A stretch of DNA of 64,000 nucleotides, taken from NCBI GenBank assembly GCA_902777835.1, contig CACYVC010000012.1, positions 48,401 through 112,400 of the forward strand, written 5' to 3'. The stretch is from an uncultured Bacteroidales bacterium (lineage in GTDB: Bacteria; Bacteroidota; Bacteroidia; Bacteroidales; Muribaculaceae). A program made the position numbers and the translations under genes. This document shows, in pieces, positions 1 to 64,000 of the stretch (positions are counted from its first letter, which is position 1; every line of letters starts with the position of its first letter). The notes beneath the pieces are model-generated. The model saw only the letters and a list, made by a program, of their open reading frames with translations. It had not been told where the DNA came from and ran no database searches.

Positions 1-2
1 TG

Positions 3-467
3 GTGCAGTTGCCTAACGGCGAAATCAACGACGAATTCTACGTCCTAGAGTACCCCGATTGGGTGAATGTCATAGCAATCACTCCTGACGACCACTTCGT
101 CTTCGTGCGTCAATACCGATACGCCCTTGACATTGACTCCATTGAGCTTTGTGCTGGTGTCATTGAGCCTAACGAGACCCCTGAAGATGGCGCTCGCCGC
201 GAACTCCTCGAGGAAACTGGCTACGGTGGTGGCCAGTGGCAAGAGTTCATGACAATAGGGCAAAATCCCAGCACCTGCAACAACCTTACCCACTGTTTTA
301 TAGCCACTGGAGTTACACGCCTGCAAGACCAGCATCTCGACCGTACTGAGGATATTGACGTTGTCCTGCTCACACGCGAGCAAGTCCTCGAAATGCTCAA
401 CAGCGACACCCTCAAGCAAGCGCTAATGCTTGCACCACTCTGGCGCTACTTCGCCACCAACAAATGA
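3..467 (+). CDS. Nudix hydrolase, ADP-ribose pyrophosphatase-like (5' truncated)
   Basis: Hydrolyses a nucleoside diphosphate linked to another moiety, most likely ADP-ribose (family knowledge). The full Nudix box GX5EX7REUXEEXGU is visible as G-VIEPN-E-TPEDGAR-RELLEETGY around residues 52-74, so the Mg-binding helix is intact. The later 'GQNPSTCNN..HCFIATG' stretch resembles the NudF-type ADP-ribose branch. The reading frame runs off the left edge; the GTG at position 3 is probably internal, and some 20-40 N-terminal residues are missing compared with the family. Substrate is inferred. Confidence 0.85.
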   Translation: MQLPNGEINDEFYVLEYPDWVNVIAITPDDHFVFVRQYRYALDIDSIELCAGVIEPNETPEDGARRELLEETGYGGGQWQEFMTIGQNPSTCNNLTHCFIATGVTRLQDQHLDRTEDIDVVLLTREQVLEMLNSDTLKQALMLAPLWRYFATNK

Positions 468-507
468 AAAGAGTAATTACTCTACTAAGTGTGAACTATA
501 ATAACCC

Positions 508-1110
508 ATGCGAAAAACCATCATCGACTCAATTCTTGCAGGCATCTGCATCTCGCTCGGCGGTGTTGTATTCCTCAAAGTGGGAGGCATCGTCGGAGCA
601 GTACTTTTCTCCTTTGGCCTAATCTCTGTAGTGTGTTACAAAATGAAACTCTACACTGGTGTGAGTGGATTTGTCGAAACAAAGCAAGACTGGATAGAGT
701 TGCCTGTAGTCATCATTGGCAACATAGTGGGATGCGCTCTCGTAGCAGCAGCTATCAAGACTGCAATACCCGAACTAGTGGAAAACGCTAACAAAATCGT
801 TGAAAGTCGGCTCGACAAAGGGTTCGGGAACGTGATGCTGCTTGCTGTTTTCTGCGGATTCATTATGACAACTGTTGTGAACTTCGCACGGCAAAAGAAC
901 TGGCTGCCACTACTTTTCGGCATTCCTCTGTTCATCATGTGCGGATTTGTGCATAGCATTGCCGATGCATTTTATTACACTCTAGCCATGGAATGGAGCC
1001 AATGGACAACATCAACATTCATAGTTTACTTAGCATCAATCATTGGCAACTTCATTGGCTGCAACCTCTACCGAACCCTTCAACTCGCCGCACCAAAACA
1101 AGACAAATAA
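508..1110 (+). CDS. Formate/nitrite transporter (FNT)-like membrane protein
   Basis: About 200 residues with six hydrophobic segments. The N-terminal pattern (ILAGICISLGG, then a second segment ending in KLYTG) resembles the first two helices of FNT channels, where a similar LFTG turn occurs. FNT proteins pass formate, nitrite or related small anions. This protein is shorter than the usual 260-290 residues, so it is either a compact relative or a divergent member; the substrate cannot be read from sequence. It starts 40 nt after the Nudix gene and may be cotranscribed with it. Confidence 0.6.
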   Translation: MRKTIIDSILAGICISLGGVVFLKVGGIVGAVLFSFGLISVVCYKMKLYTGVSGFVETKQDWIELPVVIIGNIVGCALVAAAIKTAIPELVENANKIVESRLDKGFGNVMLLAVFCGFIMTTVVNFARQKNWLPLLFGIPLFIMCGFVHSIADAFYYTLAMEWSQWTTSTFIVYLASIIGNFIGCNLYRTLQLAAPKQDK

Positions 1111-1168
1111 AAAGGTGGTGATGCAATGCCAAAAAATCACAAAAACCATCTCACAGCGAGAGAATTGT

Positions 1169-1199
1169 TTTGACAAAACGACAAAAAAACATAACTTTG
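1169..1199 (+). promoter_or_regulatory. Bacteroidota-type promoter of the SPOR-like lipoprotein gene
   Basis: TTTG at 1169-1172, 19 nt, then TAACTTTG at 1192-1199: an exact match to the TTTG-N19-TAnnTTTG consensus of the Bacteroidota primary sigma factor. The ATG at 1220 lies about 15 nt beyond the expected start point. Confidence 0.75.
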
Positions 1200-1219
1200 C
1201 AGTATAAAATCATTTTGTT

Positions 1220-1726
1220 ATGACAAAGTATCTATATATCATTGTGGCTGCTGCGATTGCAACGATGCTGTGGGCATGTCACACTAATGAAAAAAACTAC
1301 CGTGATAGTTATGAGAAGACCGTTGAACTTAACCGCACAGGCGAGCGTGGAGAGCAGTATCAACAGGATCTTGCCGAACGCACTCACAAAAACTACGTGG
1401 TTGATGGTGACAGCATACGACTAAAGCATCTCCGTTTCACCGTAACCGACGACAAACGTGAGGTTGCAAAAAAATATGGTGTGGTAGTGGCTGAGTTCAG
1501 CCAGGAATTCAATGCCCTGAGCTGCCGCGACCGTCTGCGCCAGCAGGAGAATCTGCCAGCCTACGTGGTATGTGTATATATTAAGAAAGAGAAAACCTAC
1601 TACGTTATAGCCAAAGGCTTTGATGATCTCTCAGTAGCAGCAATATTTGCCAAGAACCCCGAGAAATACATGAAAATGAAGGTGCTGGTTCCTATGGCAT
1701 GGGTGCTCGCTAACGCAACTCCATAA
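1220..1726 (+). CDS. Lipoprotein with SPOR-like domain
   Basis: Residues 1-20 form a lipoprotein signal peptide with lipobox LWAC (Cys20). After a charged linker, residues about 75-165 have the beta-alpha-beta pattern of SPOR domains (GVVVAEFSQEFNA..RDRLRQQ..PAYVV..KKEKTYYVIAKGF), which bind denuded glycan strands at division sites. SPOR assignment is by pattern and moderately sure; a role in cell-wall maintenance is inferred. It lies 13 nt upstream of menA on the same strand, so both probably share the promoter at 1169. Confidence 0.6.
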   Translation: MTKYLYIIVAAAIATMLWACHTNEKNYRDSYEKTVELNRTGERGEQYQQDLAERTHKNYVVDGDSIRLKHLRFTVTDDKREVAKKYGVVVAEFSQEFNALSCRDRLRQQENLPAYVVCVYIKKEKTYYVIAKGFDDLSVAAIFAKNPEKYMKMKVLVPMAWVLANATP

Positions 1727-1739
1727 AAGTGAATTAAAG

Positions 1740-2636
1740 ATGAAACAAGTAAAGATATGGCTTGAGGCAATGCGACTTCGCACATTGCCTGTGTCAATAA
1801 GTGGTGTGCTTATGGCGATAGGCATCACAGCGTGGCAAGGAAGATTTCAGTGGCAGCCTGCGGTGCTGTGCCTCGTATTTGCACTCCTGGCGCAGATAGC
1901 GTCAAACTTTGCCAACGAATACTACGACTACAAGAAAGGCTCCGACAAGAAAGGACGCGTGGGGCCACGACGCGGTGTGACCGAGGGCGACATAAAGCCT
2001 ACCACCCTGCGCAATGTCACATATTTGACATTGGCCATAGCTTGTGCTGTAGGATGTTGCCTTATTCCTTACGGTGGATGGAAAATCATCCCTGTGGGAG
2101 TGCTCATCGCCATTTTTGTGCTCGCCTATAGTGCAGGGCCCTATCCCCTATCCTATCATGGACTGGGAGAACTCACAGTGTTCATCTTCTATGGCGTAGT
2201 GCCTGTTATTGCCAGCTACTATGTCATTAGTCAAAGCATCGACGCTCTTGCAGTGCTGGCTTCAATGACCATAGGTTTCATGGGGGTCAACGTGCTGCTG
2301 GTGAACAACTACCGTGATATGGACGACGACAAAGAGGCAGGCAAGAACACTGCTGTAGTAATTTTTGGACGGCAACTGGCTTCGGCAGCGTATCTTTTTA
2401 ATGGGTTTATTGCCATAGCCATGCTCTCGCCGCTATGGGTTATTGCTTTTCTTAACGACAAGATAATGCTTCCAAAATGGATATTTTGGGCTCCAGCAAT
2501 CTATCTTGTGATGCACGTGGTGATTTGGGCAATACTAAACCACAACACAGGCGCAAAACTCAACCCACTGCTCGGCCTCACAGCCATCAACATGCTCATC
2601 TTCACCATCATCATGCTATTGGCGTTCACGATATAG
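1740..2636 (+). CDS. menA: 1,4-dihydroxy-2-naphthoate polyprenyltransferase
   Basis: Integral membrane UbiA-family enzyme that attaches the polyprenyl chain to 1,4-dihydroxy-2-naphthoate, the membrane step of menaquinone synthesis. The first Asp-rich motif is visible at residues 56-69 (NFANEYYDYKKGSD) and the second as NNYRDMDDDKEAGK near residue 190; both bind the Mg-prenyl diphosphate. About eight to nine hydrophobic segments; the length of 298 matches the family. No other men genes are nearby. The start ATG overlaps nothing and follows the lipoprotein stop by 13 nt. Confidence 0.93.
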   Translation: MKQVKIWLEAMRLRTLPVSISGVLMAIGITAWQGRFQWQPAVLCLVFALLAQIASNFANEYYDYKKGSDKKGRVGPRRGVTEGDIKPTTLRNVTYLTLAIACAVGCCLIPYGGWKIIPVGVLIAIFVLAYSAGPYPLSYHGLGELTVFIFYGVVPVIASYYVISQSIDALAVLASMTIGFMGVNVLLVNNYRDMDDDKEAGKNTAVVIFGRQLASAAYLFNGFIAIAMLSPLWVIAFLNDKIMLPKWIFWAPAIYLVMHVVIWAILNHNTGAKLNPLLGLTAINMLIFTIIMLLAFTI

Positions 2637-2653
2637 TTTCTCTAGTCTTTGTA

Positions 2654-2714
2654 GAGGACGAAAGGACAAGAGGAAAAGAGGACATACATTATGCATTGTG
2701 CATTATGCATTGTA
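2654..2714. repeat. Heptad-phased tandem repeat (purine-rich, then TTATGCA class)
   Basis: The region between the convergent menA and LRR genes can be cut into 7-nt steps: four purine-rich units, then TTATGCA, TTGTGCA, TTATGCA, TTGTAAT. It ends one base before the LRR stop codon. It belongs to the dispersed heptad repeats described in the findings. Confidence 0.65.
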
Positions 2715-2715
2715 A

Positions 2716-4068
2716 TCACCTCTCTCTGAAGTATTTCTTCATGTCATTGATTTCATCATGCTTTAAGGTCTTGGTGGTGCCATCTTTCATGCGCACAATG
2801 AATCGCAGGTCGCTAGAATTGAAGTTAAACGACAAGTTGTTGAAGTCTTCCTCACGCTTGCTCAAAGCCTCACTTAGACTCACAGTTTTGAGATTGTTGC
2901 AAAATTCAAAGTTTATTATTTCCATGTGCTTGAACGAGTCGGGCAGATAAACACTCTCTAATTTTGAATTGCTGTAGAATGCGCCCTTATCTAAAGTCTC
3001 AAGCTTTGTGCCAAAGTCTACAGAGGCAAGGTTGTAGCAGCCATTGAAAGCGCTCTCGCCAATAGAAACCACTTCGGTCATTGTGATAGAAGTGAGCAAG
3101 TTGCAACCATAAAAGGCCATAGAGGCAATCTTCTTGACAGTAGCGGGCACGGTGTAGTCACCAAGTTCCTTGCTTGGGGGGCAAGCAATGAGTTGTGTCA
3201 TGTCTTTTGAGAAGAGAATGCCATCTTGCACGGTAAGGTACTCGCTGCCCTCTGCCACCCTATACTCCTTCAATGCGCCACACGATGAGAACGGGTTGCT
3301 TTTCAGCCAACTGAGCGACGCTGGCAAGGTAACCTGCTCTAGAGCACGGCAGTTGTTGAAGACATTATCGCCGATTTCGGTAACCCCCTCGGGCAATTCA
3401 ATCTCAACAAGAGAAACGCAGCTTGAGAACACATTGCGGCCTAATTTTTGCAGTCCCTTGGGCAGACTGATGTGTTTCAGATTATTGCAATATGCAAAGG
3501 CACTGTTGTCTATAAACTTCACCGACTGTGGCAGCGTGATGCTCTCAAGCGACTTGCAGTCGCTGAAAGCACAGTCATCAATTTTCACAACACCTTCGGG
3601 CAAATTCACCTCAGTGAGTTTGTAGCACTCCTGCAGAAGCCGATCAGACACCAGCTCTATGCCCTCAGGGAAGGTGAAAGACGTGAAACTCTCACAGTTC
3701 TCAAAGGCACTGTAGCCAATCTCCTTAACGCTGGAGGGAATATCGATTCCCTTGAGTTTTTTGCAGTTGCAGAAGGCCCAAATGTCAATCTTGGTCAAAG
3801 TGTTTGGCAATTCAACCTCAGTGATGTCCTCACATCCAAAAAATGCCCAACCACCTAATGTGGTAACAGTGTAGGTGACGCCATCATGTGTTACATAGGC
3901 AGGAATAACAAGTTTGCCTTTAGGCAAATGGTTATCATCAATCTTGCGTACCTTTACGCTATTATCATCAAGGGCAGTATATTTTAAGCCATTCTGTATA
4001 AACTCCACTTGCGCCGTGACAGCAATGGCAACCATCGCCAAAATAATGCTAGTTAAACTTCTTCCCAT
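2716..4068 (-). CDS. BspA-like leucine-rich-repeat secreted protein
   Basis: Residues 1-20 are a Sec signal peptide ending near VTAQ. The rest is a run of LRR_5 (BspA-type) repeats of about 23 residues, with the recurring pattern 'I-x-x-x-A-F-x-x-C-x-x-L-x-x-I-x-L-P', from about residue 60 to 410. Such proteins are surface-exposed or periplasmic and often mediate adhesion in oral and gut Bacteroidales (family knowledge). There is no T9SS sorting domain and no lipobox, so the final location is unclear. It has its own promoter (4104-4134) and is separated from the upstream gldN operon by a terminator. Confidence 0.88.
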   Translation of the reverse strand: MGRSLTSIILAMVAIAVTAQVEFIQNGLKYTALDDNSVKVRKIDDNHLPKGKLVIPAYVTHDGVTYTVTTLGGWAFFGCEDITEVELPNTLTKIDIWAFCNCKKLKGIDIPSSVKEIGYSAFENCESFTSFTFPEGIELVSDRLLQECYKLTEVNLPEGVVKIDDCAFSDCKSLESITLPQSVKFIDNSAFAYCNNLKHISLPKGLQKLGRNVFSSCVSLVEIELPEGVTEIGDNVFNNCRALEQVTLPASLSWLKSNPFSSCGALKEYRVAEGSEYLTVQDGILFSKDMTQLIACPPSKELGDYTVPATVKKIASMAFYGCNLLTSITMTEVVSIGESAFNGCYNLASVDFGTKLETLDKGAFYSNSKLESVYLPDSFKHMEIINFEFCNNLKTVSLSEALSKREEDFNNLSFNFNSSDLRFIVRMKDGTTKTLKHDEINDMKKYFRER

Positions 4069-4103
4069 AATAATACTTTGTCTAACAGGTTAATGAAAAC
4101 ATG

Positions 4104-4134
4104 CAAATTTAGTCAAATTTCTTTATTTCACAAC
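4104..4134 (-). promoter_or_regulatory. Promoter of the LRR protein gene
   Basis: On the minus strand: GTTG (4131-4134), 19 nt, then TAAATTTG (4104-4111), close to the Bacteroidota consensus. The expected transcription start is about 30 nt upstream of the ATG at 4068. Confidence 0.6.
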
Positions 4135-4144
4135 CCTTTTGCCA

Positions 4145-4189
4145 CAAAAAAGCATCATGCACACAACTCTGAAACGAATTGTGTGCATG
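4145..4189 (-). terminator. Rho-independent terminator of the T9SS operon
   Basis: Perfect 11-bp inverted repeat CATGCACACAA (4156-4166) / TTGTGTGCATG (4179-4189) with a 12-nt loop. Reading leftwards it is followed by a run of six T within a few bases, as expected for termination after gldN (stop at 4220). Confidence 0.75.
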
Positions 4190-4219
4190 TGATGATGTGG
4201 ATTAAATATATTTCCCAGG

Positions 4220-5359
4220 TCAGCGCTTGCGGTTGCGCACTGAGCGTCCAGCGCCTTGGTTGCTGCTACTCTGTTTGGTTTTTTGCGTTTTCTTTTTGGT
4301 CGTTTTTTTCTTGTTGTCTTTGCTGTCGCTATTGCTACCACGCTTGGTCTTGACGCTCTTGCTAGAGTCTTTTTTCTCCTCTTGGACTGTAGCGGTTGCG
4401 CCTTCTTCTACTAGAGTCTCGCCGTTCTGCTCTGCCTCAAGTTTGCGCTTTGCTTCTACTTGTGCCTGCAGTTCCTCGCGAGTAGGTGCCCACAGGTTTT
4501 TGTCGAAACGGTGCAAGCGCTCCTCAATGCTGTCTTGAGCGTGCTTGAGAGCAACAGGGTCGGGATAGAGCTGCATGAGCGACTGGTTGCGCAGATTCTT
4601 CACCTTGTAGATGTCGCCTGTGTACATGTTGAGTTTGAAGAAGTCGTCAAGGTTGTAGCGAGTGAGGTTGTTATCGTCATCTGTGAAGATGTACTGCTGA
4701 GCGATATAAGGCCTGATGTCGTTGAGCTTAACCCAGAACATTGGGAATGGGATGGGCTCGCCGCCATAACCATCCTCACGGTAAAGCACTGGACAGAGGG
4801 CATCAACACGTGAGCGCATGGCATTGGTGCGTGTGTCAAACTCCCATTTCTCAATGATAAAATATTTCAGAATCTCGTTGCCAGGGATATCGGCATCCTC
4901 AATAGCATATTTGGGGTTCTTCTCGGTGCTCCCCTTTGCCTCGCTGTAGAGGACATGGAAACGATCAAACATCTCAGCGACCTTGATTTTGTACTCATCG
5001 GTAAACATCTCGCGTCCATCAAGATACTCATAGGCGCTGATCTGGTTGTTGGCGAGAAGTCGCATAATGATGAAGAACATGCTCTGGCCATCCTCGTTGG
5101 GTTCTTCGGGATAATAGAGGGCGGGATTCTTGCCTTTTGTGAGGTCGAGAGAGCGATACACCACTTTTGTCCATTGCAAATCGGCCTCGCTAGGTTCCCT
5201 TTGCTCATAGAAAGCCTGTTGGCGTCCAGTAATCTTTACTTGGCCCTCGTCTTTCTTGTCTCGACGGTCATCACCGTTCTTTTTCACTACCTGAGCTGTG
5301 GCTCCAGCGGTCGCAAAAGCAACAATCAGTCCCAGCACTATATATTTAAGATACTTCAT
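4220..5359 (-). CDS. gldN: T9SS ring-associated protein GldN/PorN
   Basis: Periplasmic component of the type IX secretion system that, in Porphyromonas, forms outer-membrane-associated rings with PorK (family knowledge). Signal peptide at residues 1-22 (MKYLKYIVLGLIVAFATAGA). The central domain (about 60-310) has the typical GldN features, including 'WEFDTRTNAMRSRV', 'FPMFWVKLNDIR' and 'YTGDIYKVKNLRNQSLMQLYPDP'. I chose the ATG at 5359 over an in-frame codon 24 nt upstream because it begins the signal peptide. The last 60 residues are an unusual Lys/Ser/Thr-rich basic tail (KKTTKKKTQKTK). Last gene of the operon, before the terminator at 4145-4189. Confidence 0.93.
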   Translation of the reverse strand: MKYLKYIVLGLIVAFATAGATAQVVKKNGDDRRDKKDEGQVKITGRQQAFYEQREPSEADLQWTKVVYRSLDLTKGKNPALYYPEEPNEDGQSMFFIIMRLLANNQISAYEYLDGREMFTDEYKIKVAEMFDRFHVLYSEAKGSTEKNPKYAIEDADIPGNEILKYFIIEKWEFDTRTNAMRSRVDALCPVLYREDGYGGEPIPFPMFWVKLNDIRPYIAQQYIFTDDDNNLTRYNLDDFFKLNMYTGDIYKVKNLRNQSLMQLYPDPVALKHAQDSIEERLHRFDKNLWAPTREELQAQVEAKRKLEAEQNGETLVEEGATATVQEEKKDSSKSVKTKRGSNSDSKDNKKKTTKKKTQKTKQSSSNQGAGRSVRNRKR

Positions 5360-5422
5360 TATTATGAGTTTAAGATTAAACAAAAGTATATTATTGTAGT
5401 TCCTAAAAGAGTTCTTAATAAA

Positions 5423-7000
5423 TTAGTTCACAACCACTTCCATTGGTGATATCTCACGTGTCACTCCATCGGGGCCAGTCGCCTTGATGCGAGTAATGAA
5501 AAATCGTGTGCCTCGCTTCATGCGGCGGAAACTAGTCTTCTGGCGCTCAGAGAACTGGCTACCATGCGACACCTCAGGAATCGCCTCACCCATTGAACCA
5601 AAGGTGAGAGTCTCGAAGCTCACAACAGTAAACTCTATATCGAGCAAACCATCGTCGATTGCGGCATGCAGACCACTAACACCAAGCAGTGTACCCTTTG
5701 CCAGCGGCTTACCACCTTTATAGCGGTTATCTTGTCCTAAGTTGATGTAGGCTGTTGGGTCAGGCAACTTACGAGCTTTGAAGGTAGATGTTCCAACATT
5801 GGTCCTCACACCATCAATTTCAACCGATACCGAAATCTCACAGTTCACACCCACTTGCGAAGGCCGCGCTATCCATCCATCGCCACTCTTTGTGAGTGTT
5901 CCGTTTGTCATAGTGGCGCTCACGGTGCCATTGCCAATTCCAGGTACAGAGATTGATACAGGGTTGTCGATACCTGTATAGAACACGTTCATCATAGTGG
6001 CGCTCACGGTGGCGATTGGGTCGATAACAGTATAACTCGACTTGAAGTCACGCTTAATGAGCTGACCGTCTTGTCCCACAACTTCAATGTAACCAGAGTA
6101 ATCGAAATTACCCGACTGGCTGGCGGTGACCTCATAGAGTCCCCTATTGTTGCTCAGTCTAGAACCATTGACATACACCACTGGACGCTGTGTAGAGTCG
6201 ATAGCAGCAAGCACAATCTGCGATTGATACTTTGAGCCGCGCATCACTACCCTAGATTGAGGAATGACAAATGCATCTACCCAGTTAACCTTCAAGTCAC
6301 TGAGGTCTTCCACATTAGTGAGTTTAAGCAGATGATTGAGCACCTCACCCTCGGCATATCGCACATCGTTCTGCAACTTACTTAACAGCGAAATGGCTGC
6401 CACAGTAGGCATATTCTCAAACATCGACTCTTCCCAAGTCTTCTTGTTGCTGATATCGGCATTTACCTTGAATGGCTCGGTAGAGAGTGCCTGCTCAATA
6501 TTGCGCAACTTATCGGGGTCGTCAACATATTTAGAGATGTAGCTTTTAAAGCGGTTGATGCGCATTCGCAGTTCGTTACCCCGCTTGGTATCGGGCGAGA
6601 GCATCACTATAGTAGCGGCATCAAGGTTGTCGCGGTTTTTGATATGATCCACATCAGCCGCTGGGCCGTCAGCCTCTTTTACAATCATCAATTTGAGTTG
6701 GTCGATGTAGTCATAAAGACTGTCAGTGACATTTCTCACCTCGTTACCCGAGTTCATCAAGGGCAAACCGTGTTCTTGGTCTTCGTTATAAAAAGCCTGG
6801 AGTTGAGCCATTATCTGCATGTTGCGCGCGGTGATAGTGCGGTTAGAACGCTTCAAGCCTTCTTCCACCTGGCTGAAGCCGTTGAGCACATCGTTCGACA
6901 CATTGAGCGCAAGCATGGCCGTCAAGACGATATACATAAGGTTTATCATCTTTTGGCGTGGCGACATTTTCGCCAGTGACTGATTTTTTCCAGTAGCCAT
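5423..7000 (-). CDS. gldM: T9SS/gliding motor protein GldM/PorM
   Basis: Inner-membrane protein whose single N-terminal helix pairs with GldL to form the proton-driven T9SS motor, and whose long periplasmic part reaches the GldK/N ring. Residues 17-35 carry the hallmark MINLMYIVLTAMLALNVS segment. The periplasmic part of about 490 residues has a helical N-terminal domain (about 40-220) and beta-rich domains towards the C-terminus. Length of 525 is normal. Begins 15 nt after gldL and ends 63 nt before gldN: one operon. Confidence 0.96.
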   Translation of the reverse strand: MATGKNQSLAKMSPRQKMINLMYIVLTAMLALNVSNDVLNGFSQVEEGLKRSNRTITARNMQIMAQLQAFYNEDQEHGLPLMNSGNEVRNVTDSLYDYIDQLKLMIVKEADGPAADVDHIKNRDNLDAATIVMLSPDTKRGNELRMRINRFKSYISKYVDDPDKLRNIEQALSTEPFKVNADISNKKTWEESMFENMPTVAAISLLSKLQNDVRYAEGEVLNHLLKLTNVEDLSDLKVNWVDAFVIPQSRVVMRGSKYQSQIVLAAIDSTQRPVVYVNGSRLSNNRGLYEVTASQSGNFDYSGYIEVVGQDGQLIKRDFKSSYTVIDPIATVSATMMNVFYTGIDNPVSISVPGIGNGTVSATMTNGTLTKSGDGWIARPSQVGVNCEISVSVEIDGVRTNVGTSTFKARKLPDPTAYINLGQDNRYKGGKPLAKGTLLGVSGLHAAIDDGLLDIEFTVVSFETLTFGSMGEAIPEVSHGSQFSERQKTSFRRMKRGTRFFITRIKATGPDGVTREISPMEVVVN

Positions 7001-7015
7001 TTGCTAAAAACTATA

Positions 7016-8155
7016 TTATTCTACATTATTGTTAGCCATCAAACCATTATTGTCGTCGGGCTGAGGCATGTTAACTGGCGGCATGGTTGGCATAGCGCCA
7101 GGCATAGGCTGGTACATGTTCACCGTCATGGCGTTGATCATCTTCTCATATACCGAGTTGAGTTGCTTCATGTAGTGAGCCATCTTCTCGGTTTCGTCAC
7201 AATAGCGTGCACTCTCAGCAGCCGACTTCTCATACATGTCGCGAATATCCTTCAAACCGCTGTTCACACGGTCGATGCTATCAAGTTGCGACGAAATGCT
7301 CTTGAGCTGTATCTCATAGATTGTATTCAGGCCAGTGACATTGCGGTTCAGAGCCTCCATTTGCTCCACATAGCCTGTGGTGTTCTCCGAGATGTTCTGA
7401 CTGTTGCTGGTGATAGCCTCATAGCTGCCCAAAAGCTGCTGCTGAACCTCATTGAGAGCGGTAGTAGTCTCTCCCAAGCGCTGCATCTGCTCACTGATAG
7501 TGGCCATCTGGCTCAGATATTGCTGGGTGGCCTCAGTGAGCTCGGCCATCTTCGAGAGCTGGTCGCTAGCAGCATTCATGCGGGCGATACTTTCACTCAG
7601 CGACTGAGTCTCCTCATCGGTAAGTTGGAGTCCTTGAGGCAGTCCCATAACGGCTTTAACCTCTTCTTGGCTCATGGTAGCGATAGCATCGGCAACCTCA
7701 GGACTTGCCACCACGGCAGGCCCACCATCACTAGGCAACTCGTTGATGTGTATTGCTGTGCCTGGCGATTGTGGCTGTGCAGGAGCTTGCGCCGCAATGG
7801 CAACCTCTCCACCCTCGGCACCATTAATGTCGCCATTGATGGTGATATTGCCACCAGGACCACCGACAAAGTCGGGTCTATCTTCAGGGTCACCACTATC
7901 AAGAATGGGGAACACATCTTCCCAGTGATACTCTTTCTCGGGACGTTCAAATGCTGTGATGATAAACATCAAGACCTCGGTACCCATGCCTATCGTCAAG
8001 AGCAAGTTACCCATAGGGAGGTGCAAGATTTTAAACAGCGCACCCCAAATCACGATAGCTGCACCGATACTATAAGCGAAGTTGAAAAAGCGCTGTGTTA
8101 TCATTTGCCTTTTCCTCTTGCGCTGAATTTTTGTAGTTTGATTGTCAGTAGCCAT
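7016..8155 (-). CDS. gldL: T9SS/gliding motor protein GldL/PorL
   Basis: Inner-membrane motor stator subunit. Two transmembrane helices lie at about residues 24-44 and 50-70, containing a Lys in helix 1 (ALFKILH) and the conserved Glu60 in helix 2 (GMGTEV), residues linked to proton coupling in GldL (family knowledge). The following 'FERPEKEYHWEDVFP' is typical. The C-terminal cytoplasmic part is long (total 379 residues, longer than short GldL forms of about 215-310) and largely coiled coil (about 190-330), with an intervening Gly/Ala/Pro-rich linker. Confidence 0.95.
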   Translation of the reverse strand: MATDNQTTKIQRKRKRQMITQRFFNFAYSIGAAIVIWGALFKILHLPMGNLLLTIGMGTEVLMFIITAFERPEKEYHWEDVFPILDSGDPEDRPDFVGGPGGNITINGDINGAEGGEVAIAAQAPAQPQSPGTAIHINELPSDGGPAVVASPEVADAIATMSQEEVKAVMGLPQGLQLTDEETQSLSESIARMNAASDQLSKMAELTEATQQYLSQMATISEQMQRLGETTTALNEVQQQLLGSYEAITSNSQNISENTTGYVEQMEALNRNVTGLNTIYEIQLKSISSQLDSIDRVNSGLKDIRDMYEKSAAESARYCDETEKMAHYMKQLNSVYEKMINAMTVNMYQPMPGAMPTMPPVNMPQPDDNNGLMANNNVE

Positions 8156-8190
8156 ATTATTGCTATGTTATGAGTTATTGTCGTTGAGAA

Positions 8191-9636
8191 TTAGTCGCAG
8201 CAGTTGTTTTTGCGTTTCGACTTCACAAATCCCACCTTGGTCCTCACGCAGCGGAAGCCAATGTAGGAGCGTTGCTCGTTCTGATATTCCCACATGCGAA
8301 TATCGCTTCGGATATTGTGTGCCACGTCTTTCCAAGAGCCGCCACGCACTATCTTGCGTGACATCTTGTAGGGATCTTCCTTGGCCACATTATAACGATA
8401 CTCAGGGTTGAGGTCATTGGTCATACGGTCAATGCTCTCGGTGTAGCTTGTTGATGTCCATTCGCTCACATTACCTGCCATGTCGAAGAGTCCGTTGTCG
8501 TTGGGCTCATAGGTCCCAACAGGCGACGTTATGATGCTTCCGTCTCGCACATAATTACCTTCGTTAGGCTTGAAGTTGGCATAGAAGCAACCCTCATCTT
8601 CGGTGAGCGGAATATTTCCATCCCATGGGTAGATATTCTCGTTCTTGCCAGCACGTGCAGCAAACTCCCACTCAGCCTCAGTTGGAAGACGGAAAGGTTC
8701 GATATACACACCTTCCTTGCCCAATGACTTCTTCAGGAATTCGGTACGCCAATGGCAGAAGGCGTTGGCCTGCTCCCAGCTCACGCCCACTACGGGGTGG
8801 CTGTTGAAATTGCCGTTGGCGAAATACATGCGCACGTATGGCTCATTGTAACTATTCTCAAAGTCGTTGATCCAGCAGGTAGTATCTGGGAATATATTTA
8901 CGATATAGGTATTGACGAAGTCAAACTCGCTCTGCAATGGACGAGTGATGGTCTGGCGAATGATGCGGCCATCGTCATCAACAAAGGCAGTATCCTTGCT
9001 TATAGTAGGATTAGTGGTTGGCACTGCATGGTCGGTGTTATAGTCGCGAGTAGTGGGATCAAAGCGGTTGCGGCGCTTGGCTGCCTCGGTCAGGTTATAC
9101 ACCTCATAGCGGTAGTTCATCTGACGGGGGTCAAGCTCCTTCTTGCCTGTGATGGGGTTGGTGCGATATACGCTCTCAATGGCGCGTTCTTCATCCTCAC
9201 TGGGGTTCTTCCAAGGGATGTTGCGGCTCCAATTGAGGTGGGGCTTGATGGGGTTACCATCTTTGTCCTCCTCGATTTTAAACTCCTCGTTGCCACCGTA
9301 GGCGGGGTCGGCAAGGCGCTCGCGTATAATGGAGTCGCGAACCCAATAGACAAACTGCTTGTATTTGCTGTTGGTCACCTCATTCTCGTCCATCCAGAAG
9401 GCGTCAACGCTCACACCTCTTGCTGTGGAGTCGATACCCCACAGAGAGTCGCGCATTGCAGGACCTTCCTTCATTGAACCACAGTCGACGAGCACCATGC
9501 CATAAGGCGTGGGCTCATTGAAGGTCACAGCTCCCACTCCGGTCACTTCACCTCCACCGCTGTTCATAGACTTACGAACTCCGCTGCAAGATGCCAGCAC
9601 TACTATCGTAAAGAAGAAAATCAATAACTTTTTCAT
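8191..9636 (-). CDS. gldK: T9SS ring lipoprotein GldK/PorK
   Basis: Outer-membrane lipoprotein that forms the large periplasmic T9SS ring with GldN. Lipobox LASC at Cys17. Residues about 45-470 are a formylglycine-generating-enzyme (sulfatase-modifying) fold, recognisable by 'VDAFWMDENEVTNSKYKQFV', 'PVVGVSWEQANAFCHWR', 'FRLPTEAEWEFAARAG' and 'NGLFDMAGNVSEWTS'. The fold is used structurally here, not as an enzyme (family knowledge). Ends 35 nt upstream of gldL. Confidence 0.96.
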   Translation of the reverse strand: MKKLLIFFFTIVVLASCSGVRKSMNSGGGEVTGVGAVTFNEPTPYGMVLVDCGSMKEGPAMRDSLWGIDSTARGVSVDAFWMDENEVTNSKYKQFVYWVRDSIIRERLADPAYGGNEEFKIEEDKDGNPIKPHLNWSRNIPWKNPSEDEERAIESVYRTNPITGKKELDPRQMNYRYEVYNLTEAAKRRNRFDPTTRDYNTDHAVPTTNPTISKDTAFVDDDGRIIRQTITRPLQSEFDFVNTYIVNIFPDTTCWINDFENSYNEPYVRMYFANGNFNSHPVVGVSWEQANAFCHWRTEFLKKSLGKEGVYIEPFRLPTEAEWEFAARAGKNENIYPWDGNIPLTEDEGCFYANFKPNEGNYVRDGSIITSPVGTYEPNDNGLFDMAGNVSEWTSTSYTESIDRMTNDLNPEYRYNVAKEDPYKMSRKIVRGGSWKDVAHNIRSDIRMWEYQNEQRSYIGFRCVRTKVGFVKSKRKNNCCD

Positions 9637-9701
9637 ATATACTTTGATAGAATATGTTATCTATTAAACTATGTTTTGTTTATCAATTTCATCAACGAGC
9701 A

Positions 9702-10682
9702 TCACATGATGCGAATGCTCTTGTGCTTATTTTTGTTTACCTCGCCCATGTTGAGCTTCACGTTATAGTTCAAAAAAAGCTCATGACTGCCGTGCGTGGC
9801 CTTGTTCATTGCCGAGATTGGGAAGTCGTAGGCATAGCCCACAAAGAAATTCTTAAACTCAGCTCCAATCATTGCGCACACGGCATCTTTGTGCCTATAG
9901 GCGACACCCGCCGAAATAAACTTATTGTAGCAAAACCGCGCAGTGGCTTCATATTGCCAAAATTTCGTGTCGGTCTTCACCATTATCGACGGCTGTATTT
10001 CAATTAACGTATTTTTAATAGGAATATTGCTACCTGCCATTAAATAAAAGTTGCGGCCAGTTTCAAACTGATACAAATCTTCTTCGTTCTCACCTGCTTT
10101 CATATTGATAGTAGGAGCAGTAAGGTGAGTGCCAGAAATCGACACCCAGAACCACTTATGTGTAAACGTCACGCCAGCAGCCATGTCAATAGCTCTACCG
10201 TTGACCACGCCTTTGGGGATAGCATCGTCGGCACTGGTGTGATAATTATCATTCTCGGGAACTCTAATACTATCGCCCTTGAATGACTGGTTGAGCAGTC
10301 CCACTTGGAATCCCACACTTAGGGTTCCTCCCATCATTTTTTTCTTCCATGCAAGTTGTGCAGCAACGGTCTGAGTGCTGAAAAGTCCCACATTCTCCTG
10401 TTGAAGCATCAAACCAACGCCCCAGCGCTTGCCGAGGAACTTAAACGGCATGTCGGCCATCGCCATGAAGTCCATAGGGGCATGCTTCACTCCTATCCAT
10501 TGCAGCTTGCTGCCGGCTGTGATGTGAATGAAATCGACATTGCCTATCGAACTGGGGTTATAATACGACGGCAACGCCCAGTACTGGGTGAGCTGTGCAT
10601 CTATTTGCGCTGCCGCTTGGAATCCATTAGCGGCAAGCACCATCGAGAGCGAGAAAAGCAATGTCTTTAAATATCGTCGCAT
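9702..10682 (-). CDS. porP: T9SS outer-membrane protein PorP/SprF family
   Basis: Signal peptide (about residues 1-26) followed by a 300-residue beta-barrel of the PorP/SprF type: 'AQLTQYWALPSYYNPSSIG' near the mature N-terminus and repeated aromatic-ended strands. Family members link PorK/L/M/N rings or gliding adhesins to the outer membrane. Lies 65 nt upstream of gldK and 8 nt downstream of porT, so it is part of the same unit. Confidence 0.92.
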   Translation of the reverse strand: MRRYLKTLLFSLSMVLAANGFQAAAQIDAQLTQYWALPSYYNPSSIGNVDFIHITAGSKLQWIGVKHAPMDFMAMADMPFKFLGKRWGVGLMLQQENVGLFSTQTVAAQLAWKKKMMGGTLSVGFQVGLLNQSFKGDSIRVPENDNYHTSADDAIPKGVVNGRAIDMAAGVTFTHKWFWVSISGTHLTAPTINMKAGENEEDLYQFETGRNFYLMAGSNIPIKNTLIEIQPSIMVKTDTKFWQYEATARFCYNKFISAGVAYRHKDAVCAMIGAEFKNFFVGYAYDFPISAMNKATHGSHELFLNYNVKLNMGEVNKNKHKSIRIM

Positions 10683-10690
10683 AAACTTTT

Positions 10691-11434
10691 TTATTCAAAA
10701 TAAAACGTCACAACCACCATGTTGTTCTTGATCTTGCTCACGCTCTTTGTGAATACCTCCATAGCGGGATTGTCCTGAAGGTCTGGACGGTTGGTTTCAA
10801 GCAGATTTCTCAATCCAAAACAGAATTTCACCTCAGGGCAAAGCTTAAAGAACGGCAAGTAGAAGTCGCACCCCATACCCACAGTGAGCATCACGTCAAA
10901 GTCTTTGAGACGCAACTGCTCTGAACGCTCCTTGCTAAGGTCGTAGAGGCCTGTAACTCCAGTGGTAAAATATGGACGTATGTTGTGGTAACGCTTTGTT
11001 GAAATCTTCAGGTCAAGAGGCACCACAATATAGGTTGCCTTCACATTTTGACTCTGCTTGAAAATGTTAGGTTCCAAGGCATCTTCAGGTGGGGTTGCAT
11101 TGTAATACTTAACCACCTTGTTACCAAAGTACATACCCGGCGACAGCCTAAGGTTGAAATGCTCTCCCAAGCGCAGGTCGGCGAGCACATTCACACAGAA
11201 ACCAGGTGAATGGTTAGGAATATCGGCAAACCACGACTGCCCATCTTCGCTGACATAACCATTGTTGGTAATCAACAAATCCTGAAAATTGCAGCCAACC
11301 GAGAAACCATAATGAATGCGCTTCATGTCGGCATACTGGCGGTTCAAGATTTTATCATTATCCTGAGCCACAGCCATTAATGACATGAGAAGCAGTGCAA
11401 AAAAAGCAATATGTCGGTAATTGTGAATACTCAT
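10691..11434 (-). CDS. porT: T9SS outer-membrane protein PorT
   Basis: 247 residues: signal peptide (1-23, ending MAVAQ), then an eight-strand-type outer-membrane barrel. The segments 'NRQYADMKRIHYGFSVGCN', 'FCVNVLADLRLGEHFNLRLSPGM' and 'VPLDLKISTKRYHNIRPY' match PorT, a protein required for T9SS secretion in Porphyromonas. Size fits PorT (about 240). In P. gingivalis porT is not in the porPKLMN operon (from memory), whereas here it directly precedes porP by 8 nt. Confidence 0.87.
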   Translation of the reverse strand: MSIHNYRHIAFFALLLMSLMAVAQDNDKILNRQYADMKRIHYGFSVGCNFQDLLITNNGYVSEDGQSWFADIPNHSPGFCVNVLADLRLGEHFNLRLSPGMYFGNKVVKYYNATPPEDALEPNIFKQSQNVKATYIVVPLDLKISTKRYHNIRPYFTTGVTGLYDLSKERSEQLRLKDFDVMLTVGMGCDFYLPFFKLCPEVKFCFGLRNLLETNRPDLQDNPAMEVFTKSVSKIKNNMVVVTFYFE

Positions 11435-11559
11435 TTACATTTAATAACGCAATTTTTGCAGTCTTATTGCAAATTTTGCGCTTTTTGAGCACAATCGACA
11501 CCCCTTTTTCAAGAAATGAGCCTCATTAGAAACACAAGAAATAACCAAGCAATTGGTCA

Positions 11560-12573
11560 TTATGAATTATGCACAATACATCTCATACCCCTATTCACTA
11601 TCCATGCAGTGAGGATGAGCAGCGGCAATGTGCAGGCAAAGCTGTAGTCGTAAATTAACACACCAAAGTGGCCGAAAAATGGCGCTATGACATAGACAAA
11701 CAGGTTATTTACCAACTTATGTAACATATATACCTCGAAACTTACTCCACCTAGCCAAAGCAGTGGCTTCAGGCACAAAACCTTGCCTATCAAGCCCTCA
11801 TTGCCGTTGAGGATAGAGCACATCACTATTAGCATCGATACAGGCAGCCACCATAGCACAGATGTTTCCAAGCGCTCGGTTATTGTACTGCCGCTTGCAT
11901 GGAAAGCGACAAAGGTAGCCAGCACTGCGAGCGGCACTATTTCATTAATTGAGGCACGTACCATTGAAATCGAACTGGGCATGATACGCTCTCTCAGCGT
12001 GGCACCAAGCATTATTCCAAGGGCATAATCAACAAGTCTTGTAGCGGGACACACATAGAGGTAACTGCGCCATTGGTCACTGACAACTAGAAGACTAGCA
12101 GCCACTGCCATACAGGCAACAAGAACCACAATCCAAGCAACCTTAATACCGATACGATTGAAGAACTTGAGCAGCAAAGGGGTAGCGATGACACAAAACA
12201 TCAACGTGCTCAAAAACCACGAGTGTATGCTGTAGTTGAAGAAAACAGCCTCACTAGGCACCCACGACTGCAATAACAGCACATGGAGTGGCAAATCCCA
12301 ACCGTAGTGGAACTTGTGAATTTGCGCCAGGTCAAGAACAATCAATGCGGCAAGCACCAGCCAGTGAAGGGGGAAAATGCGCTTAATACGCCGCCAGTAG
12401 AAATCCTTGCAGGATTCAATTGCAGTGCGCTTATAGGCAACAAGAAATCCGCTAAGCATGAAAAAGAACGTCACACCAGCCAAGGTCATTTGGTCAAACG
12501 CGTGCATTTTAAAGTGAAAACACACGATGCAAATTGCAAAAATGCCACGCCAAGATGTAAAAGTCTTAATCAT
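11560..12573 (-). CDS. Acyltransferase family 3 membrane protein
   Basis: Polytopic inner-membrane O-acyltransferase with about ten hydrophobic segments. The family marks are visible: N-terminal 'FTSWRGIFAICIVCFHF' with the catalytic-type His, and 'GVTFFFMLSGFLVAYKR'. These enzymes acetylate or acylate polysaccharides or lipids; the substrate is unknown. The last codons and the stop overlap a short TTATG-type heptad repeat at 11558-11578. Stands 125 nt upstream of porT on the same strand and next to a glycosyltransferase, which suggests surface-glycan modification (inference). Confidence 0.85.
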   Translation of the reverse strand: MIKTFTSWRGIFAICIVCFHFKMHAFDQMTLAGVTFFFMLSGFLVAYKRTAIESCKDFYWRRIKRIFPLHWLVLAALIVLDLAQIHKFHYGWDLPLHVLLLQSWVPSEAVFFNYSIHSWFLSTLMFCVIATPLLLKFFNRIGIKVAWIVVLVACMAVAASLLVVSDQWRSYLYVCPATRLVDYALGIMLGATLRERIMPSSISMVRASINEIVPLAVLATFVAFHASGSTITERLETSVLWWLPVSMLIVMCSILNGNEGLIGKVLCLKPLLWLGGVSFEVYMLHKLVNNLFVYVIAPFFGHFGVLIYDYSFACTLPLLILTAWIVNRGMRCIVHNS

Positions 12574-12638
12574 GAATATTTAAGATGACTAGTAGAAAAA
12601 TGTAATTATTGAGTAATTAGCGGGGTGATTAGCAAGCA

Positions 12639-12666
12639 TAACTCAAAATTTATAACTTACAACTCA
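12639..12666. repeat. Heptad-phased tandem repeat (AACT class)
   Basis: Four 7-nt units beginning TAACTCA, all in register, ending immediately at the stop codon (12667-12669) of the minus-strand glycosyltransferase gene. Confidence 0.6.
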
Positions 12667-13851
12667 CTACATTATAGACGTATAATTATTCTTGCGGGTG
12701 AAAAGTCCCTTAATCTTGTAATAGCAGTTTACGAGTGGACGCAAAAGCACCATCACTGGTGTAGAGAAAAACAGCAGCGGCAAGTGGAGCAGATAGCAGT
12801 TACGGAATGTCGCCAACATCGATGGCAGCCACGTGAACAGCAAAACAAATGCAGCAATCGCTATCACTGCTAAGTTAGTGTAGGCAAGTGCAACAGCACC
12901 GGCAATAGCAGCCAAACGCAAGTAATAGAGCAGCGACATAAACGCCTGGATGCGGAACTGTGACTTATATCTAACAAAATGCGAGGTGAAGTCACGACGC
13001 GATTTCAGTGTGCTGAAAGCGTGAGGAAGATCATCATAATGCGCCGACATGAAACTTGCTGGCAGAATCTCCAAGCGGGTGTTCTTGGCAGTGGCAATTT
13101 CGCTGACGAAGATGTCATCATCGCCCCATTTCATATCGAGAGAATTAGAAAAACCTTTATTCTTATAGAACAGTTCTTTGCGATAGGCGAGGTTGTCGCT
13201 CGTGCCACGATAGGGTTTGCCATTAATTGCGCTCAGCAACCATTGCATTGATGTGGTCATGTCGTCAAAAATGCGGTAGCTCTTGCCCAATCTATTGTCT
13301 TCGCTATGAGCAAAATGCGAATATCCCAGAACCACATCAACGCCTGGACCAAAGTTACGCATCATCGCCATGAGCCAGCGGTCACTGTGCACCTGGCAGT
13401 TGGCATTGGTGGTAAGTACCACATCATGCTGAGCGGCCTTGATACCCAGCATCACTGCGAGTTTCTTGCGAGACAACGAACGAGTTTGGTCTGGCACAGT
13501 CACTATCTTCAAATGGTCGTAATAGGCCATCATCTCGCCAACGAGGTCTTTAGTGCCATCAACCGACGCATCATCAAGCACTATCACCTCAAAAGGCGAA
13601 GGATATTTCTGCTGCATCAGTGTGGGCAAGAACTTGTTGAGCCACTTCTCGTCATCGTTGGCAAACACCAAAATCGACACCGAAGGCAAGTCTTCAGGAA
13701 ACAAATAGCGACGAGTGCGCTCGTCCACCTTCATAAACTTCAATAGCTTCATGCTGCGGCGGTTATACCACACCACCCACACCAGTGACAGCAACAACGC
13801 CGCCCCTAGCAGTGACAATATAATATAATGTATTTCTAGCGAGAAAAACAT
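12667..13851 (-). CDS. Family 2 glycosyltransferase, membrane-anchored
   Basis: 394 residues. A hydrophobic segment at about residues 8-27, a GT-A domain at about 50-270 and two to three C-terminal membrane segments. Visible motifs are 'VSILVFANDDEKWL', 'VIVLDDASVDGT', 'GDDDIFVSEIA' and 'RRDFTSH' (in place of QxxRW). At the usual DxD position the sequence reads N-A-N ('TTNANCQV'). The ATG at 13851 is preferred over an in-frame TTG at 13875, because it directly precedes the hydrophobic segment. Donor and acceptor are unknown. A -7-like TACCTTTG lies at 13896-13903 on the minus strand. Confidence 0.85.
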   Translation of the reverse strand: MFFSLEIHYIILSLLGAALLLSLVWVVWYNRRSMKLLKFMKVDERTRRYLFPEDLPSVSILVFANDDEKWLNKFLPTLMQQKYPSPFEVIVLDDASVDGTKDLVGEMMAYYDHLKIVTVPDQTRSLSRKKLAVMLGIKAAQHDVVLTTNANCQVHSDRWLMAMMRNFGPGVDVVLGYSHFAHSEDNRLGKSYRIFDDMTTSMQWLLSAINGKPYRGTSDNLAYRKELFYKNKGFSNSLDMKWGDDDIFVSEIATAKNTRLEILPASFMSAHYDDLPHAFSTLKSRRDFTSHFVRYKSQFRIQAFMSLLYYLRLAAIAGAVALAYTNLAVIAIAAFVLLFTWLPSMLATFRNCYLLHLPLLFFSTPVMVLLRPLVNCYYKIKGLFTRKNNYTSIM

Positions 13852-13909
13852 AACCTCGTTAATCCTAATTTGCAATAGTTCGTGAAAAATCTCTGCAAAG
13901 GTACCAAAA

Positions 13910-13944
13910 AGTTGTCAGTTTTCAGTTATGAGTTGTCAGTTTTT
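13910..13944. repeat. Heptad-phased tandem repeat (AGTT class)
   Basis: Five consecutive 7-nt units starting AGTTGTC and AGTTTTC, in perfect register, between two divergently transcribed genes. Confidence 0.7.
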
Positions 13945-14054
13945 TAGCACTTGAGACGAAAATGAAAGAAAAAAGAATGAAAAAATGATTATCTTTGCAG
14001 TCTATTGATTATACTTAAATGACAACCATACTACAAACAATTAAATCAACAATT

Positions 14055-14762
14055 ATGAAACTTTTTAAAACAAGAGACATCAAAGTCATCAGCATCTTAA
14101 TGCTTGTCGCATGTATTGGGGCATCGGTTTTTATAACTTCATGCAAGAATGAGCAAAAAGGTGAAATCGACAAGAAAGCAGTCGCACAGATAGGTTTTTA
14201 TGAGACCTATCTATACAACGATATTGCTCAGGACATCAGCAAGTTGTGCGAAGCGACCGGTGATTCTACTCTGCTTAAAAACAAAATAAATGTCTATGAT
14301 GAAAGACCTGTAGTTTGCAATGCCACAAAGAGCGACACCACAGCCATCAACGCTATCATTGAGAAGCATGGTAAAGACATTTTGCCTGCCAATCTTAAAC
14401 TGATGTGGACACAAGAGCCTGAAAATGGCTATTTTCAGCTTATAGCACTCAAAACCGATGCTTCAGGAAAACCTGCCATGACAGGTGAGTCAATTATCAA
14501 AGCCGATGTGACAAAAAATGATCTCAATGGACATGAAACATATACAGCAATTGCTATTACCTTAGATAAAGAAGGCACTAAAAAATTCTCAAGATTTTCA
14601 GCTGATAACATTGGACGCCCAATTGCGATTATTTACAAAGACAAGGTTCTCTCCTATCCTACTGTGCAATGTCAAATCGATGGCGGAACAGTTGAATTAA
14701 CAGGCAATTTCGACGAGGAAGAAGCCAACGACCTTGTAGACTCATTTTACGGCAAGAAATAA
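14055..14762 (+). CDS. Lipoprotein with SecD P1-head-like domain
   Basis: Starts at the ATG at 14055, which begins the signal peptide. Lipobox near residue 26 (FITSC). The C-terminal half matches the periplasmic head (P1) of the SecD translocase: 'MTGESIIKADV', 'AIAITLDKEGTKKFSRFSADNIGRPIAI', 'DKVLSYPTVQCQIDGG' and 'GNFDEEEANDLVDSF' follow the SecD order of motifs. No SecD transmembrane domain or SecF is present. It is therefore a free-standing, lipid-anchored head domain, perhaps assisting periplasmic folding or release of exported proteins (inference). It has its own terminator. Confidence 0.72.
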   Translation: MKLFKTRDIKVISILMLVACIGASVFITSCKNEQKGEIDKKAVAQIGFYETYLYNDIAQDISKLCEATGDSTLLKNKINVYDERPVVCNATKSDTTAINAIIEKHGKDILPANLKLMWTQEPENGYFQLIALKTDASGKPAMTGESIIKADVTKNDLNGHETYTAIAITLDKEGTKKFSRFSADNIGRPIAIIYKDKVLSYPTVQCQIDGGTVELTGNFDEEEANDLVDSFYGKK

Positions 14763-14777
14763 ACGAAACAAAAAGAT

Positions 14778-14812
14778 GACCCGAACTAGCAACCGATTCG
14801 GGTCTTTTTTTT
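14778..14812 (+). terminator. Rho-independent terminator of the SecD-head-like gene
   Basis: 8-bp stem GACCCGAA (14778-14785) / TTCGGGTC (14797-14804) followed by eight T residues, 15 nt after the stop codon. Confidence 0.85.
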
Positions 14813-14886
14813 ATTTGTATAAAGTCATCAAGGTGACGAAAAACAAAAAAACACTCTCCAGTAAGCATCATTGTTGTTAACACAAC

Positions 14887-14916
14887 AAAAGGCGGTGCCA
14901 ACAGGTGCCGCCTTTT
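14887..14916. terminator. Bidirectional terminator
   Basis: 13-bp hairpin with AAAAGGCGG / CCGCCTTTT outer arms, two G-T pairs inside and an AACA tetraloop. A/T flanks make it symmetric, so it most likely ends the minus-strand gene at 14937. Confidence 0.8.
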
Positions 14917-14936
14917 GGTTTCTCTGTAAAGGGAAT

Positions 14937-15539
14937 TCACTTGTTGATTGCTTTCATTTCAAACCCAACTGTAATGTTACGGAAATTCTGGCTCAGGAAG
15001 GAGAGCGACTTTAGTGTCTCGCTGCTGCTCATGCCACTAATGAAGCTGAGTACCACCAGCAGGCGGTCCATGTCGAAGGCGACATAGAGTTTCTTGCCAT
15101 CACGGTGGGTGTGTGACTTGAGCGGGATGCCATGCCACCGAAGCGTGAGTTGCTGTTGTTCTGGGTCGTAAGCATAACTACCACCAAAGGAAAGGCCCAG
15201 CACCTTCATCTTCCACTCGCCATCCTCGGTGAGCGTCATCGAACTCCAGCGCTTGTTGATTTTCAGTTTCTTATAAGCCTTGTCAAGTCCCTTCTTGATT
15301 TTGCTCTTAGCGATAGGTTTTCCCAGTTTTCCCATCACTGAGGCACCATCGGCATGAACGTATGGTTTGTCATACTGCCACTCCCCTGCCACCATTTGGC
15401 ACGCTGCTAGGCGCTGCTGCTCAGCAACATCTTCCTCAACCACAAACATGTCATTGGGGTCAAACAACGCCAATGTGTCTTGGGCAGCCCCACAAAGCCA
15501 GAACGAAAAAACTAATAATGTCACAAAAAAATGTTTCAT
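14937..15539 (-). CDS. DUF4923-like secreted protein
   Basis: 200 residues. Signal peptide at 1-19 (MKHFFVTLLVFSFWLCGAA). The mature part contains 'VAGEWQYDKPYV', a helical 'KSKIKKGLDKAYKKLKI' and 'MTLTEDGEWKMKVLG..FGGSYAYDPEQQQLTLRWHG', a layout I associate with DUF4923 proteins of Bacteroidales (lipocalin-like small barrel). Function unknown. The ATG at 15539 was chosen because it begins the signal peptide; TACCTTTG at 15546-15553 on the minus strand places the likely transcript start almost at this codon. Confidence 0.6.
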   Translation of the reverse strand: MKHFFVTLLVFSFWLCGAAQDTLALFDPNDMFVVEEDVAEQQRLAACQMVAGEWQYDKPYVHADGASVMGKLGKPIAKSKIKKGLDKAYKKLKINKRWSSMTLTEDGEWKMKVLGLSFGGSYAYDPEQQQLTLRWHGIPLKSHTHRDGKKLYVAFDMDRLLVVLSFISGMSSSETLKSLSFLSQNFRNITVGFEMKAINK

Positions 15540-15622
15540 AGTGCACAAAGGTATCACTTTTTTTACAATCTTCACAGTTTTCTTCATAAAAAGTTTTACC
15601 TTTGCACCAAACCAAAAGTGAC

Positions 15623-15925
15623 ATGAAAAAGATTAAGATAACAGTGATGCGCATGGCATGTTACCGTGACCTGATGGAGAAGTTTGAGAACCCTATCGAG
15701 CACGCCTGCGACATGACTCTAGGAAGGACATTCATCGTGGAGAATTGCCAGCAACCCGAAGGGATGTGCGACAGCGCTTGGGAGACATTGCTGCCCTGGG
15801 TGAAAGAACTCGCTGAAGGCGGAGGAAACTTCTTCGACGGATGGATGAAAAATCCCCACAGCGCTATGATATCCTGCAATGACGGCTTTAGACCAGTATC
15901 ATTCTTGGTAGAGACAGTAGAATAA
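15623..15925 (+). CDS. TIGR04076 family small protein
   Basis: 100 residues. The order 'KIKITVMRMACYRDLMEKF..CDMTLGRTFIV', 'PEGMCDSAWETLLPWVKELAEGG' and 'WMKNPHSAMISCNDGFRPVSFLVE' matches the small Cys-containing TIGR04076 family, whose function is not known to me. Conserved cysteines could bind metal (inference). A TACCTTTG -7 element lies at 15596-15603. Divergent from the DUF4923-like gene. Confidence 0.7.
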   Translation: MKKIKITVMRMACYRDLMEKFENPIEHACDMTLGRTFIVENCQQPEGMCDSAWETLLPWVKELAEGGGNFFDGWMKNPHSAMISCNDGFRPVSFLVETVE

Positions 15926-15931
15926 AAACTT

Positions 15932-15969
15932 AATGAGACTCAGAGATAATTCCAAGTCTCATTTTTTCT
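15932..15969 (+). terminator. Rho-independent terminator after the TIGR04076 gene
   Basis: Stem AATGAGACT (15932-15940) / AGTCTCATT (15955-15963), 14-nt loop, followed by T-rich sequence. It lies 6 nt after the stop codon and between convergent genes. Confidence 0.75.
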
Positions 15970-15982
15970 TATTTAAGTACTT

Positions 15983-16279
15983 TTACTCAAACTGTGCGAT
16001 GGCTTGTGCGAGTTGGTCTGCAGAGTGAACTCCTGATTCTCGCCACACTAGTTGCCCTTGCTTGAAGATCGCGAGGGTTGGCACTGCTCGCACGCCATAT
16101 TGCATTGCCAACTGTTGTGCCTTATCGACATCAACCTTGATGATAGTGGCGCGATCGCCAATATTCTGCTTCAGTTCCTCAAGTATGGGGTGCATCATCT
16201 TACATGGTCCGCACCATGTGGCGAAGAAATCAACAAGCACTGGCTTGTCGCCTGATATAAGTTGCTCAAAATTGTTCAT
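15983..16279 (-). CDS. trxA: Thioredoxin
   Basis: 98 residues with the active site WCGPC (residues about 22-26), the cis-Pro segment 'VRAVPTLAIF' and 'VDVDKAQQLAMQYG': a minimal cytoplasmic thioredoxin that reduces protein disulfides. The open frame extends a further 96 codons upstream, but that part is antisense-like sequence across lysA; the ATG at 16279 begins the conserved fold. It follows lysA by 58 nt on the same strand. Confidence 0.93.
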   Translation of the reverse strand: MNNFEQLISGDKPVLVDFFATWCGPCKMMHPILEELKQNIGDRATIIKVDVDKAQQLAMQYGVRAVPTLAIFKQGQLVWRESGVHSADQLAQAIAQFE

Positions 16280-16337
16280 TGTTACATCATTTAACGAAAT
16301 TAATAATAATGAATTACAATGAGCAAAAACAATGCCA

Positions 16338-17486
16338 TTAACCAACAAACTGGCTTCCTGGCAGATTGCGCATGTTGTAGCTACTCGCCATCGACTCGCC
16401 GTATGCCCCTGCCGACAAGATAGCGATGAGGTCGCCACGGCGGGTGATAGGAAGTTGTTCATCGCAAGCAAACACGTCGCTCGACTCGCAAATGGGGCCC
16501 ACCACATCATAGGTTTCCATATCACTCTCTTGCGAAGTGAGGTTGACAATCTTGTGATGAGCATCATAAAGCGCAGGTCTTAAGAGGTCGGTCATTCCAG
16601 CGTCAAGAATCACGAATTTCTTGACAGAATTCTCCTTAACAAATACGACCCTCGAAATTAAAGCACCACACTGCGCCACTATCGAGCGGCCAAGTTCAAA
16701 GTGAACTTTCTGTCCCTCACGCAGTTTCAGCCCATTCTTGAACACTGCAAAGAAGTCATGGAACGGCGCAATGGGGTTCTCCTCGGGTTTCTCATAGTCA
16801 ATGCCCAAACCGCCACCCACGTCTATCATCTCAAAGTTGACACCGTTTTTCTCATAATGATCAACCAGTTTGTTAACTTTCTCACATAGCATCTTATAGG
16901 GTTCCAAAGAGGTAATTTGCGAGCCTATGTGAAAATGCAAGCCACGCAGATGGATATTCGATAAATTCATTGCTTTCTCCACCACTTCGTCAAGCATTGG
17001 GATATCTATGCCGAATTTGTCCTCGTTAGTGCCAGTTGTTATATAGCGATGTGTATGAGCATCTATGTTTGGGTTCACACGAATAGCGATGCCCATCGTC
17101 TTGCCTTTGCGAGCGGCAATTTCGTTAATTACCTCCATCTCGGGCACGCTTTCCACATTAAAGCAATATATGTCTTTGTCAATGCCTGTCTCAATCTCCC
17201 AATCGGTTTTTCCTACTCCAGCGTAGGCCATCTTGTTAGGGTCAAATCCAGCCTCAATCGCTGCCATTATTTCGTTGCCACTCACTAAGTCGGCGCCAAC
17301 ACCAGCATTTACAATCTCTCGAAGAATCACAGGATTAGCATTAGCCTTCAGAGCATAATGAACCACAAATGGGTATCCCTCAATCTCCAGATTAATAGCG
17401 CCCAATGTGCTTCGCAGCAGCGACAGGTCATAGCAGTAGAATGGTGTGCCGCATTGGCATAACTGATTTGAAATTTTATGGTACAT
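16338..17486 (-). CDS. lysA: Diaminopimelate decarboxylase
   Basis: PLP-dependent fold-III enzyme converting meso-diaminopimelate to lysine, the last lysine step. PLP-Lys context 'FVVHYALKANANPVIL' near residue 48, 'HFHIGSQI' near 190, the Gly-rich phosphate-binding 'DVGGGLGIDY' near 225, and the substrate-side 'GPICESSDVFA' with 'GAYGESMASSYN' at the C-terminus. Length of 382 is normal for the shorter Bacteroidota forms. Has its own promoter (17535-17565) and probably reads through to thioredoxin. Confidence 0.96.
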   Translation of the reverse strand: MYHKISNQLCQCGTPFYCYDLSLLRSTLGAINLEIEGYPFVVHYALKANANPVILREIVNAGVGADLVSGNEIMAAIEAGFDPNKMAYAGVGKTDWEIETGIDKDIYCFNVESVPEMEVINEIAARKGKTMGIAIRVNPNIDAHTHRYITTGTNEDKFGIDIPMLDEVVEKAMNLSNIHLRGLHFHIGSQITSLEPYKMLCEKVNKLVDHYEKNGVNFEMIDVGGGLGIDYEKPEENPIAPFHDFFAVFKNGLKLREGQKVHFELGRSIVAQCGALISRVVFVKENSVKKFVILDAGMTDLLRPALYDAHHKIVNLTSQESDMETYDVVGPICESSDVFACDEQLPITRRGDLIAILSAGAYGESMASSYNMRNLPGSQFVG

Positions 17487-17534
17487 GACAAAAAGTTATA
17501 TTTATCGCGTTTTGTGTTTCTTGTGATATTTTTG

Positions 17535-17565
17535 CAAAGTTAAACACAATTCTCCAAAAAACAAT
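17535..17565 (-). promoter_or_regulatory. Promoter of lysA
   Basis: On the minus strand ATTG (17562-17565), 19 nt, TAACTTTG (17535-17542). Leaves a leader of about 45 nt before the lysA ATG. Confidence 0.65.
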
Positions 17566-17632
17566 TTTTATAGCAATTTTTTGTTCACTTTTTAAATATT
17601 TTTTCTACTTTCGTGAACTAAAACACAAAAAA

Positions 17633-18484
17633 ATGACAACACGAGAAGCAATTTTGCTATTACGCAGCGAGCTTGACACCTGTTACGACAGCCGCGAAAT
17701 AGAGGGCATGACCCGAGTAATCTTTGAGGATGTACTGCTGTGGCAACCCGTTGATATTGTGATACGCGAAAATGAGCAGTTACCCGAGTTTTTCGGCAAT
17801 CGCCTCACCAACATCATCGAGCGACTCAAGCAGAATGAACCCCTGCAGTACATTCTAGGCAAAGCGCGCTTTCATGGACACAGCTTTGCAGTGACTCCAG
17901 CCACCCTCATCCCCCGCCCCGAGACCGAGCAGCTCGTTGACATGATAATTGACGAGAACCCTAGCAGCGACCTCGAAGTGCTTGACATTGGCACCGGAAG
18001 CGGATGCATCGCCATCTCACTGGCAAGAGCATTGAAGTTTGCCCAGGTCACTGCCACCGACATTAGTCCCGATGCGCTCACCGTGGCTCAGCAAAACGCC
18101 ACTGCACTCAAGACCCGTGTGAAATTCCTTGAGCAAGACATCCTCACTTGCCGCACTCCAAGCGAGGCGTGGGACATCATAGTGAGCAATCCGCCCTACA
18201 TCACCGAGAAGGAGAAGGCAGCGATGGAGCGCAATGTGCTTGATTACGAGCCAGCCAGCGCACTATTCGTCCCCGATGATGACCCCATGCTCTTCTATCG
18301 CCCCATCGCCGCCTACGCTATCCGGGCCTTAAAGAATGGCGGACGCCTCTATCTTGAGATCAACTGCGCCATGGCTCAGCAAGTTAGCGATACGTTAAAA
18401 TGGTCTGGATTGAGCAATATCCAGGTTCATAATGATTTTAACGGAAACAACCGATTTGTTTCAGCCACAAAGATAATTGATTAA
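17633..18484 (+). CDS. prmC: Release factor glutamine methyltransferase
   Basis: Methylates the Gln of the GGQ motif in peptide chain release factors. N-terminal helical domain (about 1-80), SAM-binding 'VLDIGTGSGCIAISLA' near residue 115 and the signature NPPY (residues about 187-190), which holds the Gln substrate. 283 residues is the normal size. Divergent from lysA. The downstream lipoprotein starts 17 nt later. Confidence 0.96.
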   Translation: MTTREAILLLRSELDTCYDSREIEGMTRVIFEDVLLWQPVDIVIRENEQLPEFFGNRLTNIIERLKQNEPLQYILGKARFHGHSFAVTPATLIPRPETEQLVDMIIDENPSSDLEVLDIGTGSGCIAISLARALKFAQVTATDISPDALTVAQQNATALKTRVKFLEQDILTCRTPSEAWDIIVSNPPYITEKEKAAMERNVLDYEPASALFVPDDDPMLFYRPIAAYAIRALKNGGRLYLEINCAMAQQVSDTLKWSGLSNIQVHNDFNGNNRFVSATKIID

Positions 18485-18501
18485 TTATTAACATTTTTAA
18501 T

Positions 18502-18939
18502 ATGAAAAAGTTATCATTATTAGCAATTGCTTTAACAGCAATCATGTTTGCTGGTTGCAAGACCGATGGCACTTCAAGCGATTCAAGTGCAAGCAACAAT
18601 TCAGCATCAACCTCTGCGACAACCGACTCGACATCACTTTCACAAGCAGCTCAAGAAGAGCACGCCGATGCCGACGCCACCTACACCTACGATGCAACAA
18701 CCAACACCATGACAATTTTCAAAAAGGTGGATATACCCGAGGACCAGCCCGAAGAAGACTATGCCGAAGCGCTTGTGGAGCATCAAGTGCCAGAGTTTAT
18801 AAAACTGTTCAAAAACAGCACCAAACCTGGTGATGTCACTATCAAGGAAAAAGGCGCCACTATCACAGTGAAATATGTCAACAACGCCAACGGTGAGGAA
18901 ATCACCTCTTTTGACATCACACCCGAGGATTTGAAATAG
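18502..18939 (+). CDS. Small lipoprotein of unknown function
   Basis: 145 residues with lipobox FAGC at Cys19, a Ser/Thr-rich low-complexity linker (about 20-55) and an acidic C-terminal domain with alternating strands ('TYTYDATTNTMTIFKKVD', 'GATITVKYVNNANGEEITSFDI'). I do not recognise the family. Probably cotranscribed with prmC and ended by the hairpin at 18970. Confidence 0.75.
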   Translation: MKKLSLLAIALTAIMFAGCKTDGTSSDSSASNNSASTSATTDSTSLSQAAQEEHADADATYTYDATTNTMTIFKKVDIPEDQPEEDYAEALVEHQVPEFIKLFKNSTKPGDVTIKEKGATITVKYVNNANGEEITSFDITPEDLK

Positions 18940-18969
18940 ACTTAGATTCTAGACATAAGATTTAAAAGG

Positions 18970-19010
18970 CCAGACTTTAGATTTTATACATCTGAGGTCT
19001 GGTTCTGTTT
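18970..19010 (+). terminator. Rho-independent terminator after the prmC/lipoprotein unit
   Basis: CCAGACTTTAGA (18970-18981) pairs with TCTGAGGTCTGG (18991-19002), with G-T pairs in the middle and a loop of 9 nt, followed by a T-rich tract. Confidence 0.7.
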
Positions 19011-19124
19011 TATGAGCTCTGATATCTTTTTTAAAAATGTTTTCAAAAATAGGCTCTTAAGTTAAAATAGTGTTTAATTTAACATTTGTAACTCAAAAAT
19101 ATTATTAATTAACGTGCAAGATGA

Positions 19125-19154
19125 GTTGTGGTTAATATCAAAATGATAATTTTG
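19125..19154 (+). promoter_or_regulatory. Promoter of the moxR-bat operon
   Basis: GTTG (19125-19128), 18 nt, TAATTTTG (19147-19154). First gene ATG at 19193, giving a leader of about 33 nt. No other good promoter is seen up to batE. Confidence 0.6.
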
Positions 19155-19192
19155 CAACAAAAAATTAAAACGACATAAACAAAACACACATT

Positions 19193-20188
19193 ATGAGTGA
19201 ATCAGTCAACATTCGCGAATTGAATGAGATTATCGCTACAAAGAGTAATTTCGTGAGCGCAATCACGCAAGGCATGAACCAAACCATAGTTGGACAGAAA
19301 CATCTGGTAGATTCTCTGTTAATAGCTTTACTAGCCAACGGCCATGTGCTGCTCGAGGGCGTACCAGGACTTGCCAAGACTTTAGCAATTAAAACTCTGT
19401 CGCAACTGATAGACGCAAAATACAGCCGCATCCAGTTCACCCCCGACCTGCTGCCTGCCGACGTTATAGGTACTATGGTATATAGCATACAGAAGGAGAA
19501 GTTTGAGGTTAAGCGCGGACCTGTGTTTGCCAACTTCATCCTTGCCGACGAGATAAACCGCGCACCAGCTAAGGTGCAGAGCGCGTTGCTCGAAGCTATG
19601 CAGGAGCGCCAAGTGACCATCGGCGAGAAAACTTTTGCCCTTGATGACCCATTCCTAGTAATGGCCACCCAAAACCCCATTGAGCAAGAAGGCACCTATC
19701 CCCTACCCGAGGCCCAGGTTGACCGTTTCTTGATGAAGGTGGTAATTGGCTATCCCAATCGCCAAGAGGAAAAAGACATCATCAGGATGAACATTGACAA
19801 CACAAAATTTGATGTCAAGCCAATAATCACTCCCGCCGACATCGTTGACGTGCGCGATGTGGTGCGTCAAATCTATATCGACGAGAAGATTGAGCGTTAC
19901 ATCGTTGACATTGTGTTTGCCACACGTTTCCCCGAAGACTATGCCCTCAACGACCTCAAGAGCATCATCTCGTTTGGTGCTTCACCACGTGCATCTATCA
20001 GCATGGCGCTTGCAGCAAGAGCATACGCGTTCTTGCGTGGACGTGGTTATGTGATTCCCGAGGACGTGCGCGCCGTGTGTCACGATGTGATGCGCCACCG
20101 CCTGGGTCTCACCTACGAGGCTGAGGCCAACAACATCACCGCCGATGAGATAATTAGCAATATCCTCGACAAGATTGCGGTGCCTTAA
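19193..20188 (+). CDS. moxR: MoxR family AAA ATPase
   Basis: Chaperone-like AAA+ ATPase that acts with VWA-domain partners. Walker A 'GVPGLAKT' near residue 58, Walker B 'ILADEINRAPAKVQSALLEAM' near 122, sensor 1 'VMATQNPIEQEGTYPLPEAQ' and the MoxR lid domain at about 230-331. First gene of an eight-gene operon that encodes DUF58 and two VWA proteins, the classical arrangement. Expected to remodel or load metal into the BatA/BatB machinery (inference). Confidence 0.95.
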   Translation: MSESVNIRELNEIIATKSNFVSAITQGMNQTIVGQKHLVDSLLIALLANGHVLLEGVPGLAKTLAIKTLSQLIDAKYSRIQFTPDLLPADVIGTMVYSIQKEKFEVKRGPVFANFILADEINRAPAKVQSALLEAMQERQVTIGEKTFALDDPFLVMATQNPIEQEGTYPLPEAQVDRFLMKVVIGYPNRQEEKDIIRMNIDNTKFDVKPIITPADIVDVRDVVRQIYIDEKIERYIVDIVFATRFPEDYALNDLKSIISFGASPRASISMALAARAYAFLRGRGYVIPEDVRAVCHDVMRHRLGLTYEAEANNITADEIISNILDKIAVP

Positions 20189-20189
20189 T

Positions 20190-20259
20190 AGTTGTCAGTT
20201 GTCAGTTTTCAGTCGTCAGTTATCAGTTATCAGTTGTCAGCTATCAGTTGACAGTTTCC
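20190..20259. repeat. Heptad-phased tandem repeat, ten units (AGTT class)
   Basis: Starts directly after the moxR stop codon and holds ten consecutive 7-nt units such as AGTTGTC, AGTTATC and AGTTTCC with no phase break. It lies inside an otherwise tight operon, so it is transcribed. Confidence 0.85.
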
Positions 20260-20274
20260 AGATTTCAATAATAG

Positions 20275-21144
20275 ATGGAACGGAGTGAATTACTAAAAAA
20301 GGTTCGCAAAATTGAGATAAAGGCGAAGGGGCTTTCTCACAACATCTTTGCTGGCGAATACCACTCTGCTTTTAAAGGGCGTGGTATGACCTTCAGCGAG
20401 GTGCGCGAGTATCAATATGGCGATGATGTGCGCGACATTGATTGGAACGTCACCGCACGCCAGAACCGACCCTACGTCAAAGTCTATGAAGAGGAACGTG
20501 AGCTCACTGTAATGCTCGTCGTGGATGTAAGCGGTAGTAAAGATTTTGGTGCTTTAGGCGAAATGAAACGCGACATGATGACCGAGATCGCTGCAACAAT
20601 CGCCTTCTCGGCTATCGAGAACAACGACAAGGTGGGACTGCTGCTCTTTAGCGACAAGATAGAGTATTTTATTCCACCTAAAAAAGGAAAGAAACACATC
20701 TTATTGATTATCAGCAAACTTCTCAACTACGAAGCCGAGAGTAAAGGCACCGACATCAATCAAGCGCTTGAATACATGACAAGTGCCCTCAAAAAGCGCT
20801 GCACAGCATTTGTGATCAGCGACTTCCTAGATGAGAAAGACTACTACAAGAGCTTGTCAATAGCCAACCATAAACACGACGTAATCGCAGTACAGGTCTA
20901 TGACAAGCGAGAGGCGCAGCTCCCTAATGTAGGACTAATGAAAGTGGCAGATGCCGAAACTGGCGCAGAGCGTTGGGTAGATACCAGCAGCCGAAGAGTG
21001 CGGCAGGCTTATGACCGATGGTGGTATGAGCGCCAGCAGGCTATGACCGACATTATGCAGCGAAGCAATGTTGACATGGCACAAGTGGCTACCGACGAAG
21101 ACTTTGTGAAGTCACTAATGGCTCTATTCAAGCGTCGAGGCTAA
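20275..21144 (+). CDS. DUF58 domain protein of the bat operon
   Basis: 289 residues. The DUF58 core is clear: 'FKGRGMTFSEVREYQYGDDVRDIDWNVTARQNRPYVK' at about residues 35-72, followed by a VWA-like half with 'LVVDVSGSKDFG'. No transmembrane segment, so cytoplasmic. DUF58 proteins regularly accompany MoxR ATPases and are thought to be their adaptors. Start ATG at 20275 lies 15 nt after the heptad repeat. Confidence 0.93.
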   Translation: MERSELLKKVRKIEIKAKGLSHNIFAGEYHSAFKGRGMTFSEVREYQYGDDVRDIDWNVTARQNRPYVKVYEEERELTVMLVVDVSGSKDFGALGEMKRDMMTEIAATIAFSAIENNDKVGLLLFSDKIEYFIPPKKGKKHILLIISKLLNYEAESKGTDINQALEYMTSALKKRCTAFVISDFLDEKDYYKSLSIANHKHDVIAVQVYDKREAQLPNVGLMKVADAETGAERWVDTSSRRVRQAYDRWWYERQQAMTDIMQRSNVDMAQVATDEDFVKSLMALFKRRG

Positions 21145-21178
21145 TTTTTCTCTAAAAACACAATCTACCGATTATTCA

Positions 21179-22183
21179 ATGACACGAAAATTAATATATC
21201 GCTTCCTGCTTCTCGTTCTGCTATGTGTGCCGACTATGAGATCTCATGCCGGAAACACTATCGTCAGTGTCAAGCTCGACTCGGCAAAGGTGTTGATGGG
21301 TAAAACCGTGAAACTGCGCATCAACATAGTGAAAGATGCAAACAGCACTGGAATTATTCTAGGTGCCGATTCAACAACACTAGGTGATATCGACATCGTG
21401 AAACGCGAAAAGTTGCAGTCTAAAACCCTTGACAATAACCGCGAGGAGATAACACAAGTTATCACCTTGCAGCCTTTTGAACCAGGGGAATATGACCTAC
21501 CACCAATCAAGTATCTTGTGGAGGGCGACACCATGATGAGCAACAAGGAACATCTTGTTGTTGACTCAGTGAAAGTTGATGTTAATGGTGACATTAAAGA
21601 TTACAAGCCCATACTGGGAGTGCCTTTCAAATTGATTGACTACATTCCCAATATTATTGCAAACTACTGGTGGGCATGGCTAATAGGACTTGCACTGATT
21701 GCTTTCTCAATCTTTGCATATTTCAAGTGGTTCAAGAAAGGCATCAACCCATTCAAACCCGAAAAGAAACGATTGCCACCCTACGAAGAGGCAATTCTCG
21801 CGCTCAACAACCTCAAAAACCGACAACTGTGGCAGAATGGTCAACACAAAGAATATTACTCTTGTCTCACCGATATTCTGCGCGTGTATATAGAACGACG
21901 CTTTGGCATCAACGCCGTAGAAATGACAACGAGCGAAATTATGGAGCAAATCAAGCACAACGAAGAAGCGCTACAAGTAAAAGATCAGCTAAGCGAAGTG
22001 CTTGAGATTGCCGACTATGTGAAATTTGCCAAGATGCAAACCCTTGCCGACGATAACGAGGTAGCATTCCAACGTACCCTGAACTTCGTGGAACAGACTA
22101 AGCCTGCACCAGTCGCCGAAGAAAGTAAAGAAGATGGCAAAGACATCACCATTGCCGCAAGAAAGGAGGAAAAAGAGCGATGA
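21179..22183 (+). CDS. BatD-like membrane protein of the bat operon (DUF4381-like)
   Basis: 334 residues. Signal peptide at about 1-24, a beta-sandwich periplasmic domain resembling the start of BatD ('VSVKLDSAKVLMGKTVKLRI..'), one transmembrane helix at about 158-180 (YWWAWLIGLALIAFSIFAYF), then a cytoplasmic helical domain ('YEEAILALNNLKNRQLWQNGQHKEYYSCLTDILRVYIERRFG..') like DUF4381. Between DUF58 and batA in this operon. Overlaps batA by four bases (ATGA), indicating translational coupling. Exact role unknown. Confidence 0.75.
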   Translation: MTRKLIYRFLLLVLLCVPTMRSHAGNTIVSVKLDSAKVLMGKTVKLRINIVKDANSTGIILGADSTTLGDIDIVKREKLQSKTLDNNREEITQVITLQPFEPGEYDLPPIKYLVEGDTMMSNKEHLVVDSVKVDVNGDIKDYKPILGVPFKLIDYIPNIIANYWWAWLIGLALIAFSIFAYFKWFKKGINPFKPEKKRLPPYEEAILALNNLKNRQLWQNGQHKEYYSCLTDILRVYIERRFGINAVEMTTSEIMEQIKHNEEALQVKDQLSEVLEIADYVKFAKMQTLADDNEVAFQRTLNFVEQTKPAPVAEESKEDGKDITIAARKEEKER

Positions 22184-23190
22184 TAGGCAATATGCAATTT
22201 ATGCACCCCAACTTGCTGTGGCTTCTGCTACTGATTATACCTCTCACGGTGTGGCACGTATTGAAGGGACGCAAGAGCGACCCTACTATGAAGTTGCCCA
22301 CTACAAGTGCCTTCAACGGCGTGGGTACTAGCTGGAAAGAGTGGATGCGCCACGTGCTATTTGCACTTAAAATGCTAGCTTTAGCATGCTTAGTAGTGAT
22401 TTTGTGCCGTCCACTTTCAAGCGACTCTTGGTCGCAAAAAAATGTGGATGGTACAGACATTGTCTTATCTATTGACGTGAGCAGCAGTATGCTTGCACGC
22501 GACTTTAAGCCCGATCGACTTGCTGCTGCCAAAGAGGTTGCAAGTGACTTCGTAAGTGGACGCACAAGCGACAATATTGGTCTTGTTGCCTTTGCTGGAG
22601 AAGCTTTCACTTTAGTGCCTATGACCACCGACATCGCCACCCTTGTCAACAGCGTCAACAACCTAGAGATTGACATGAACTTCACTCTTGAAGATGGTAC
22701 AGCTGTGGGCGATGGTATCGCTACGGCAATCAACCGACTCAACAAAGGAAAAGCCAAGTCAAAAAGTATCATCCTGCTCACCGATGGCAGCAACAATACC
22801 GGTGTAGTATATCCCGAGACTGCAGCTCAGATAGCTCGCAAGGAGGGCATCAAAATCTACACTATTGGTATTGGAACTATGGGCACAGCACCGTTCCCCG
22901 TCTTTGATTTCAGCGGACACATAGTAAGCTATGAGAACATGAAGGTTGAAATCGACGAGAACTCACTCAAAGAAATATCCAAAATCACAGGTGGAAAATA
23001 CTTCAGGGCTACCAACAAAGATGTGCTCAAGAAGGTCTTTGCCGAAATCGACAAACTTGAGAAGTCGCGCATCGCTGTGGAGCAACACAACAACCTTGAT
23101 GATGCTTATCAGCCCTGGGCACTCGCACTGCTCATCATTCTCACTTTGTGTGCTGTGATAAGATACACCGTGCTTAGGACCATTCCATAA
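22180..23190 (+). CDS. batA: Aerotolerance protein BatA (VWA domain)
   Basis: 336 residues: N-terminal hydrophobic segments (about 8-28 and 60-80), a periplasm-facing or cytoplasmic VWA domain (about 88-290) and a C-terminal helix (about 308-330). The MIDAS metal site is intact: DVSSS near residue 103, with downstream Thr and 'LLTDGSNNTG'. The bat operon was linked to aerotolerance and fitness in Bacteroides fragilis (established). Functions with MoxR and BatB. Confidence 0.93.
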   Translation: MIGNMQFMHPNLLWLLLLIIPLTVWHVLKGRKSDPTMKLPTTSAFNGVGTSWKEWMRHVLFALKMLALACLVVILCRPLSSDSWSQKNVDGTDIVLSIDVSSSMLARDFKPDRLAAAKEVASDFVSGRTSDNIGLVAFAGEAFTLVPMTTDIATLVNSVNNLEIDMNFTLEDGTAVGDGIATAINRLNKGKAKSKSIILLTDGSNNTGVVYPETAAQIARKEGIKIYTIGIGTMGTAPFPVFDFSGHIVSYENMKVEIDENSLKEISKITGGKYFRATNKDVLKKVFAEIDKLEKSRIAVEQHNNLDDAYQPWALALLIILTLCAVIRYTVLRTIP

Positions 23191-23226
23191 TTATTTAATC
23201 ACGACTAAAAACGACTACAATATATA

Positions 23227-24282
23227 ATGTTCAGTTTCGCAAATCCCGAGTTTCTATACCTACTGTTTCTGCTGCCAGTGATTGTGGGGTTATATCTCCT
23301 ATCAAGGATGGCTCGTAAGCGCAATCTGGCACGATTTGGCAAGGAGAAACAAATGCAAGAGCTAATGCCCGATGTGTCGAGCCGCAAACCAATGGTGAGA
23401 CTCATCATCTTCCTGCTACTGCTGACTATGGTGATTGTGATGCTTGCACGACCACGTGCTGGCTCAATGGAAAAGGTAAAAGGAGAAGTTAAGGGTATTG
23501 AGGTGGTTATTGCAATGGATGTGTCAAACTCAATGAACGCGAGCAGCACATCAAACCAAAACGGTATCTCACGACTTCAACGCTCAAAAATGGTGATGGA
23601 GAAACTCATCGATCGCTTGCGCAACGACAAGGTGGGACTTGTGGTATTTGCTGGTAAAGCCATGATGCAGATGCCTATGACCATCGACGGCACTAGCGCA
23701 AAGATGTTCCTTAATAACATCAGCACCGACATGATACCTCTCCAAGGCACAAACATTGGCGATGCCATCGACTTGGCAATGTACACCTTCTCGCAAGATG
23801 AGAAAGCGTCGAAGGCAATAATCCTCATCACCGATGCCGAGAACTTTGAGGGCGACGCTGAGGATGCCGCAAAGCAAGCCCACAAGAAAAACATCCAGGT
23901 CAATGTAATTGGAATTGGCGACAATGAAGTTCCCATTCCTACTAACGAGGGAGATGGATGGATGCGTGACGACAATGGCGAAATTGCCATGACAAGATTC
24001 AACGAGGAACAAGCTAAAAAAATCTCTGAGGCAGGTGGAGGTATATTTGTCAAAGGCGATGCCACCGATGCAGTGAATGTCCTCGATGAAGATCTTAAGA
24101 AACTGGCTACAACCAACATGTCGCAATTTACCTACAGCCGTGAGGATGAGCAATTCCCTGTCTTTGCTTGGATAGCGTTGGCACTTCTCATTGCCAGCGT
24201 GCTGTTGCTCAACCGCAAGAACCCATGGCTGGCAAAGAAAAATTTCTTCAAACGAAAAGTAAATGACAACAATGAAGAATAA
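23227..24282 (+). CDS. batB: Aerotolerance protein BatB (VWA domain)
   Basis: 351 residues with the same layout as BatA: two N-terminal helices, VWA domain with MIDAS DVSNS near residue 99, 'LITDAENFEGDAEDA', and a C-terminal helix (about 311-330) followed by a basic tail. The 3' end overlaps the start region of batC, so the two are translated together. Confidence 0.93.
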   Translation: MFSFANPEFLYLLFLLPVIVGLYLLSRMARKRNLARFGKEKQMQELMPDVSSRKPMVRLIIFLLLLTMVIVMLARPRAGSMEKVKGEVKGIEVVIAMDVSNSMNASSTSNQNGISRLQRSKMVMEKLIDRLRNDKVGLVVFAGKAMMQMPMTIDGTSAKMFLNNISTDMIPLQGTNIGDAIDLAMYTFSQDEKASKAIILITDAENFEGDAEDAAKQAHKKNIQVNVIGIGDNEVPIPTNEGDGWMRDDNGEIAMTRFNEEQAKKISEAGGGIFVKGDATDAVNVLDEDLKKLATTNMSQFTYSREDEQFPVFAWIALALLIASVLLLNRKNPWLAKKNFFKRKVNDNNEE

Positions 24283-25153
24283 CATCTTTATATCATTGAT
24301 TCTTGTTGCTATGGCAAGCACTGCGATGTGCTTGCTTTCGGGATGTAGCAAAGATGACAAATACATTCCCGACATAACCAATAAAGAAGAGCGTCAACTT
24401 ATCAAAGAAGGCAATAAACTTTTTGATGAGGGCAATTATCGAGAAGCGGAGATAATGTACAACAAAGCGGCACAGGTAAATCCAAACTCCCCTACCGCTA
24501 ATTACAACTTGGCTTTGTCGCTAACCAAGCAGTTGAAGTCTGCCGACAATGACTCTATCAAAAACGACATGATGGCTCACGCTTTCAGCCTTTTCGAGCT
24601 TATCCCAACTTTGACAAAGGACTCAACTCTCATTGCCATGGCATACCATAATATGGGGAACCTCAAATATGAGAACGAGGCCTACAAAGAGGCCATTGAC
24701 GCATATAAACAGTCGCTGCGCCACAACCCTAGCGACAACGACACACGCTATAATCTGAGAATGGCGCAACTAAAACTGCAAGAACAACAACAGCAACAAC
24801 AAGATAAAAACCAGCAAAACCAAGACCAGCAGGATCAGAAAGACCAGCAAGATCAGGATAAACAAAATCAAGAAAACCAGAATAAGGATCAACAGAATCA
24901 AGACAAGCAAGACCAAGATAAACAGAACCAAGATAAACAAAACCAAGACCAAAAGAAAGCACAAGAAAAACCTGCAGAACAAAAACAGCAATCTGGCAAT
25001 CAGCAAGACGCCAACATCAAAATGGATGAGCGAAATATGCGACAAGTGCTAAAAGCCGCTCAAGACAAAGAGGATGCTGTACAAAGAAAAATCAATAATG
25101 CTAGCAGTGGCCAAGAGCGCCGAGAGAGGCAGTCAAGCCGAAACAAGTGGTAA
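24272..25153 (+). CDS. batC: Aerotolerance lipoprotein BatC (TPR)
   Basis: Lipobox LSGC (Cys about 24). Residues about 45-175 form TPR repeats ('LIKEGNKLFDEGNYREAEIMYNKAAQVNPNSPTANYNLALSL', 'MAYHNMGNLKYENEAYKEAIDAYKQSLRHNPSDND'). Residues about 175-245 are a Gln/Asp/Lys/Asn low-complexity tract, then a basic C-terminal helix. I prefer the ATG at 24272 because it starts a typical MKN signal peptide; an in-frame ATG at 24263 is also possible. Overlaps batB by 11 nt. Confidence 0.88.
   Translation: MKNNIFISLILVAMASTAMCLLSGCSKDDKYIPDITNKEERQLIKEGNKLFDEGNYREAEIMYNKAAQVNPNSPTANYNLALSLTKQLKSADNDSIKNDMMAHAFSLFELIPTLTKDSTLIAMAYHNMGNLKYENEAYKEAIDAYKQSLRHNPSDNDTRYNLRMAQLKLQEQQQQQQDKNQQNQDQQDQKDQQDQDKQNQENQNKDQQNQDKQDQDKQNQDKQNQDQKKAQEKPAEQKQQSGNQQDANIKMDERNMRQVLKAAQDKEDAVQRKINNASSGQERRERQSSRNKW
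24779..24990 (+). repeat. Coding low-complexity tract in batC (Q/N/D/K)
   Basis: Repeated CAG/CAA/GAC/AAA codons encode tandem QNQDKQ-like hexads. The DNA is strongly A-rich on the plus strand with short imperfect direct repeats (AACCAAGATAAACA-like), so replication slippage in steps of whole codons is plausible. Confidence 0.75.
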
Positions 25154-25183
25154 TGCTTAAAACAACTCACTAAGAAAATAACA

Positions 25184-27028
25184 ATGACTAAGATAAAACA
25201 CATAATATCACTCACACTACTTTTGGTGACGATGGTTGCACACGCAACCACATTCCGTGTGCAAGCCCCCACCAAAGTAGAAGTTGGAGGAAAGTTTAGG
25301 GTAGAATATGTGCTAGAAGGTGCTGAAGGGACTAACCCTTCATTGCCACAGCTCAACGGCGCTAAACTGCTTTACGGGCCATCGGTATCAACTAGCATGA
25401 GCATGACGTCAATCAACGGCAAGACCTCTACCAATTACTCACAAGTGTTCACTATGCTTTATGAGGCAGAAACTCCTGGCAAACACACACTACCCCCTGC
25501 CACTATCACTGCCGATGGTAAGCGTCTCACCACACGAGCTACGGCCATTGAGATAGTACCATCGAGTGGTAACCATAACGCATCGCCACAATATCCATCT
25601 CAACCATTTCAGCCATCACCACAGCCAAGCAACGATCCCGACTTTACCAACCCGATGAATCAGACTGCTGGCAACAATGTGGATGCCAACGACTTCTTCG
25701 TAAAAGTATCCATGTCAAAAGAGGTGGTTTATGAGCAAGAGGCAGTGGTGTGCCTCATCAAACTCTTCACCCGCTACAACGTGTCAAGATTCCACTGCAC
25801 TCAGCAACCCACTTTCAACGGATTCCTAATTGAGGAACTGCCTGTTAATAACAATTCGCCACAACTTGAGACCGTTAACGGCAAACAATATTACACTGCA
25901 GTACTCAAGAAATGCATTCTTTATCCACAACAATCAGGAAAACTCACCATCACATCAGGAAACTATGACGTACAGCTTGTGCAATATGATGTCTATAGCA
26001 CGCCCATGGGGCAAATATCACAGCCCTCACCCATCGACATTCAGGTGAAAAGCAATTCTGCAAGCGTCAACATTAAGCCACTACCAGAGCCTAAGCCTGC
26101 CAACTTCAGCGGCGCTGTGGGAGAGTTTACTGCAAAGTCGATGGTTGATCAGCATAGTTTCAAGACATATGCACCCGCTACCTACAGCATCACTGTGAGT
26201 GGCACAGGCAATCTAAAGTATATCCAGAATCCTGTGGTTGTAATGCCTCGCGAGTTCGATGTTTATGACCCTCAAAGCAAGGTTAACCTAAGTCCTGATG
26301 GTAATAACATGAGCGGAGATGTCACATTTGAATACCCATTCATTCCTCAGCATGTAGGAGACTTTGAGATTCCTGACACCTATTTCGTGTTTTTCAACAC
26401 CAGCACACAGCAGTACGATAGTATCAAAGTCAATGGTTGTAAACTCAAGGTAGAGAAAGGCGAAGGAAAGCCATCAGAGCATTATAAGCTACGCGATATG
26501 GATATTCGTCCCATCACCACAGATGAAATAACGCTGAGCAAGAGTCAGAATTTCTTTATCACCAAGTGGTGGTATTGGCTCATTTTTGCAACCACCATGC
26601 TGCTCACATTCACTATCCTTACCGTTTACCGCAAGATTGAGAAAACTCACGCCGACACCACTCTCATGCGCACCCGTCGTGCAAGCAAGGTGGCACAACG
26701 CAGGCTCAAAAAAGCCCAAGAGTGCCTCAACCACCATGACACCAACGGATTCTATACCGAGACACTTACCGCACTTTGGGGTTACCTCAGCGACAAGCTC
26801 TCCATTCCCGTTTCTGAGCTTAGCAAAGACAATATCGCTGCCGAGATGGAACAATTTGGATTCCAGCAGCAACACATTGATGACACTCTCAATATGCTCG
26901 AGACATGTGAGTTTGCCCAATATGCCCCATCTCTCGACGATGGCGACATGCCTGCCGTTTATGACAAATGTGCACAGCTCATCGACCAACTTGAAAAAAC
27001 AAAACGCTCTAAAACATCGACTAAATGA
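25184..27028 (+). CDS. batD: Aerotolerance protein BatD
   Basis: 614 residues. Signal peptide (about 1-22), a long periplasmic part of several beta-sandwich domains beginning 'TFRVQAPTKVEVGGKFRVEYVLEGAEG', a Pro/Ser/Gln linker near 130-155, one transmembrane helix near 458-478 (WWYWLIFATTMLLTFTILTVY) and a cytoplasmic helical tail. This is the standard BatD (oxygen-tolerance) layout and length. Overlaps batE by four bases (ATGA). Confidence 0.92.
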   Translation: MTKIKHIISLTLLLVTMVAHATTFRVQAPTKVEVGGKFRVEYVLEGAEGTNPSLPQLNGAKLLYGPSVSTSMSMTSINGKTSTNYSQVFTMLYEAETPGKHTLPPATITADGKRLTTRATAIEIVPSSGNHNASPQYPSQPFQPSPQPSNDPDFTNPMNQTAGNNVDANDFFVKVSMSKEVVYEQEAVVCLIKLFTRYNVSRFHCTQQPTFNGFLIEELPVNNNSPQLETVNGKQYYTAVLKKCILYPQQSGKLTITSGNYDVQLVQYDVYSTPMGQISQPSPIDIQVKSNSASVNIKPLPEPKPANFSGAVGEFTAKSMVDQHSFKTYAPATYSITVSGTGNLKYIQNPVVVMPREFDVYDPQSKVNLSPDGNNMSGDVTFEYPFIPQHVGDFEIPDTYFVFFNTSTQQYDSIKVNGCKLKVEKGEGKPSEHYKLRDMDIRPITTDEITLSKSQNFFITKWWYWLIFATTMLLTFTILTVYRKIEKTHADTTLMRTRRASKVAQRRLKKAQECLNHHDTNGFYTETLTALWGYLSDKLSIPVSELSKDNIAAEMEQFGFQQQHIDDTLNMLETCEFAQYAPSLDDGDMPAVYDKCAQLIDQLEKTKRSKTSTK

Positions 27029-27798
27029 ACCATCGACTAATAATATTCCTGACTCTAATGTTCATTGCCGCCACATCACTAGCTAGCGGTATTGACTACA
27101 TAGAACAAGGCAACAAAGCCTACAAACAGAAGCAGTACAAGAAAGCAACTGAGATGTATGAGCGAGCTCTGCGAGATGGCGAGTCATCGCTGCTGCGCTA
27201 CAACCTAGGTAACGCCTACTATCGCCTTAACGACCGAGCACGTGCAGTCCTCAACTATGAGCGAGCCCTCAAACTTGACCCTGGTAATGGCGATGCACGC
27301 TTTAACCTCAAGTTCGTGAATGAGAAGTCAAAAATTAACGAAACTAGTGGTTCCAACTATTTCACTACCTTGCTCTCTGGATGGGTGGAACATCTGTCGA
27401 GCAATACTTGGGCGATGATATCTCTCTCGCTTTTTGTTCTCATGCTCGCCGCCATAGTATGCTACCGCATAGCTGACAGTGTGGCTCTGCAAAAAACCGG
27501 TTTCTTTGGGGCAATAGTATTAGGAGTACTAGCATTGCTAGCATTGGCTAGTTCCTACTATATGTATCACCACACCACCAAAACCATCTACGCCATTGTG
27601 ATGACCGACAAAGCCCCAGCCAATAAGTCGCCACGCAATGGTGAAAAAGAAGAGTTCAAACTCCCAAGCGGCACCAAGGTTGAGATTGTGGATTCAATAA
27701 GCAATGACAAGAACTCCAACGGAGCAATGTGGTACATGATAGAGACCACAACCAACAAAACCGGCTGGATGAAAAAAGCCGATCTTGAAAAGATATAA
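27025..27798 (+). CDS. batE: Aerotolerance protein BatE (TPR and SH3)
   Basis: 257 residues: signal peptide (1-20), TPR repeats (about 21-95: 'IDYIEQGNKAYKQKQYKKATEMYERALRDGE', 'YNLGNAYYRLNDRARAVLNYERALKLDPGN'), two transmembrane helices (about 130-150, 158-178) and a C-terminal SH3-like domain (about 190-257) ending 'NKTGWMKKADLEKI'. Matches BatE. Last gene of the operon; the PAP2 gene begins 30 nt later and may be cotranscribed. Confidence 0.92.
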   Translation: MNHRLIIFLTLMFIAATSLASGIDYIEQGNKAYKQKQYKKATEMYERALRDGESSLLRYNLGNAYYRLNDRARAVLNYERALKLDPGNGDARFNLKFVNEKSKINETSGSNYFTTLLSGWVEHLSSNTWAMISLSLFVLMLAAIVCYRIADSVALQKTGFFGAIVLGVLALLALASSYYMYHHTTKTIYAIVMTDKAPANKSPRNGEKEEFKLPSGTKVEIVDSISNDKNSNGAMWYMIETTTNKTGWMKKADLEKI

Positions 27799-27828
27799 TT
27801 ATTAAAACCAACAACCAATACCCGACAA

Positions 27829-28545
27829 ATGGAAGCATTACAACAATTTGACGCGAGCATTTTTACCACTCTTAATAGTTGGCACGCACTGTATTTAGAC
27901 AACTTCATGGCGCTTGTGACAGTAGTTGCCACCTGGTTACCCATAATATTGATGCTGCTATTCATGCTTTATAAGAAGAAAGGATGGAGAAAAACGCTGG
28001 TGGTAATCCTCGCTGTGGCAGTAGTGATCCTTATTGCAGACCAAGTCTCGGCAAGTATTATAAAGCCACTAGTGGGTAGGCTTAGGCCCTCACGCAACCC
28101 TGACTTGCAATCAACAATTCACCTTGTAAACGGTTACAACGGCGGGAAATTTGGTTTCGTCTCAAGCCATGCAGCCAACTGCTTTGGCGTTGCAATGCTA
28201 CTGGCTTTTCTGTTCAAGAATCGTGCTTTCACATGGTTTATGATAGCATGGGCATCACTTATGTGTTACAGCCGCATATATCTGGGTGTGCACTATCCTG
28301 GCGACATCGTGTGCGGAGCCATCCTCGGAGTTGCTACAGCAGCAATATTATATTTCATCATAAAAGGATTGAAAAAGAAATATCCTCTTTGGTTCGACAT
28401 CTCATTCACTCCAGGGGAGAGAAAGCAAATGATATACGCACTATTGGCCAACGTTGCTCTTTTAGCCTTGTTGGCAGCTATTATGACATTTTTTATCGAG
28501 AACAATACGAACATCTATAATTTTTTAGGTCTTTTCAAACGTTAA
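27829..28545 (+). CDS. PAP2 family membrane phosphatase
   Basis: Integral membrane phosphatase with about six helices. The three-part active site is visible: KPLVGRLRPSR, then VSSHA (in place of PSGH), then SRIYLGVHYPGDIV. Candidate substrates are undecaprenyl diphosphate, phosphatidic acid or lipid A phosphate; sequence alone does not decide. 238 residues; the last helix (about 205-225) follows a cytoplasmic basic loop. Confidence 0.88.
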   Translation: MEALQQFDASIFTTLNSWHALYLDNFMALVTVVATWLPIILMLLFMLYKKKGWRKTLVVILAVAVVILIADQVSASIIKPLVGRLRPSRNPDLQSTIHLVNGYNGGKFGFVSSHAANCFGVAMLLAFLFKNRAFTWFMIAWASLMCYSRIYLGVHYPGDIVCGAILGVATAAILYFIIKGLKKKYPLWFDISFTPGERKQMIYALLANVALLALLAAIMTFFIENNTNIYNFLGLFKR

Positions 28546-28687
28546 TCTACTGGGGGCATTAACAGTAATCATTACAATATTTTTTGAAATTAATGCGATT
28601 TTCTTTTTACATTTAAAAAAAATCACTACCTTTATAGCACATTTCTAAATAACATTAGTTTTTCTAAATCATAAAATCAATATCATC

Positions 28688-28954
28688 ATGCCAAAGACCA
28701 TTACATTCAATGAGCTTAGACGCATCAAGGCTAGTCTGCCCGAAGGCTCTACACACGTGATTGCCGAGAAATTGAACCTTAGTGTTCAAACAGTGAGAAA
28801 CTACTTTGGCGGGTCAAACTATGACTTCGGCATTCACATGGGAGTTCACATTGAACCAGGACCAGATGGAGGCATCGTTGTCCTCGACGACCCCACCATC
28901 CTTGACATGGCACTCGACATCCTTGACAAACAAAAGCCCAAAGAACAAGTCTAA
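28688..28954 (+). CDS. Small HTH-like conserved protein
   Basis: 88 residues. Residues about 8-45 look like a helix-turn-helix ('LRRIKASLPEGSTHVIAEKLNLSVQTVRNYFGG'), with an acidic C-terminal part ('GPDGGIVVLDDPTILDMALDIL'). Possibly a nucleoid-associated or regulatory DNA-binding protein; partner and targets unknown. Separate from PAP2 by a 142-nt A/T-rich gap, with an imperfect -7 element (TACCTTTA near 28627). Confidence 0.65.
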   Translation: MPKTITFNELRRIKASLPEGSTHVIAEKLNLSVQTVRNYFGGSNYDFGIHMGVHIEPGPDGGIVVLDDPTILDMALDILDKQKPKEQV

Positions 28955-28977
28955 AATCTGGAATTGCCAGTAAAGCA

Positions 28978-29018
28978 ACATGGAATCCCCACAACAAGTG
29001 AAGATTCCATGTTTTTTA
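28978..29018. terminator. Terminator between convergent genes
   Basis: Perfect 10-bp stem ACATGGAATC (28978-28987) / GATTCCATGT (29003-29012) followed by six T on the plus strand. It ends the small HTH gene and lies just before the tex stop. Confidence 0.85.
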
Positions 29019-29033
29019 TTTCTTAATGAACAA

Positions 29034-31175
29034 TTACCTTGGTTGCTGCACACCTTTCATTGACAAGGCAATGCGCTTGCGTTCGAGATCAACACTCACC
29101 ACTCGCACTCTCACATGCTGGTTGAGTTTTACTGCCTTAGCGGGGTTCTCCACCCGCTTGTCGCTGAGCTGTGACACGTGTACCAAACCCTCTTTGTGAA
29201 CACCGATATCCACAAAAGCGCCAAATTGAGTAATGTTAGTCACGATTCCGGGCAGTTCCATACCTGGCTTGAGGTCGGTAATCTCGTGCACACTCTCGTC
29301 AAACTCCATAGCCTTGACCTCGCTGCGTGGGTCGCGACCTGGTTTCTCAAGCTCTTTCATAATGTCAATCAAGGTCAACTCACCCACGTCGTGAGATATG
29401 TATCGCTTGATGTCGATGAGGTTGCGCTTCTCTTTATCTTTGATTAGCTCGGCTACAGTGCAGTTACAATCTCGCGCCATCTTGGTGACAAGAGCGTAAC
29501 GCTCAGGATGCACTGCGCTGTTGTCAAGAGGGTTGTCGCTCTCGGGCACGCGCAGGAAGCCTGCCGCCTGAGTGAAAGTCTTTGGACCGAGTTTTGGCAC
29601 CTTAAGCAGTTCTTCACGTGAGTGAAAATCGCCGTTCTCGGCACGATAGTTCACGATGTTTTGTGCCAACGTAGGACCAAGTCCTGAAACATAAGTCAGC
29701 AGTTCCTTGCTAGCAGTGTTGAGGTTAACGCCCACACTATTAACGCAGCTCTCAACGGTGTAGTTCAACGCCTCCTTAAGTTTGGTCTGATCCACATCAT
29801 GCTGGTACTGCCCCACTCCAATCGACTTGGGGTCAATCTTCACAAGTTCGGCAAGAGGATCAAGTAGTCGCCTACCTATTGAAACCGCTCCACGCACTGT
29901 AACATCTTTATCGGGGAACTCATCGCGGGCTATCTTACTTGCACTATAGATTGATGCTCCATTCTCACTCACGACAAACACATTGATGTCACGACGACAG
30001 CGTATTCTCTTCAAGAATTTTTCTGTTTCGCGACTAGCAGTGCCATTGCCTAATGCTATTGCGTCAATCTTGTAAGTTTCCACAAGATTATGTATCTTCT
30101 TAGTGGCGCCTTCAATATCGTAATTAGGAGCAGTGGGATAAATAACGTCGTTGTGCAACAAGTTGCCGTTCTCATCAAGACACACAACCTTGCAGCCAGT
30201 GCGGAAGCCAGGGTCAACAGCAAGGATGCGCTTATGACCCAACGGTGGAGCAAAGAGCAATTGTCGCACATTCTGAGCAAACATCTCAATTGCCTCGGCA
30301 TCGGCACGCTCTTTTGAAAGGGCAGCAAACTCGTTCTCAATCGACGGCTTGATTAATCGGTCAAAGCTATCCTCAGCAGCCTCCTCTACCAACTGCGAGG
30401 TCTCGCCTTTGCCTCGCACCACAATACGACACACATTATCGACGGCACGATCGTTGTTGATGTCGATGCTCACCTTGAGGAAACCCTCTTTCTCGCCACG
30501 GCGAATAGCGAGTAATTGATGTGATGAAATATACTTCAACGGTTTAGAAAAGTCGTAGTAGAACTCATAGTTTCTACCCTCTATCTCCTTACCTTTTACC
30601 ACGCTACAGTTAAGCACGGCATCATAGCGAAACGAGCGACGCACACTGTTGCGTACAGATTGGTTCTCGTTCACCCATTCAGCGATGATGTCGAGAGCGC
30701 CGTCAATTGCTTCATCGGCGTTAGGAACCTTGTCGCCATCTACAAATTTTGATGCCATCGAATTCACGTCATCACCCTTCTGCGCCATTATCATCTTGGC
30801 AAGCGGCTCCAAACCTTTCTCACGAGCCATCTGAGCGCGTGTACGGCGTTTAGGTTTGTAGGGCAGGTAGATATCCTCTAGTTCAGTGGCATCCCAGCAG
30901 TTTAGGATGCGATTGGACAACTCTTCAGTAAGCTGTTCTTGCGACTCAATTGTCTTTATAATTGTGGACTTGCGCTTCTGCAACTCATCATAATATGCCA
31001 TGCGTGCATCAATCGACTGGATTTGCGTCTCGTCAAGGTTTCCCGTCTGTTCCTTACGGTAACGACTAATAAATGGAATTGAATTATCATCACGCAGCAA
31101 ACTCACAGTATTAGACACCTGATTCAGCGGTATATTAAGTTCCTGCGATATTAAAGAAGAAATTTTATCGGCCAT
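29034..31175 (-). CDS. tex: Tex-like RNA-binding transcription accessory protein
   Basis: 713 residues in the usual order: N-terminal helical Tex domain (about 1-200), YqgF/RuvC-like domain (about 325-450, 'ILAVDPGFRTGCKVVCLDE'), tandem helix-hairpin-helix (about 480-560, 'NTASKELLTYVSGLGPTLAQNIVNYR') and a C-terminal S1 RNA-binding domain (about 640-710, 'GIVTNITQFGAFVDIGVHKEGLVH'). Acts on RNA polymerase or RNA. Size is normal for Bacteroidota. A TAAATTTG -7 element lies at 31193-31200. Confidence 0.96.
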   Translation of the reverse strand: MADKISSLISQELNIPLNQVSNTVSLLRDDNSIPFISRYRKEQTGNLDETQIQSIDARMAYYDELQKRKSTIIKTIESQEQLTEELSNRILNCWDATELEDIYLPYKPKRRTRAQMAREKGLEPLAKMIMAQKGDDVNSMASKFVDGDKVPNADEAIDGALDIIAEWVNENQSVRNSVRRSFRYDAVLNCSVVKGKEIEGRNYEFYYDFSKPLKYISSHQLLAIRRGEKEGFLKVSIDINNDRAVDNVCRIVVRGKGETSQLVEEAAEDSFDRLIKPSIENEFAALSKERADAEAIEMFAQNVRQLLFAPPLGHKRILAVDPGFRTGCKVVCLDENGNLLHNDVIYPTAPNYDIEGATKKIHNLVETYKIDAIALGNGTASRETEKFLKRIRCRRDINVFVVSENGASIYSASKIARDEFPDKDVTVRGAVSIGRRLLDPLAELVKIDPKSIGVGQYQHDVDQTKLKEALNYTVESCVNSVGVNLNTASKELLTYVSGLGPTLAQNIVNYRAENGDFHSREELLKVPKLGPKTFTQAAGFLRVPESDNPLDNSAVHPERYALVTKMARDCNCTVAELIKDKEKRNLIDIKRYISHDVGELTLIDIMKELEKPGRDPRSEVKAMEFDESVHEITDLKPGMELPGIVTNITQFGAFVDIGVHKEGLVHVSQLSDKRVENPAKAVKLNQHVRVRVVSVDLERKRIALSMKGVQQPR

Positions 31176-31214
31176 TATTCAGTTATTATTTTCAAATTTA
31201 TCATCACTTAACTC

Positions 31215-32477
31215 TTAGTCACTTATCCTATTGCCTTTATCATCAACGATACATCCACCTCGTTTCTTAAGGGTTATCAGTGTGATTTCAGGATAAGCAC
31301 TGCCCAACCGGGCTGGCATACCCACCATGCCAATGCCTATGTTCACATAGAGTTTGTGGTCGCCTTCGGTGTATAGACCTCCCCAAAATTCATAAACAAA
31401 CCATGCAGGTGAAAAACTGTGTCCAAAGAGAGTTATCATACACTGCATAGCATGAGTATGACCTGTGAGAGTTAGGTCGGCCTTGTCGCATATACGAGCC
31501 ATTATCACGCGGTTCTGGTAAAACCTATCGAGTTTCCACACATCAGAAGTATGCTGCAATAGCACAATAAACCGCTTGCTTGTGTCATAATCTGCATAAG
31601 CATCATTGAGGTTAAGATATCTTGGAAATGGCCAAGTATGGCAACAGATAGTTCCCAATACTGCTATCTCACTAGAGTCACGCTTCACGATTATGTGGTC
31701 ATTAATAAGCATTTTCCAACCCATCTCTTTTTGTAAGTCTATAAGCGCCAAGCTGTCGGCACGACGGGCCTTATCACTCGGCCAGTCAAAATAAAGAGCC
31801 TCATCGTGGTTGCCTTGAATCGAAACCACTCCATCGCGAGCATGAAGCTTTGAGAGGATATCCTTATAGGGCAACGCCTCATCGGTACGACGACTCACGA
31901 GGTCACCTGTGAAACAAATCAGATCAGGATTCAGAGCATTGATGCTGTCAACCACTTCTTGAACAAATTTGGTTTTTCCATTGTAAGTACCTAGGTGCAA
32001 GTCGCTGAATTGGACAATACGATAGCCGTCAAACTCCTCTGGCAAATTCTCAAACTCTAACTCTAGACGTGTTACATTCAATTGATAAGGAATGAACAAA
32101 AGTCCTATCCACATATAAATGAAAACTACTATACCCAATACAGTAGCAGCAATGCCTCCAACCTTGCGGGTGCGCTTACCACTCTTCTTGAGATGAGTAG
32201 GCATCCACACAAAGGCAGCTATATAGCGTGGTACATAGAACGTGTAATAAATATATATCATCCATATTATAGCCAAAAAAGTGCCATTTCCACAAGTGCG
32301 GTGTGGAATAGCAATGGCCACTATCAACATCGTCAGTAGCACTAACGAGAGCACAGCATGTGCACTACTCTTAAGCCGTGGCCACTTTTTGTCGCGCTTG
32401 AATTTGCGAAACAGCCATAAATCAAGGCCAAAGTTCACAACAAGCAGCGCAATAAGCGGAATCCATTGTATTGTCAT
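31215..32477 (-). CDS. Membrane-anchored metallophosphoesterase
   Basis: 420 residues. Four N-terminal transmembrane segments (about 1-140) then a calcineurin-like phosphoesterase domain with all metal motifs: FSDLHLG, CFTGDLVSRR, IQGNHDEALY and LTGHTHAMQ. Resembles YaeI/YkuE-type enzymes that may act on lipid substrates (inference). Separated from tex by 39 nt on the same strand. Confidence 0.9.
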   Translation of the reverse strand: MTIQWIPLIALLVVNFGLDLWLFRKFKRDKKWPRLKSSAHAVLSLVLLTMLIVAIAIPHRTCGNGTFLAIIWMIYIYYTFYVPRYIAAFVWMPTHLKKSGKRTRKVGGIAATVLGIVVFIYMWIGLLFIPYQLNVTRLELEFENLPEEFDGYRIVQFSDLHLGTYNGKTKFVQEVVDSINALNPDLICFTGDLVSRRTDEALPYKDILSKLHARDGVVSIQGNHDEALYFDWPSDKARRADSLALIDLQKEMGWKMLINDHIIVKRDSSEIAVLGTICCHTWPFPRYLNLNDAYADYDTSKRFIVLLQHTSDVWKLDRFYQNRVIMARICDKADLTLTGHTHAMQCMITLFGHSFSPAWFVYEFWGGLYTEGDHKLYVNIGIGMVGMPARLGSAYPEITLITLKKRGGCIVDDKGNRISD

Positions 32478-32514
32478 TTGTCACTAAATGATTAAAAACA
32501 ATAATTTTATTGCA

Positions 32515-33705
32515 TTACCCTATCGCCTCAATGTGATTGGTGAGTGGATTGCTATACATCTGCAACATATATTTAAACATATAGTTGCGGTCACTAGCAT
32601 TTACGGGTATATCATTGATGCGATCGAGCTGACCGTTGAGATAGTCGCGGAACTCTTTCTCATCTTGAGCAGTGTAGTGCTCAGCAAAGTCCTTGTTATC
32701 GAAAAGCAAGTCGTGAGCGATATAGTTTGTCTTAAAAATTTTGTAATTGGCATGTATCGCATGATCAATGATACCACAGATGCGCTGCACTAAGAGCAAA
32801 CGGTCAAGGTCGGCAGGAATTCTGTCAAGTCGCTCGTTGATGCATGGAGTGAATGCATAATGAATTTGACCCTTATTCTCCATAATTCCAATCTTCATAC
32901 TCTCCAAGTCATCCTCTTGAGTCTTCTTGTAGTTGGGATTCTTGCTCTTGAGTAGGTACTCGCGAGCCTTGAGGCGGTCATTGGGATCATACTCATAACT
33001 AATGGCGATAGGGGCTATATTTAATTCTTTAAGGCTCTCTACAAATGGAACGTCACGGTTGCCATAGGTTAGCATCTTGAGCAGGCTCTCCTGCGTGCGG
33101 TCATTGCCATCTTTGCAACGGCCTTCGCGCTGAGCAATCCACACCGACCCCTTCTTCTGAGTAAGCACAAAGTGGATGTAGCGCGAAAGCTGGATAGCAG
33201 CAGCCATCGTCTGCAAGCGACCAAGATTACGTTTAACCACAAAGCATTTGTTTAGTCGAACCAACCTAGTTATCCAGTTGTAGATAAGCAAATTGTTGCC
33301 TATAGCTATCTCACATGAGTCCATATCATTTTCCAGCATCAGGTAACTAAGCTGGGCTGAGTCGAGAACAATGTCGCGGTGGTTAGTGATAAATGTGTTG
33401 GGCACACCCTTCACCAGGTTTTCAAGTCCACTTGAGGTGAGACCCTGTGATGTCTTTTTTAGTAGGCCCTCCACCACTGGCCTCATTACTTTTTCTTGAA
33501 ACTCTTGCTTTGAGTTCAGACTCAAGAGTAGCATCTTAACCTTTGTGTAACCATAGTCGGGAGCTATCATCTTGACAATGTGCCTGAACATGGGTTCGTT
33601 AACCAGCATCGACATCTCGTTGTGGAAATCTTTATCCTGAATTGGGCAAATGTCCACAAACTCAGCCGGCATAGCAATCTTATTTATTTCCATAATATTA
33701 TTCAT
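32515..33705 (-). CDS. PlsC-like 1-acyl-glycerol-3-phosphate acyltransferase family protein
   Basis: 396 residues, longer than PlsC (about 240). The acyltransferase core is central: 'NTFITNHRDIVLD' with the catalytic His-Asp, 'KCFVVKRNLGR' and 'VWIAQREGRCKDGNDRT' in the place of the EGT motif, then 'IAPIAISYEYDP'. The N-terminal 100 residues and a helical C-terminal region are extra. Probably acylates a phospholipid or glycolipid; acceptor unknown. No predicted long transmembrane segment. Promoter at 33720-33751, divergent from recR. Confidence 0.8.
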   Translation of the reverse strand: MNNIMEINKIAMPAEFVDICPIQDKDFHNEMSMLVNEPMFRHIVKMIAPDYGYTKVKMLLLSLNSKQEFQEKVMRPVVEGLLKKTSQGLTSSGLENLVKGVPNTFITNHRDIVLDSAQLSYLMLENDMDSCEIAIGNNLLIYNWITRLVRLNKCFVVKRNLGRLQTMAAAIQLSRYIHFVLTQKKGSVWIAQREGRCKDGNDRTQESLLKMLTYGNRDVPFVESLKELNIAPIAISYEYDPNDRLKAREYLLKSKNPNYKKTQEDDLESMKIGIMENKGQIHYAFTPCINERLDRIPADLDRLLLVQRICGIIDHAIHANYKIFKTNYIAHDLLFDNKDFAEHYTAQDEKEFRDYLNGQLDRINDIPVNASDRNYMFKYMLQMYSNPLTNHIEAIG

Positions 33706-33719
33706 TTTATAACAATTTT

Positions 33720-33751
33720 CAAAGGTACTCCTTTTTTTTCATCTAAACAAA
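33720..33751 (-). promoter_or_regulatory. Promoter of the PlsC-like gene
   Basis: On the minus strand TTTG (33748-33751), 20 nt, TACCTTTG (33720-33727). Expected start only about 9 nt before the ATG at 33705. Lies back to back with the recR promoter. Confidence 0.7.
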
Positions 33752-33758
33752 TCACAAC

Positions 33759-33789
33759 TTTGCTATTTAATGTTTTTTGTGTAACTTTG
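33759..33789 (+). promoter_or_regulatory. Promoter of recR
   Basis: TTTG (33759-33762), exactly 19 nt, TAACTTTG (33782-33789). The recR ATG begins 5 nt after the -7 element, so the transcript is expected to be leaderless. Confidence 0.78.
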
Positions 33790-33793
33790 CACT

Positions 33794-34423
33794 ATGGAAC
33801 AAGAATTTGCTTCTAGACTTCTGGAGAATGCCGTAAGCGAGTTTGCTCAACTGCCTGGCATAGGGCGTAAAACAGCACTTAGGCTCGTACTATATCTGCT
33901 CAAGCAGAACGAAGACGTAGCCACACGCTTTGGTGAGAGTATTATAAAGCTACGCAAAGAGATACGCTATTGCCGTGTGTGCCACAACATTAGCGAGACC
34001 GAAATCTGCCCAATTTGTGCCAACTCATCACGTGACCGAAGCACTGTGTGCGTGGTCGAGAATGTGAAAGACGTTATGAGCATCGAGAATACAGGGCAGC
34101 ATCGTGGCCTCTATCATGTGCTAGGAGGACTCATCTCACCAATGGATGGCATAGGACCTCAAGATATCGAGATTGACAGTCTTGCCGAAAGAGTGAAAAG
34201 CGGTGAGGTTAAAGAGGTGATACTTGCCTTGAGCGCAACTATGGAAGGCGACACTACCAACTTCTACATTTACCGCAAACTAGCACCCTACCCCGACGTT
34301 AAAATCACCATTCTTGCCCGCGGTGTGAGCGTAGGCAACGAGATTGAATACACCGACGAACTTACCCTAGGCCGCTCAATCCTAAACCGTACCCTATTCA
34401 GCGACTCATTCTCAAAAGAGTGA
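33794..34423 (+). CDS. recR: Recombination mediator protein RecR
   Basis: Works with RecO/RecF to load RecA on gapped DNA. Helix-hairpin-helix '[17 protein letters not shown]' (about 15-32), C4 zinc finger '[16 protein letters not shown]' (about 57-72), Toprim domain beginning '[17 protein letters not shown]' (about 82-175) and the C-terminal '[21 protein letters not shown]'. 209 residues, full length. Confidence 0.97.
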
Positions 34424-34450
34424 AAGACGTGGAACGACATTCCTATACTT

Positions 34451-34478
34451 TGAACTATTAACTATGAACTATAAACTA
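34451..34478. repeat. Heptad-phased tandem repeat (AACTA class)
   Basis: Four in-register 7-nt units (TGAACTA, TTAACTA and variants) ending 5 nt before the ATG of the small gene at 34484. Confidence 0.65.
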
Positions 34479-34483
34479 AATTC

Positions 34484-34645
34484 ATGGCCGACAACTACTT
34501 AGAAAACCACCACAACGACTACCTTAAGCGTAAGGCACAAAAAGAAGCTGCCCGCAAGCACAGGCAGCATCTATACCTAGAGGCCTATCGCAAAAAACTC
34601 GCACAAAAGAATTCTGAGAACAATAATGGCCATAAGGAAAAATAA
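34484..34645 (+). CDS. Small basic helical protein
   Basis: 53 residues, begins MADNYLENHHNDYLKRKAQK. Rich in Lys, Arg, Gln and Ala with a heptad-like helical pattern; no membrane segment. ATG directly follows a heptad repeat and ends in TAA at 34645. Similar tiny ORFs beginning 'MADNYLE' are, from memory, common in Bacteroidales; function unknown. Codon use is similar to neighbours, which supports a real gene. Confidence 0.6.
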   Translation: MADNYLENHHNDYLKRKAQKEAARKHRQHLYLEAYRKKLAQKNSENNNGHKEK

Positions 34646-34696
34646 TAGGCTTTGCTAGCCTTATTATAAATAAATTGTAATATTTTTTGCTCAAGT

Positions 34697-34728
34697 ATTG
34701 AATTATATTTCAAAATTCTGTACCTTTG
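34697..34728 (+). promoter_or_regulatory. Promoter of udk-lptB
   Basis: ATTG (34697-34700), 20 nt, TACCTTTG (34721-34728); leader of about 45 nt to the udk ATG. Confidence 0.6.
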
Positions 34729-34779
34729 TAAGATTTTAGGCGAAAACTAGAATTACATTACTTAAAATATCTCATAATT

Positions 34780-35400
34780 ATGTTTATCATTGGTATAGCA
34801 GGCGGAACAGGATCAGGCAAGACCACTGTAGTACGCAAAATAATGGAACGCCTTCCTAAAGGTGAAGTTGGCATAATATCTCAAGATTCCTATTACAAGG
34901 ATTCTAGTCACATTCCTGTCGAGGACCGTCAAAAGATCAACTTCGACGAGCCAGCAGCATTTGATTGGAACTTACTGCTTGAGCACTTGAAGATGCTTAA
35001 AAAGGGCGAGTCAATAGAGATGCCCACCTACAGTTATCTCACCTGCACACGTCAAAAAGAGACAGTGCACATGGATCCACACGATGTTGTGCTCATAGAG
35101 GGTATCTTGGTAATGAGCGACCCACGCCTACGCAAGATGATGGACATCAAGGTGTTTGTTGATGCCGATGGCGACGACCGACTCATCCGTGTAATCTCAC
35201 GCGACTGCATCGAACGCGGACGCACAGCACAAGAAGTGATTGACCGCTATCAGCAGGTTCTCAAGCCCATGCATCTGATGCACATTGAGCCCTGCAAGCG
35301 CTTTGTCGATATCATCGTTCCCGAGGGAGGTCACAACGAAGTAGCTATTAACCTACTCACCGATTACATTAAATCGCGTCTCAACCTAAAAAAGAAGTGA
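34780..35400 (+). CDS. udk: Uridine kinase
   Basis: Phosphorylates uridine and cytidine in pyrimidine salvage. P-loop GGTGSGKTT at residues about 8-16, 'QDSYYKD', 'NFDEPAAFDWNLL', 'PTYSYLTCTRQ' and 'RLIRVISRDCIERGRT', all in family order. 206 residues, full length. lptB starts 28 nt downstream. Confidence 0.96.
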   Translation: MFIIGIAGGTGSGKTTVVRKIMERLPKGEVGIISQDSYYKDSSHIPVEDRQKINFDEPAAFDWNLLLEHLKMLKKGESIEMPTYSYLTCTRQKETVHMDPHDVVLIEGILVMSDPRLRKMMDIKVFVDADGDDRLIRVISRDCIERGRTAQEVIDRYQQVLKPMHLMHIEPCKRFVDIIVPEGGHNEVAINLLTDYIKSRLNLKKK

Positions 35401-35428
35401 TACCACTCTTTGAGGGCTCTTTATCAAC

Positions 35429-36325
35429 ATGAAACTTTTCAACAACCGCGACAAGAAGAAATACGAAACCCCGCAAGTGCAGGTGGCGACAGGCGATGAC
35501 CTCACCAATGCAGAGAAAATCATCGAAGTCAACGACAAGGTGACTGCCATGCTCAAGCAATGCGGCAACGAGGGTAAGTTGGTGTTACAAACCGATAATC
35601 TGGTGAAAAAGTACCGCCAGCGAACTGTTGCCAATCATGTCTCCATCAATGTGCGCCAGGGCGAGATTGTGGGATTGCTGGGACCTAACGGTGCCGGCAA
35701 GACCACCACGTTCTATATGACGACAGGTCTCGTAACTCCCAACGAAGGTCGCGTTTTTATAAATAATGTAGAGATTACTAAGCTACCTGTATATCGCCGT
35801 GCGCAGTTGGGTATCGGTTACCTGCCGCAAGAGGCATCGGTGTTTCGCAAACTCACAGTAGAGAATAACATTCGCACCGTACTCGAGATGACAAATACCA
35901 CTCCTGAGTATCAGCGCGACAAACTCGAGGAGCTCATCTCGGAATTCCACCTCGAGAAGGTACGCAAGAACCTTGGCGATCGCCTCAGTGGTGGTGAGCG
36001 ACGACGCACCGAGATAGCTCGATGCCTTGCCATCAACCCCTGGTTTATCATGCTCGACGAGCCGTTTGCAGGCGTTGACCCCATCGCTGTAGAAGACATT
36101 CAGAGCATCGTCTATAGCCTAAAGCACAAGAACATAGGCATCCTCATCACCGACCATAACGCGCCAGAAACTCTGAGCATCACAGACCGGGCTTATTTGC
36201 TCTTCGAAGGAAAAATCCTCTTCCAGGGCACTAGCGAAGAACTAGCAGTAAACCCTGTAGTGCGCGAAAAATACCTGGGCCGCAATTTCGTCTTCCGACG
36301 CAAAAAGTTCAAAGAGACGATTTAA
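35429..36325 (+). CDS. lptB: LPS export ABC transporter ATPase LptB
   Basis: ATPase driving LPS extraction from the inner membrane. Walker A GPNGAGKTTTF, Q-loop 'GIGYLPQEASVFRKLTVENNI' typical for LptB, signature LSGGERRR, Walker B FIMLDEPFAGVDP and H-loop TDHN. The ABC domain starts at about residue 53 ('LVLQTDNLVKKYRQRTV'); the first 52 residues (charged, no known motif) are an extra N-terminal extension. An internal ATG at 35549 would give a near-normal length, so the true start should be checked. Confidence 0.93.
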   Translation: MKLFNNRDKKKYETPQVQVATGDDLTNAEKIIEVNDKVTAMLKQCGNEGKLVLQTDNLVKKYRQRTVANHVSINVRQGEIVGLLGPNGAGKTTTFYMTTGLVTPNEGRVFINNVEITKLPVYRRAQLGIGYLPQEASVFRKLTVENNIRTVLEMTNTTPEYQRDKLEELISEFHLEKVRKNLGDRLSGGERRRTEIARCLAINPWFIMLDEPFAGVDPIAVEDIQSIVYSLKHKNIGILITDHNAPETLSITDRAYLLFEGKILFQGTSEELAVNPVVREKYLGRNFVFRRKKFKETI

Positions 36326-36404
36326 TTAAGTGAATACTATTAGGTCTTATGCACAATACAAAGACGATAGTCTATACTTTTTTCATCATTTTTTTATGAC
36401 AAAT

Positions 36405-36436
36405 ATTGACTTATTATAATATTCTGCTTATATTTG
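36405..36436 (+). promoter_or_regulatory. Promoter of the T9SS cargo gene
   Basis: ATTG (36405-36408), 20 nt, TATATTTG (36429-36436); leader of about 45 nt to the ATG at 36488. Confidence 0.6.
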
Positions 36437-36487
36437 CATCAATCTTTCGAGAACACATTTAGTTTAACCAATATAAAACGTACTATT

Positions 36488-37264
36488 ATGAAAAAATTAC
36501 TTTGCATGATTGCACTGGCGGGATTCGCACTTACCGCTTGGTCGCAAACTCCGCTGAGGCTTAGCACCTACAGCGGCACATCTTTAGACCGCTATGACGG
36601 CCAACTGTGCGATGTAACTGCCGACCGCTATCTTTTCAACGGTTGGAACACTATCTCAATGCCTTTCGCCATGACAGAGCAAGAAATTGATGACGCTCTG
36701 GGACAAGGTGTGAGACTTGAGCGTCTAGTGGGCGTAAATCAACAAGGCAACGAAATAGTGCTTAACTTCCAAGACTGCAAGGCTGAAGGAATACAAGCCA
36801 ACATGCCCTACATCCTCTATTATCCAGGTGAAACAGGCTCTAAGAGATTACATGTCATCACACAAGTGACAAAAAAAGAGTCGAAGGTAACATTTACCAC
36901 TAATGGTGGTGTAGAGGTGACTATGAACGGTACCGCTGTCAGAACCGACGGCAAGGGTCACTATGGCATCCTCGCCATAAACAACGTTGATGCCAACTTC
37001 ACTTCTATCGACAACGACAAATCGTTCTTCTATGCTACGTACTGCTACATCAACATCCCAGGCGAACAGCAGTTCACCCTCATTCCTAATCACTTGGGGG
37101 CTGGTGAGGTGACTAGCATCAATGAAATCGCTGCAGCAAGTGACATTATTGACGTTTACAACGTGCTTGGCATGAAGGTAGCCAACAACATCAAGGCTGG
37201 AGAAGTAAACAACCTTACCCCAGGCATTTACGTAGTAAAAGGCCGCAAGATTCTCGTAAAGTGA
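36488..37264 (+). CDS. Secreted protein with type A T9SS sorting domain
   Basis: 258 residues. Signal peptide at 1-19 (ending TAWSQ). The middle is a beta-rich domain of unknown family ('YLFNGWNTISMPFAMTEQEIDDALGQGVRLERLVG'). The last 45 residues are a type A C-terminal sorting domain ('IIDVYNVLGMKVANNI', 'NLTPGIYVVKGRKILVK'), the address tag read by the T9SS, whose core genes lie at 4-11 kb. Predicted cell-surface protein. The ATG at 36488 was chosen because it begins the signal peptide. Confidence 0.85.
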   Translation: MKKLLCMIALAGFALTAWSQTPLRLSTYSGTSLDRYDGQLCDVTADRYLFNGWNTISMPFAMTEQEIDDALGQGVRLERLVGVNQQGNEIVLNFQDCKAEGIQANMPYILYYPGETGSKRLHVITQVTKKESKVTFTTNGGVEVTMNGTAVRTDGKGHYGILAINNVDANFTSIDNDKSFFYATYCYINIPGEQQFTLIPNHLGAGEVTSINEIAAASDIIDVYNVLGMKVANNIKAGEVNNLTPGIYVVKGRKILVK

Positions 37265-37282
37265 TGTAAATAACGTATTTTT

Positions 37283-37579
37283 CTACACATACTCTACAGG
37301 CAGCATCTCGGTTAAGGGATGCTGCTTGCCGTTTATTAGCCAAGTGAATGTGTAACCATTGTAGTCAAGTGGAAGGAGAACCTTGTCAATGTGGTGCCAC
37401 TGAGGTTTGCCGTAGTCGCTAGATGCTCCGCTCAATTCCACTTGCTGCGCCGCATGATTGATGCGCCAATACCCACCCCCAAGGCATACATCTCCAGGCT
37501 CCATAAGATGACGATGCAACGTCACCATCCCAAGCCTGAGAAAACCATCTTGGGTGATGATGAATTTAGGGTAAGACAT
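37283..37579 (-). CDS. Small conserved hypothetical protein
   Basis: 98 residues starting MSYPKFIITQDGFLRLGMV. Contains 'HLMEPGDVCLGGGYWRIN' and 'LPLDYNGYTFTWLINGKQHPL'; predicted mostly beta, no signal peptide, no known catalytic motif. The ATG at 37579 (not the in-frame start 63 nt upstream) avoids overlap with the aspartate kinase stop at 37639. Follows that gene by 59 nt on the same strand. Function unknown. Confidence 0.7.
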   Translation of the reverse strand: MSYPKFIITQDGFLRLGMVTLHRHLMEPGDVCLGGGYWRINHAAQQVELSGASSDYGKPQWHHIDKVLLPLDYNGYTFTWLINGKQHPLTEMLPVEYV

Positions 37580-37638
37580 GGTTATTTTAGTTGTAATTTC
37601 TTTTTTTATGTTGCGATGAGCATCGCAACATACAGGGC

Positions 37639-38502
37639 TCAATCGGTGATAAGCGTGCCTAATGCAGTGCGGTTGAAAGTGTTCTTCACCCAGATGGGGA
37701 TATGCTTCTCGGCTACCGGCTTAATAGTTGGAGCATAAATCACTTTTGCCCCCTTGTCGCACATCTGCTGTGCCTGCTCATAAGTCATCTGGCGGATGAC
37801 GGTGGCATTAGGATCAACCTTTGGGTCGGCTGTCATAAAGCCATCAACATCGGTCCAAATCTCCAAACTATCGGCATTAAGGGCGCTAGCGACAATTGCA
37901 GCCGTGTAGTCACTGCCACCACGTCCCAAATTGGAAATTCTGCGGCTCTTACTATCGCGGGAGATGAAGCCTCCCATAACTGCCACTTTGCCTTTGAATT
38001 TGCCTAACGTATTAGCTATATTTGCATTAGTAGCTTCCAGGTCACACTCATGGTTAGAGCTGCGCATAATCTCGAGTGAGTTGAAATAGGTAGCGTCATC
38101 AATAATAAGGCTGATGATAAGCGACGATAGCCGCTCACCATAGCTCACCACCTCCTCTAGGTCGGCCTCTGTGAGTTCCTCATTGCGAGAAATGTCGGTA
38201 TAGGCATTACTCAACTCAAAAAATAGAGCACGTACACGATTGAGAGCATCGTCAATCTGCTCGCCTGCAATGAGTTTGTTCATAATCTCATTGTGGCGCG
38301 CGGTGATATCCTGCACAATGCGGTAGGCACCAATGTCGTTATTAGCAGCCAAGTTAGCAGCTTTGATGAGCGTGTCGGTGAGTCCACCCAGAGCTGACAC
38401 CACAACAATGACTGGCTCATCTTGGTTCTCAACAATGTATTTCACATTGCGTAGAGACTCTACTGTTCCTACCGATGTTCCTCCAAATTTAAGTACTTTC
38501 AT
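37639..38502 (-). CDS. Aspartate kinase catalytic domain without ACT domain
   Basis: First step of the aspartate pathway (Lys, Thr, Met, diaminopimelate). Signature KFGGTSVGT at residues 5-13, 'VVVSALGGLTDTLI', 'VSYGERLSSLIIS', 'SNLGRGGSDYTAAIVASALNAD', 'IWTDVDGFMTADPKV' and 'YEQAQQMCDKGAKVIYAPTIKPV' cover the whole amino-acid-kinase fold. The protein stops at residue 287, right after it, where typical enzymes (about 440 residues) continue with two ACT domains. No ACT-like remnant is seen downstream. Probably active but not feedback-inhibited (inference). Confidence 0.9.
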   Translation of the reverse strand: MKVLKFGGTSVGTVESLRNVKYIVENQDEPVIVVVSALGGLTDTLIKAANLAANNDIGAYRIVQDITARHNEIMNKLIAGEQIDDALNRVRALFFELSNAYTDISRNEELTEADLEEVVSYGERLSSLIISLIIDDATYFNSLEIMRSSNHECDLEATNANIANTLGKFKGKVAVMGGFISRDSKSRRISNLGRGGSDYTAAIVASALNADSLEIWTDVDGFMTADPKVDPNATVIRQMTYEQAQQMCDKGAKVIYAPTIKPVAEKHIPIWVKNTFNRTALGTLITD

Positions 38503-38561
38503 GAGTGTTTATCTAAATTGCGCGTAAAGTTAGTGTTTTTTCTTGATATGTGCCCAAAAAT

Positions 38562-38593
38562 CTTGTAAAAATTGCAATAATTGACTATTTTTG
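38562..38593 (+). promoter_or_regulatory. Promoter of yqgE
   Basis: CTTG (38562-38565), 20 nt, TATTTTTG (38586-38593). The ATG at 38602 is 8 nt further, so the transcript is nearly leaderless. Confidence 0.6.
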
Positions 38594-38601
38594 CGTGCGA
38601 A

Positions 38602-39207
38602 ATGGAAGATTTAAACCTCGACATATTCAATTTACTAGACAATCAGCCTGAACCCGCACGCGGCGCACTGCTAGTGGCGAAACCCACTGTAGAAGATTTT
38701 TGCTTCAAGCGCAGCATTACCATCCTCGTTGACCATGACAACGAGGACGGCTCAATGGGTGTGATAGTAAACAAACCTACACGCTTCACCCTCAATGAGC
38801 TCGTCCCCGACGTGGTGTGCAACGAGAATATACCTCTCTACCTGGGAGGGCCTGTAGGCACAAACATGATGTTTTTTCTCCACACCTTGGGCAAAGAAAC
38901 GATTCCCGGAAGCGAGCAGATTGCGCCTGGCCTATTCTTTGGTGGCGATTTTGAAGTCATCAAAATGTTTCTTGCCGATGGCGAAAATATCAACGAGAAA
39001 GTGAAATTTATGGTTGGATACAGCGGATGGACTGTTGGCCAACTCGACAATGAGGTAAAACGCCACGATTGGGCTGTACTTAAAGGTGATGTGACCCAAC
39101 TGGCAATGAGCAGTAACAATGAAGCACTGTGGAGTAACGCAGTAGCACGCTTTGGTGACCAATATCAACTTTGGAGAAACTGGCCCGATGACGTAAGCTT
39201 GAACTAA
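38602..39207 (+). CDS. YqgE/AlgH family protein
   Basis: 201 residues. Clear family marks: 'PARGALLVAKPTVEDFCFKRSITILVDHDNEDGSMGVIVNKPT', 'LYLGGPVG', 'LFFGGDFE' and 'FMVGYSGWTVGQLDNEVKRHDW'. Widely conserved cytoplasmic protein of unclear function (AlgH was linked to alginate regulation). The ATG at 38602 fits the family start and the promoter; an upstream in-frame ATG at 38581 would lie inside the promoter. Confidence 0.95.
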   Translation: MEDLNLDIFNLLDNQPEPARGALLVAKPTVEDFCFKRSITILVDHDNEDGSMGVIVNKPTRFTLNELVPDVVCNENIPLYLGGPVGTNMMFFLHTLGKETIPGSEQIAPGLFFGGDFEVIKMFLADGENINEKVKFMVGYSGWTVGQLDNEVKRHDWAVLKGDVTQLAMSSNNEALWSNAVARFGDQYQLWRNWPDDVSLN

Positions 39208-39304
39208 AAGACAGCAACACACACCACCTAATCTGAAACGTCGTTAGACTATAATTTACATAGGAAGTGCAATAACTAAGAGCGGCATTGAAGAAAGCAA
39301 TCTT

Positions 39305-39799
39305 TCAATAAAAAAAATTATTATTAAACATCGCATAAAAATCCAAGAATTCAGGCCTAGACACCAGTTCTGCTCCTTGCTTAGTTGCCATCTTATCAGG
39401 CACAGGCATTATGCCCACTCTCAACAAATCCATTCTATCGGCATCAAAGCAGATGTCAATTGTCTCATCTCCTGTTCTATGTTCTATGGTATGCAATTCA
39501 CAAGCCCGTTTCAGTTTTCCAATTTGTGAATCATTCAGAAAAAACAATTGTGTTTTACGTATGGTATCAATAAGCAACGATGCCCTCATTCCATGACCAG
39601 AATCTTCTCCATTTTCCTTTCTTTCGGAGTCATGAAGGTAAGCAAAAGCCATTATAACATCCTTATCAGCTCCATCGGCATAAAGAATCTCTCCAAATTT
39701 TGCTACCCTATCCCAATGTTCCACTCCATGAGTCACACCTAATGTTTCAGGCCACCTATTAGAACTAAAGGAACGAAGTCTGATAATGCAAGAATTCAT
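39305..39799 (-). CDS. HD-domain hydrolase-like protein
   Basis: 164 residues. Metal-binding HD pattern: 'THGVEHWDRV' (His ... His), 'AYLHDSER' (HD) and a downstream 'CFDADRMDLLRVG'. Likely a small metal-dependent phosphohydrolase; substrate unknown. Start at 39799 (MNSCIIRLRSFSS) preferred. A weak hairpin followed by A/T tract lies beyond the stop at about 39289-39318. Codon use is more A/T-rich than neighbours. Confidence 0.75.
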   Translation of the reverse strand: MNSCIIRLRSFSSNRWPETLGVTHGVEHWDRVAKFGEILYADGADKDVIMAFAYLHDSERKENGEDSGHGMRASLLIDTIRKTQLFFLNDSQIGKLKRACELHTIEHRTGDETIDICFDADRMDLLRVGIMPVPDKMATKQGAELVSRPEFLDFYAMFNNNFFY

Positions 39800-39846
39800 A
39801 TACCTTATTTTCAAATATCACCTTATTGACCTTTTCATTCCCCTTC

Positions 39847-40371
39847 TCAAAAGATTAGTTGCATCATCTCCACGTCATGGACTTGAGTGCCGTGGTTTAT
39901 CCATTTTTTGAGAAGTCCAGCGGTGACAAAGCCATGCTTCTTGAGCAGTGAAATGCACACCGTGTTATTAACTGGCACCAAAGCATAGATTTGAAATAAC
40001 CCCAGATAATCGCGCACGTAACCTATAGTAAGTTTTAACGCCGCATCGCCTAGACCTTTTCCTTCATGAGTCTGGTCAATCATAATGCCAAACTCAGCTC
40101 TGTTGTTGAATGGGTCAAAGTTGGTGAGATCAACAGTGCCCACAGGCTCGCCACTCTCGGTGAGAGTTATCATCAGTCGCAGTTGGCGTGTTGTGTAGAT
40201 GTCACTGTCGTAGTTCTGTAGATACTGCCACAAGTAACTCTTAGGTGAAGGCGATATGATATTGCTCACGGTCCACAACCAAGAGTCATTTTCCCACTTG
40301 TAGAGAACATCAAGGTCGGTAACCTCAAGCGAACGTAACGTAACAATATCGTTGGAAATTATCTTTTTCAT
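39847..40371 (-). CDS. GNAT family N-acetyltransferase
   Basis: 174 residues. RimJ/SpeG-like: 'VTLRSLEVTDLDVLYKWEND' at the start, 'EFGIMIDQTHEGKGLGDAALKLTIGYV' (acetyl-CoA loop, consensus Q/RxxGxG/A as HEGKGLG) and 'VNNTVCISLLKKHGFVTAGLLK'. Could acetylate spermidine or a ribosomal protein N-terminus; unresolved. A TATATTTG -7 element lies at 40383-40390 on the minus strand. Confidence 0.85.
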   Translation of the reverse strand: MKKIISNDIVTLRSLEVTDLDVLYKWENDSWLWTVSNIISPSPKSYLWQYLQNYDSDIYTTRQLRLMITLTESGEPVGTVDLTNFDPFNNRAEFGIMIDQTHEGKGLGDAALKLTIGYVRDYLGLFQIYALVPVNNTVCISLLKKHGFVTAGLLKKWINHGTQVHDVEMMQLIF

Positions 40372-40425
40372 GTTTTTAGGGGCAAATATACTCTTGCTTA
40401 TTTACAAATATCGTCTCAATCGTAT

Positions 40426-40809
40426 TTATTCCTCTGAACTGACAACTTTTTTGTAGTCTTGCACAAGTCCTGTGGCGACATAGACCACATGCATCTTATC
40501 GATGCTTATGGAAATCTCCAAAACCAGTTGTTGACCAGATCCATAATCAAGTGTCAATTTGTTGCCTTTCAAGGCCCAATTAAATGGCACATCAGTTTTC
40601 ACATTGCCATCTTCTATATGCCTCCTAGAACCTGTGCGTTCTTTTTTGAAAACATAATGATAATCATCGGCCTGCGATCCAGGTTCATTGATAATGGCCC
40701 ACTCGCCCACAAGTTGCTCTTCTTGAGAAGACAGAACATCATTGTCATCGCCGCACGAACTAAAGACGAATGGCAGAACTATTGCCAGTAATAAAAGTAT
40801 CTTTTTCAT
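40426..40809 (-). CDS. Lipocalin-like small lipoprotein
   Basis: 127 residues with lipobox FSSC at Cys19 and then 'LVGEWAIINEPGSQADDYHYVFKKERTGSRR...', 'FNWALKGNKLTLDYGSGQQLVLEISI': the 'GxW ... LTL' rhythm of Bacteroidales lipocalin-like domains. Presumably an outer-membrane-anchored small barrel; ligand unknown. TATCTTTG -7 element at 40842-40849 on the minus strand. Confidence 0.75.
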   Translation of the reverse strand: MKKILLLLAIVLPFVFSSCGDDNDVLSSQEEQLVGEWAIINEPGSQADDYHYVFKKERTGSRRHIEDGNVKTDVPFNWALKGNKLTLDYGSGQQLVLEISISIDKMHVVYVATGLVQDYKKVVSSEE

Positions 40810-40891
40810 ATTTAAAAGGATTTAGTGATTACATTTTTCTGCAAAGATAATCGTTTTTCTCTGCTTTCACTTATTTCTAGGAGAATAATTC

Positions 40892-41644
40892 TTATTCGTT
40901 TTTAAGCAGTTGTTGCAGGCGCTCGGGATCGTTGGTGGTGATAAAATCCACACCATAGTTTATGCACCACTGCATGTCACGGTCACTATTTACTGTCCAC
41001 ACGTTCACTTTCATGCCTAACTCATGTGCCTCGTCAATCCACTGAGGATGCTCACGCATCACCCTGATGCTGTAGTCGATACCAGCAACGCCCAGTTCAT
41101 TGAGTTGAGATGGCGGCAACTCGCCATTGAGGTAATAGACTGGAGTGCCATCGGGAGCCAGTTCCTTCAGGTTTTTCATGCCCTGATAAGAGAAAGTGAT
41201 ATATTCCACACGGTCTTCCAATCCCATTCTCTTTACCATCTTCACAATCTTGCGTGCAGCCTCAAGCTCATGCTCACGATTTGTATGAGGTTTCATCTCA
41301 ACTATGAGGCGTGTCTTCAGCAACTTGCCGCACTCCAGCATCTGCTCCAAAGTGGGCAGCAGCTCACCATTCTTGAGGTGCATATTCTTGAGTTGCTTCC
41401 ATTTTGAAGTCTCTATAGTAACACCTTCGAATGTAGCATCGTGGTTTACCACCAACACGCCATCGGCCGTCATCCACACATCAAATTCCGAGCCCCATGC
41501 CCCTATCGAGTCGGCCTTCACAAGCGATCGAAGTGAGTTCTGTGCAGAGCCTTCGGTGTCCCAATATCCTCGATGGCAAATCACCTCTTGTGCAGTTGCA
41601 ACAGCACTGACCGCCAACAATAATATCATAATCAACTTTCTCAT
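40892..41644 (-). CDS. Glycerophosphodiester phosphodiesterase
   Basis: 250 residues. Signal peptide (1-18, ending AVATAQ), so secreted or periplasmic. Active-site motifs 'CHRGYWDTEGSAQNSLRS' (His-Arg), 'EFDVWMTADGVLVVNHD' (Glu, Asp, catalytic His) and 'LIVEMKPHT' are intact. Cleaves glycerophosphodiesters to glycerol-3-phosphate plus an alcohol. Its start overlaps the CPBP stop by four bases (ATGA), so both are translated together. Confidence 0.93.
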   Translation of the reverse strand: MRKLIMILLLAVSAVATAQEVICHRGYWDTEGSAQNSLRSLVKADSIGAWGSEFDVWMTADGVLVVNHDATFEGVTIETSKWKQLKNMHLKNGELLPTLEQMLECGKLLKTRLIVEMKPHTNREHELEAARKIVKMVKRMGLEDRVEYITFSYQGMKNLKELAPDGTPVYYLNGELPPSQLNELGVAGIDYSIRVMREHPQWIDEAHELGMKVNVWTVNSDRDMQWCINYGVDFITTNDPERLQQLLKNE

Positions 41645-42528
41645 GTCATAAATTCGTTATTAGTTCTTGGAGATTTCCTCATAAATACCACCAACAGCAG
41701 CACAGTTGCCATAGCACTGCCTAGCGCCATCCAATGGTTTCCTGTGCCAGTAGTCTCAAGGTAATTGTCTGATATATAGTTATTATTAGCAAGGTAAGTG
41801 ACCAGCACTATCGAACCATTGTTGAGGGCATGAGCGATGATGGGTGTCCACACCTCGCCAGTCCACACCAAAAGGTAGCCCAACCATGCACCAAGCAGTA
41901 TTCTTGGCACAAATCCAAAGAACTGCAAGTGGAAAGCGCTGAAAACAATCGCCACAGCCCACACTGCCACGTGCTTGTTGACCTTGCCATGTAGCATTGT
42001 GCCCAGCAAACCTGCACGGAAGAAAATTTCCTCGCCCAAACCAGTCAACACGCCCACAACTAGCACCATAAATATCATCATGCCTAGCGACTGTGCATCG
42101 AGCAGCTTGTTGGTGGCCGCTGTCGCGTCGCTCTCCATATCACGCAACTGATTTTCCAGACCTTGCAGCCATGATGGGAACTCAATGTTCTGGTTCCATT
42201 CCACCACATAATTCATAGCGGGTAAAGCTGCTATCCACACTAGCACCACAAGCAGGATAGATTTCAAGGTTGGACCCTTGGTCATCCACAAGGTGTGAGA
42301 CATTGGTATTAGGTCTGTCCTCTTACTCAACATTGCTAGCATCACAACCGGTAATATGAACATCACCAGATTCTGCGCTATCGACATAGCTACCATGTAG
42401 TTGACATTTTGTGAATCTTCACCAAACATCAGCATGACTGCAATAGCCACCACAAACAATGCTACCATCATTCCACAAAAAAGGAATAATATTTTCAGTT
42501 GCCAAGAAAAACTGGTATATCTAGACAT
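41641..42528 (-). CDS. CPBP family intramembrane metalloprotease
   Basis: 295 residues, about eight transmembrane segments. The Abi/CAAX motifs are visible: motif 1 'GLGEEIFFRAGLLG' (EExxxR), motif 2 'VFSAFHLQFFGFVPRILLGAWLG' (FxxxH) and motif 3 'HALNNGSIV' (HxxxN). Cleaves an unknown membrane substrate. The ATG at 42528 (MSRYTSF) is chosen over one 27 nt upstream, which would lie almost on the TATTTTTG -7 element (42545-42552). Confidence 0.9.
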   Translation of the reverse strand: MSRYTSFSWQLKILFLFCGMMVALFVVAIAVMLMFGEDSQNVNYMVAMSIAQNLVMFILPVVMLAMLSKRTDLIPMSHTLWMTKGPTLKSILLVVLVWIAALPAMNYVVEWNQNIEFPSWLQGLENQLRDMESDATAATNKLLDAQSLGMMIFMVLVVGVLTGLGEEIFFRAGLLGTMLHGKVNKHVAVWAVAIVFSAFHLQFFGFVPRILLGAWLGYLLVWTGEVWTPIIAHALNNGSIVLVTYLANNNYISDNYLETTGTGNHWMALGSAMATVLLLVVFMRKSPRTNNEFMT

Positions 42529-42643
42529 TTCTCGATTTTTTTTGCAAAAATACAAAAAAACACAATATTTGATGCAGTATTTTGATGCTTTGTGTGTTTA
42601 TATTGTGTAATTTTGCAACAACACTCTAAAACTATCAAAAGTT

Positions 42644-43258
42644 ATGAAGACTTTAAATTTTATATTCTCACTATTATTAATAGCTTTTGTCAGCGTGCCT
42701 ACAACAGCTTGGGCACAAAGTTATGACGATGACATATATGTGATTGACAAGACCGCTCCAATTCCAGAAAACGAGACAAAGAAAGAACGCAAAGAGCGCA
42801 TCAAGAAAGACCACGAGATTGTTGACTCAATCTACCACCTCAAGGCTGAACTCGCTGCCGACGACGGATATTTCGTGCTGCAAGCTACCGAAGTGCGAAA
42901 CAGTTACGGACATTATGAACTCGGACTCAACGACAACACCAACTTCATGCTCATGCAAGGTGACAAAGGCATCTTCCAAGTGGCTTTCAACAACATGAAC
43001 GCCGGTGCCAACGGTCTGGGAGGCATCACCCTTCACGGACGCATCACCAACAAAACACTCAGTCACGACAAGAAAGGAAACACTATCTTAACTTATACCA
43101 TGATAGGACGTCGCATGAACGCCAGCGTCACCATTACCATCTTTAAAGGAAGTGATCAGGCAATCGCCGACGTATTTCCCAACCTCGGCAACGGACGCAT
43201 AACCCTAAGAGGAAGACTGGTTCCATATCTCAACGAAGACATCCGCATCGATCCATAG
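42644..43258 (+). CDS. DUF4251 secreted protein
   Basis: 204 residues: signal peptide (1-24, ending AWAQ), charged linker with 'ENETKKERKERIKKD', then the DUF4251 beta-domain ('YFVLQATEVRNSYGHYELGLNDNTNFMLMQGDKG..' to 'ADVFPNLGNGRITLRGRLVPY'). Bacteroidota-specific, probably envelope-associated; role unknown. TAATTTTG at 42608-42615 is a likely -7 element. Strong terminator follows. Confidence 0.85.
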   Translation: MKTLNFIFSLLLIAFVSVPTTAWAQSYDDDIYVIDKTAPIPENETKKERKERIKKDHEIVDSIYHLKAELAADDGYFVLQATEVRNSYGHYELGLNDNTNFMLMQGDKGIFQVAFNNMNAGANGLGGITLHGRITNKTLSHDKKGNTILTYTMIGRRMNASVTITIFKGSDQAIADVFPNLGNGRITLRGRLVPYLNEDIRIDP

Positions 43259-43278
43259 AAAAAAGTAAGATAAAGAAC

Positions 43279-43320
43279 AAAGTGAAGAAAAAGCAGCGAT
43301 TCTTTTTCTTCACTTTTCTT
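43279..43320 (+). terminator. Rho-independent terminator after the DUF4251 gene
   Basis: 15-bp perfect stem AAAGTGAAGAAAAAG (43279-43293) / CTTTTTCTTCACTTT (43302-43316) followed by TCTTTTTA, 20 nt after the stop codon. Confidence 0.85.
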
Positions 43321-43434
43321 TTTATTTTAACGGCAAGTGTTTGAAAACCCACAAAAAGCAGTAACTTTGCAGCCGTTTTTTGATATTTACTATCATGTTG
43401 CGATATAATCGTCGTGTATAAAGAATAATAACAA

Positions 43435-43815
43435 ATGAACTGGACCGCACTTGCCACAATAGGTTTGCTCTTCGTGAGCAACATAGTAATGACATTTGCC
43501 TGGTATGGGCACCTAAAGTTGCAGCAGATGGGCGTAAGCACCAACTGGCCGCTTTTCGTTGTAATCCTCTTCTCCTGGGGCATTGCCCTATTTGAATATA
43601 TGTTTATGGTGCCTGCCAACCGCATCGGGTTTTCCGACAATGGTGGACCATTTTCATTAATGCAGCTCAAAGTCATTCAAGAAGCCATCACATTGACTGT
43701 GTTCACTGTGTTTGTGACCGTCTTCTTTAAGAACGAGCACCTCCACTGGAACCACTTTGTATCATTCATGCTTCTCATCATGGCAGTATATTTTGCTTTC
43801 ATGAAAGTTGAATGA
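43435..43815 (+). CDS. DUF486/DMT-superfamily membrane protein
   Basis: 126 residues, four transmembrane helices. The sequence 'SNIVMTFAWYGHLK..', 'NWPLFVVILFSWGIALFEYMFMVPANRIGF', 'FSLMQLKVIQEAITLTVFTVF' and 'HFVSFMLLIMAVYFAF' is the DUF486 pattern, related to small multidrug transporters. No known substrate. A TAACTTTG -7 element lies at 43372-43379. Confidence 0.9.
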   Translation: MNWTALATIGLLFVSNIVMTFAWYGHLKLQQMGVSTNWPLFVVILFSWGIALFEYMFMVPANRIGFSDNGGPFSLMQLKVIQEAITLTVFTVFVTVFFKNEHLHWNHFVSFMLLIMAVYFAFMKVE

Positions 43816-43921
43816 ACAAATGATACGCCAAAATATTAAATACTGTTAATTTCCAGCCTTTTCCCCTGCCATTTTTTACAAAAAACACATTTACGTCAAA
43901 AATGGCATCATATTTGCTATT

Positions 43922-44069
43922 GATTCTATAGAATACATATCTAGTATTCTGAAAAGAAAATAGCATCGTCGTGACGATGACTTATTTCATTGTTTAAGGT
44001 TTATGTTAATGGTATTAGAAGGTTAATTAGTTAAGCAATCCCCGACGTGATGTCGTGGATTTCTTTTTT
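43922..44069 (+). other. Intergenic stretch with three hairpins; possible small RNA
   Basis: The 430-nt gap between 43815 and 44247 has no convincing coding sequence. It contains a 7-bp inverted repeat at 43930-43950, a near-palindrome CATCGTC-GT-GACGATG at 43964-43979, and a 9-bp hairpin (one mismatch) at 44038-44060 followed by TTCTTTTTT, a good terminator. A weak -7-like CATATTTG sits at 43909-43916. Either a long 3' tail of the DUF486 mRNA or a separate small RNA. A second -7 element TACTTTTG at 44160-44167 probably serves the ABC transporter. Confidence 0.35.
44038..44069 (+). terminator. Rho-independent terminator
   Basis: ATCCCCGAC (44038-44046) / GTCGTGGAT (44052-44060), one mismatch, 5-nt loop, then TTCTTTTTT. 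Confidence 0.65.
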
Positions 44070-44246
44070 GCAGAGGGACAAGCAAAAAAAGAAGCAACAA
44101 AGCGACACAACTTCTTATAAAAATACTTAAATAATGAATGCCGATTGAGAGGAAATCGCTACTTTTGCAAGTTACTTTCGCCACAGTTGTTCCCATTAGT
44201 GGAACAATTCCATAGGCGAATTAACAACCACCTAAGTATCAACAAA

Positions 44247-44891
44247 ATGAACACTATCACACTTCACAACACACTTCCGGCAGTGTTTGCTGGCCGTGAA
44301 GATACTGGCAGCGAAATATGGCTTCGCGACGTGACATTTGAGCGCGGTAAGAAATATCTCATCAGCGCCGAGAGTGGCACTGGAAAGTCGTCACTATGCA
44401 GCTACATCTATGGTTACCGCATTGACTATAGCGGAACTTTCGCCTTTGACGGCCGCGACATAAAGCAACTGAGCGTGGCAGAGTGGTGCAAGGTTCGCAC
44501 CCATCATATCGCCTACCTAGCACAGGAGATGCGCCTGTTCCCCGAACTCACTGCAATGGAAAACATCATGCTCAAGAACAGCATCACTAACTTCAAGACA
44601 CATGAAGAAATTGTGGCAATGATGGAACGCCTAGGCATTGTAGAAAAAGTTGATAGTCCAGTAGCAAAGCTCTCGATAGGTCAGCAACAGCGTGTGGCGA
44701 TAATCCGCACCCTGTGCCAGCCTTGCGACTTTATCATGCTCGACGAGCCAGTGAGCCACCTTGACGAGACCAACAACCGCATAGTTGCCGAGATGGTGAC
44801 CTCCGAGGCTATGCGTCAAGGTGCTGGCATCATATCAACCTCGGTGGGCAACAATGTGAAAATCAATGTCGATAAAGAATTCAAACTATGA
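44247..44891 (+). CDS. Divergent ABC transporter ATP-binding protein
   Basis: 214 residues. Walker A SAESGTGKSS, Q-loop 'IAYLAQEMRLFPELTAMENI', signature LSIGQQQR (Gly-to-Ile change from LSGGQ), Walker B FIMLDEPVSHLDE. The switch region reads 'GIISTSVGNN', so the usual H-loop His is absent. Closest to the MacB/LolD-type class, consistent with the FtsX-like permease that follows with an ATGA overlap. I use the ATG at 44247 because the upstream in-frame extension lies across the -7 element. Confidence 0.85.
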   Translation: MNTITLHNTLPAVFAGREDTGSEIWLRDVTFERGKKYLISAESGTGKSSLCSYIYGYRIDYSGTFAFDGRDIKQLSVAEWCKVRTHHIAYLAQEMRLFPELTAMENIMLKNSITNFKTHEEIVAMMERLGIVEKVDSPVAKLSIGQQQRVAIIRTLCQPCDFIMLDEPVSHLDETNNRIVAEMVTSEAMRQGAGIISTSVGNNVKINVDKEFKL

Positions 44892-46120
44892 GCAAGAAAG
44901 ATATAAATAATACTGATTACAGCAGCCGCGGACTGATGTGGAAGTTGCTGCGCAAGCACATCAGCAAGTCGCAGCTCATCGGTTTTTCGCTCGCCAGTTT
45001 AGTGGGACTTACAATTGTGATACTTGCTGTGCAGTTCCATCAAGACGTGAAGCCTCTTTTTAAAGATGAAGACAGTTTTTTGCGTAAAGACTATATCATC
45101 ATCACCCGCGAGGTGTCAACTGCATCCACAGTGCTGCAAGGAAGCAATGAGTTCTCTACTAGCGACATAGAGGACATTGAGGCCCAGCCTTGGTGCCGAC
45201 AGGTGGGTAAATTCTCGAGCAACGACTACAGCGTTGAGGCCATTATAAGCGTGAGTGGACAAGGCATGCGCACAATGATGTTCTTTGAATCCTTGCCCGA
45301 CGAGTTCCTAGATGTAACCGACAAAAACTGGAAATTTGACCCCAATAATCCTAAGATTCCTGTAATCATCTCAAGAGATTATCTCACACTCTACAACTTT
45401 GGATTTGCACCCAGTCAAGGTCTGCCACAGGCTAGCGAACTGGCGGTTTCTAAGGCGGTGAATCTACAATTCACCCTTCGTGGCAATGGTGAAATTCAGA
45501 CTTTTGAAGGTACCTTGGTAGGATTCTCGTCACGTCTAAACACCATTGTTGTGCCCGAGGACTTCATGAAGTGGAGCAACGAAAAATTTGGTAACAGCGC
45601 TGAGCGAAACCCTTCAAGACTCATTGTTGAGGTTAACAGCCCTGGTGACGAAAGAATAGGCAAATATTTCTCGGAACATGGATATCAGGTCGCTGGCGAC
45701 AAGATGAATCAAAGCAAGGCACAAGGCTTCCTTAATATTATCGTGAGCATCGTCATCATTGTGGGCGTCATCATTAGTGTTCTGGCGTTCTTTATCCTTA
45801 TGCTGAGCATCTACCTGCTTCTGCAGAAGAACACAAAGAAATTGCAAGACCTACTGGTGCTGGGTTACTCTCCCGACCAGGTGTCACGCACCTACATCAA
45901 CATGGTGATCTACATCAACTGCGCTGTGATGGTAGTCTCGGTGATTCTCATGCTGCTGATGCGAGCCTATTACCTCCCTATGCTTAATGCGATGGACGTG
46001 AAAGGTGGCTCAATAATCATTGCACTAATAGTGGCTGTAATTATCATGTCACTCATTTCGTTAGGCAACATCTTGGCAATAAAGCGCAAAATTAAAGATT
46101 TGTGGATTCAAAGTTCGTAG
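44888..46120 (+). CDS. FtsX-like ABC transporter permease
   Basis: 410 residues. One transmembrane helix near 34-53, a large periplasmic domain (about 55-280), then three helices (about 282-312, 340-362, 376-400) as in FtsX/MacB-type permeases. Paired with the ATPase just upstream (4-nt overlap). Such type VII ABC systems do mechanical work in the periplasm or extract lipoproteins rather than transport through the membrane; the actual client is unknown. The last three codons and stop (AGT TCG TAG) already belong to a heptad repeat. Confidence 0.85.
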   Translation: MSKKDINNTDYSSRGLMWKLLRKHISKSQLIGFSLASLVGLTIVILAVQFHQDVKPLFKDEDSFLRKDYIIITREVSTASTVLQGSNEFSTSDIEDIEAQPWCRQVGKFSSNDYSVEAIISVSGQGMRTMMFFESLPDEFLDVTDKNWKFDPNNPKIPVIISRDYLTLYNFGFAPSQGLPQASELAVSKAVNLQFTLRGNGEIQTFEGTLVGFSSRLNTIVVPEDFMKWSNEKFGNSAERNPSRLIVEVNSPGDERIGKYFSEHGYQVAGDKMNQSKAQGFLNIIVSIVIIVGVIISVLAFFILMLSIYLLLQKNTKKLQDLLVLGYSPDQVSRTYINMVIYINCAVMVVSVILMLLMRAYYLPMLNAMDVKGGSIIIALIVAVIIMSLISLGNILAIKRKIKDLWIQSS

Positions 46121-46153
46121 TTCACAGTTTAGAGTTAAAAGTTCAGAGTTTTA
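46112..46153. repeat. Heptad-phased tandem repeat (AGTT class) overlapping a stop codon
   Basis: Six in-register 7-nt units (AGTTCGT, AGTTCAC, AGTTTAG and others). The permease stop TAG at 46118-46120 lies inside the repeat. Confidence 0.8.
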
Positions 46154-46202
46154 GTATTTTTCGAAGAAAAATTCACTTAACAATTACTACTTAAGATAAA
46201 TC

Positions 46203-46976
46203 ATGACAAAAATAATTGCTTTAGCCAATCAAAAGGGCGGCGTTGGGAAAACCACAACCGCCATCAATCTGGCAGCATCATTGGCACGATGCGACAAAAA
46301 GGTGTTGCTCATCGATGCCGACCCACAGGCCAATGCAACTTCGGGACTAGGCATTGACCCAAAACAACTGCAAGCCTCCATATATGAATGTCTTGTCGAT
46401 GAATATCCTATCGAGAGCGCAGTGGTGCCTTCGTGCGTAGAAGGACTTGACGTGCTTGGTTCTATCATCGACCTTGTGGGTGCTGAGCTTGAGCTTATCA
46501 AAAAGCCCAACCGCGAGAAAGTGATGACGCGCATCCTCAAGAGCGTGAGCGACCGCTATGACTACATCCTCATCGACTGCAGTCCCTCACTGGGTCTGAT
46601 TACAGTCAACGCACTCACGGCAGCCAACAGCGTGATCATACCTGTCCAGGCCGAGTATTTCGCCCTTGAGGGCATCAGCAAGTTGCTCAACACAGTGCGC
46701 ATCATCAAGTCGAAACTCAACACAGGCCTTCACATCGAGGGTTTTCTGCTCACCATGTATGACGCACGCTTAAGGCTGGCCAACCAAATCTATGAGGAAC
46801 TTAAATCACACTTTGGAGACATGGTATTCACCACCGTGATACCCCGCAACACAAAGCTCAGCGAGGCACCAAGTCACGGCCTGCCTGCCATTCTCTACGA
46901 TCCCCAGAGCCGTGGCGCCATCAGCCACCTAATGCTTGCTAAAGAACTCATTGAGAGAGACACTAAAAAAACATAA
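46203..46976 (+). CDS. parA: Chromosome partitioning ATPase ParA
   Basis: 257 residues, Soj type without N-terminal HTH. Deviant Walker A '[18 protein letters not shown]' near residue 10-16, Walker A' '[17 protein letters not shown]', Walker B '[19 protein letters not shown]' and '[17 protein letters not shown]'. Drives segregation of ParB-parS complexes. Unusually no parB follows: a terminator comes 35 nt after the stop and the next gene is convergent. Confidence 0.95.
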
Positions 46977-47010
46977 GCAGCGGACTGATAATCACTTTTT
47001 TCAAGACATA

Positions 47011-47048
47011 AAAAAACGATGACAAACATTGCTTTGTCATCGTTTTTT
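47011..47048. terminator. Bidirectional terminator between parA and the YitT gene
   Basis: Perfect 16-bp inverted repeat: AAAAAACGATGACAAA (47011-47026) / TTTGTCATCGTTTTTT (47033-47048) with a 6-nt loop. A and T runs on both sides let it work for both convergent genes. Confidence 0.92.
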
Positions 47049-47069
47049 ATCATTTAAACTCAAATTCTG

Positions 47070-48020
47070 TCACTCTTGTGGCAAGCGACGGAAACCTTGT
47101 CCCAGAATTTCAGAACTTTCCATGATGTTTACAAAAGCTTTAGGATCGATGCGATAAAGAACCGAACGCAGCTTAATCATGTCGGCACGGTCAAGGGTGA
47201 CATAAACCATCTTGCGCTCGTTGCCCTTGTAGAGTCCGCTACCGGTGATGCAAGTGCCACCACGCTTGAGGTTGTTGATGATAAAGTCACGCACTGGCTC
47301 GGGGTTATCGGTGATGATGAACATTGTCTTGTAACTCTTCATACCATCAACCACAAGGTCAATCACCTTGCCCTCAATAAAGATGATAATCACCGAATAA
47401 ATTGGCAGGCGGATGTCACCAAATGCAATGAGTGTGCTCAAGGTGATGATGCCATCAACAATCATAACGAGGGTTCCTAGCGAAATTTTGGTGTATTTGT
47501 GCAGAATCATCGAAATGATGTCACTGCCACCGCTAGTAGCGCCCGAACGGAAAATGAGACCTATTGCCAAACCATAAATAATACCAGCAACAACAGTATT
47601 AAGGAAATAGTCGGGGGCAAACCAGCCTCCGTTGTGAGGTATCTCCACCATCGACGCGCCAGCTTGATTAACAATCTCGCCATCGTGAATCACTGGGTTG
47701 TAGCCCCACCAGCTCTCAAGGATAAAGGTGAACACAAAAATCAAAGCAGTTGAGACGATGGTCTTCACACCAAACTTGGGTCCGAGAATCCATGTGCCAA
47801 TGATGAGAAGTGGCACATCCATACAGAGGGCATAAAGCGAAATCTTCCAGGGCCACAGAGTGTTGAACACGTTACTGAGACCATAGGTGCCACCAGGAGC
47901 CATCAGATATGGGTTAACAAACATCACATCGCCAATGGCAAACAGAGCGCTGCCTACAATAAGCAAAAAATAGGCAAGTATCTCACGTTTAAGCTTTTTC
48001 TTGTTGTCGAGAGTAAGCAT
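47070..48020 (-). CDS. YitT family membrane protein (DUF161/DUF2179)
   Basis: 316 residues: five to six transmembrane helices (about 12-200) with 'DVMFVNPYLMAPGGTYGLSNVF' and 'GLAIGLIFRSGATSGGSDIISMILHKYTKISLG', then a cytoplasmic DUF2179 domain (about 235-300, 'TCITGSGLYKGNERKMVYVTLDR'). Transport or signalling role unknown. TACCTTTG -7 element at 48071-48078 on the minus strand. Confidence 0.92.
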   Translation of the reverse strand: MLTLDNKKKLKREILAYFLLIVGSALFAIGDVMFVNPYLMAPGGTYGLSNVFNTLWPWKISLYALCMDVPLLIIGTWILGPKFGVKTIVSTALIFVFTFILESWWGYNPVIHDGEIVNQAGASMVEIPHNGGWFAPDYFLNTVVAGIIYGLAIGLIFRSGATSGGSDIISMILHKYTKISLGTLVMIVDGIITLSTLIAFGDIRLPIYSVIIIFIEGKVIDLVVDGMKSYKTMFIITDNPEPVRDFIINNLKRGGTCITGSGLYKGNERKMVYVTLDRADMIKLRSVLYRIDPKAFVNIMESSEILGQGFRRLPQE

Positions 48021-48242
48021 TATGAATTGTTTTTACTTGTAAATAATATCATTTGTCTTAAAATCGGGCGCAAAGGTAGTGAAAAGTTTTCAGATTTAAG
48101 AAATCCGAAATCAGATTTTACACTTTAAACTTTGTTTTGGTCATTTTTGGCAAATCAACTCCAAAAAACTAACGGCTAAAATCTAATTACTAAAAACTTT
48201 TCATTATCTTTGCGGTTTAATAGATTCACCTCTCAAAGATAA

Positions 48243-48629
48243 ATGATAATAATCCGCACCAAATATCTGCCGCCATCACGCAATTACTCTGCCATTAATC
48301 TGTTTGGCGTGTTTTTTGTGCATCCCGATGTGAAGGTTGATAAGCGCCTTATCAACCATGAGAGCATCCACACGGCACAGATGCGCGAGCTGCTCTACTT
48401 GCCGTTCTATATCATTTATCTCATTGAGTGGTTCATCAGGCTGTTTTTAAAGGGCAACGCCTATTTTAACATCAGTTTTGAACGCGAAGCCTATAAGAAT
48501 GAGAGCAATCACGACTACCTCGAGCAGCGCAAGCACTACTCATGGATAAAATACATGCGCAAGAAAAAGGGCACAAAGAGGCCAAAACCGAGAAAAAGAT
48601 TCCGTAGATATTTGAATAAAAAGTATTAG
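48243..48629 (+). CDS. Small HExxH-containing protein
   Basis: 128 residues. 'LINHESIHTAQMRELLYLPFYIIYLIEWFIRLF' contains HESIH (an HExxH zinc-protease-type motif) running into a hydrophobic helix, and 'FEREAYKNE' about 35 residues later could provide a third Glu ligand. The C-terminus is very basic (KKKGTKRPKPRKRFRR). Recurrent in Bacteroidota in my memory, but I know no characterised member; protease activity is only a suggestion. Starts 5 nt before no other gene and ends 5 nt before the HD gene. A TATCTTTG -7 element lies at 48205-48212. Confidence 0.7.
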   Translation: MIIIRTKYLPPSRNYSAINLFGVFFVHPDVKVDKRLINHESIHTAQMRELLYLPFYIIYLIEWFIRLFLKGNAYFNISFEREAYKNESNHDYLEQRKHYSWIKYMRKKKGTKRPKPRKRFRRYLNKKY

Positions 48630-48634
48630 CATAT

Positions 48635-49255
48635 ATGGATAAACATGATATTGAAAACTATAAAGCCGAATTCATAGACCTGCTTAAATCAACAGGTCGT
48701 GAGGGCATTGACGACCTCATTGAGATGCTCGACGAAGGCAAGTTACACTTCTTCACCGCACCAGCAAGCGTGAACCACCACCTCAATAGCGACGGAGGGT
48801 TGCTTGTGCACTCGCTCAACACCTGCAAGGCAGGACTCAAACTACGAGAGATGGTCATCGCCATGAAACCAGAGCTAGAAGACCAGCTTAACCGCGACAG
48901 CGTGATTGTTGCCACTTTGCTGCACGACATCTGCAAGGCTGACATCTACTCACCAGCTATTAAGAAGCAACGAGGCGCCGATGGCATTTGGCGTGAGGTG
49001 CACAGCTATGAGGTGAGCTACCGCAACTTCCCGATGGGGCATGGCGAAAAATCGGCTATGCTAGCACTGATGAGCGGCTTTGAGATCTATGACGATGAAC
49101 TGCTTGCCATTCGTTGGCACATGGCCGCGTGGGACCTTCCCATGCAAAGCGTGGAACTTACTAGATGCCTTAGCACGGCCCGCGACGAGCATCCTTTGTG
49201 CTCACTAGTAAACCTAGCCGACGGCATCGCCGCCAACCTACTTGAGTGGGAGTAG
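48635..49255 (+). CDS. HD-domain phosphohydrolase-like protein
   Basis: 206 residues. Metal-site pattern 'GGLLVHSLNTCKAGLK' (His), 'VATLLHDICKADIY' (HD), 'FPMGHGEKSAMLAL' (His) and 'AIRWHMAAWD' (His), as in small HD hydrolases. Probably acts on a nucleotide or second messenger; unresolved. Translationally close to the preceding HExxH gene. Confidence 0.82.
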   Translation: MDKHDIENYKAEFIDLLKSTGREGIDDLIEMLDEGKLHFFTAPASVNHHLNSDGGLLVHSLNTCKAGLKLREMVIAMKPELEDQLNRDSVIVATLLHDICKADIYSPAIKKQRGADGIWREVHSYEVSYRNFPMGHGEKSAMLALMSGFEIYDDELLAIRWHMAAWDLPMQSVELTRCLSTARDEHPLCSLVNLADGIAANLLEWE

Positions 49256-49270
49256 TTTATGCATTCAGAA

Positions 49271-49312
49271 TAACTCAAAACTGATAACTGACAACTGATA
49301 ACTGACAACTAA
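49271..49312. repeat. Heptad-phased tandem repeat (AACT class) ending at a start codon
   Basis: Six in-register units (TAACTCA, AAACTGA, TAACTGA, CAACTGA ...) whose last base is directly followed by the ATG of the PBP4 gene at 49313, so the repeat supplies the whole ribosome-binding region. Confidence 0.85.
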
Positions 49313-50737
49313 ATGAAACTACGATTTATAATCACATTACTGCTGCTTGCGGCTATTGGCAACACTTTACAAGCCAGAGAAATAACCGCGCAACGCACCC
49401 AAAAGGCTATAGACCGTTTTGTCGATGATTCCCTCATGCGACACGCCTCCGTGGGAGTTATAGTCACCGATATCAAGAGTGGCAAAATGCTAGGTGGACG
49501 CAACATCAATTTGGCATGCATCACAGCATCGACGATGAAGACCGTCACATCGTCGGCAGCGCTCGAGCTGCTGGGCGCCGATTTCACCTTCGACACTCCC
49601 GTATATCTTGACGGAGAGATTCACGGCAACACCCTGCGTGGCAACCTCGTGGTGGTGGGCCGAGGCGACCCAACTCTAGGCTCAGTATATTTCAAGGATA
49701 ACCTCGACATCGTTCACGAAGTAGTCGGGGCCCTCAACAAGCAAGGCATCACCACCATTGAGGGCAAAGTGATTGTGGACAACAGCCTATACTACTACCC
49801 CCCCTTCAACGGCGACTGGTGCGCCGACGACCTTGCGTGGGACTTCGGCATGGGACTACACGCCCTCAACTACTGTGACAACCGCATGAAGCTCGTGTTC
49901 ACCGGCAAGGGTGACGGCACAGCTACTAATGCCCACTTTGAGCCCAACGTGCCAGGCGTGCAAATCATCAACCACATGCGTCCGGGCAACAAGGATAATG
50001 TGGTAGTGCTGCTCGAATATGCTAACCCAGCAATAGTTCTCACAGGCACCGCTGCCGACACCACCTACTATTTTGATGTGGCAAATCCCACTCCTGATGC
50101 CCTGCTAGCCGACAGCCTGAGCCGCACTCTCGCCACTTCGGGCATAAAACTTGGCAACAGGGCGTTTGCTCACAGCGATCACCGCTGGTTACTCCTGACA
50201 CACAAATCGCCCATTCTATCTGACATCATCGCCTCGCTCCTTGAGCGTAGCGATAACCTGTTCACCGAGGGCCTGCTCAAAGCCATCGCCGTTAACAGTC
50301 ATCGCGAGCCCACAGCGGCACAGGGCGTAGAGGTTATTGACAGCCTGTTCACGGCACGCGGCATCGATGCATCGGGCAAATTCCAATATGACGGCAGTGG
50401 CCTTGCACGCAACAACAAGGCTCCTGTCAAGTTCTTTGCCGACATACTTTCCTACATGAGCGACCGCCGTTTTGGTTCTCATCAACTGCGACTTATTGAC
50501 CTGATGACGCGACTCGGCATCAACGCTAAGATAGGCACACAGATTCCAGCCTCGTCAATTAGCGGCATGATAGCGTCGAAATCGGGCTCCATGCGCGATG
50601 TGCAGTGCTACGTGGGCTACTTCCCTGCCGATAATCCGCAATATGCCTGGGCAGTGCTTGTCAACAACTGGCACGGCAGCCGCCCTAACCTCAAAGAGAT
50701 GATTGACCGCCTCTTGTTAGGAATTTTTGCTCCTTAG
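49313..50737 (+). CDS. dacB: D-alanyl-D-alanine carboxypeptidase/endopeptidase PBP4
   Basis: 474 residues, S13 family. Signal peptide at 1-20. Catalytic motifs: STMK (SxxK, near residue 64), RSDN (SxN, near 306) and SKSGS (KTG-type, near 422). The insert domain between the first two motifs is typical of PBP4. Cleaves D-Ala from peptidoglycan stem peptides or the cross-links, in the periplasm. No Shine-Dalgarno; the start abuts a heptad repeat. Confidence 0.95.
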   Translation: MKLRFIITLLLLAAIGNTLQAREITAQRTQKAIDRFVDDSLMRHASVGVIVTDIKSGKMLGGRNINLACITASTMKTVTSSAALELLGADFTFDTPVYLDGEIHGNTLRGNLVVVGRGDPTLGSVYFKDNLDIVHEVVGALNKQGITTIEGKVIVDNSLYYYPPFNGDWCADDLAWDFGMGLHALNYCDNRMKLVFTGKGDGTATNAHFEPNVPGVQIINHMRPGNKDNVVVLLEYANPAIVLTGTAADTTYYFDVANPTPDALLADSLSRTLATSGIKLGNRAFAHSDHRWLLLTHKSPILSDIIASLLERSDNLFTEGLLKAIAVNSHREPTAAQGVEVIDSLFTARGIDASGKFQYDGSGLARNNKAPVKFFADILSYMSDRRFGSHQLRLIDLMTRLGINAKIGTQIPASSISGMIASKSGSMRDVQCYVGYFPADNPQYAWAVLVNNWHGSRPNLKEMIDRLLLGIFAP

Positions 50738-50768
50738 TATAAACTATAACACAGACAGTAAAATAAAT

Positions 50769-51374
50769 ATGAACACTACCATCGACCAATTGCTCTCCAA
50801 CGTGTATGAGCTTGAAGGACTGTTGCTGGTAATGCAACGCCACAACTACGAAGTCCCACAAGTGGTAATCGACAGGTTCAAAGAAAAAGCCAAAGAGATA
50901 GCTGCTGAGGCTAGCTTTCTTGACAACTTTGCCAAGAAAACCGACACTCCTCAGCCAGAGCCTCTGCCTCCCACTTTTGTTCCTCCCACCGAACAGCCAC
51001 CTGTTGAGCCCACACCTGTAGCGCCATCTGCCACAAAAGTGCAAGAACCATTTGAAAAGACTGTCGTAGAGCCAGAACCCACACCCAAGCCAGTTGCCGA
51101 GTCAAAACCCATAGTGAAGGTAGAGCCCCCTGTTGCACCTAAAAACCCAACATCGCTCGACATCACTTCGGCATTCTCTATCAACGACCGCTTCTTGTTC
51201 CAGCGTGAACTCTTCGACGGAGACAAGCAGAAGTATGCCGACGCAATCGCTGTGATGCAGCGCCTAGCCAACATCGACAAGATTAAGGATTTTATCAACG
51301 ACGTTCTTGGTTTAGACCGCAGCAACGAAGTAGTGAAAGAGTTTGTGCGACTCATCGAATTAAGTTTTAAGTGA
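50769..51374 (+). CDS. Conserved hypothetical protein with Pro-rich linker
   Basis: 201 residues starting MNTTIDQLLSNVYELEGLL. An N-terminal helical part (1-60), a Pro/Val/Glu-rich linker (about 65-135) and a C-terminal domain 'ITSAFSINDRFLFQRELFDGDKQKYADAI...' that I recognise from Bacteroidales hypothetical proteins. No signal peptide, so cytoplasmic. Function unknown. ATG at 50769 is preferred over one overlapping the PBP4 end. Confidence 0.75.
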   Translation: MNTTIDQLLSNVYELEGLLLVMQRHNYEVPQVVIDRFKEKAKEIAAEASFLDNFAKKTDTPQPEPLPPTFVPPTEQPPVEPTPVAPSATKVQEPFEKTVVEPEPTPKPVAESKPIVKVEPPVAPKNPTSLDITSAFSINDRFLFQRELFDGDKQKYADAIAVMQRLANIDKIKDFINDVLGLDRSNEVVKEFVRLIELSFK

Positions 51375-51393
51375 GCCACTGCAGTACATGTAA

Positions 51394-51477
51394 CGAGAAT
51401 CGAAGATCGGGGATCGGAGTTTGAGGATCGAGGATCGGAGGTCGTTTTTCGTTTATCGTTTTTCGTTTATCGAAGAC
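51394..51477. repeat. Heptad-phased tandem repeat, twelve units (CGA class)
   Basis: Twelve consecutive 7-nt units that nearly all start CG (CGAGAAT, CGAAGAT, CGGAGGT, CGTTTTT, CGTTTAT ...). A different sequence class from AGTT but the same 7-nt period. Confidence 0.85.
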
Positions 51478-51506
51478 AGTGAATTGAGTAGAGGCATTAC
51501 AATCTC

Positions 51507-51590
51507 TTAACTCTGAACTCATAACTCATAACTCAAAACTGACAACTCACAACTGATAACTGACAACTCACAACTGATAACTGATAACGG
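51507..51590. repeat. Heptad-phased tandem repeat, twelve units (AACT class)
   Basis: Twelve in-register units such as ATAACTC, ACAACTG and ATAACTG, ending 7 nt before the rsmI ATG at 51598. Confidence 0.88.
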
Positions 51591-51597
51591 ACATATC

Positions 51598-52344
51598 ATG
51601 GCAGGAAAATTATATATGGTGCCTACGCCAGTGGGAAATCTCGACGACATGACGATGCGCGCGGTGAAAGTGCTTAACGATGTTGCACTAATACTTGCTG
51701 AGGACACACGCACCAGCGCCGTGTTGATGAAGCATTATGGCATAACCACTCCAATGCGCAGTCATCACAAGTTTAACGAGCACGAGACCACAATCGCAAT
51801 CATTGAAAGACTTGAGGCAGGAGACGACATCGCCCTCATCACCGATGCCGGCACACCAGGCATCAGCGATCCAGGTTTCATGCTCTCGAGAGAGTGCCGC
51901 CGCAACGGCATCGTAGTAGAGACGCTACCTGGAGCAACAGCCTTTGTGCCAGCACTCGTTAACTCGGGGTTGCCCTGCGACAGATTTGTCTTCGAGGGTT
52001 TTCTGCCAGTAAAGAAAGGCAGGGCAACACGCCTCGAAACTCTTGCGGAGGAGCAGCGCACCATAATCTTCTACGAGTCACCCACTCGTCTTGTGAAGAC
52101 TCTGCAGCAGTTGGCCGAGGCCTTTGGTGGAGACCGAGAGGCGTCGGTGTGCCGCGAGATTTCCAAACTCCACGACACCACTCACCACGGCACCCTCAGT
52201 GAACTCTATGAGCATTTCTCGCATGAGGCGCCACGTGGCGAGATTGTGATAGTGGTTGCAGGCAAAGAGAGCGAGACTCACACTAAAGTTGATAAATATG
52301 CTAAGTTCAAGAACAAATACAGCCAGCACGATGAGAACGCTTAG
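51598..52344 (+). CDS. rsmI: 16S rRNA 2'-O-ribose C1402 methyltransferase
   Basis: 248 residues, tetrapyrrole-methylase fold. 'MVPTPVGNLDDMTMRAVKVLNDV', 'AEDTRTSAVLMKHYGI', 'LITDAGTPGISDPGF', 'LPGATAFVPALVNSGLP', 'FEGFLP.KKG' and 'REISKLHDTTHHGTLSEL' are in the RsmI order. Methylates 16S rRNA to sharpen decoding. Its last 14 nt overlap the next gene. Confidence 0.96.
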   Translation: MAGKLYMVPTPVGNLDDMTMRAVKVLNDVALILAEDTRTSAVLMKHYGITTPMRSHHKFNEHETTIAIIERLEAGDDIALITDAGTPGISDPGFMLSRECRRNGIVVETLPGATAFVPALVNSGLPCDRFVFEGFLPVKKGRATRLETLAEEQRTIIFYESPTRLVKTLQQLAEAFGGDREASVCREISKLHDTTHHGTLSELYEHFSHEAPRGEIVIVVAGKESETHTKVDKYAKFKNKYSQHDENA

Positions 52345-53257
52345 ATATATCATTTTATCACTCTTAACCATAATGGTAGCAACTGTCTTCACTGCTTGCC
52401 GCGACAAGAACAAGAGCGACGAAGATGATCAGCCACAAGTCATTAGAAGCAACGACGAGTTGAAGCCCTCAGCGCAAGACGTGCTCAATGCACCACAACA
52501 GCTCAAAAGTTCGCTCAATGCCCTCGCCAATGACATCAACGACGGTTTTGACGAGATAACAAGTATTGAGCAAACGATCGACGACACCGACATCTCTCAA
52601 CTCTCGCAAAGCAAAAGGGCAAAGTTGCGTAACAACATCCTGCTAATGAAGAGTACAATTCAGGACCGACGCAAAACACTCTCAGACCTTGAAGACGACC
52701 TCGAAAATCTCGACGAGAAGAGCAAGGTCGAAGCGGAGCAGACCATAAACAATCTGCGGCAACAACTTGACTTTCAAAAGACTAGAATCAACCAGCTAAG
52801 CACGAAGCTAAATTACTCTGCTCCAAAACCAAAAAACCATGACGAAGCTACCGACTCCATAGTGGTCAACAACCAATCAAACAAAACAGCGCAAAAAGTC
52901 ACCGAGGAAGAACACCAACAAAAGGAGCAGCGCGAAATGCTCAACAAAGAGCTAAATGAGTGCTACTATGTTATAGGCTCCAGAGAGGAGCTGAAAAACC
53001 GCAAAATAATCGACTCGGAGTTCCTGAAAAAGACTAAGGTAATGCAAAGCGGGAACTTATTAATATCCTATTTCACCAAAGCCGACAAGCGCACCCTCAG
53101 CGAGATTACAATACCCAGTAAGAAATTCACTATAATCACCAACCACGACCAATCGTCTTTCTCCACCGAAGAAACCGAAGATAAGACTTTAATCAAAATA
53201 CTTGACCCAGCCTCTTTTTGGGAGTATAGCAACTACCTCGTGGTGATAATCGAATGA
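52331..53257 (+). CDS. Coiled-coil lipoprotein
   Basis: 308 residues. Lipobox FTAC near Cys23. Residues about 45-160 are a strongly charged coiled coil ('LRNNILLMKSTIQDRRKTLSDLEDDLENLDEKSKVEAEQTINNLRQQLDFQKTRINQL'), then a globular C-terminal part with 'ECYYVIGSREELKNRKII' and 'FTKADKRTLSEITIPSKKFTIITNHDQSSF'. This pattern is common in Bacteroidales lipoproteins with unknown function. Start at 52331 follows the lipoprotein signal; it overlaps rsmI by 14 nt. Confidence 0.82.
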   Translation: MRTLRYIILSLLTIMVATVFTACRDKNKSDEDDQPQVIRSNDELKPSAQDVLNAPQQLKSSLNALANDINDGFDEITSIEQTIDDTDISQLSQSKRAKLRNNILLMKSTIQDRRKTLSDLEDDLENLDEKSKVEAEQTINNLRQQLDFQKTRINQLSTKLNYSAPKPKNHDEATDSIVVNNQSNKTAQKVTEEEHQQKEQREMLNKELNECYYVIGSREELKNRKIIDSEFLKKTKVMQSGNLLISYFTKADKRTLSEITIPSKKFTIITNHDQSSFSTEETEDKTLIKILDPASFWEYSNYLVVIIE

Positions 53258-53283
53258 GGGAAAACCGCATTGCTACACACTTC

Positions 53284-54399
53284 ATGAAAATAGTAATCGC
53301 CATCGACAAGTTCAAAGGTAGCGCCACCAGCCAGCAGCTCTTGCAAGCTATAGGCGAGGAGATTTCACGCCTTTGCCCTGATGCGCAGGTAGTGGCAGTG
53401 CCCATTGCCGATGGCGGCGACGGCACAATGCAATGTATCAAGAGCATCTTCGGCAATAGAGCCACCACATGCAGCGTGAACGTGACTGCACCGTTGCAGC
53501 ATCTACCACAAGTTGAGGCTCAATATATCATCGATGGCGACACAGCCTATATGGACCTATCCACAGCTAGCGGACTGGCATTGGTGCCTGATGACTGCCG
53601 CAACGTGATGATGGCCAGCACCTTTGGCACTGGAGAAATGATTGCCCACGCCATCAACAAAGGCGCAAGGCACATAGTGCTTGGACTTGGCGGCAGCGCC
53701 ACTTGTGATGGAGGAACAGGCATTCTCACTGCTTTAGGATTCAAGTTCCTCGACAAGGAGGGAAATCTTCTGTCGCCATGTGGCGAAAGTCTTGCAAAAA
53801 TATCACGCATTGATGGCGATAAGGTTGATGTCAATGTGCTTAACACAAAATTCACTCTACTGAGCGATGTTGATAATCCACTATATGGCGATAATGGAGC
53901 TGCTTACATCTTTGCTCCGCAAAAAGGGGCATCACAGCAGCAAGTAGAGCGGCTTGACGAAGGCCTCAGGCATTTTGCCACACTGCTGCCACCTCACATC
54001 GCCAACCTACCAGGGGCAGGAGCTGCTGGAGGTGTAACAGCAGGGATGATGGCCTTGCTTAATGCCACCATCAAACCAGGCATCGACACCCTGCTCCAGC
54101 TTGCACATTTCGACGACATCATCGGCGATGCTCACCTCATCATCACCGGGGAGGGACGCATCGACAACCAAACTCTCCACGGCAAAGCGCCAGCAGGAGT
54201 GCTGAAAGCAGCAAAGAAAAAAGGAATACCAGTAATTGCATTATGCGGATGCATAGCACCAAGCACCGATACCACCAAAATGGGGTTCAAACAAGTGATT
54301 GAAGTTACACCACCCGAGATGCCTTTAGACCAAGCCCTCAACTCCGAGGTGACTCTGTGCAATGTCAAAGTTGCTATAAGCGGAATACTATTTGGTTGA
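53284..54399 (+). CDS. glxK: Glycerate 2-kinase
   Basis: 371 residues. Phosphorylates D-glycerate in glyoxylate/serine breakdown. 'MKIVIAIDKFKGSATSQQLLQAIGEEI', 'VPIADGGDGTMQCI', 'MASTFGTGEMIAHAINKGARHIVLGLGGSATCDGGTG' and 'LIITGEGRIDNQTLHGKAPAGVLKAAK' match family GlxK/GarK. The ATG at 53284 fits the family start; an ATG at 53254 overlapping the previous stop (ATGA) is possible. Confidence 0.93.
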   Translation: MKIVIAIDKFKGSATSQQLLQAIGEEISRLCPDAQVVAVPIADGGDGTMQCIKSIFGNRATTCSVNVTAPLQHLPQVEAQYIIDGDTAYMDLSTASGLALVPDDCRNVMMASTFGTGEMIAHAINKGARHIVLGLGGSATCDGGTGILTALGFKFLDKEGNLLSPCGESLAKISRIDGDKVDVNVLNTKFTLLSDVDNPLYGDNGAAYIFAPQKGASQQQVERLDEGLRHFATLLPPHIANLPGAGAAGGVTAGMMALLNATIKPGIDTLLQLAHFDDIIGDAHLIITGEGRIDNQTLHGKAPAGVLKAAKKKGIPVIALCGCIAPSTDTTKMGFKQVIEVTPPEMPLDQALNSEVTLCNVKVAISGILFG

Positions 54400-54501
54400 A
54401 AGCTCTTTTCATTACTTGCTTTAACCCAGATCGGTCGTCAGGCGCAATTTTTTCCGTCGTTTCTTGAAAAATGTCCACACATGTCTTTTATGGTGTAGAA
54501 A

Positions 54502-54533
54502 TTTGTAAAAGTGAAAAACTTTTTTTATATTTG
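54502..54533 (+). promoter_or_regulatory. Promoter of the lipoprotein-radical SAM operon
   Basis: TTTG (54502-54505), 20 nt, TATATTTG (54526-54533). The first ATG at 54566 is about 28 nt after the expected start. No other promoter is seen before the radical SAM gene. Confidence 0.75.
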
Positions 54534-54565
54534 CGTGCTAATTATGTCCATCTAGATTCTCAGCT

Positions 54566-54877
54566 ATGAAAAATGTAAGTTTTAGTGTCAAGAAATGGTC
54601 GATACGTGCTTTAGTTGCGATTGGTGCCTTGCTTGGCATCTCAGCTTGTTGTCACACAAAAAAAGTGGTAGAAGATGACAACTATAACTATAACCATAAC
54701 AGCACGCCTCCGATTCATAATCTCAAGTATGGTCCACTCGTTGATATAAGAAAGTCGCGTACAGCAACGATTAAAAAGCGCATCGATGAGAATGGCAATG
54801 TTGTATATGATACTATTCAGAACGAAATACTCTCAGACCCGCCAGTGATCAAACCTCTACATATAGAAGATGAATAA
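54566..54877 (+). CDS. Putative rSAM-modified lipoprotein 1 (degenerate motif)
   Basis: 103 residues. N-terminus with Lys10, Trp11, Arg14, Gly20, Gly24 and lipobox Cys28 at exactly the positions of the next two proteins. After a Asn/Tyr-rich stretch it has 'KYGPLVDI' (Tyr55), a weakened form of the VYGPP motif, and a C-terminal part with 'ENGNVVYDTIQNEI'. Probably a membrane-anchored substrate, or diverged relative, of the radical SAM enzyme 0.6 kb downstream (inference). First gene of the four-gene unit. Confidence 0.75.
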   Translation: MKNVSFSVKKWSIRALVAIGALLGISACCHTKKVVEDDNYNYNHNSTPPIHNLKYGPLVDIRKSRTATIKKRIDENGNVVYDTIQNEILSDPPVIKPLHIEDE

Positions 54878-54879
54878 TC

Positions 54880-55134
54880 ATGAAAAAACTGAATTTTAAT
54901 GTTCATAAATGGGGCGTGCGTGCATTGGTTGCCATTGGTACGATGCTTGGCATTTCGTCATGCACCCATAAGGTTGGCCCTAATCCCGCCGAAGGCGTGT
55001 ATGGTCCTCCTCCAGGTTACTCCCCTCATAGGGTAGATGTGATTGAAGACGTTTATGGTCCTCCAGTAGAGGAGATAGACAGCATTAGAGCAACAGATAA
55101 GCCAGAGTTGAAAAAGAATAAAGATTCTGAATAA
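54880..55134 (+). CDS. Putative rSAM-modified lipoprotein 2 (two VYGPP motifs)
   Basis: 84 residues. Signal/lipobox region 'HKWGVRALVAIGTMLGISSC' aligns without gaps to its neighbours. The mature 56 residues contain GVYGPPP (Tyr41) and DVYGPPVEEID (Tyr59), both preceded by Glu or Asp-Val. Starts 2 nt after lipoprotein 1 and its stop shares a base with the next ATG. The repeated short motif on a lipid-anchored peptide next to a radical SAM/SPASM enzyme marks it as a candidate modified precursor. Confidence 0.8.
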   Translation: MKKLNFNVHKWGVRALVAIGTMLGISSCTHKVGPNPAEGVYGPPPGYSPHRVDVIEDVYGPPVEEIDSIRATDKPELKKNKDSE

Positions 55135-55457
55135 TGAAGAAATCGACATTCATAATAAAAAAATGGCTGGTGCGTGGACTGGTAGTTGTTGGCGCTTTGA
55201 TAGGCGTGACGTCTTGCCATCACGCTAAAAAGCACCACAGCAGTGATGCCGACGAAAGCCTCTCAAGCTCAGCAACCAGCGAGGTCAGTGATGTAAGTGA
55301 TGTGAGCGTAGTTGAGGATGTTTATGGTCCGCCTATTGAAGATATTAGCGAGGTAGAGGTTGTATATGGTCCTCCTTCTTATTTCGAAGACCAAGAAGCC
55401 AAGCCCGCTATTATCGATGAGCCTCAACCATCTGAAAGCAACAAAAAAGCGAAATAA
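55134..55457 (+). CDS. Putative rSAM-modified lipoprotein 3 (two VYGPP motifs)
   Basis: 107 residues. Same 28-residue N-terminus ('KKWLVRGLVVVGALIGVTSC'), then a His/Ser-rich part (HHAKKHHSS), an acidic Ser-Asp-Val repeat (SEVSDVSDVSVVED) and two motifs: DVYGPPIEDIS (Tyr64) and VVYGPPSYFED (Tyr78). Its stop codon shares one base (TAATG) with the radical SAM start, so the two are translated in strict coupling. Candidate substrate of that enzyme. Confidence 0.82.
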   Translation: MKKSTFIIKKWLVRGLVVVGALIGVTSCHHAKKHHSSDADESLSSSATSEVSDVSDVSVVEDVYGPPIEDISEVEVVYGPPSYFEDQEAKPAIIDEPQPSESNKKAK

Positions 55458-56524
55458 TGAACACTCGCCAGCTTATTGACTTTGAAAACACGCGCCGCGA
55501 GCGCCGATGGCTTGAGAAGAATCATCCACTGAGGCAGTTGTTCTGGGAGTGCACACTGCGATGCAACCTCTCATGCCGACATTGTGGCAGCGACTGCCGC
55601 AAGGTGTCGGTAACGCCCGATATGCCTCTTGAGCATTTCCTGCCTGTTCTCGATGATGTGGCAACGATGATTGACCCCAAGAAAGTACTGGTCAATACAG
55701 TGGGCGGTGAACCTCTTGTGCGCCCCGACATTGTGAAATGTGGCAAGGCTATCACCGACCGAGGATTTCTATGGGGCTTCGTGACCAACGGCGTGCTGCT
55801 CACCGAGCAGATGCTTCGCGACGTGCTTAATGCAGGGCTACGCACCGTGGCTGTGAGCCTCGACGGACTCGAGACGGAGCACAACTGGCTTCGTGGTGGG
55901 TCATTTGACGGAGCGATGAGCGCTGTGAAACTCCTTACCCGCACACGCAACCTGCTGTGGGACGTGATTACCTGCGTCAATCAGCGTAACTTCTCCACCT
56001 TGCCTCAGCTCAAGCAGTATCTTATCAATGCTGGCGTGACTAAATGGCGCATCTTCACCATCTTTCCACAAGGCAGGGCAAAACTTAACAATGAGCTTTA
56101 TCTAAGTCCTGAGCAATATGTGGAACTCATGGACTTCATCGCTGCCACACGCAAAGAGGGCGAGATTAACCTATCCTACAGCTGCGAAGGCTTTCTCGGC
56201 GACTATGAGGGAGTAGTGAGAGGTCACATCTTCCGCTGCGATGCAGGCACAATGACAGCGTCGATATTTGCCAACGGCGACATCAGCGGTTGCCTGAGCA
56301 TTCGCTCGCATTACAATCAAGGCAATATCTACCACGACCGTTTCAGCGACGTGTGGAACAACCGCTTTGAGCAGATGCGCAACCGCCGATGGATGAAACA
56401 TGACGAGTGCGCCAAATGCAAGGTGTGGGACTGGTGCGCCGGAGGCCCCTTCCATCTGCGTGACGATGACGGCAAGATGATGCATTGCAACTATCTAACT
56501 ATCTGCGAAGCAAAGAAATCATAG
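55457..56524 (+). CDS. Radical SAM/SPASM enzyme of a lipoprotein-modification system
   Basis: 355 residues. Radical SAM core with Cys36-x3-Cys40-x2-Cys43 binding the first 4Fe-4S cluster, GGEP at 83-86 and 'VAVSLDGLETEHNWLRG' near 131-147. C-terminal SPASM domain with Cys261, 279, 318, 321, 327, 344 and 350, enough for two auxiliary clusters. SPASM enzymes generally modify ribosomally made peptides (established). I recall a catalogued pairing of such an enzyme with lipoproteins in Bacteroidales (TIGR04133 with TIGR04134, from memory); the chemistry is not known to me. One-base overlap with lipoprotein 3. Confidence 0.9.
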   Translation: MNTRQLIDFENTRRERRWLEKNHPLRQLFWECTLRCNLSCRHCGSDCRKVSVTPDMPLEHFLPVLDDVATMIDPKKVLVNTVGGEPLVRPDIVKCGKAITDRGFLWGFVTNGVLLTEQMLRDVLNAGLRTVAVSLDGLETEHNWLRGGSFDGAMSAVKLLTRTRNLLWDVITCVNQRNFSTLPQLKQYLINAGVTKWRIFTIFPQGRAKLNNELYLSPEQYVELMDFIAATRKEGEINLSYSCEGFLGDYEGVVRGHIFRCDAGTMTASIFANGDISGCLSIRSHYNQGNIYHDRFSDVWNNRFEQMRNRRWMKHDECAKCKVWDWCAGGPFHLRDDDGKMMHCNYLTICEAKKS

Positions 56525-56554
56525 GTGAGAGGGAAGAGTGAGAGGGAAGAGTTC

Positions 56555-56596
56555 CCGACCCACGATCCACGAACAACGATAAACGAACAACGACAA
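56555..56596. repeat. Heptad-phased tandem repeat, six units (CGA class)
   Basis: CCGACCC, ACGATCC, ACGAACA, ACGATAA, ACGAACA, ACGACAA in strict 7-nt register, 10 nt before the ATG at 56607. Purine-rich 7-nt units (GAGGGAA-like) precede it. Confidence 0.8.
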
Positions 56597-56606
56597 ACTA
56601 TTTTTT

Positions 56607-57902
56607 ATGAAGAGATTACTTGTTGCACTTGTGGCGATGACGTGTGTGAGCCTAATGGCAATGGCGCAGTCGTCAAGTCACCAGTATGTGACTGTGGTGG
56701 CTGAACCTGACCATGCCGACTGGACCTATCACACTGGTGAGACAGCACATTTCACAGCCTACGCCATCAAGGAAAACGTGCGCATGCGCGACACCGAAAT
56801 CACCTACAGCTATGGTCCCGACAAACTCGATGCTGTCTTCACCAAGACCATCAAAACCGACCGCAACGGTGTGGCGCACTTCGATGTGCCAGGAGCCAAA
56901 ACACCAGGCTTCACCAGCGTGAGAGTGAAGGTGCTGCTCGACGGCCACAGCTACAGTTCGATGACAAATATCGCCTTCGACCCTTATAACATAAAGCCAA
57001 CCACTACTATGCCCGATGACTTTGAGCAGTTTTGGAACGACGCTATGCTCAAGGCTTCAAAGATACCCATGCAGCCCACACTGCGCCACAGCGACGAGGA
57101 GAGCAACGACAAGGTTGATGTATATTACCTGCGCCTGCAGTCTTACAAAAAAGGAAACTATGTGTATGGCGTGCTCACAGTGCCCAAGACAGCAGGCCGC
57201 AAACCCGCAATACTGCGTCTGCCTGGCGCTGCCGTGCGCTCGTTTAATGGTCCAAACGAGCTAGCCTACGAAGGATTTGTTGTACTGGAGATTGGCGTGC
57301 ATGGCATTCCTGTTGACCAAGACAAGGAGATTTACCGCCAACTTGAGGCTGGCGCATTGGCTGGATATACCACCATTGGCATCGACAATCGCGACACCTA
57401 TTATTACAAGCGTTCCATCTTGGGATGTGTACGTGCTGTTGATTACCTATGCACACGCGACGACGTTGACTCCACACGCATCGCCACCTATGGCGGCAGT
57501 CAGGGAGGCATGCTGTCAGTTATGACAGCTGCATTGAGTCCGCACATCAGTGCGTTGTTTGCCTATTTCCCTGCTTTCTGCGATCTCACGGGCTACTACA
57601 ATGGCCGCGGCGCAGGGTGGCCGCATCTATTTAAAAATCCCAATGAGCCAAATATTAAGGCACGCATGGAAGTGTCGCGATATTACGACACGGTGAACTT
57701 CGCCCGCATTCTGCAAGCGCCAGGTTTTTATGCTTGGGGGTTCAACGACCCTGCTTGCTGCCCCACCTCAACTTTCAGTGCTTACAACGTGATAACCGCC
57801 CCCAAACAACTCCAAATAGGCCGAGACACAGGCCACTGGCTCTACCCTTGGCAAGTGGAGAACGCCATGAAGTGGCTAAAGGCCCAATTCCACATGGAAT
57901 AG
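56607..57902 (+). CDS. Acetylxylan esterase family (CE7-like) secreted esterase
   Basis: 431 residues. Signal peptide (1-20, ending AMAQ), an N-terminal beta-sandwich (about 25-130, 'TVVAEPDHADWTYHTGETAHF'), then an AXE1 alpha/beta-hydrolase domain (about 135-431). Nucleophile Ser in YGGSQGG (near residue 302), 'RDTYYYKRSILGCVRAVDYL' typical of CE7, late Asp ('GFNDPACCPTS') and His ('DTGHWLYP'). Removes acetyl groups from xylan oligomers, probably in the periplasm. No SusC/D or glycoside hydrolase nearby. Confidence 0.9.
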   Translation: MKRLLVALVAMTCVSLMAMAQSSSHQYVTVVAEPDHADWTYHTGETAHFTAYAIKENVRMRDTEITYSYGPDKLDAVFTKTIKTDRNGVAHFDVPGAKTPGFTSVRVKVLLDGHSYSSMTNIAFDPYNIKPTTTMPDDFEQFWNDAMLKASKIPMQPTLRHSDEESNDKVDVYYLRLQSYKKGNYVYGVLTVPKTAGRKPAILRLPGAAVRSFNGPNELAYEGFVVLEIGVHGIPVDQDKEIYRQLEAGALAGYTTIGIDNRDTYYYKRSILGCVRAVDYLCTRDDVDSTRIATYGGSQGGMLSVMTAALSPHISALFAYFPAFCDLTGYYNGRGAGWPHLFKNPNEPNIKARMEVSRYYDTVNFARILQAPGFYAWGFNDPACCPTSTFSAYNVITAPKQLQIGRDTGHWLYPWQVENAMKWLKAQFHME

Positions 57903-57907
57903 GTGAA

Positions 57908-57977
57908 AGTTCAGAGTTAAGAGTTCAGAGTTCAAAGTTTTGAGTTCAAAGTTCAGAGTTTAAAGTTCAGAGTTCCC
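57908..57977. repeat. Heptad-phased tandem repeat, ten units (AGTT class)
   Basis: Ten in-register units (AGTTCAG, AGTTAAG, AGTTTTG ...) starting 5 nt after the esterase stop codon. Confidence 0.87.
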
Positions 57978-58038
57978 GATCCCCGACCTTCGAAAAACGA
58001 TAAACGAATAACGATAAACGAAAAACGACCTCCGATCC
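57976..58038. repeat. Heptad-phased tandem repeat, nine units (CGA class)
   Basis: Follows the AGTT block directly: CCGATCC, CCGACCT, TCGAAAA, ACGATAA and so on, nine units with 7-nt phase, ending exactly at the stop codon (58039) of the minus-strand pantothenate kinase gene. Shows the two classes joined head to tail. Confidence 0.85.
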
Positions 58039-58866
58039 TCACACCGCAGGTGCATACGCCAACGCTGCCCCAAGTGCTGTGCAATATTCGGCGTGGGCTG
58101 GAATATGGAATTTCACACCATAGATTTCCTCGATGCGTGGGAACACCACTGCACATTGTGGCAGGCGAGTGAGGTTGCCAATCAGCACAAAGTCTTTCAC
58201 GCCAGTGTTGAGCTTAGAGAGCACTGCAGCCGAACCAATCGACTCTAGCACCATACAGATGATGCCCAAAGCCACATCGTTGTCGCTAGGGGTGATTTGA
58301 CGCACCTTGCCAAAGAGCGACGCTGTGGCATGCAGGGGCAGACCCTCAAGGTCGGTCTTGCAGATATCCTTGATTTGCAGATTGATGTGAGTGATATCTC
58401 CTTGTTCGGCAAGTGCTATCACGTCGGTTATGTGGTCGGTCTTGAGCAGCAGATGCGCCAAACCCATTAAAGTACCGCCTCCAATGCCAATACCGCCCAA
58501 GTGCTTGATTTCTTCACCATCCACACTCACCAGCGTAGTGCCGGTACCCATCGACACCACAGTCAACTTGTCTAAGCCGCTGTCGAAGCGAGCACCCAGA
58601 CCATCGGCAAGAAACTCATCGGCTTTACTTGTTGGCAGGCCATATATGGGGGTGGTCACACCCGAACTGCCCACGCCTGTGAGCATCACATGCTCAATAT
58701 CGGCGAGAGTTATATTATTATCATAGATATACTTTCCAAACGCCCCAAAAAGCGATGTGATAGGGTCGGCAGCAGTGATAAACATGGGCGAGAGAATCTG
58801 ACCGTCTTTCAGTCCCACAATCTTGGTGGTGCTTCCGCCCACATCAATTCCTATTACTAGTCCCAT
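58039..58866 (-). CDS. coaW: Type II pantothenate kinase
   Basis: 275 residues, ASKHA fold (Fumble family). 'GLVIGIDVGGSTTKIVGLKDG' (phosphate 1), 'VVSMGTGTTLVSVD' (phosphate 2 region), 'HLGGIGIGGGTLMGLAHLLL' and 'VLIGNLTRLPQC' match type II PanK such as S. aureus CoaW. Phosphorylates pantothenate, the first CoA step; this type is typically little inhibited by CoA. The ATG at 58866 fits the conserved start; upstream in-frame codons run into the promoter repeat. Confidence 0.92.
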   Translation of the reverse strand: MGLVIGIDVGGSTTKIVGLKDGQILSPMFITAADPITSLFGAFGKYIYDNNITLADIEHVMLTGVGSSGVTTPIYGLPTSKADEFLADGLGARFDSGLDKLTVVSMGTGTTLVSVDGEEIKHLGGIGIGGGTLMGLAHLLLKTDHITDVIALAEQGDITHINLQIKDICKTDLEGLPLHATASLFGKVRQITPSDNDVALGIICMVLESIGSAAVLSKLNTGVKDFVLIGNLTRLPQCAVVFPRIEEIYGVKFHIPAHAEYCTALGAALAYAPAV

Positions 58867-58891
58867 AGTATTGTTTTTTTGAAATAGCGTG

Positions 58892-59047
58892 CCAAAATTA
58901 GTGCAAACCAAGAGAAAAACCAAATTTATTTGAGTTTTTCCAAGGTGCAGCCTAATTTATCCAAAATTAGTGCAAGTTGAGTGAAATACAAAATGAAAGA
59001 CAAAGTTTTTCATTTTTATTGCCTAAACGCAGCCTAATTTATCCAAA
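58892..59047. repeat. Two tandem promoter-bearing repeat units
   Basis: Two units of about 69 nt (58892-58960) and 82 nt (58961-59042). Each begins CCAAAATTAGTGCAA and ends GCAGCCTAATTTAT; a partial third start follows. On the minus strand each unit contains a promoter: TTTG at 58921-58924, 20 nt, TAATTTTG at 58893-58900; and TTTG at 58989-58992, 19 nt, TAATTTTG at 58962-58969. The inner parts differ but keep T-rich/A-rich arms able to pair. Likely part of a dispersed intergenic repeat family. Confidence 0.75.
58893..58924 (-). promoter_or_regulatory. Promoter of coaW (proximal repeat unit)
   Basis: TTTG-N20-TAATTTTG on the minus strand; expected start about 20 nt before the coaW ATG. A second copy lies 69 nt upstream in the next repeat unit (58962-58992). 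Confidence 0.7.
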
Positions 59048-59048
59048 C

Positions 59049-59090
59049 AGGCACAGGACAGCTATCAAAATCGCCGAAAAGCAAACGCAA
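59049..59090 (+). pseudogene. Remnant of a gene 3' end, copy 1
   Basis: Reads KQAQDSYQ, then after a small deletion with frameshift KSPKSKRK, and no stop at the equivalent place. Similar to the remnants at 60881-60928 and 63721-63816. Parent gene not recognised. Confidence 0.5.
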
Positions 59091-59106
59091 GTATAATAAA
59101 AATCAC

Positions 59107-59149
59107 TACCTTTGCCTTCGATATAAAAATCAACAAATGGAAATTTGTG
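59107..59149 (+). promoter_or_regulatory. -7 element and leader hairpin of the C69 gene
   Basis: TACCTTTG at 59107-59114 within ATCACTACCTTTGC, then ACAAAT-GGAA-ATTTGT (59133-59148), a short hairpin or palindrome just before the ATG at 59154. The same arrangement occurs before the SDR gene at 63881. No clear -33 box. Confidence 0.5.
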
Positions 59150-59153
59150 TAAT

Positions 59154-60806
59154 ATGACAACAATTCGATTTCTCTTCTCACTAGTGACGACGTTGGCGCT
59201 GACAGTCACTCCGTCATGGGCATGTACCAACCTTATCGTTGGTAAGGCAGCCTCTGTAGATGGCTCCGTGATTTGTACATACAATTGTGATGGCTACGGT
59301 TTCGCAGGCTCACTGTCACGCACGCCAGGCGGCAGGCATGAGAAAGACGAGAAGATAGCCGTCCGTGAATGGGGTATGGGGGCCGTGAGGGGCTATATTC
59401 CCCAAGTGGAATACACCTATGATGTCATAGGCTTTATTAACGAGAAGCAGGTAAGCATCGTGGAAACCACATTTGATGGTCGCCTGGAGTTGCAGAACTC
59501 CGAAGGATTGCTCGACTATTTTACCATGATGCATCTAGGACTGGAGCGTGCCACTACGGCACGTGAGGCCATCACCATCATGACCGACCTCGTGCAGATG
59601 TATGGTTACTGCAGCACAGGAGAGACTATCACAGTGTGTGACAAAAACGAGGCTTGGATTCTCGAGATTATAGGCAAGGGCCCTGGGGTGAAAGGTGCCG
59701 TGTGGGTAGCCGTTCGCATACCTGACGACTGCATTTGCGCCCATGCCAACCTTTCCCGCATACAACAATTCCCGTTGAATGATCCCAAGAACTGCTTGTA
59801 TTCAAAGGACGTGATTTCCTTTGCACGTGAGAAAGGCTATTTTAGTGGCAAGGATGCTGACTTCAGTTTCCGCGATGCCTATTGTCCTATCTCTTTCTCA
59901 GCAGTGCGATATGCCGATGCGCGTGTGTGGAGTTTTTTCCGTCACCACTACGACCATTCTGAGATGGACAAATACCTGCCCTACATCAACGGCCAGCATG
60001 ACGTTTGCGACCACCTGCCGCTCTACATCAAGCCCGACAGGAAGTTATCGGTACGTGACATCATGAATGACATGCGCGACCATTATGAGGGCACTCCGCT
60101 TGACATGACCGCTGACATGAGTGCGGGACCTTGGAGTTCACCTTACCGCCCGCTGCCTATGAATTGGGAAGTCAAAGGAAAGAACTATTTCCGTGAGCGT
60201 GCTATCGGAACACCGCAGTCGGGTTTCACGCTGGTATCACAACTGCGCAACTGGCTGCCCGATGAGGTGGGAGGTATCATGTATTTTAACTGCGACGATG
60301 CCAACATGATAGCCTACGTGCCTGTGTATTGCTGCGTGAATGACGTACCCGAAGCATTCCGCCGTGAAAACAATGTGAGTAACGAGTTCAGCGAACACAG
60401 TGCTTTCTGGGTAAATAATGTGGTGGCCAACATGATCTATCCGCGCTACAGTGCCATGATAGGCGACCTGCGTGAGGCACAGCAGGAGTTGGAGGACTTC
60501 TACGCTGCCGATCAGGCGCAGGTTTTAAAAGATATTGAGCCTCTCACCAAGCGTGATCGCGTCACCTACCTTACAGGCAAGAGTGCTGCCTACACTGCCC
60601 AGATGATGCAGCGTTGGGAAAAACTTTTCCGGCTCATTGTCGTGAAGCATAACGACCAGATTATGAAGCCTTCTGAGAATGGTGTCGTCGTTCCAGGACG
60701 TTACACTACACCTGGCTATGACCAGCAGTTCCGTGAACAGATCAGCAAAGACACTGGCACACGCTATCTGATGCCTGAAAGTTCTGGAGATATCAAATCC
60801 CTATAA
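59154..60806 (+). CDS. C69 family dipeptidase
   Basis: 550 residues. Signal peptide (about 1-24), after which mature Cys is the N-terminal nucleophile of an Ntn hydrolase: 'WACTNLIVGKAASVDGSVICTYNCDGYG'. Further PepD-like marks: 'FINEKQVSIVETTFDGR', 'AREAITIMTDLVQMYGYCSTGETITVCDKNEAWILEIIGKG', 'VRIPDDCICAHANLSRI'. Hydrolyses dipeptides in the periplasm. The ATG at 59154 gives a cleaner signal peptide than the in-frame codon 9 nt upstream. Confidence 0.93.
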   Translation: MTTIRFLFSLVTTLALTVTPSWACTNLIVGKAASVDGSVICTYNCDGYGFAGSLSRTPGGRHEKDEKIAVREWGMGAVRGYIPQVEYTYDVIGFINEKQVSIVETTFDGRLELQNSEGLLDYFTMMHLGLERATTAREAITIMTDLVQMYGYCSTGETITVCDKNEAWILEIIGKGPGVKGAVWVAVRIPDDCICAHANLSRIQQFPLNDPKNCLYSKDVISFAREKGYFSGKDADFSFRDAYCPISFSAVRYADARVWSFFRHHYDHSEMDKYLPYINGQHDVCDHLPLYIKPDRKLSVRDIMNDMRDHYEGTPLDMTADMSAGPWSSPYRPLPMNWEVKGKNYFRERAIGTPQSGFTLVSQLRNWLPDEVGGIMYFNCDDANMIAYVPVYCCVNDVPEAFRRENNVSNEFSEHSAFWVNNVVANMIYPRYSAMIGDLREAQQELEDFYAADQAQVLKDIEPLTKRDRVTYLTGKSAAYTAQMMQRWEKLFRLIVVKHNDQIMKPSENGVVVPGRYTTPGYDQQFREQISKDTGTRYLMPESSGDIKSL

Positions 60807-60880
60807 GCGTGATTTGAGTAGAATATGATCTGTCACTGCGGTCATATATCAGTTGTCCCCGACTAAATCAAAACACTAAT

Positions 60881-60928
60881 TACCAAAGATTGATGAATAA
60901 TAAATCACCGAAAAATAAACGTAAGTAA
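60881..60928 (+). pseudogene. Remnant of a gene 3' end, copy 2
   Basis: Sixteen codons reading YQRLMNNKSPKNKRK and stop (TAA). It differs from the copy at 63769-63816 almost only at synonymous third positions. Lies in the 276-nt gap after the C69 gene; the upstream part has lost the frame. Confidence 0.55.
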
Positions 60929-61082
60929 ATTTCATAAATATTGAATAATTTGTGTGGCTTTTTAATGTTTTTGTTGTAAAATATAGTATTTATCGTAATT
61001 TTTGTTTAATTTTGCAACCTAAACTATGACTGTCAAAGGGGTAACAGAAAACAAAATACTCATAACTAAAAACTATAATATT

Positions 61083-63635
61083 ATGAAAAAGATTCTACTA
61101 TTGCTTGTGGCTCTGTTTGCCACTTCCACCGTTTGGGCTGCGGACTTCATCACCGACGTGATGGTGATTGGCGGCTCGAAAAGCGAGGTTAATAACCTGA
61201 AGGACTCTTACACGGGTCAAGGCTGGACGGTCATCGACCAGGACTTGAATGCGGGCTGTGGCTCAAGCAGCGACTACATATTCCTGCTCTACAAGACGGC
61301 GAATAACACGAGCCAGGATGCCGGCGCGTTTATCACCGACTTTTACATCAGCAACGAAACTGGAACAGCCCCCGATAATGTCATCTACAATGGCCGTACC
61401 TATACCCTTGTGCCTTGCGATGGCAGCACCTATTTCAAGAATAGCAAGGGTGACCTTAACAGCCATTGCGGCTCGGGCAGCGCCTACATCCATCTCTATT
61501 ACTGCAAGGACGACAATGTGAATTACAGCTCAAAAGCAGTGAATTCCATCTCCTTCAACAACTCACAGAATGGTGCTGTTGGCGTGAATGGCGGCGCCAC
61601 AGGCTATGACCTAAACACCGGTGCTGGCGGTGATTACATCTACATGCACGCCGCCACCGCCACAAAGGGGTGGACCGTCAGCATAAACTCCGACAACAGC
61701 AAGTGCGTCATTACGGGGTATCAAGGCACTAAGACCAACAAGACCTCTATCACCGTACCACTCTATATCGACGGCGCGCAGGTGGCAAACTTCGATGGCT
61801 CGGTATTCAGTGGGTTTACCAAACTTGAGACTCTGGCTTTCTATGACAACACTATAGTCAGCCAAATGCCGACGATGCAGGGCTGCTCCAAGTTCAAGCA
61901 TGTGAAAACCGGCAGCACCAACGACAAGACCCCGGCCTCCATGACAAGCATCCCGGCTTCGGCCTTCGTGGGCACGGTCATCGAGAATATCACGCTCCCG
62001 TCGGTCACCAGTGTTGGTGCCAATGCGTTTCAGGGATGCGGCACACTGAATAGTGTGATATTTAATAAATCGGGTGTCACGATTGGTGATGGCGCGTTCT
62101 CTTTCATTGTAAAAGCAGGAGGCGCAATGTGCCAAGTAACTTATCCAGGCTCAATTGATGACTGGAACGGCATGATGGTCATGTGCTCGCCAAGCTTGGT
62201 TGTTAATGGCGGAAGCGGCAGCAACACATGGTCTTGCGGCTGGTGCGGCGGAGGTTCCTCAAGCAGCTATAACCGCCTCTACTGGACGCTCGATGCTGCC
62301 GGGCAGCTGAAAATAGACTGTGCCGACAACAATTGGAGCAATCATCCCGCAGACCAGGTCATTGTTTCCCAGAGCTGGACTAAGAATCTTGTGAAATCGC
62401 TCACTTTAGATCATGTTTACTCTTTAGGAGTGCAGGAATTCACCAACCATGCCAATCTAAAGAATATGTACATTAACCCCACTTTGCACTCTATAGGTAG
62501 TAATGCTTTCTTGGGTTGCGGCTCTTTGACCGATGTTTGGTTCAACGGCACACTGGCACAGTGGAGTGCTGTGGACAAGGCGAGCAGCTGGAAGCCGAGT
62601 GCCACCAAGGAGCACTGGCGCTGCACGGTGACTTTCAACGCCAACGGACATGGCACCGCTCCCGCAGCTCAGACCCTTTGGAGCGACTATGACAAGGCAA
62701 CAGAACCTACTCCACCAACTGCCACTTTATACGTCTTCCACGGCTGGTTCACCGAAGCAGAATGTACCAATCAGTGGGACTTCAACACGGTAGTTCCTGG
62801 CGACATGACACTATATGCCAAATGGGACGCACAATACACCTTCAATAGCGAGACTGGCGAATTGAAACTCCTCTGTGGCGAATTCAACAAGGACAACAAG
62901 TGGGGCAGCGATGTACCACCTATGGAAGTAAAGAGCGTCACCGCCACTAATGAAGTAAGCTTCACCAGCAACTGCTGGCAGCTGTTCTACGATTTCTATT
63001 ATTGCGAGAGCATGGATCTTAGCAGGGTAAACACCAGCAATGCCACCAATACGGGCTTTATGTTCCAGTATTGCGCGAACCTTACCTCGCTTGACCTATC
63101 GGGTTGGAACACTTCCCATGTCACTGAAATGCGCGGCATGTTCTACAACTGCGGAAGTCTTTCCACGCTCGACATATCGGACTTTAACACAGCCAACGTT
63201 AAAGACATAAGATATATGTTCTCTTACTGCTATAACTTGAATACTATCTATGTTGGCCCAGAGTGGAGCACCGAGAACGTCACCCAATCAGATGAAATGT
63301 TCCGTTCCTGCCAGTTACTGAAGGGTGGCATGGGCACTGCCTACGATGAGAACCACATTAACGCCGAGTATGCCCGTATCGATGGCGGCGCCGACTGCCC
63401 CGGCTATTTCACCGACCCGAATGCTATAGTAATTGTTCCAGGCGACGTGAACGGCGACGGAGCTGTGACAAGTGCTGACGTGACCTGCGTTTACAACTAC
63501 CTGCTTAACAACGATGAGACCTTCATCGACACCTGCGATGTGAACGGCGATGGCGCAGTTACCAGTGCCGATGTCACTGTTATCTACAATATCCTGCTGG
63601 GAAATAAGAAAAAGCAAAACAGCAGCGTCTTTTAA
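61083..63635 (+). CDS. Mosaic surface protein: beta-prism-like, LRR, InlB repeat, BspA DUF285, dockerin-like
   Basis: 850 residues. Signal peptide (1-19, ending VWAA). Residues about 20-195: three repeats with DLNxGxGxxxDYI (at about 54, 123 and 176), a pseudo-threefold pattern like MABP-type beta-prisms. About 215-340: LRR_5 repeats. About 345-510: further divergent LRR. About 515-585: InlB/Listeria-Bacteroides repeat ('VTFNANGHGTAPA ... HGWFTEAECTNQWDF ... TLYAKWD'). About 640-760: BspA DUF285 repeats ('LTSLDLSGWNTSHVTEMRGMFYNC'). C-terminus: two calcium-loop repeats 'DVNGDGAVTSADVT', dockerin-like. No T9SS sorting domain. TAATTTTG at 61007-61014 is a likely -7 element. Confidence 0.85.
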   Translation: MKKILLLLVALFATSTVWAADFITDVMVIGGSKSEVNNLKDSYTGQGWTVIDQDLNAGCGSSSDYIFLLYKTANNTSQDAGAFITDFYISNETGTAPDNVIYNGRTYTLVPCDGSTYFKNSKGDLNSHCGSGSAYIHLYYCKDDNVNYSSKAVNSISFNNSQNGAVGVNGGATGYDLNTGAGGDYIYMHAATATKGWTVSINSDNSKCVITGYQGTKTNKTSITVPLYIDGAQVANFDGSVFSGFTKLETLAFYDNTIVSQMPTMQGCSKFKHVKTGSTNDKTPASMTSIPASAFVGTVIENITLPSVTSVGANAFQGCGTLNSVIFNKSGVTIGDGAFSFIVKAGGAMCQVTYPGSIDDWNGMMVMCSPSLVVNGGSGSNTWSCGWCGGGSSSSYNRLYWTLDAAGQLKIDCADNNWSNHPADQVIVSQSWTKNLVKSLTLDHVYSLGVQEFTNHANLKNMYINPTLHSIGSNAFLGCGSLTDVWFNGTLAQWSAVDKASSWKPSATKEHWRCTVTFNANGHGTAPAAQTLWSDYDKATEPTPPTATLYVFHGWFTEAECTNQWDFNTVVPGDMTLYAKWDAQYTFNSETGELKLLCGEFNKDNKWGSDVPPMEVKSVTATNEVSFTSNCWQLFYDFYYCESMDLSRVNTSNATNTGFMFQYCANLTSLDLSGWNTSHVTEMRGMFYNCGSLSTLDISDFNTANVKDIRYMFSYCYNLNTIYVGPEWSTENVTQSDEMFRSCQLLKGGMGTAYDENHINAEYARIDGGADCPGYFTDPNAIVIVPGDVNGDGAVTSADVTCVYNYLLNNDETFIDTCDVNGDGAVTSADVTVIYNILLGNKKKQNSSVF

Positions 63636-63639
63636 TAGC

Positions 63640-63682
63640 AAAAGCGGTTGGTTTACCTTTGTGTAACCAATCGCTTTTTTCA
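63640..63682 (+). terminator. Rho-independent terminator after the mosaic protein gene
   Basis: AAAAGCGGTTGGTTTA (63640-63655) pairs with TAACCAATCGCTTTT (63664-63678), about 15 bp with one G-T pair, followed by T. Only 4 nt after the stop codon. Confidence 0.88.
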
Positions 63683-63696
63683 TAACACTTACAATA

Positions 63697-63816
63697 CGAT
63701 TGGATGAGCCGTTTGTCACCGTGAACACCGTTACCGGCGATCTCGGCATCAAGCAAGCGCAGGATGATTACCAACGGCTGATGAACAACAAATCCCCCAA
63801 AAGTAAACGCAAGTAG
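63697..63816 (+). pseudogene. Remnant of a gene 3' end, copy 3 (longest)
   Basis: An open frame without start codon: 'RLDEPFVTVNTVTGDLGIKQ', then AQDDYQRLMNNKSPKSKRK and stop at 63814-63816. It shares its last 15 codons with the remnant at 60881-60928 and partly with that at 59049-59090. I do not recognise the parent protein. Confidence 0.55.
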
Positions 63817-63828
63817 AAAAATAATCAC

Positions 63829-63870
63829 TATCTTTGCGGTGAAATTAGAACTATAAATCGGAATTTATAG
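63829..63870 (+). promoter_or_regulatory. -7 element and leader hairpin of the SDR gene
   Basis: TATCTTTG at 63829-63836 within ATCACTATCTTTGC, followed by CTATAAAT-CGGA-ATTTATAG (63851-63870), a perfect 8-bp stem with a 4-nt loop lying directly against the AGGAG ribosome-binding site. Could regulate translation as a hairpin or bind a dimeric repressor as an operator. Confidence 0.55.
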
Positions 63871-63880
63871 AGGAGCTAAA

Positions 63881-64000
63881 ATGGTTAACTACGGATTGAA
63901 AGATAAAGTTGCCCTGATTACTGGTGCTAATAATCCACAGGGCATTGGAGCAACTACGGCATTAACTTTTGCTCGCGAAGGGGCAAAGGTGGTCTTGGTC
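63881..64000 (+). CDS. Short-chain dehydrogenase/reductase (3' truncated by window)
   Basis: Only 40 residues are visible: 'LKDKVALITGANNPQGIGATTALTFAREGAKVVLV', the Rossmann-fold start of SDR enzymes with the TGxxxGxG cofactor motif in a slightly extended form (TGANNPQGIG). NAD(P)-dependent oxidoreductase; substrate unknown. It has a strong Shine-Dalgarno AGGAG at 63871-63875, 5 nt from the ATG, which is unusual in this window. Confidence 0.85.
   Translation, partial: MVNYGLKDKVALITGANNPQGIGATTALTFAREGAKVVLV

Follow-up and report, generated by a model that had tools for sequence, protein, structure and literature searches.

What does a radical SAM/SPASM enzyme do to the small lipoproteins whose genes stand directly before its own? 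In the window, the whole 64,000-nt stretch of DNA analysed here, a promoter, three small lipoprotein ORFs (LipoA, LipoB and LipoC) and a radical SAM/SPASM gene follow one another with gaps of +2, -1 and -1 nt (Table 1), so that the operon described in an earlier note on this DNA is real. The promoter follows the Bacteroidota pattern TTTG-N19-21-TAnnTTTG, which has seven matches in the window against 0.88 expected, and the gene after the operon encodes an acetyl xylan esterase-like protein.

Table 1. Positions of the operon features in the window.
Feature	Position	Strand	Basis
Promoter, Bacteroidota type, TTTG-N20-TATATTTG	54502..54533	+	match to the Bacteroidota consensus
LipoA, 103 aa lipoprotein, one XYG site	54566..54877	+	ORF, signal-peptide-like N-terminus
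LipoA signal peptide and lipobox Cys28; K-18, R-14, G-8, G-4; proposed leader/recognition element	54566..54649	+	signal-peptide comparison
LipoA KYGPL site, X = Lys	54725..54739	+	translation
LipoB, 84 aa lipoprotein, two VYGPP sites	54880..55134	+	ORF, signal-peptide-like N-terminus
LipoB signal peptide and lipobox Cys28	54880..54963	+	signal-peptide comparison
LipoB VYGPP site 1	54997..55011	+	translation, DNA pattern scan
LipoB VYGPP site 2	55051..55065	+	translation, DNA pattern scan
LipoC, 107 aa lipoprotein, two VYGPP sites	55134..55457	+	ORF, signal-peptide-like N-terminus
LipoC signal peptide and lipobox Cys28	55134..55217	+	signal-peptide comparison
LipoC VYGPP site 1	55320..55334	+	translation, DNA pattern scan
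LipoC VYGPP site 2	55362..55376	+	translation, DNA pattern scan
TIGR04133 radical SAM/SPASM enzyme, 355 aa	55457..56524	+	NCBIfam, Pfam, alignment, AF2

The enzyme is a member of TIGR04133, the family named in the earlier note, scoring 482.7 bits over residues 4-346 against a cut-off of 425, and Pfam finds Radical_SAM and SPASM in it but no further domain. Its radical SAM cysteines (CX3CX2C, residues 36/40/43) are invariant across 77 aligned relatives, as are C47, C243, C261, C279, C318, C321, C327 and C344, while the fourth Cys of the SPASM pattern CX2CX5CX3C, present in a Nostoc TIGR04103 enzyme, is missing; no signal-like N-terminus was found in the sequence. The next-best NCBIfam model is TIGR04103 (nif11 maturase 3), which we take to be the subclass of the splicease PlpX, although at 132.4 bits the enzyme falls far below that model's cut-off of 725 and is not a member; a heme b synthase model (122.9 bits) and TIGR04053 (117.5 bits) come close behind, and the models for WgkB, DynA and PapB score 80.7, 66.3 and 59.7 bits. 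With the AF2 model (pLDDT 94.2), Foldseek places SuiB closest, its top ranks also holding anSME, a sactipeptide enzyme, BlsE, PqqE, SkfB and ChlB, a ranking of a predicted fold that does not discriminate between chemistries. A PDB sequence search returned seven general radical SAM relatives, of which BlsE was the best. The TIGR04133 cut-off is passed in 61 of 295 sampled genomes of the bacterial order, and the cultured gut commensal Parabacteroides distasonis carries an enzyme and lipoprotein paired in this way (WP_036633130.1 with WP_005853865.1).

In each of the three lipoproteins, residue 28 is a lipobox-like Cys that closes a signal-peptide-like N-terminus, and the earlier note was probably right to propose a lipid-anchored product. 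Together they hold five X-Tyr-Gly (XYG) sites, including the paired VYGPP motifs already recognized in LipoB and LipoC. The KYGPL site of LipoA had not been credited there. No Pfam or NCBIfam match to the three proteins reached a cut-off and no regulatory-like domain was found in them, nor did an ORF and NCBIfam search of the operon proteins show a Nif11 or NHLP leader. A degenerate DNA pattern for VYGPP has four matches in the source genome (2.89 Mb, 90% complete), namely the LipoB and LipoC sites; because the reversed control pattern likewise has four (three forward, one reverse), the number alone means little and it is the location that is informative.

TIGR04133 and TIGR04134 (rSAM_w_lipo and lipo_with_rSAM) are a pair of 'hypoth_equivalog' models, and the expectation that the window lipoproteins would belong to the latter failed: none of the three matches TIGR04134 (cut-off 39.8) at E up to 1. 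That the source genome as a whole gave no match shows little, because the model was silent in 14 of 14 control genomes too; among 99 phylum genomes it gave weak matches in 16 and none above the cut-off. It does match two lipoproteins adjoining other TIGR04133 genes (43.7 and 207.1 bits), both of which carry YGxP at or behind the lipobox. The operon therefore resembles the catalogued pair in its enzyme, in the lipoprotein genes directly upstream and in this motif, but its lipoproteins lie outside TIGR04134, are short, lack a regulatory-like domain and have one or two XYG sites each. In the open-licence PMC literature we found no product for the pair, and nothing on lipoproteins with cyclophanes or on ketoamides with radical SAM enzymes in Bacteroid- taxa.

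To see how enzyme and motif are associated, we collected 122 enzyme loci (tblastn, at least 200 bits; ten below the TIGR04133 cut-off), which are phylogenetically non-independent and still include near-duplicates such as L110/L130. The duplicates L093, L114, L115, L116 and L118 were removed before the 116-locus count and the pair scan, and kept in the strict-lipobox, site-class and signal-peptide counts. Among 1600 residue-pair patterns scanned in 428 same-strand exported-like ORFs near the loci, YG ranked first (183 against 71 expected), followed by Y..P and G.P, whereas 35 of 331 opposite-strand ORFs contained YG against 31 expected; the Tyr site singled out in the earlier note is probably the target. 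Among the 116 loci that have 500 nt of upstream sequence, an automatic rule picks out 99 with a nearby exported-like ORF in which Pro closely follows YG. The layout recurs, as had been suggested, and the finding that would have refuted the earlier note, an enzyme usually lacking such partners, was not obtained. ORFs of this kind make up 137 of 436 on the same strand (116 loci) versus nine of 341 on the opposite strand (all 122 loci). The 17 loci negative by the rule include four with a YGxP lipoprotein (L023, L048, L055, L067) and four with YG, in at least one protein, lacking a Pro within three residues past the Gly (L095, L101, L103, L109), and correction leaves nine. No partner was seen at the TIGR04133 loci L028, L033, L047, L053, L070, L098, L129 and L136, and at L081 only one 2.9 kb away. 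Under a strict lipobox rule, with duplicates included, YGxP is present in 110 of 154 upstream ORFs (shuffle mean 2.4, maximum 7) and 82 of 119 loci are positive, although the rule missed lipoproteins visible in L001, L003, L007, L023, L042 and L045 and an annotated one in L120; elsewhere in the loci the motif occurs in two of 218 lipobox ORFs, one of them (L137) a VYGPP protein near an enzyme.

The sites fall into several classes. Twenty-six lie directly behind the lipobox Cys, a class in which X is Cys by definition and so is not evidence, and all 26 have Pro at +3; others lie before carboxypeptidase-regulatory-like domains or in short lipoproteins. Partner-like ORFs also occur downstream of the enzyme (25, spread over 16 of 19 compared loci), and seven of eight tested proteins have acyl-carrier or TonB_C domains, the XYG sites lying in linkers before TonB_C (two of eight) or acyl-carrier domains (five of eight), with one having none. 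The second TIGR04133 copy of the source genome (L031), considered as a partnerless case, was rejected as such, having partner-like proteins downstream. Tyr and Gly alone stay constant from one class to the next: the X position holds Cys, Glu, Val, Lys, Met, Leu or other residues, the Pro drifts (YGxP, YGPRP, YGVRQRP), and L077 and L081 have CYA in place of CYG. VYGPP, though present in LipoB and LipoC, is thus too narrow to serve as the defining motif and was rejected as such; it is a local form of X-Tyr-Gly-(x)-Pro, which covers more classes.

The signal peptides are conserved as well. Four positions before the Cys (K-18, R-14, G-8 and G-4) are invariant in 36 of 36 window-type lipoproteins, a comparison in which C0 is invariant by construction and is not evidence, and because of these four positions the signal peptide may double as a leader. 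Over 28 within-operon pairs, identity is 0.49 in signal peptides versus 0.30 in mature parts; the window's own background, two lipoproteins, is too small to use.

The enzyme appears to be related to TIGR04103- and TIGR03913-type enzymes, and Tyr-Gly precursors accompany several of these as well. In a tree of 45 enzymes, a 100/99 branch separates TIGR04133 and these relatives from eight other radical SAM enzymes, in a data set that has long branches, lacks PlpX and includes a single TIGR04103 row above cut-off; the TIGR04133 stem (1.44) and several outgroup branches are long, and the relatives are not resolved as a single clade (42% of bootstrap trees). Enzymes apart from the TIGR04133 group include PqqE, NirJ and MftC, the last of which has a C-terminal Val-Tyr as its target, without Gly, and lies across the 100/99 branch. 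In columns chosen post hoc, G44, S45 and W197 occur in 25 of 25 TIGR04133-group rows, nine of nine relatives and 0, 1 and 1 of the eight others, and G245 in 92%, nine of nine and one of eight. These counts exclude L082-L084, which group with TIGR04133 (100/100) without having the HCGS signature; no convincing XYG partner was seen at these loci.

Beside the relatives, Tyr-Gly recurs. The Nostoc TIGR04103 enzyme adjoins a Nif11 precursor ending ALYGLPPELF; small ORFs carry LYGTPP at L157, PYGVA, AYGAA and LYGVG at L154 and L155, and LYGGA, PYGVA, PYGPA, PYGAG, MYGTG and six KYGYPC/KYGYPG repeats beside further relatives. Among the 12 TIGR04103-like places in genomes sampled from the phylum, four have a YG precursor, one has YM and seven have none (L158, L160-L165); no YG partner was seen at L086 and L087. 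The TIGR03913 GDL-motif maturases with DUF1843 peptides are likewise tree-related enzymes with small Tyr-Gly neighbours, but their peptides are short, lack a lipobox and have Tyr-Gly-x-x, or in some cases Tyr-Ala or Tyr-Met; at a Tropicibacter TIGR03913 locus, two translated neighbours held no Tyr-Gly peptide.

The closest parallel of known chemistry is the PlpXY splicease of Pleurocapsa, also a radical SAM/SPASM enzyme beside X-Tyr-Gly proteins, the spliceotides. PlpXY turns the X of XYG into an alpha-keto-beta-amino residue with a loss of 135.0757 Da, its natural sites being MYG and LYG (PMC10533398), and PlpX is placed in a SPASM subclass of radical SAM enzymes, with PlpY a truncated RRE (PMC11002830). 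Tags of both GYGLP and LYGLP type appear in PMC10533398, and the Nostoc precursor has LYGLPP; in Table 1 of that report the two FtsZ tags accepted both contain GYGLP, which fits XYGxP, while the two LYG tags listed in FtsZ, and most GYG tags, stayed unmodified (PMC10533398). MftC, too, is a radical SAM enzyme whose target is a Tyr in a ribosomal peptide (PMC8326336). The window enzyme lies on the same side of the 100/99 branch as the TIGR04103 enzyme, PlpX being absent from the tree. Unlike PlpXY, the window system has lipoprotein substrates with a Sec-type signal peptide in place of a Nif11/NHLP leader, five sites on three proteins, a sub-cut-off TIGR04103 score, one SPASM Cys fewer and, going by the ORFs of the operon and their Pfam and NCBIfam matches, no small gene resembling PlpY.

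On balance we lean towards cytosolic tyramine splicing before export, yielding membrane-anchored ketoamides that are plausibly protease inhibitors. The chemistry, leader role, order of events and protease inhibition that we infer would fit together as follows. In the cytosol, a splicease-like enzyme would bind the signal peptide of the pre-lipoprotein as leader and act on the X-Tyr-Gly sites behind the lipobox, the loss of C8H9NO leaving a peptidyl alpha-ketoamide followed by Gly-Pro; Sec/Lol export and lipidation would come after modification. This would yield an electrophilic, membrane-anchored protein with Val (LipoB, LipoC) or Lys (LipoA) in P1, which might plausibly act at the cell surface as an inhibitor of elastase-like and trypsin-like proteases.

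The earlier note had instead favoured a Tyr crosslink or C-C bond, of the cyclophane type, within VYGPP. Some SPASM enzymes do make C-C crosslinks in peptides, and SuiB is the closest solved fold. Such a bond, however, needs a partner at fixed spacing, and with Gly the residue most enriched after Tyr, X variable and the Pro drifting, the splicease motif X-Tyr-Gly appears, on sequence grounds, to fit better; the WgkB, DynA and PapB models also score below TIGR04103. The crosslink thus seems the less likely of the two and finds no support in the motif data, and we regard it as improbable. A somewhat more credible, though still unlikely, alternative is that the same Tyr-Gly site is modified without excision, by Tyr side-chain cleavage, dehydrogenation, beta-hydroxylation or neighbouring epimerisation, which would still give a modified lipoprotein. 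The motif and pairing evidence fits any Tyr-directed chemistry, several relatives carry YA or YM instead of YG, and the auxiliary-cluster Cys pattern is unlike that of TIGR04103; against this, Gly after Tyr is the top-ranked pair, and the XYG-acting enzyme described in PMC10533398 and PMC11002830 excises tyramine. We give least credence to XYGxP being a mere sorting, surface-anchoring or binding motif, with the enzyme acting elsewhere. Some enzyme loci, and L082-L084 as well, do show no XYG partner, and the chemistry is a predicted one, but the motif tracks the enzyme, being so rare in the other lipobox ORFs of the loci, and Tyr-Gly also turns up next to related enzymes that have precursors other than lipoproteins.

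Extending tyramine splicing beyond the window, we raise more tentatively the possibility that such a system is widespread in Bacteroidota: a splicease-like enzyme would read a Sec/lipoprotein signal peptide as leader and install alpha-ketoamides in proteins that are then membrane-anchored, with the X residue determining which protease is targeted and the carriers including lipoproteins, TonB_C proteins and acyl-carrier-domain proteins. If the splicing reading is true, the envelope biology of this bacterial order would include beta-amino-acid protein splicing, with a signal peptide in the role of RiPP leader and a membrane-anchored ketoamide, a group of the type used in protease warheads, as its product.

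The operon has the layout that the earlier note had described, with a promoter, three small lipoprotein ORFs (LipoA, LipoB and LipoC) and a radical SAM/SPASM gene (the enzyme) at distances of +2, -1 and -1 nt, and LipoB and LipoC each carry the paired VYGPP sites ascribed to two of the lipoproteins. The promoter pattern, whose consensus we take to be of the Bacteroidota type, has seven matches in the whole window against 0.88 expected. Both neighbouring genes were excluded from the system. The gap between the enzyme and the esterase-like gene (56525-56606) contains the recurring short words GAGAGGGAAGAGT and GAACAACGA.

Features of the operon and its neighbours (window positions)
Feature	Position	Strand	Description
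Promoter, presumed Bacteroidota type	54502-54533	+	pattern match
LipoA	54566-54877	+	ORF, lipobox-like Cys at residue 28, one KYGPL site
LipoB	54880-55134	+	ORF, lipobox-like Cys at residue 28, two VYGPP sites
LipoC	55134-55457	+	ORF, lipobox-like Cys at residue 28, two VYGPP sites
Enzyme, TIGR04133	55457-56524	+	ORF, NCBIfam match
Glycerate kinase	53254-54399		upstream of operon
Acetyl xylan esterase-like protein	56607-57902		downstream of operon

In the NCBIfam search, the enzyme matched TIGR04133 (rSAM_w_lipo) at 482.7 bits (cut-off 425), followed by TIGR04103 (nif11-class maturase 3; 132.4 bits) and heme b synthase (122.9 bits). The suggested pairing of TIGR04133 with TIGR04134 (lipo_with_rSAM) thus holds for the enzyme but not for its partners, as LipoA, LipoB and LipoC matched neither TIGR04134 nor any other NCBIfam or Pfam model at cut-off. 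Across 77 aligned enzymes of the group, four of them (L074, L076, L078, L080) under the TIGR04133 cut-off, C36, C40, C43, C47, C243, C261, C279, C318, C321, C327 and C344 are invariant, and the SPASM CX3C lacks its second Cys. AlphaFold2 predicts the structure with high confidence (pLDDT 94.2, pTM 0.91). Among solved folds, SuiB and anSME rank closest to the model, ahead of a sactipeptide enzyme (5why), BlsE, PqqE, SkfB and ChlB; since BlsE is not a peptide enzyme, the fold indicates radical SAM/SPASM and nothing further.

An X-Tyr-Gly (XYG) site with a nearby Pro recurs in small exported-like proteins flanking the enzyme genes. Counted descriptively, because the loci (chosen by tblastn at ≥ 200 bits, 10 of 122 under the TIGR04133 cut-off, many covering just 1.5 kb per side) are mutually related, 99 of 116 have a same-strand exported-like ORF with the motif within 2.5 kb by an automatic rule, which bears out the predicted recurrence of such pairs. 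By the same rule the motif occurs in 137 of 436 same-strand vs 9 of 341 opposite-strand exported-like ORFs. Under a strict lipobox rule, the wider motif YGxP is present in 110 of 154 upstream ORFs (shuffle mean 2.4). Elsewhere, two of 218 ORFs with a lipobox carry it, and one of these two (L137) is a VYGPP protein close to an enzyme. A scan of 1600 residue-pair patterns without a preset motif put YG at the top, ahead of Y..P and then G.P. No partner was seen in the flanks of L028, L033, L047, L053, L070, L098, L129 or L136, and L081 has a partner at a distance of 2.9 kb.

The partners take several forms. The site follows the lipobox-like Cys directly in 26 cases, all with Pro at +3 (CYA replaces CYG there in L077 and L081), precedes carboxypeptidase-regulatory-like domains in TIGR04134-type proteins (Pfam checked on two), and occurs in short lipoproteins, including the window's type. 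At L031, the own genome's second TIGR04133 locus, and its relatives, partner-like proteins lie on the downstream side, 25 ORFs altogether, spread over 16 of 19 loci. They have a signal-like N-terminus and a linker containing MYG, KYG, RYG, LYG or VYG, followed by a domain; eight tested gave PF00550 acyl-carrier in five (one marginal, 21.2 bits vs 20.8), TonB_C (PF03544) in two and none in one. These share the XYG site and the enzyme, several without a closely following Pro. The acyl-carrier form at L031:5572-6129 (-) (own genome, G000:C5) lies beside a second TIGR04133-type enzyme and has similar proteins in L091, L092, L102 and L107; export would be unusual for an acyl-carrier domain. The two PF03544 proteins, behind the same enzyme type, are L095:2599-3219 and L108:803-1474 (-), and look-alikes in L101, L103 and L109 were assigned by resemblance. 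Downstream at L032 and L038 and upstream at L036, YGxP comes straight after a signal-peptidase-I-like site (AQYGAP, AQYGVP); these are non-lipoprotein partner forms.

Of 295 genomes sampled from the order, 61 carry TIGR04133 above cut-off, as do 28 of 61 relatives searched; 25 of these (own genome and G001-G024) are also in the 295-genome sample. Fifteen related loci, the closest at 95, 93 and 92% identity, come from Muribaculaceae, Prevotellaceae, Porphyromonadaceae and Bacteroidales assemblies, several from buffalo, yak or deer gut, and the annotated pair occurs in named records of Parabacteroides distasonis and Treponema saccharophilum. Our searches found no open-licence PMC paper naming TIGR04133 or TIGR04134, and none combining ketoamide, radical SAM and Bacteroid.

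In a 45-enzyme tree that leaves out PlpX and has a long TIGR04133 stem (1.44) and several long outgroup branches, a 100/99 branch separates TIGR04133 and the related enzymes described below from MftC, NirJ, PqqE, TIGR04053, TIGR04347 and three more radical SAM proteins; these relatives form one clade in just 42% of bootstrap trees. In columns picked after the fact, and with L082-L084 left out of the count, G44, S45 and W197 are common to all 25 TIGR04133-group rows and all 9 relatives (0, 1 and 1 of 8 others), and G245 to 92%, 9 of 9 and 1 of 8. L082-L084 branch with TIGR04133 (100/100) but lack HCGS after the radical SAM Cys, having HCTC, YCTC or HCSC; no convincing XYG partner was seen at these loci.

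The splicease PlpXY acts at X-Tyr-Gly, removing C8H9NO (135.0757 Da) and leaving X as an alpha-keto-beta-amino residue, and its natural sites are MYG and LYG (PMC10533398). In Table 1 of that paper, both accepted FtsZ tags contain GYGLP, and the remaining tags, including both LYGLP ones, were unmodified at the positions tried, so that context matters (PMC10533398). To judge from the text, these tags probably derive from the PlpA2 core. PlpX is described as a member of the SPASM radical SAM subclass IPR026482 and PlpY as a truncated RRE (PMC11002830).

A Nostoc plasmid enzyme of TIGR04103 (853.1 bits vs 725) lies behind a Nif11 precursor ending in ALYGLPPELF. This family is presumably the IPR026482 subclass of PlpX. 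Tyr-Gly sites also occur beside related enzymes: LYGTPP in the L157 precursor, PYGVA, AYGAA and LYGVG in L154 and L155, LYGGA, PYGVA, PYGPA and PYGAG in DUF1843 peptides of Azospirillum and Aureibacter, MYGTG in an unannotated Agathobacter ORF, and six KYGYP sites at L085. The last (five KYGYPC, one KYGYPG) belong to a 214 aa protein that looks like a multi-site precursor; it is found in L085/L159, roughly 1.5 kb past the start of a distant relative of the enzyme. The precursor-like L157 protein (165 aa; ORF from 563 to about 65 nt before the matched enzyme start) has the C-terminus RLLYGTPPVPLYQAPSK, and its L156 counterpart ends in TVLYMAHSK, with Met in place of Gly. DUF1843-type peptides by TIGR03913-type enzymes (L145, L146, L148, L154, L155) carry Tyr-Gly, some Tyr-Ala or Tyr-Met, near the N-terminus. 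The Tyr-Ala and Tyr-Met forms weigh against the link to spliceases, as do loci with no Tyr-Gly neighbour. Twelve TIGR04103-like places in sampled genomes of the phylum comprised four with a YG precursor, one with YM and seven with none (L158, L160-L165, none seen nearby); in L161-L165 the upstream partner is instead a small protein with the conserved sequence [KR]PSEKFFDM[VI]REQV. Nor was a YG precursor seen at L086 or L087, or a YG peptide in the two translated neighbours in Tropicibacter.

The crosslink or C-C bond first envisaged would require a partner residue at constant spacing, whereas Tyr and Gly alone are constant across the classes, which argues against it. XYGxP as a pure sorting motif explains neither why the motif tracks the enzyme nor why it recurs beside related enzymes in non-lipoprotein precursors. 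A different Tyr-directed reaction at the same site is possible. Tyramine excision of the PlpXY kind is the reading we prefer.

The signal peptides point to how the substrates may be recognized. Aligned on the lipobox Cys, 36 different window-type lipoproteins have invariant K-18, R-14, G-8 and G-4, with W-17 in 29, and signal peptides normally conserve composition rather than residues. Within-operon paralogues are 49% identical in their signal peptides and 30% in their mature parts (23% minus the YGPP letters), the signal peptide being the better conserved part in 27 of 28 pairs. A LipoB search of the own genome (E up to 10) returned the three operon proteins and nothing else. Our inference is that the signal peptide serves as a leader, which the enzyme recognizes ahead of export.

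Under tyramine excision, the pre-lipoprotein would be translated and its signal peptide bound by the enzyme in the cytosol, tyramine would be excised at every XYG, and Sec export, lipidation and Lol sorting would follow, giving membrane-anchored proteins with one alpha-ketoamide residue in LipoA and two each in LipoB and LipoC. Peptidyl alpha-ketoamides in which X occupies P1 and Gly P1' are known reversible warheads against Ser/Cys proteases. Two papers refer to spliceotide products as protease inhibitors (PMC11117315; PMC11002830). The 36 lipoproteins have 69 sites, with Val as X in 61, Lys in six, and Ala and Leu in one each, and we conjecture that the product may be aimed at elastase-like and trypsin-like proteases.
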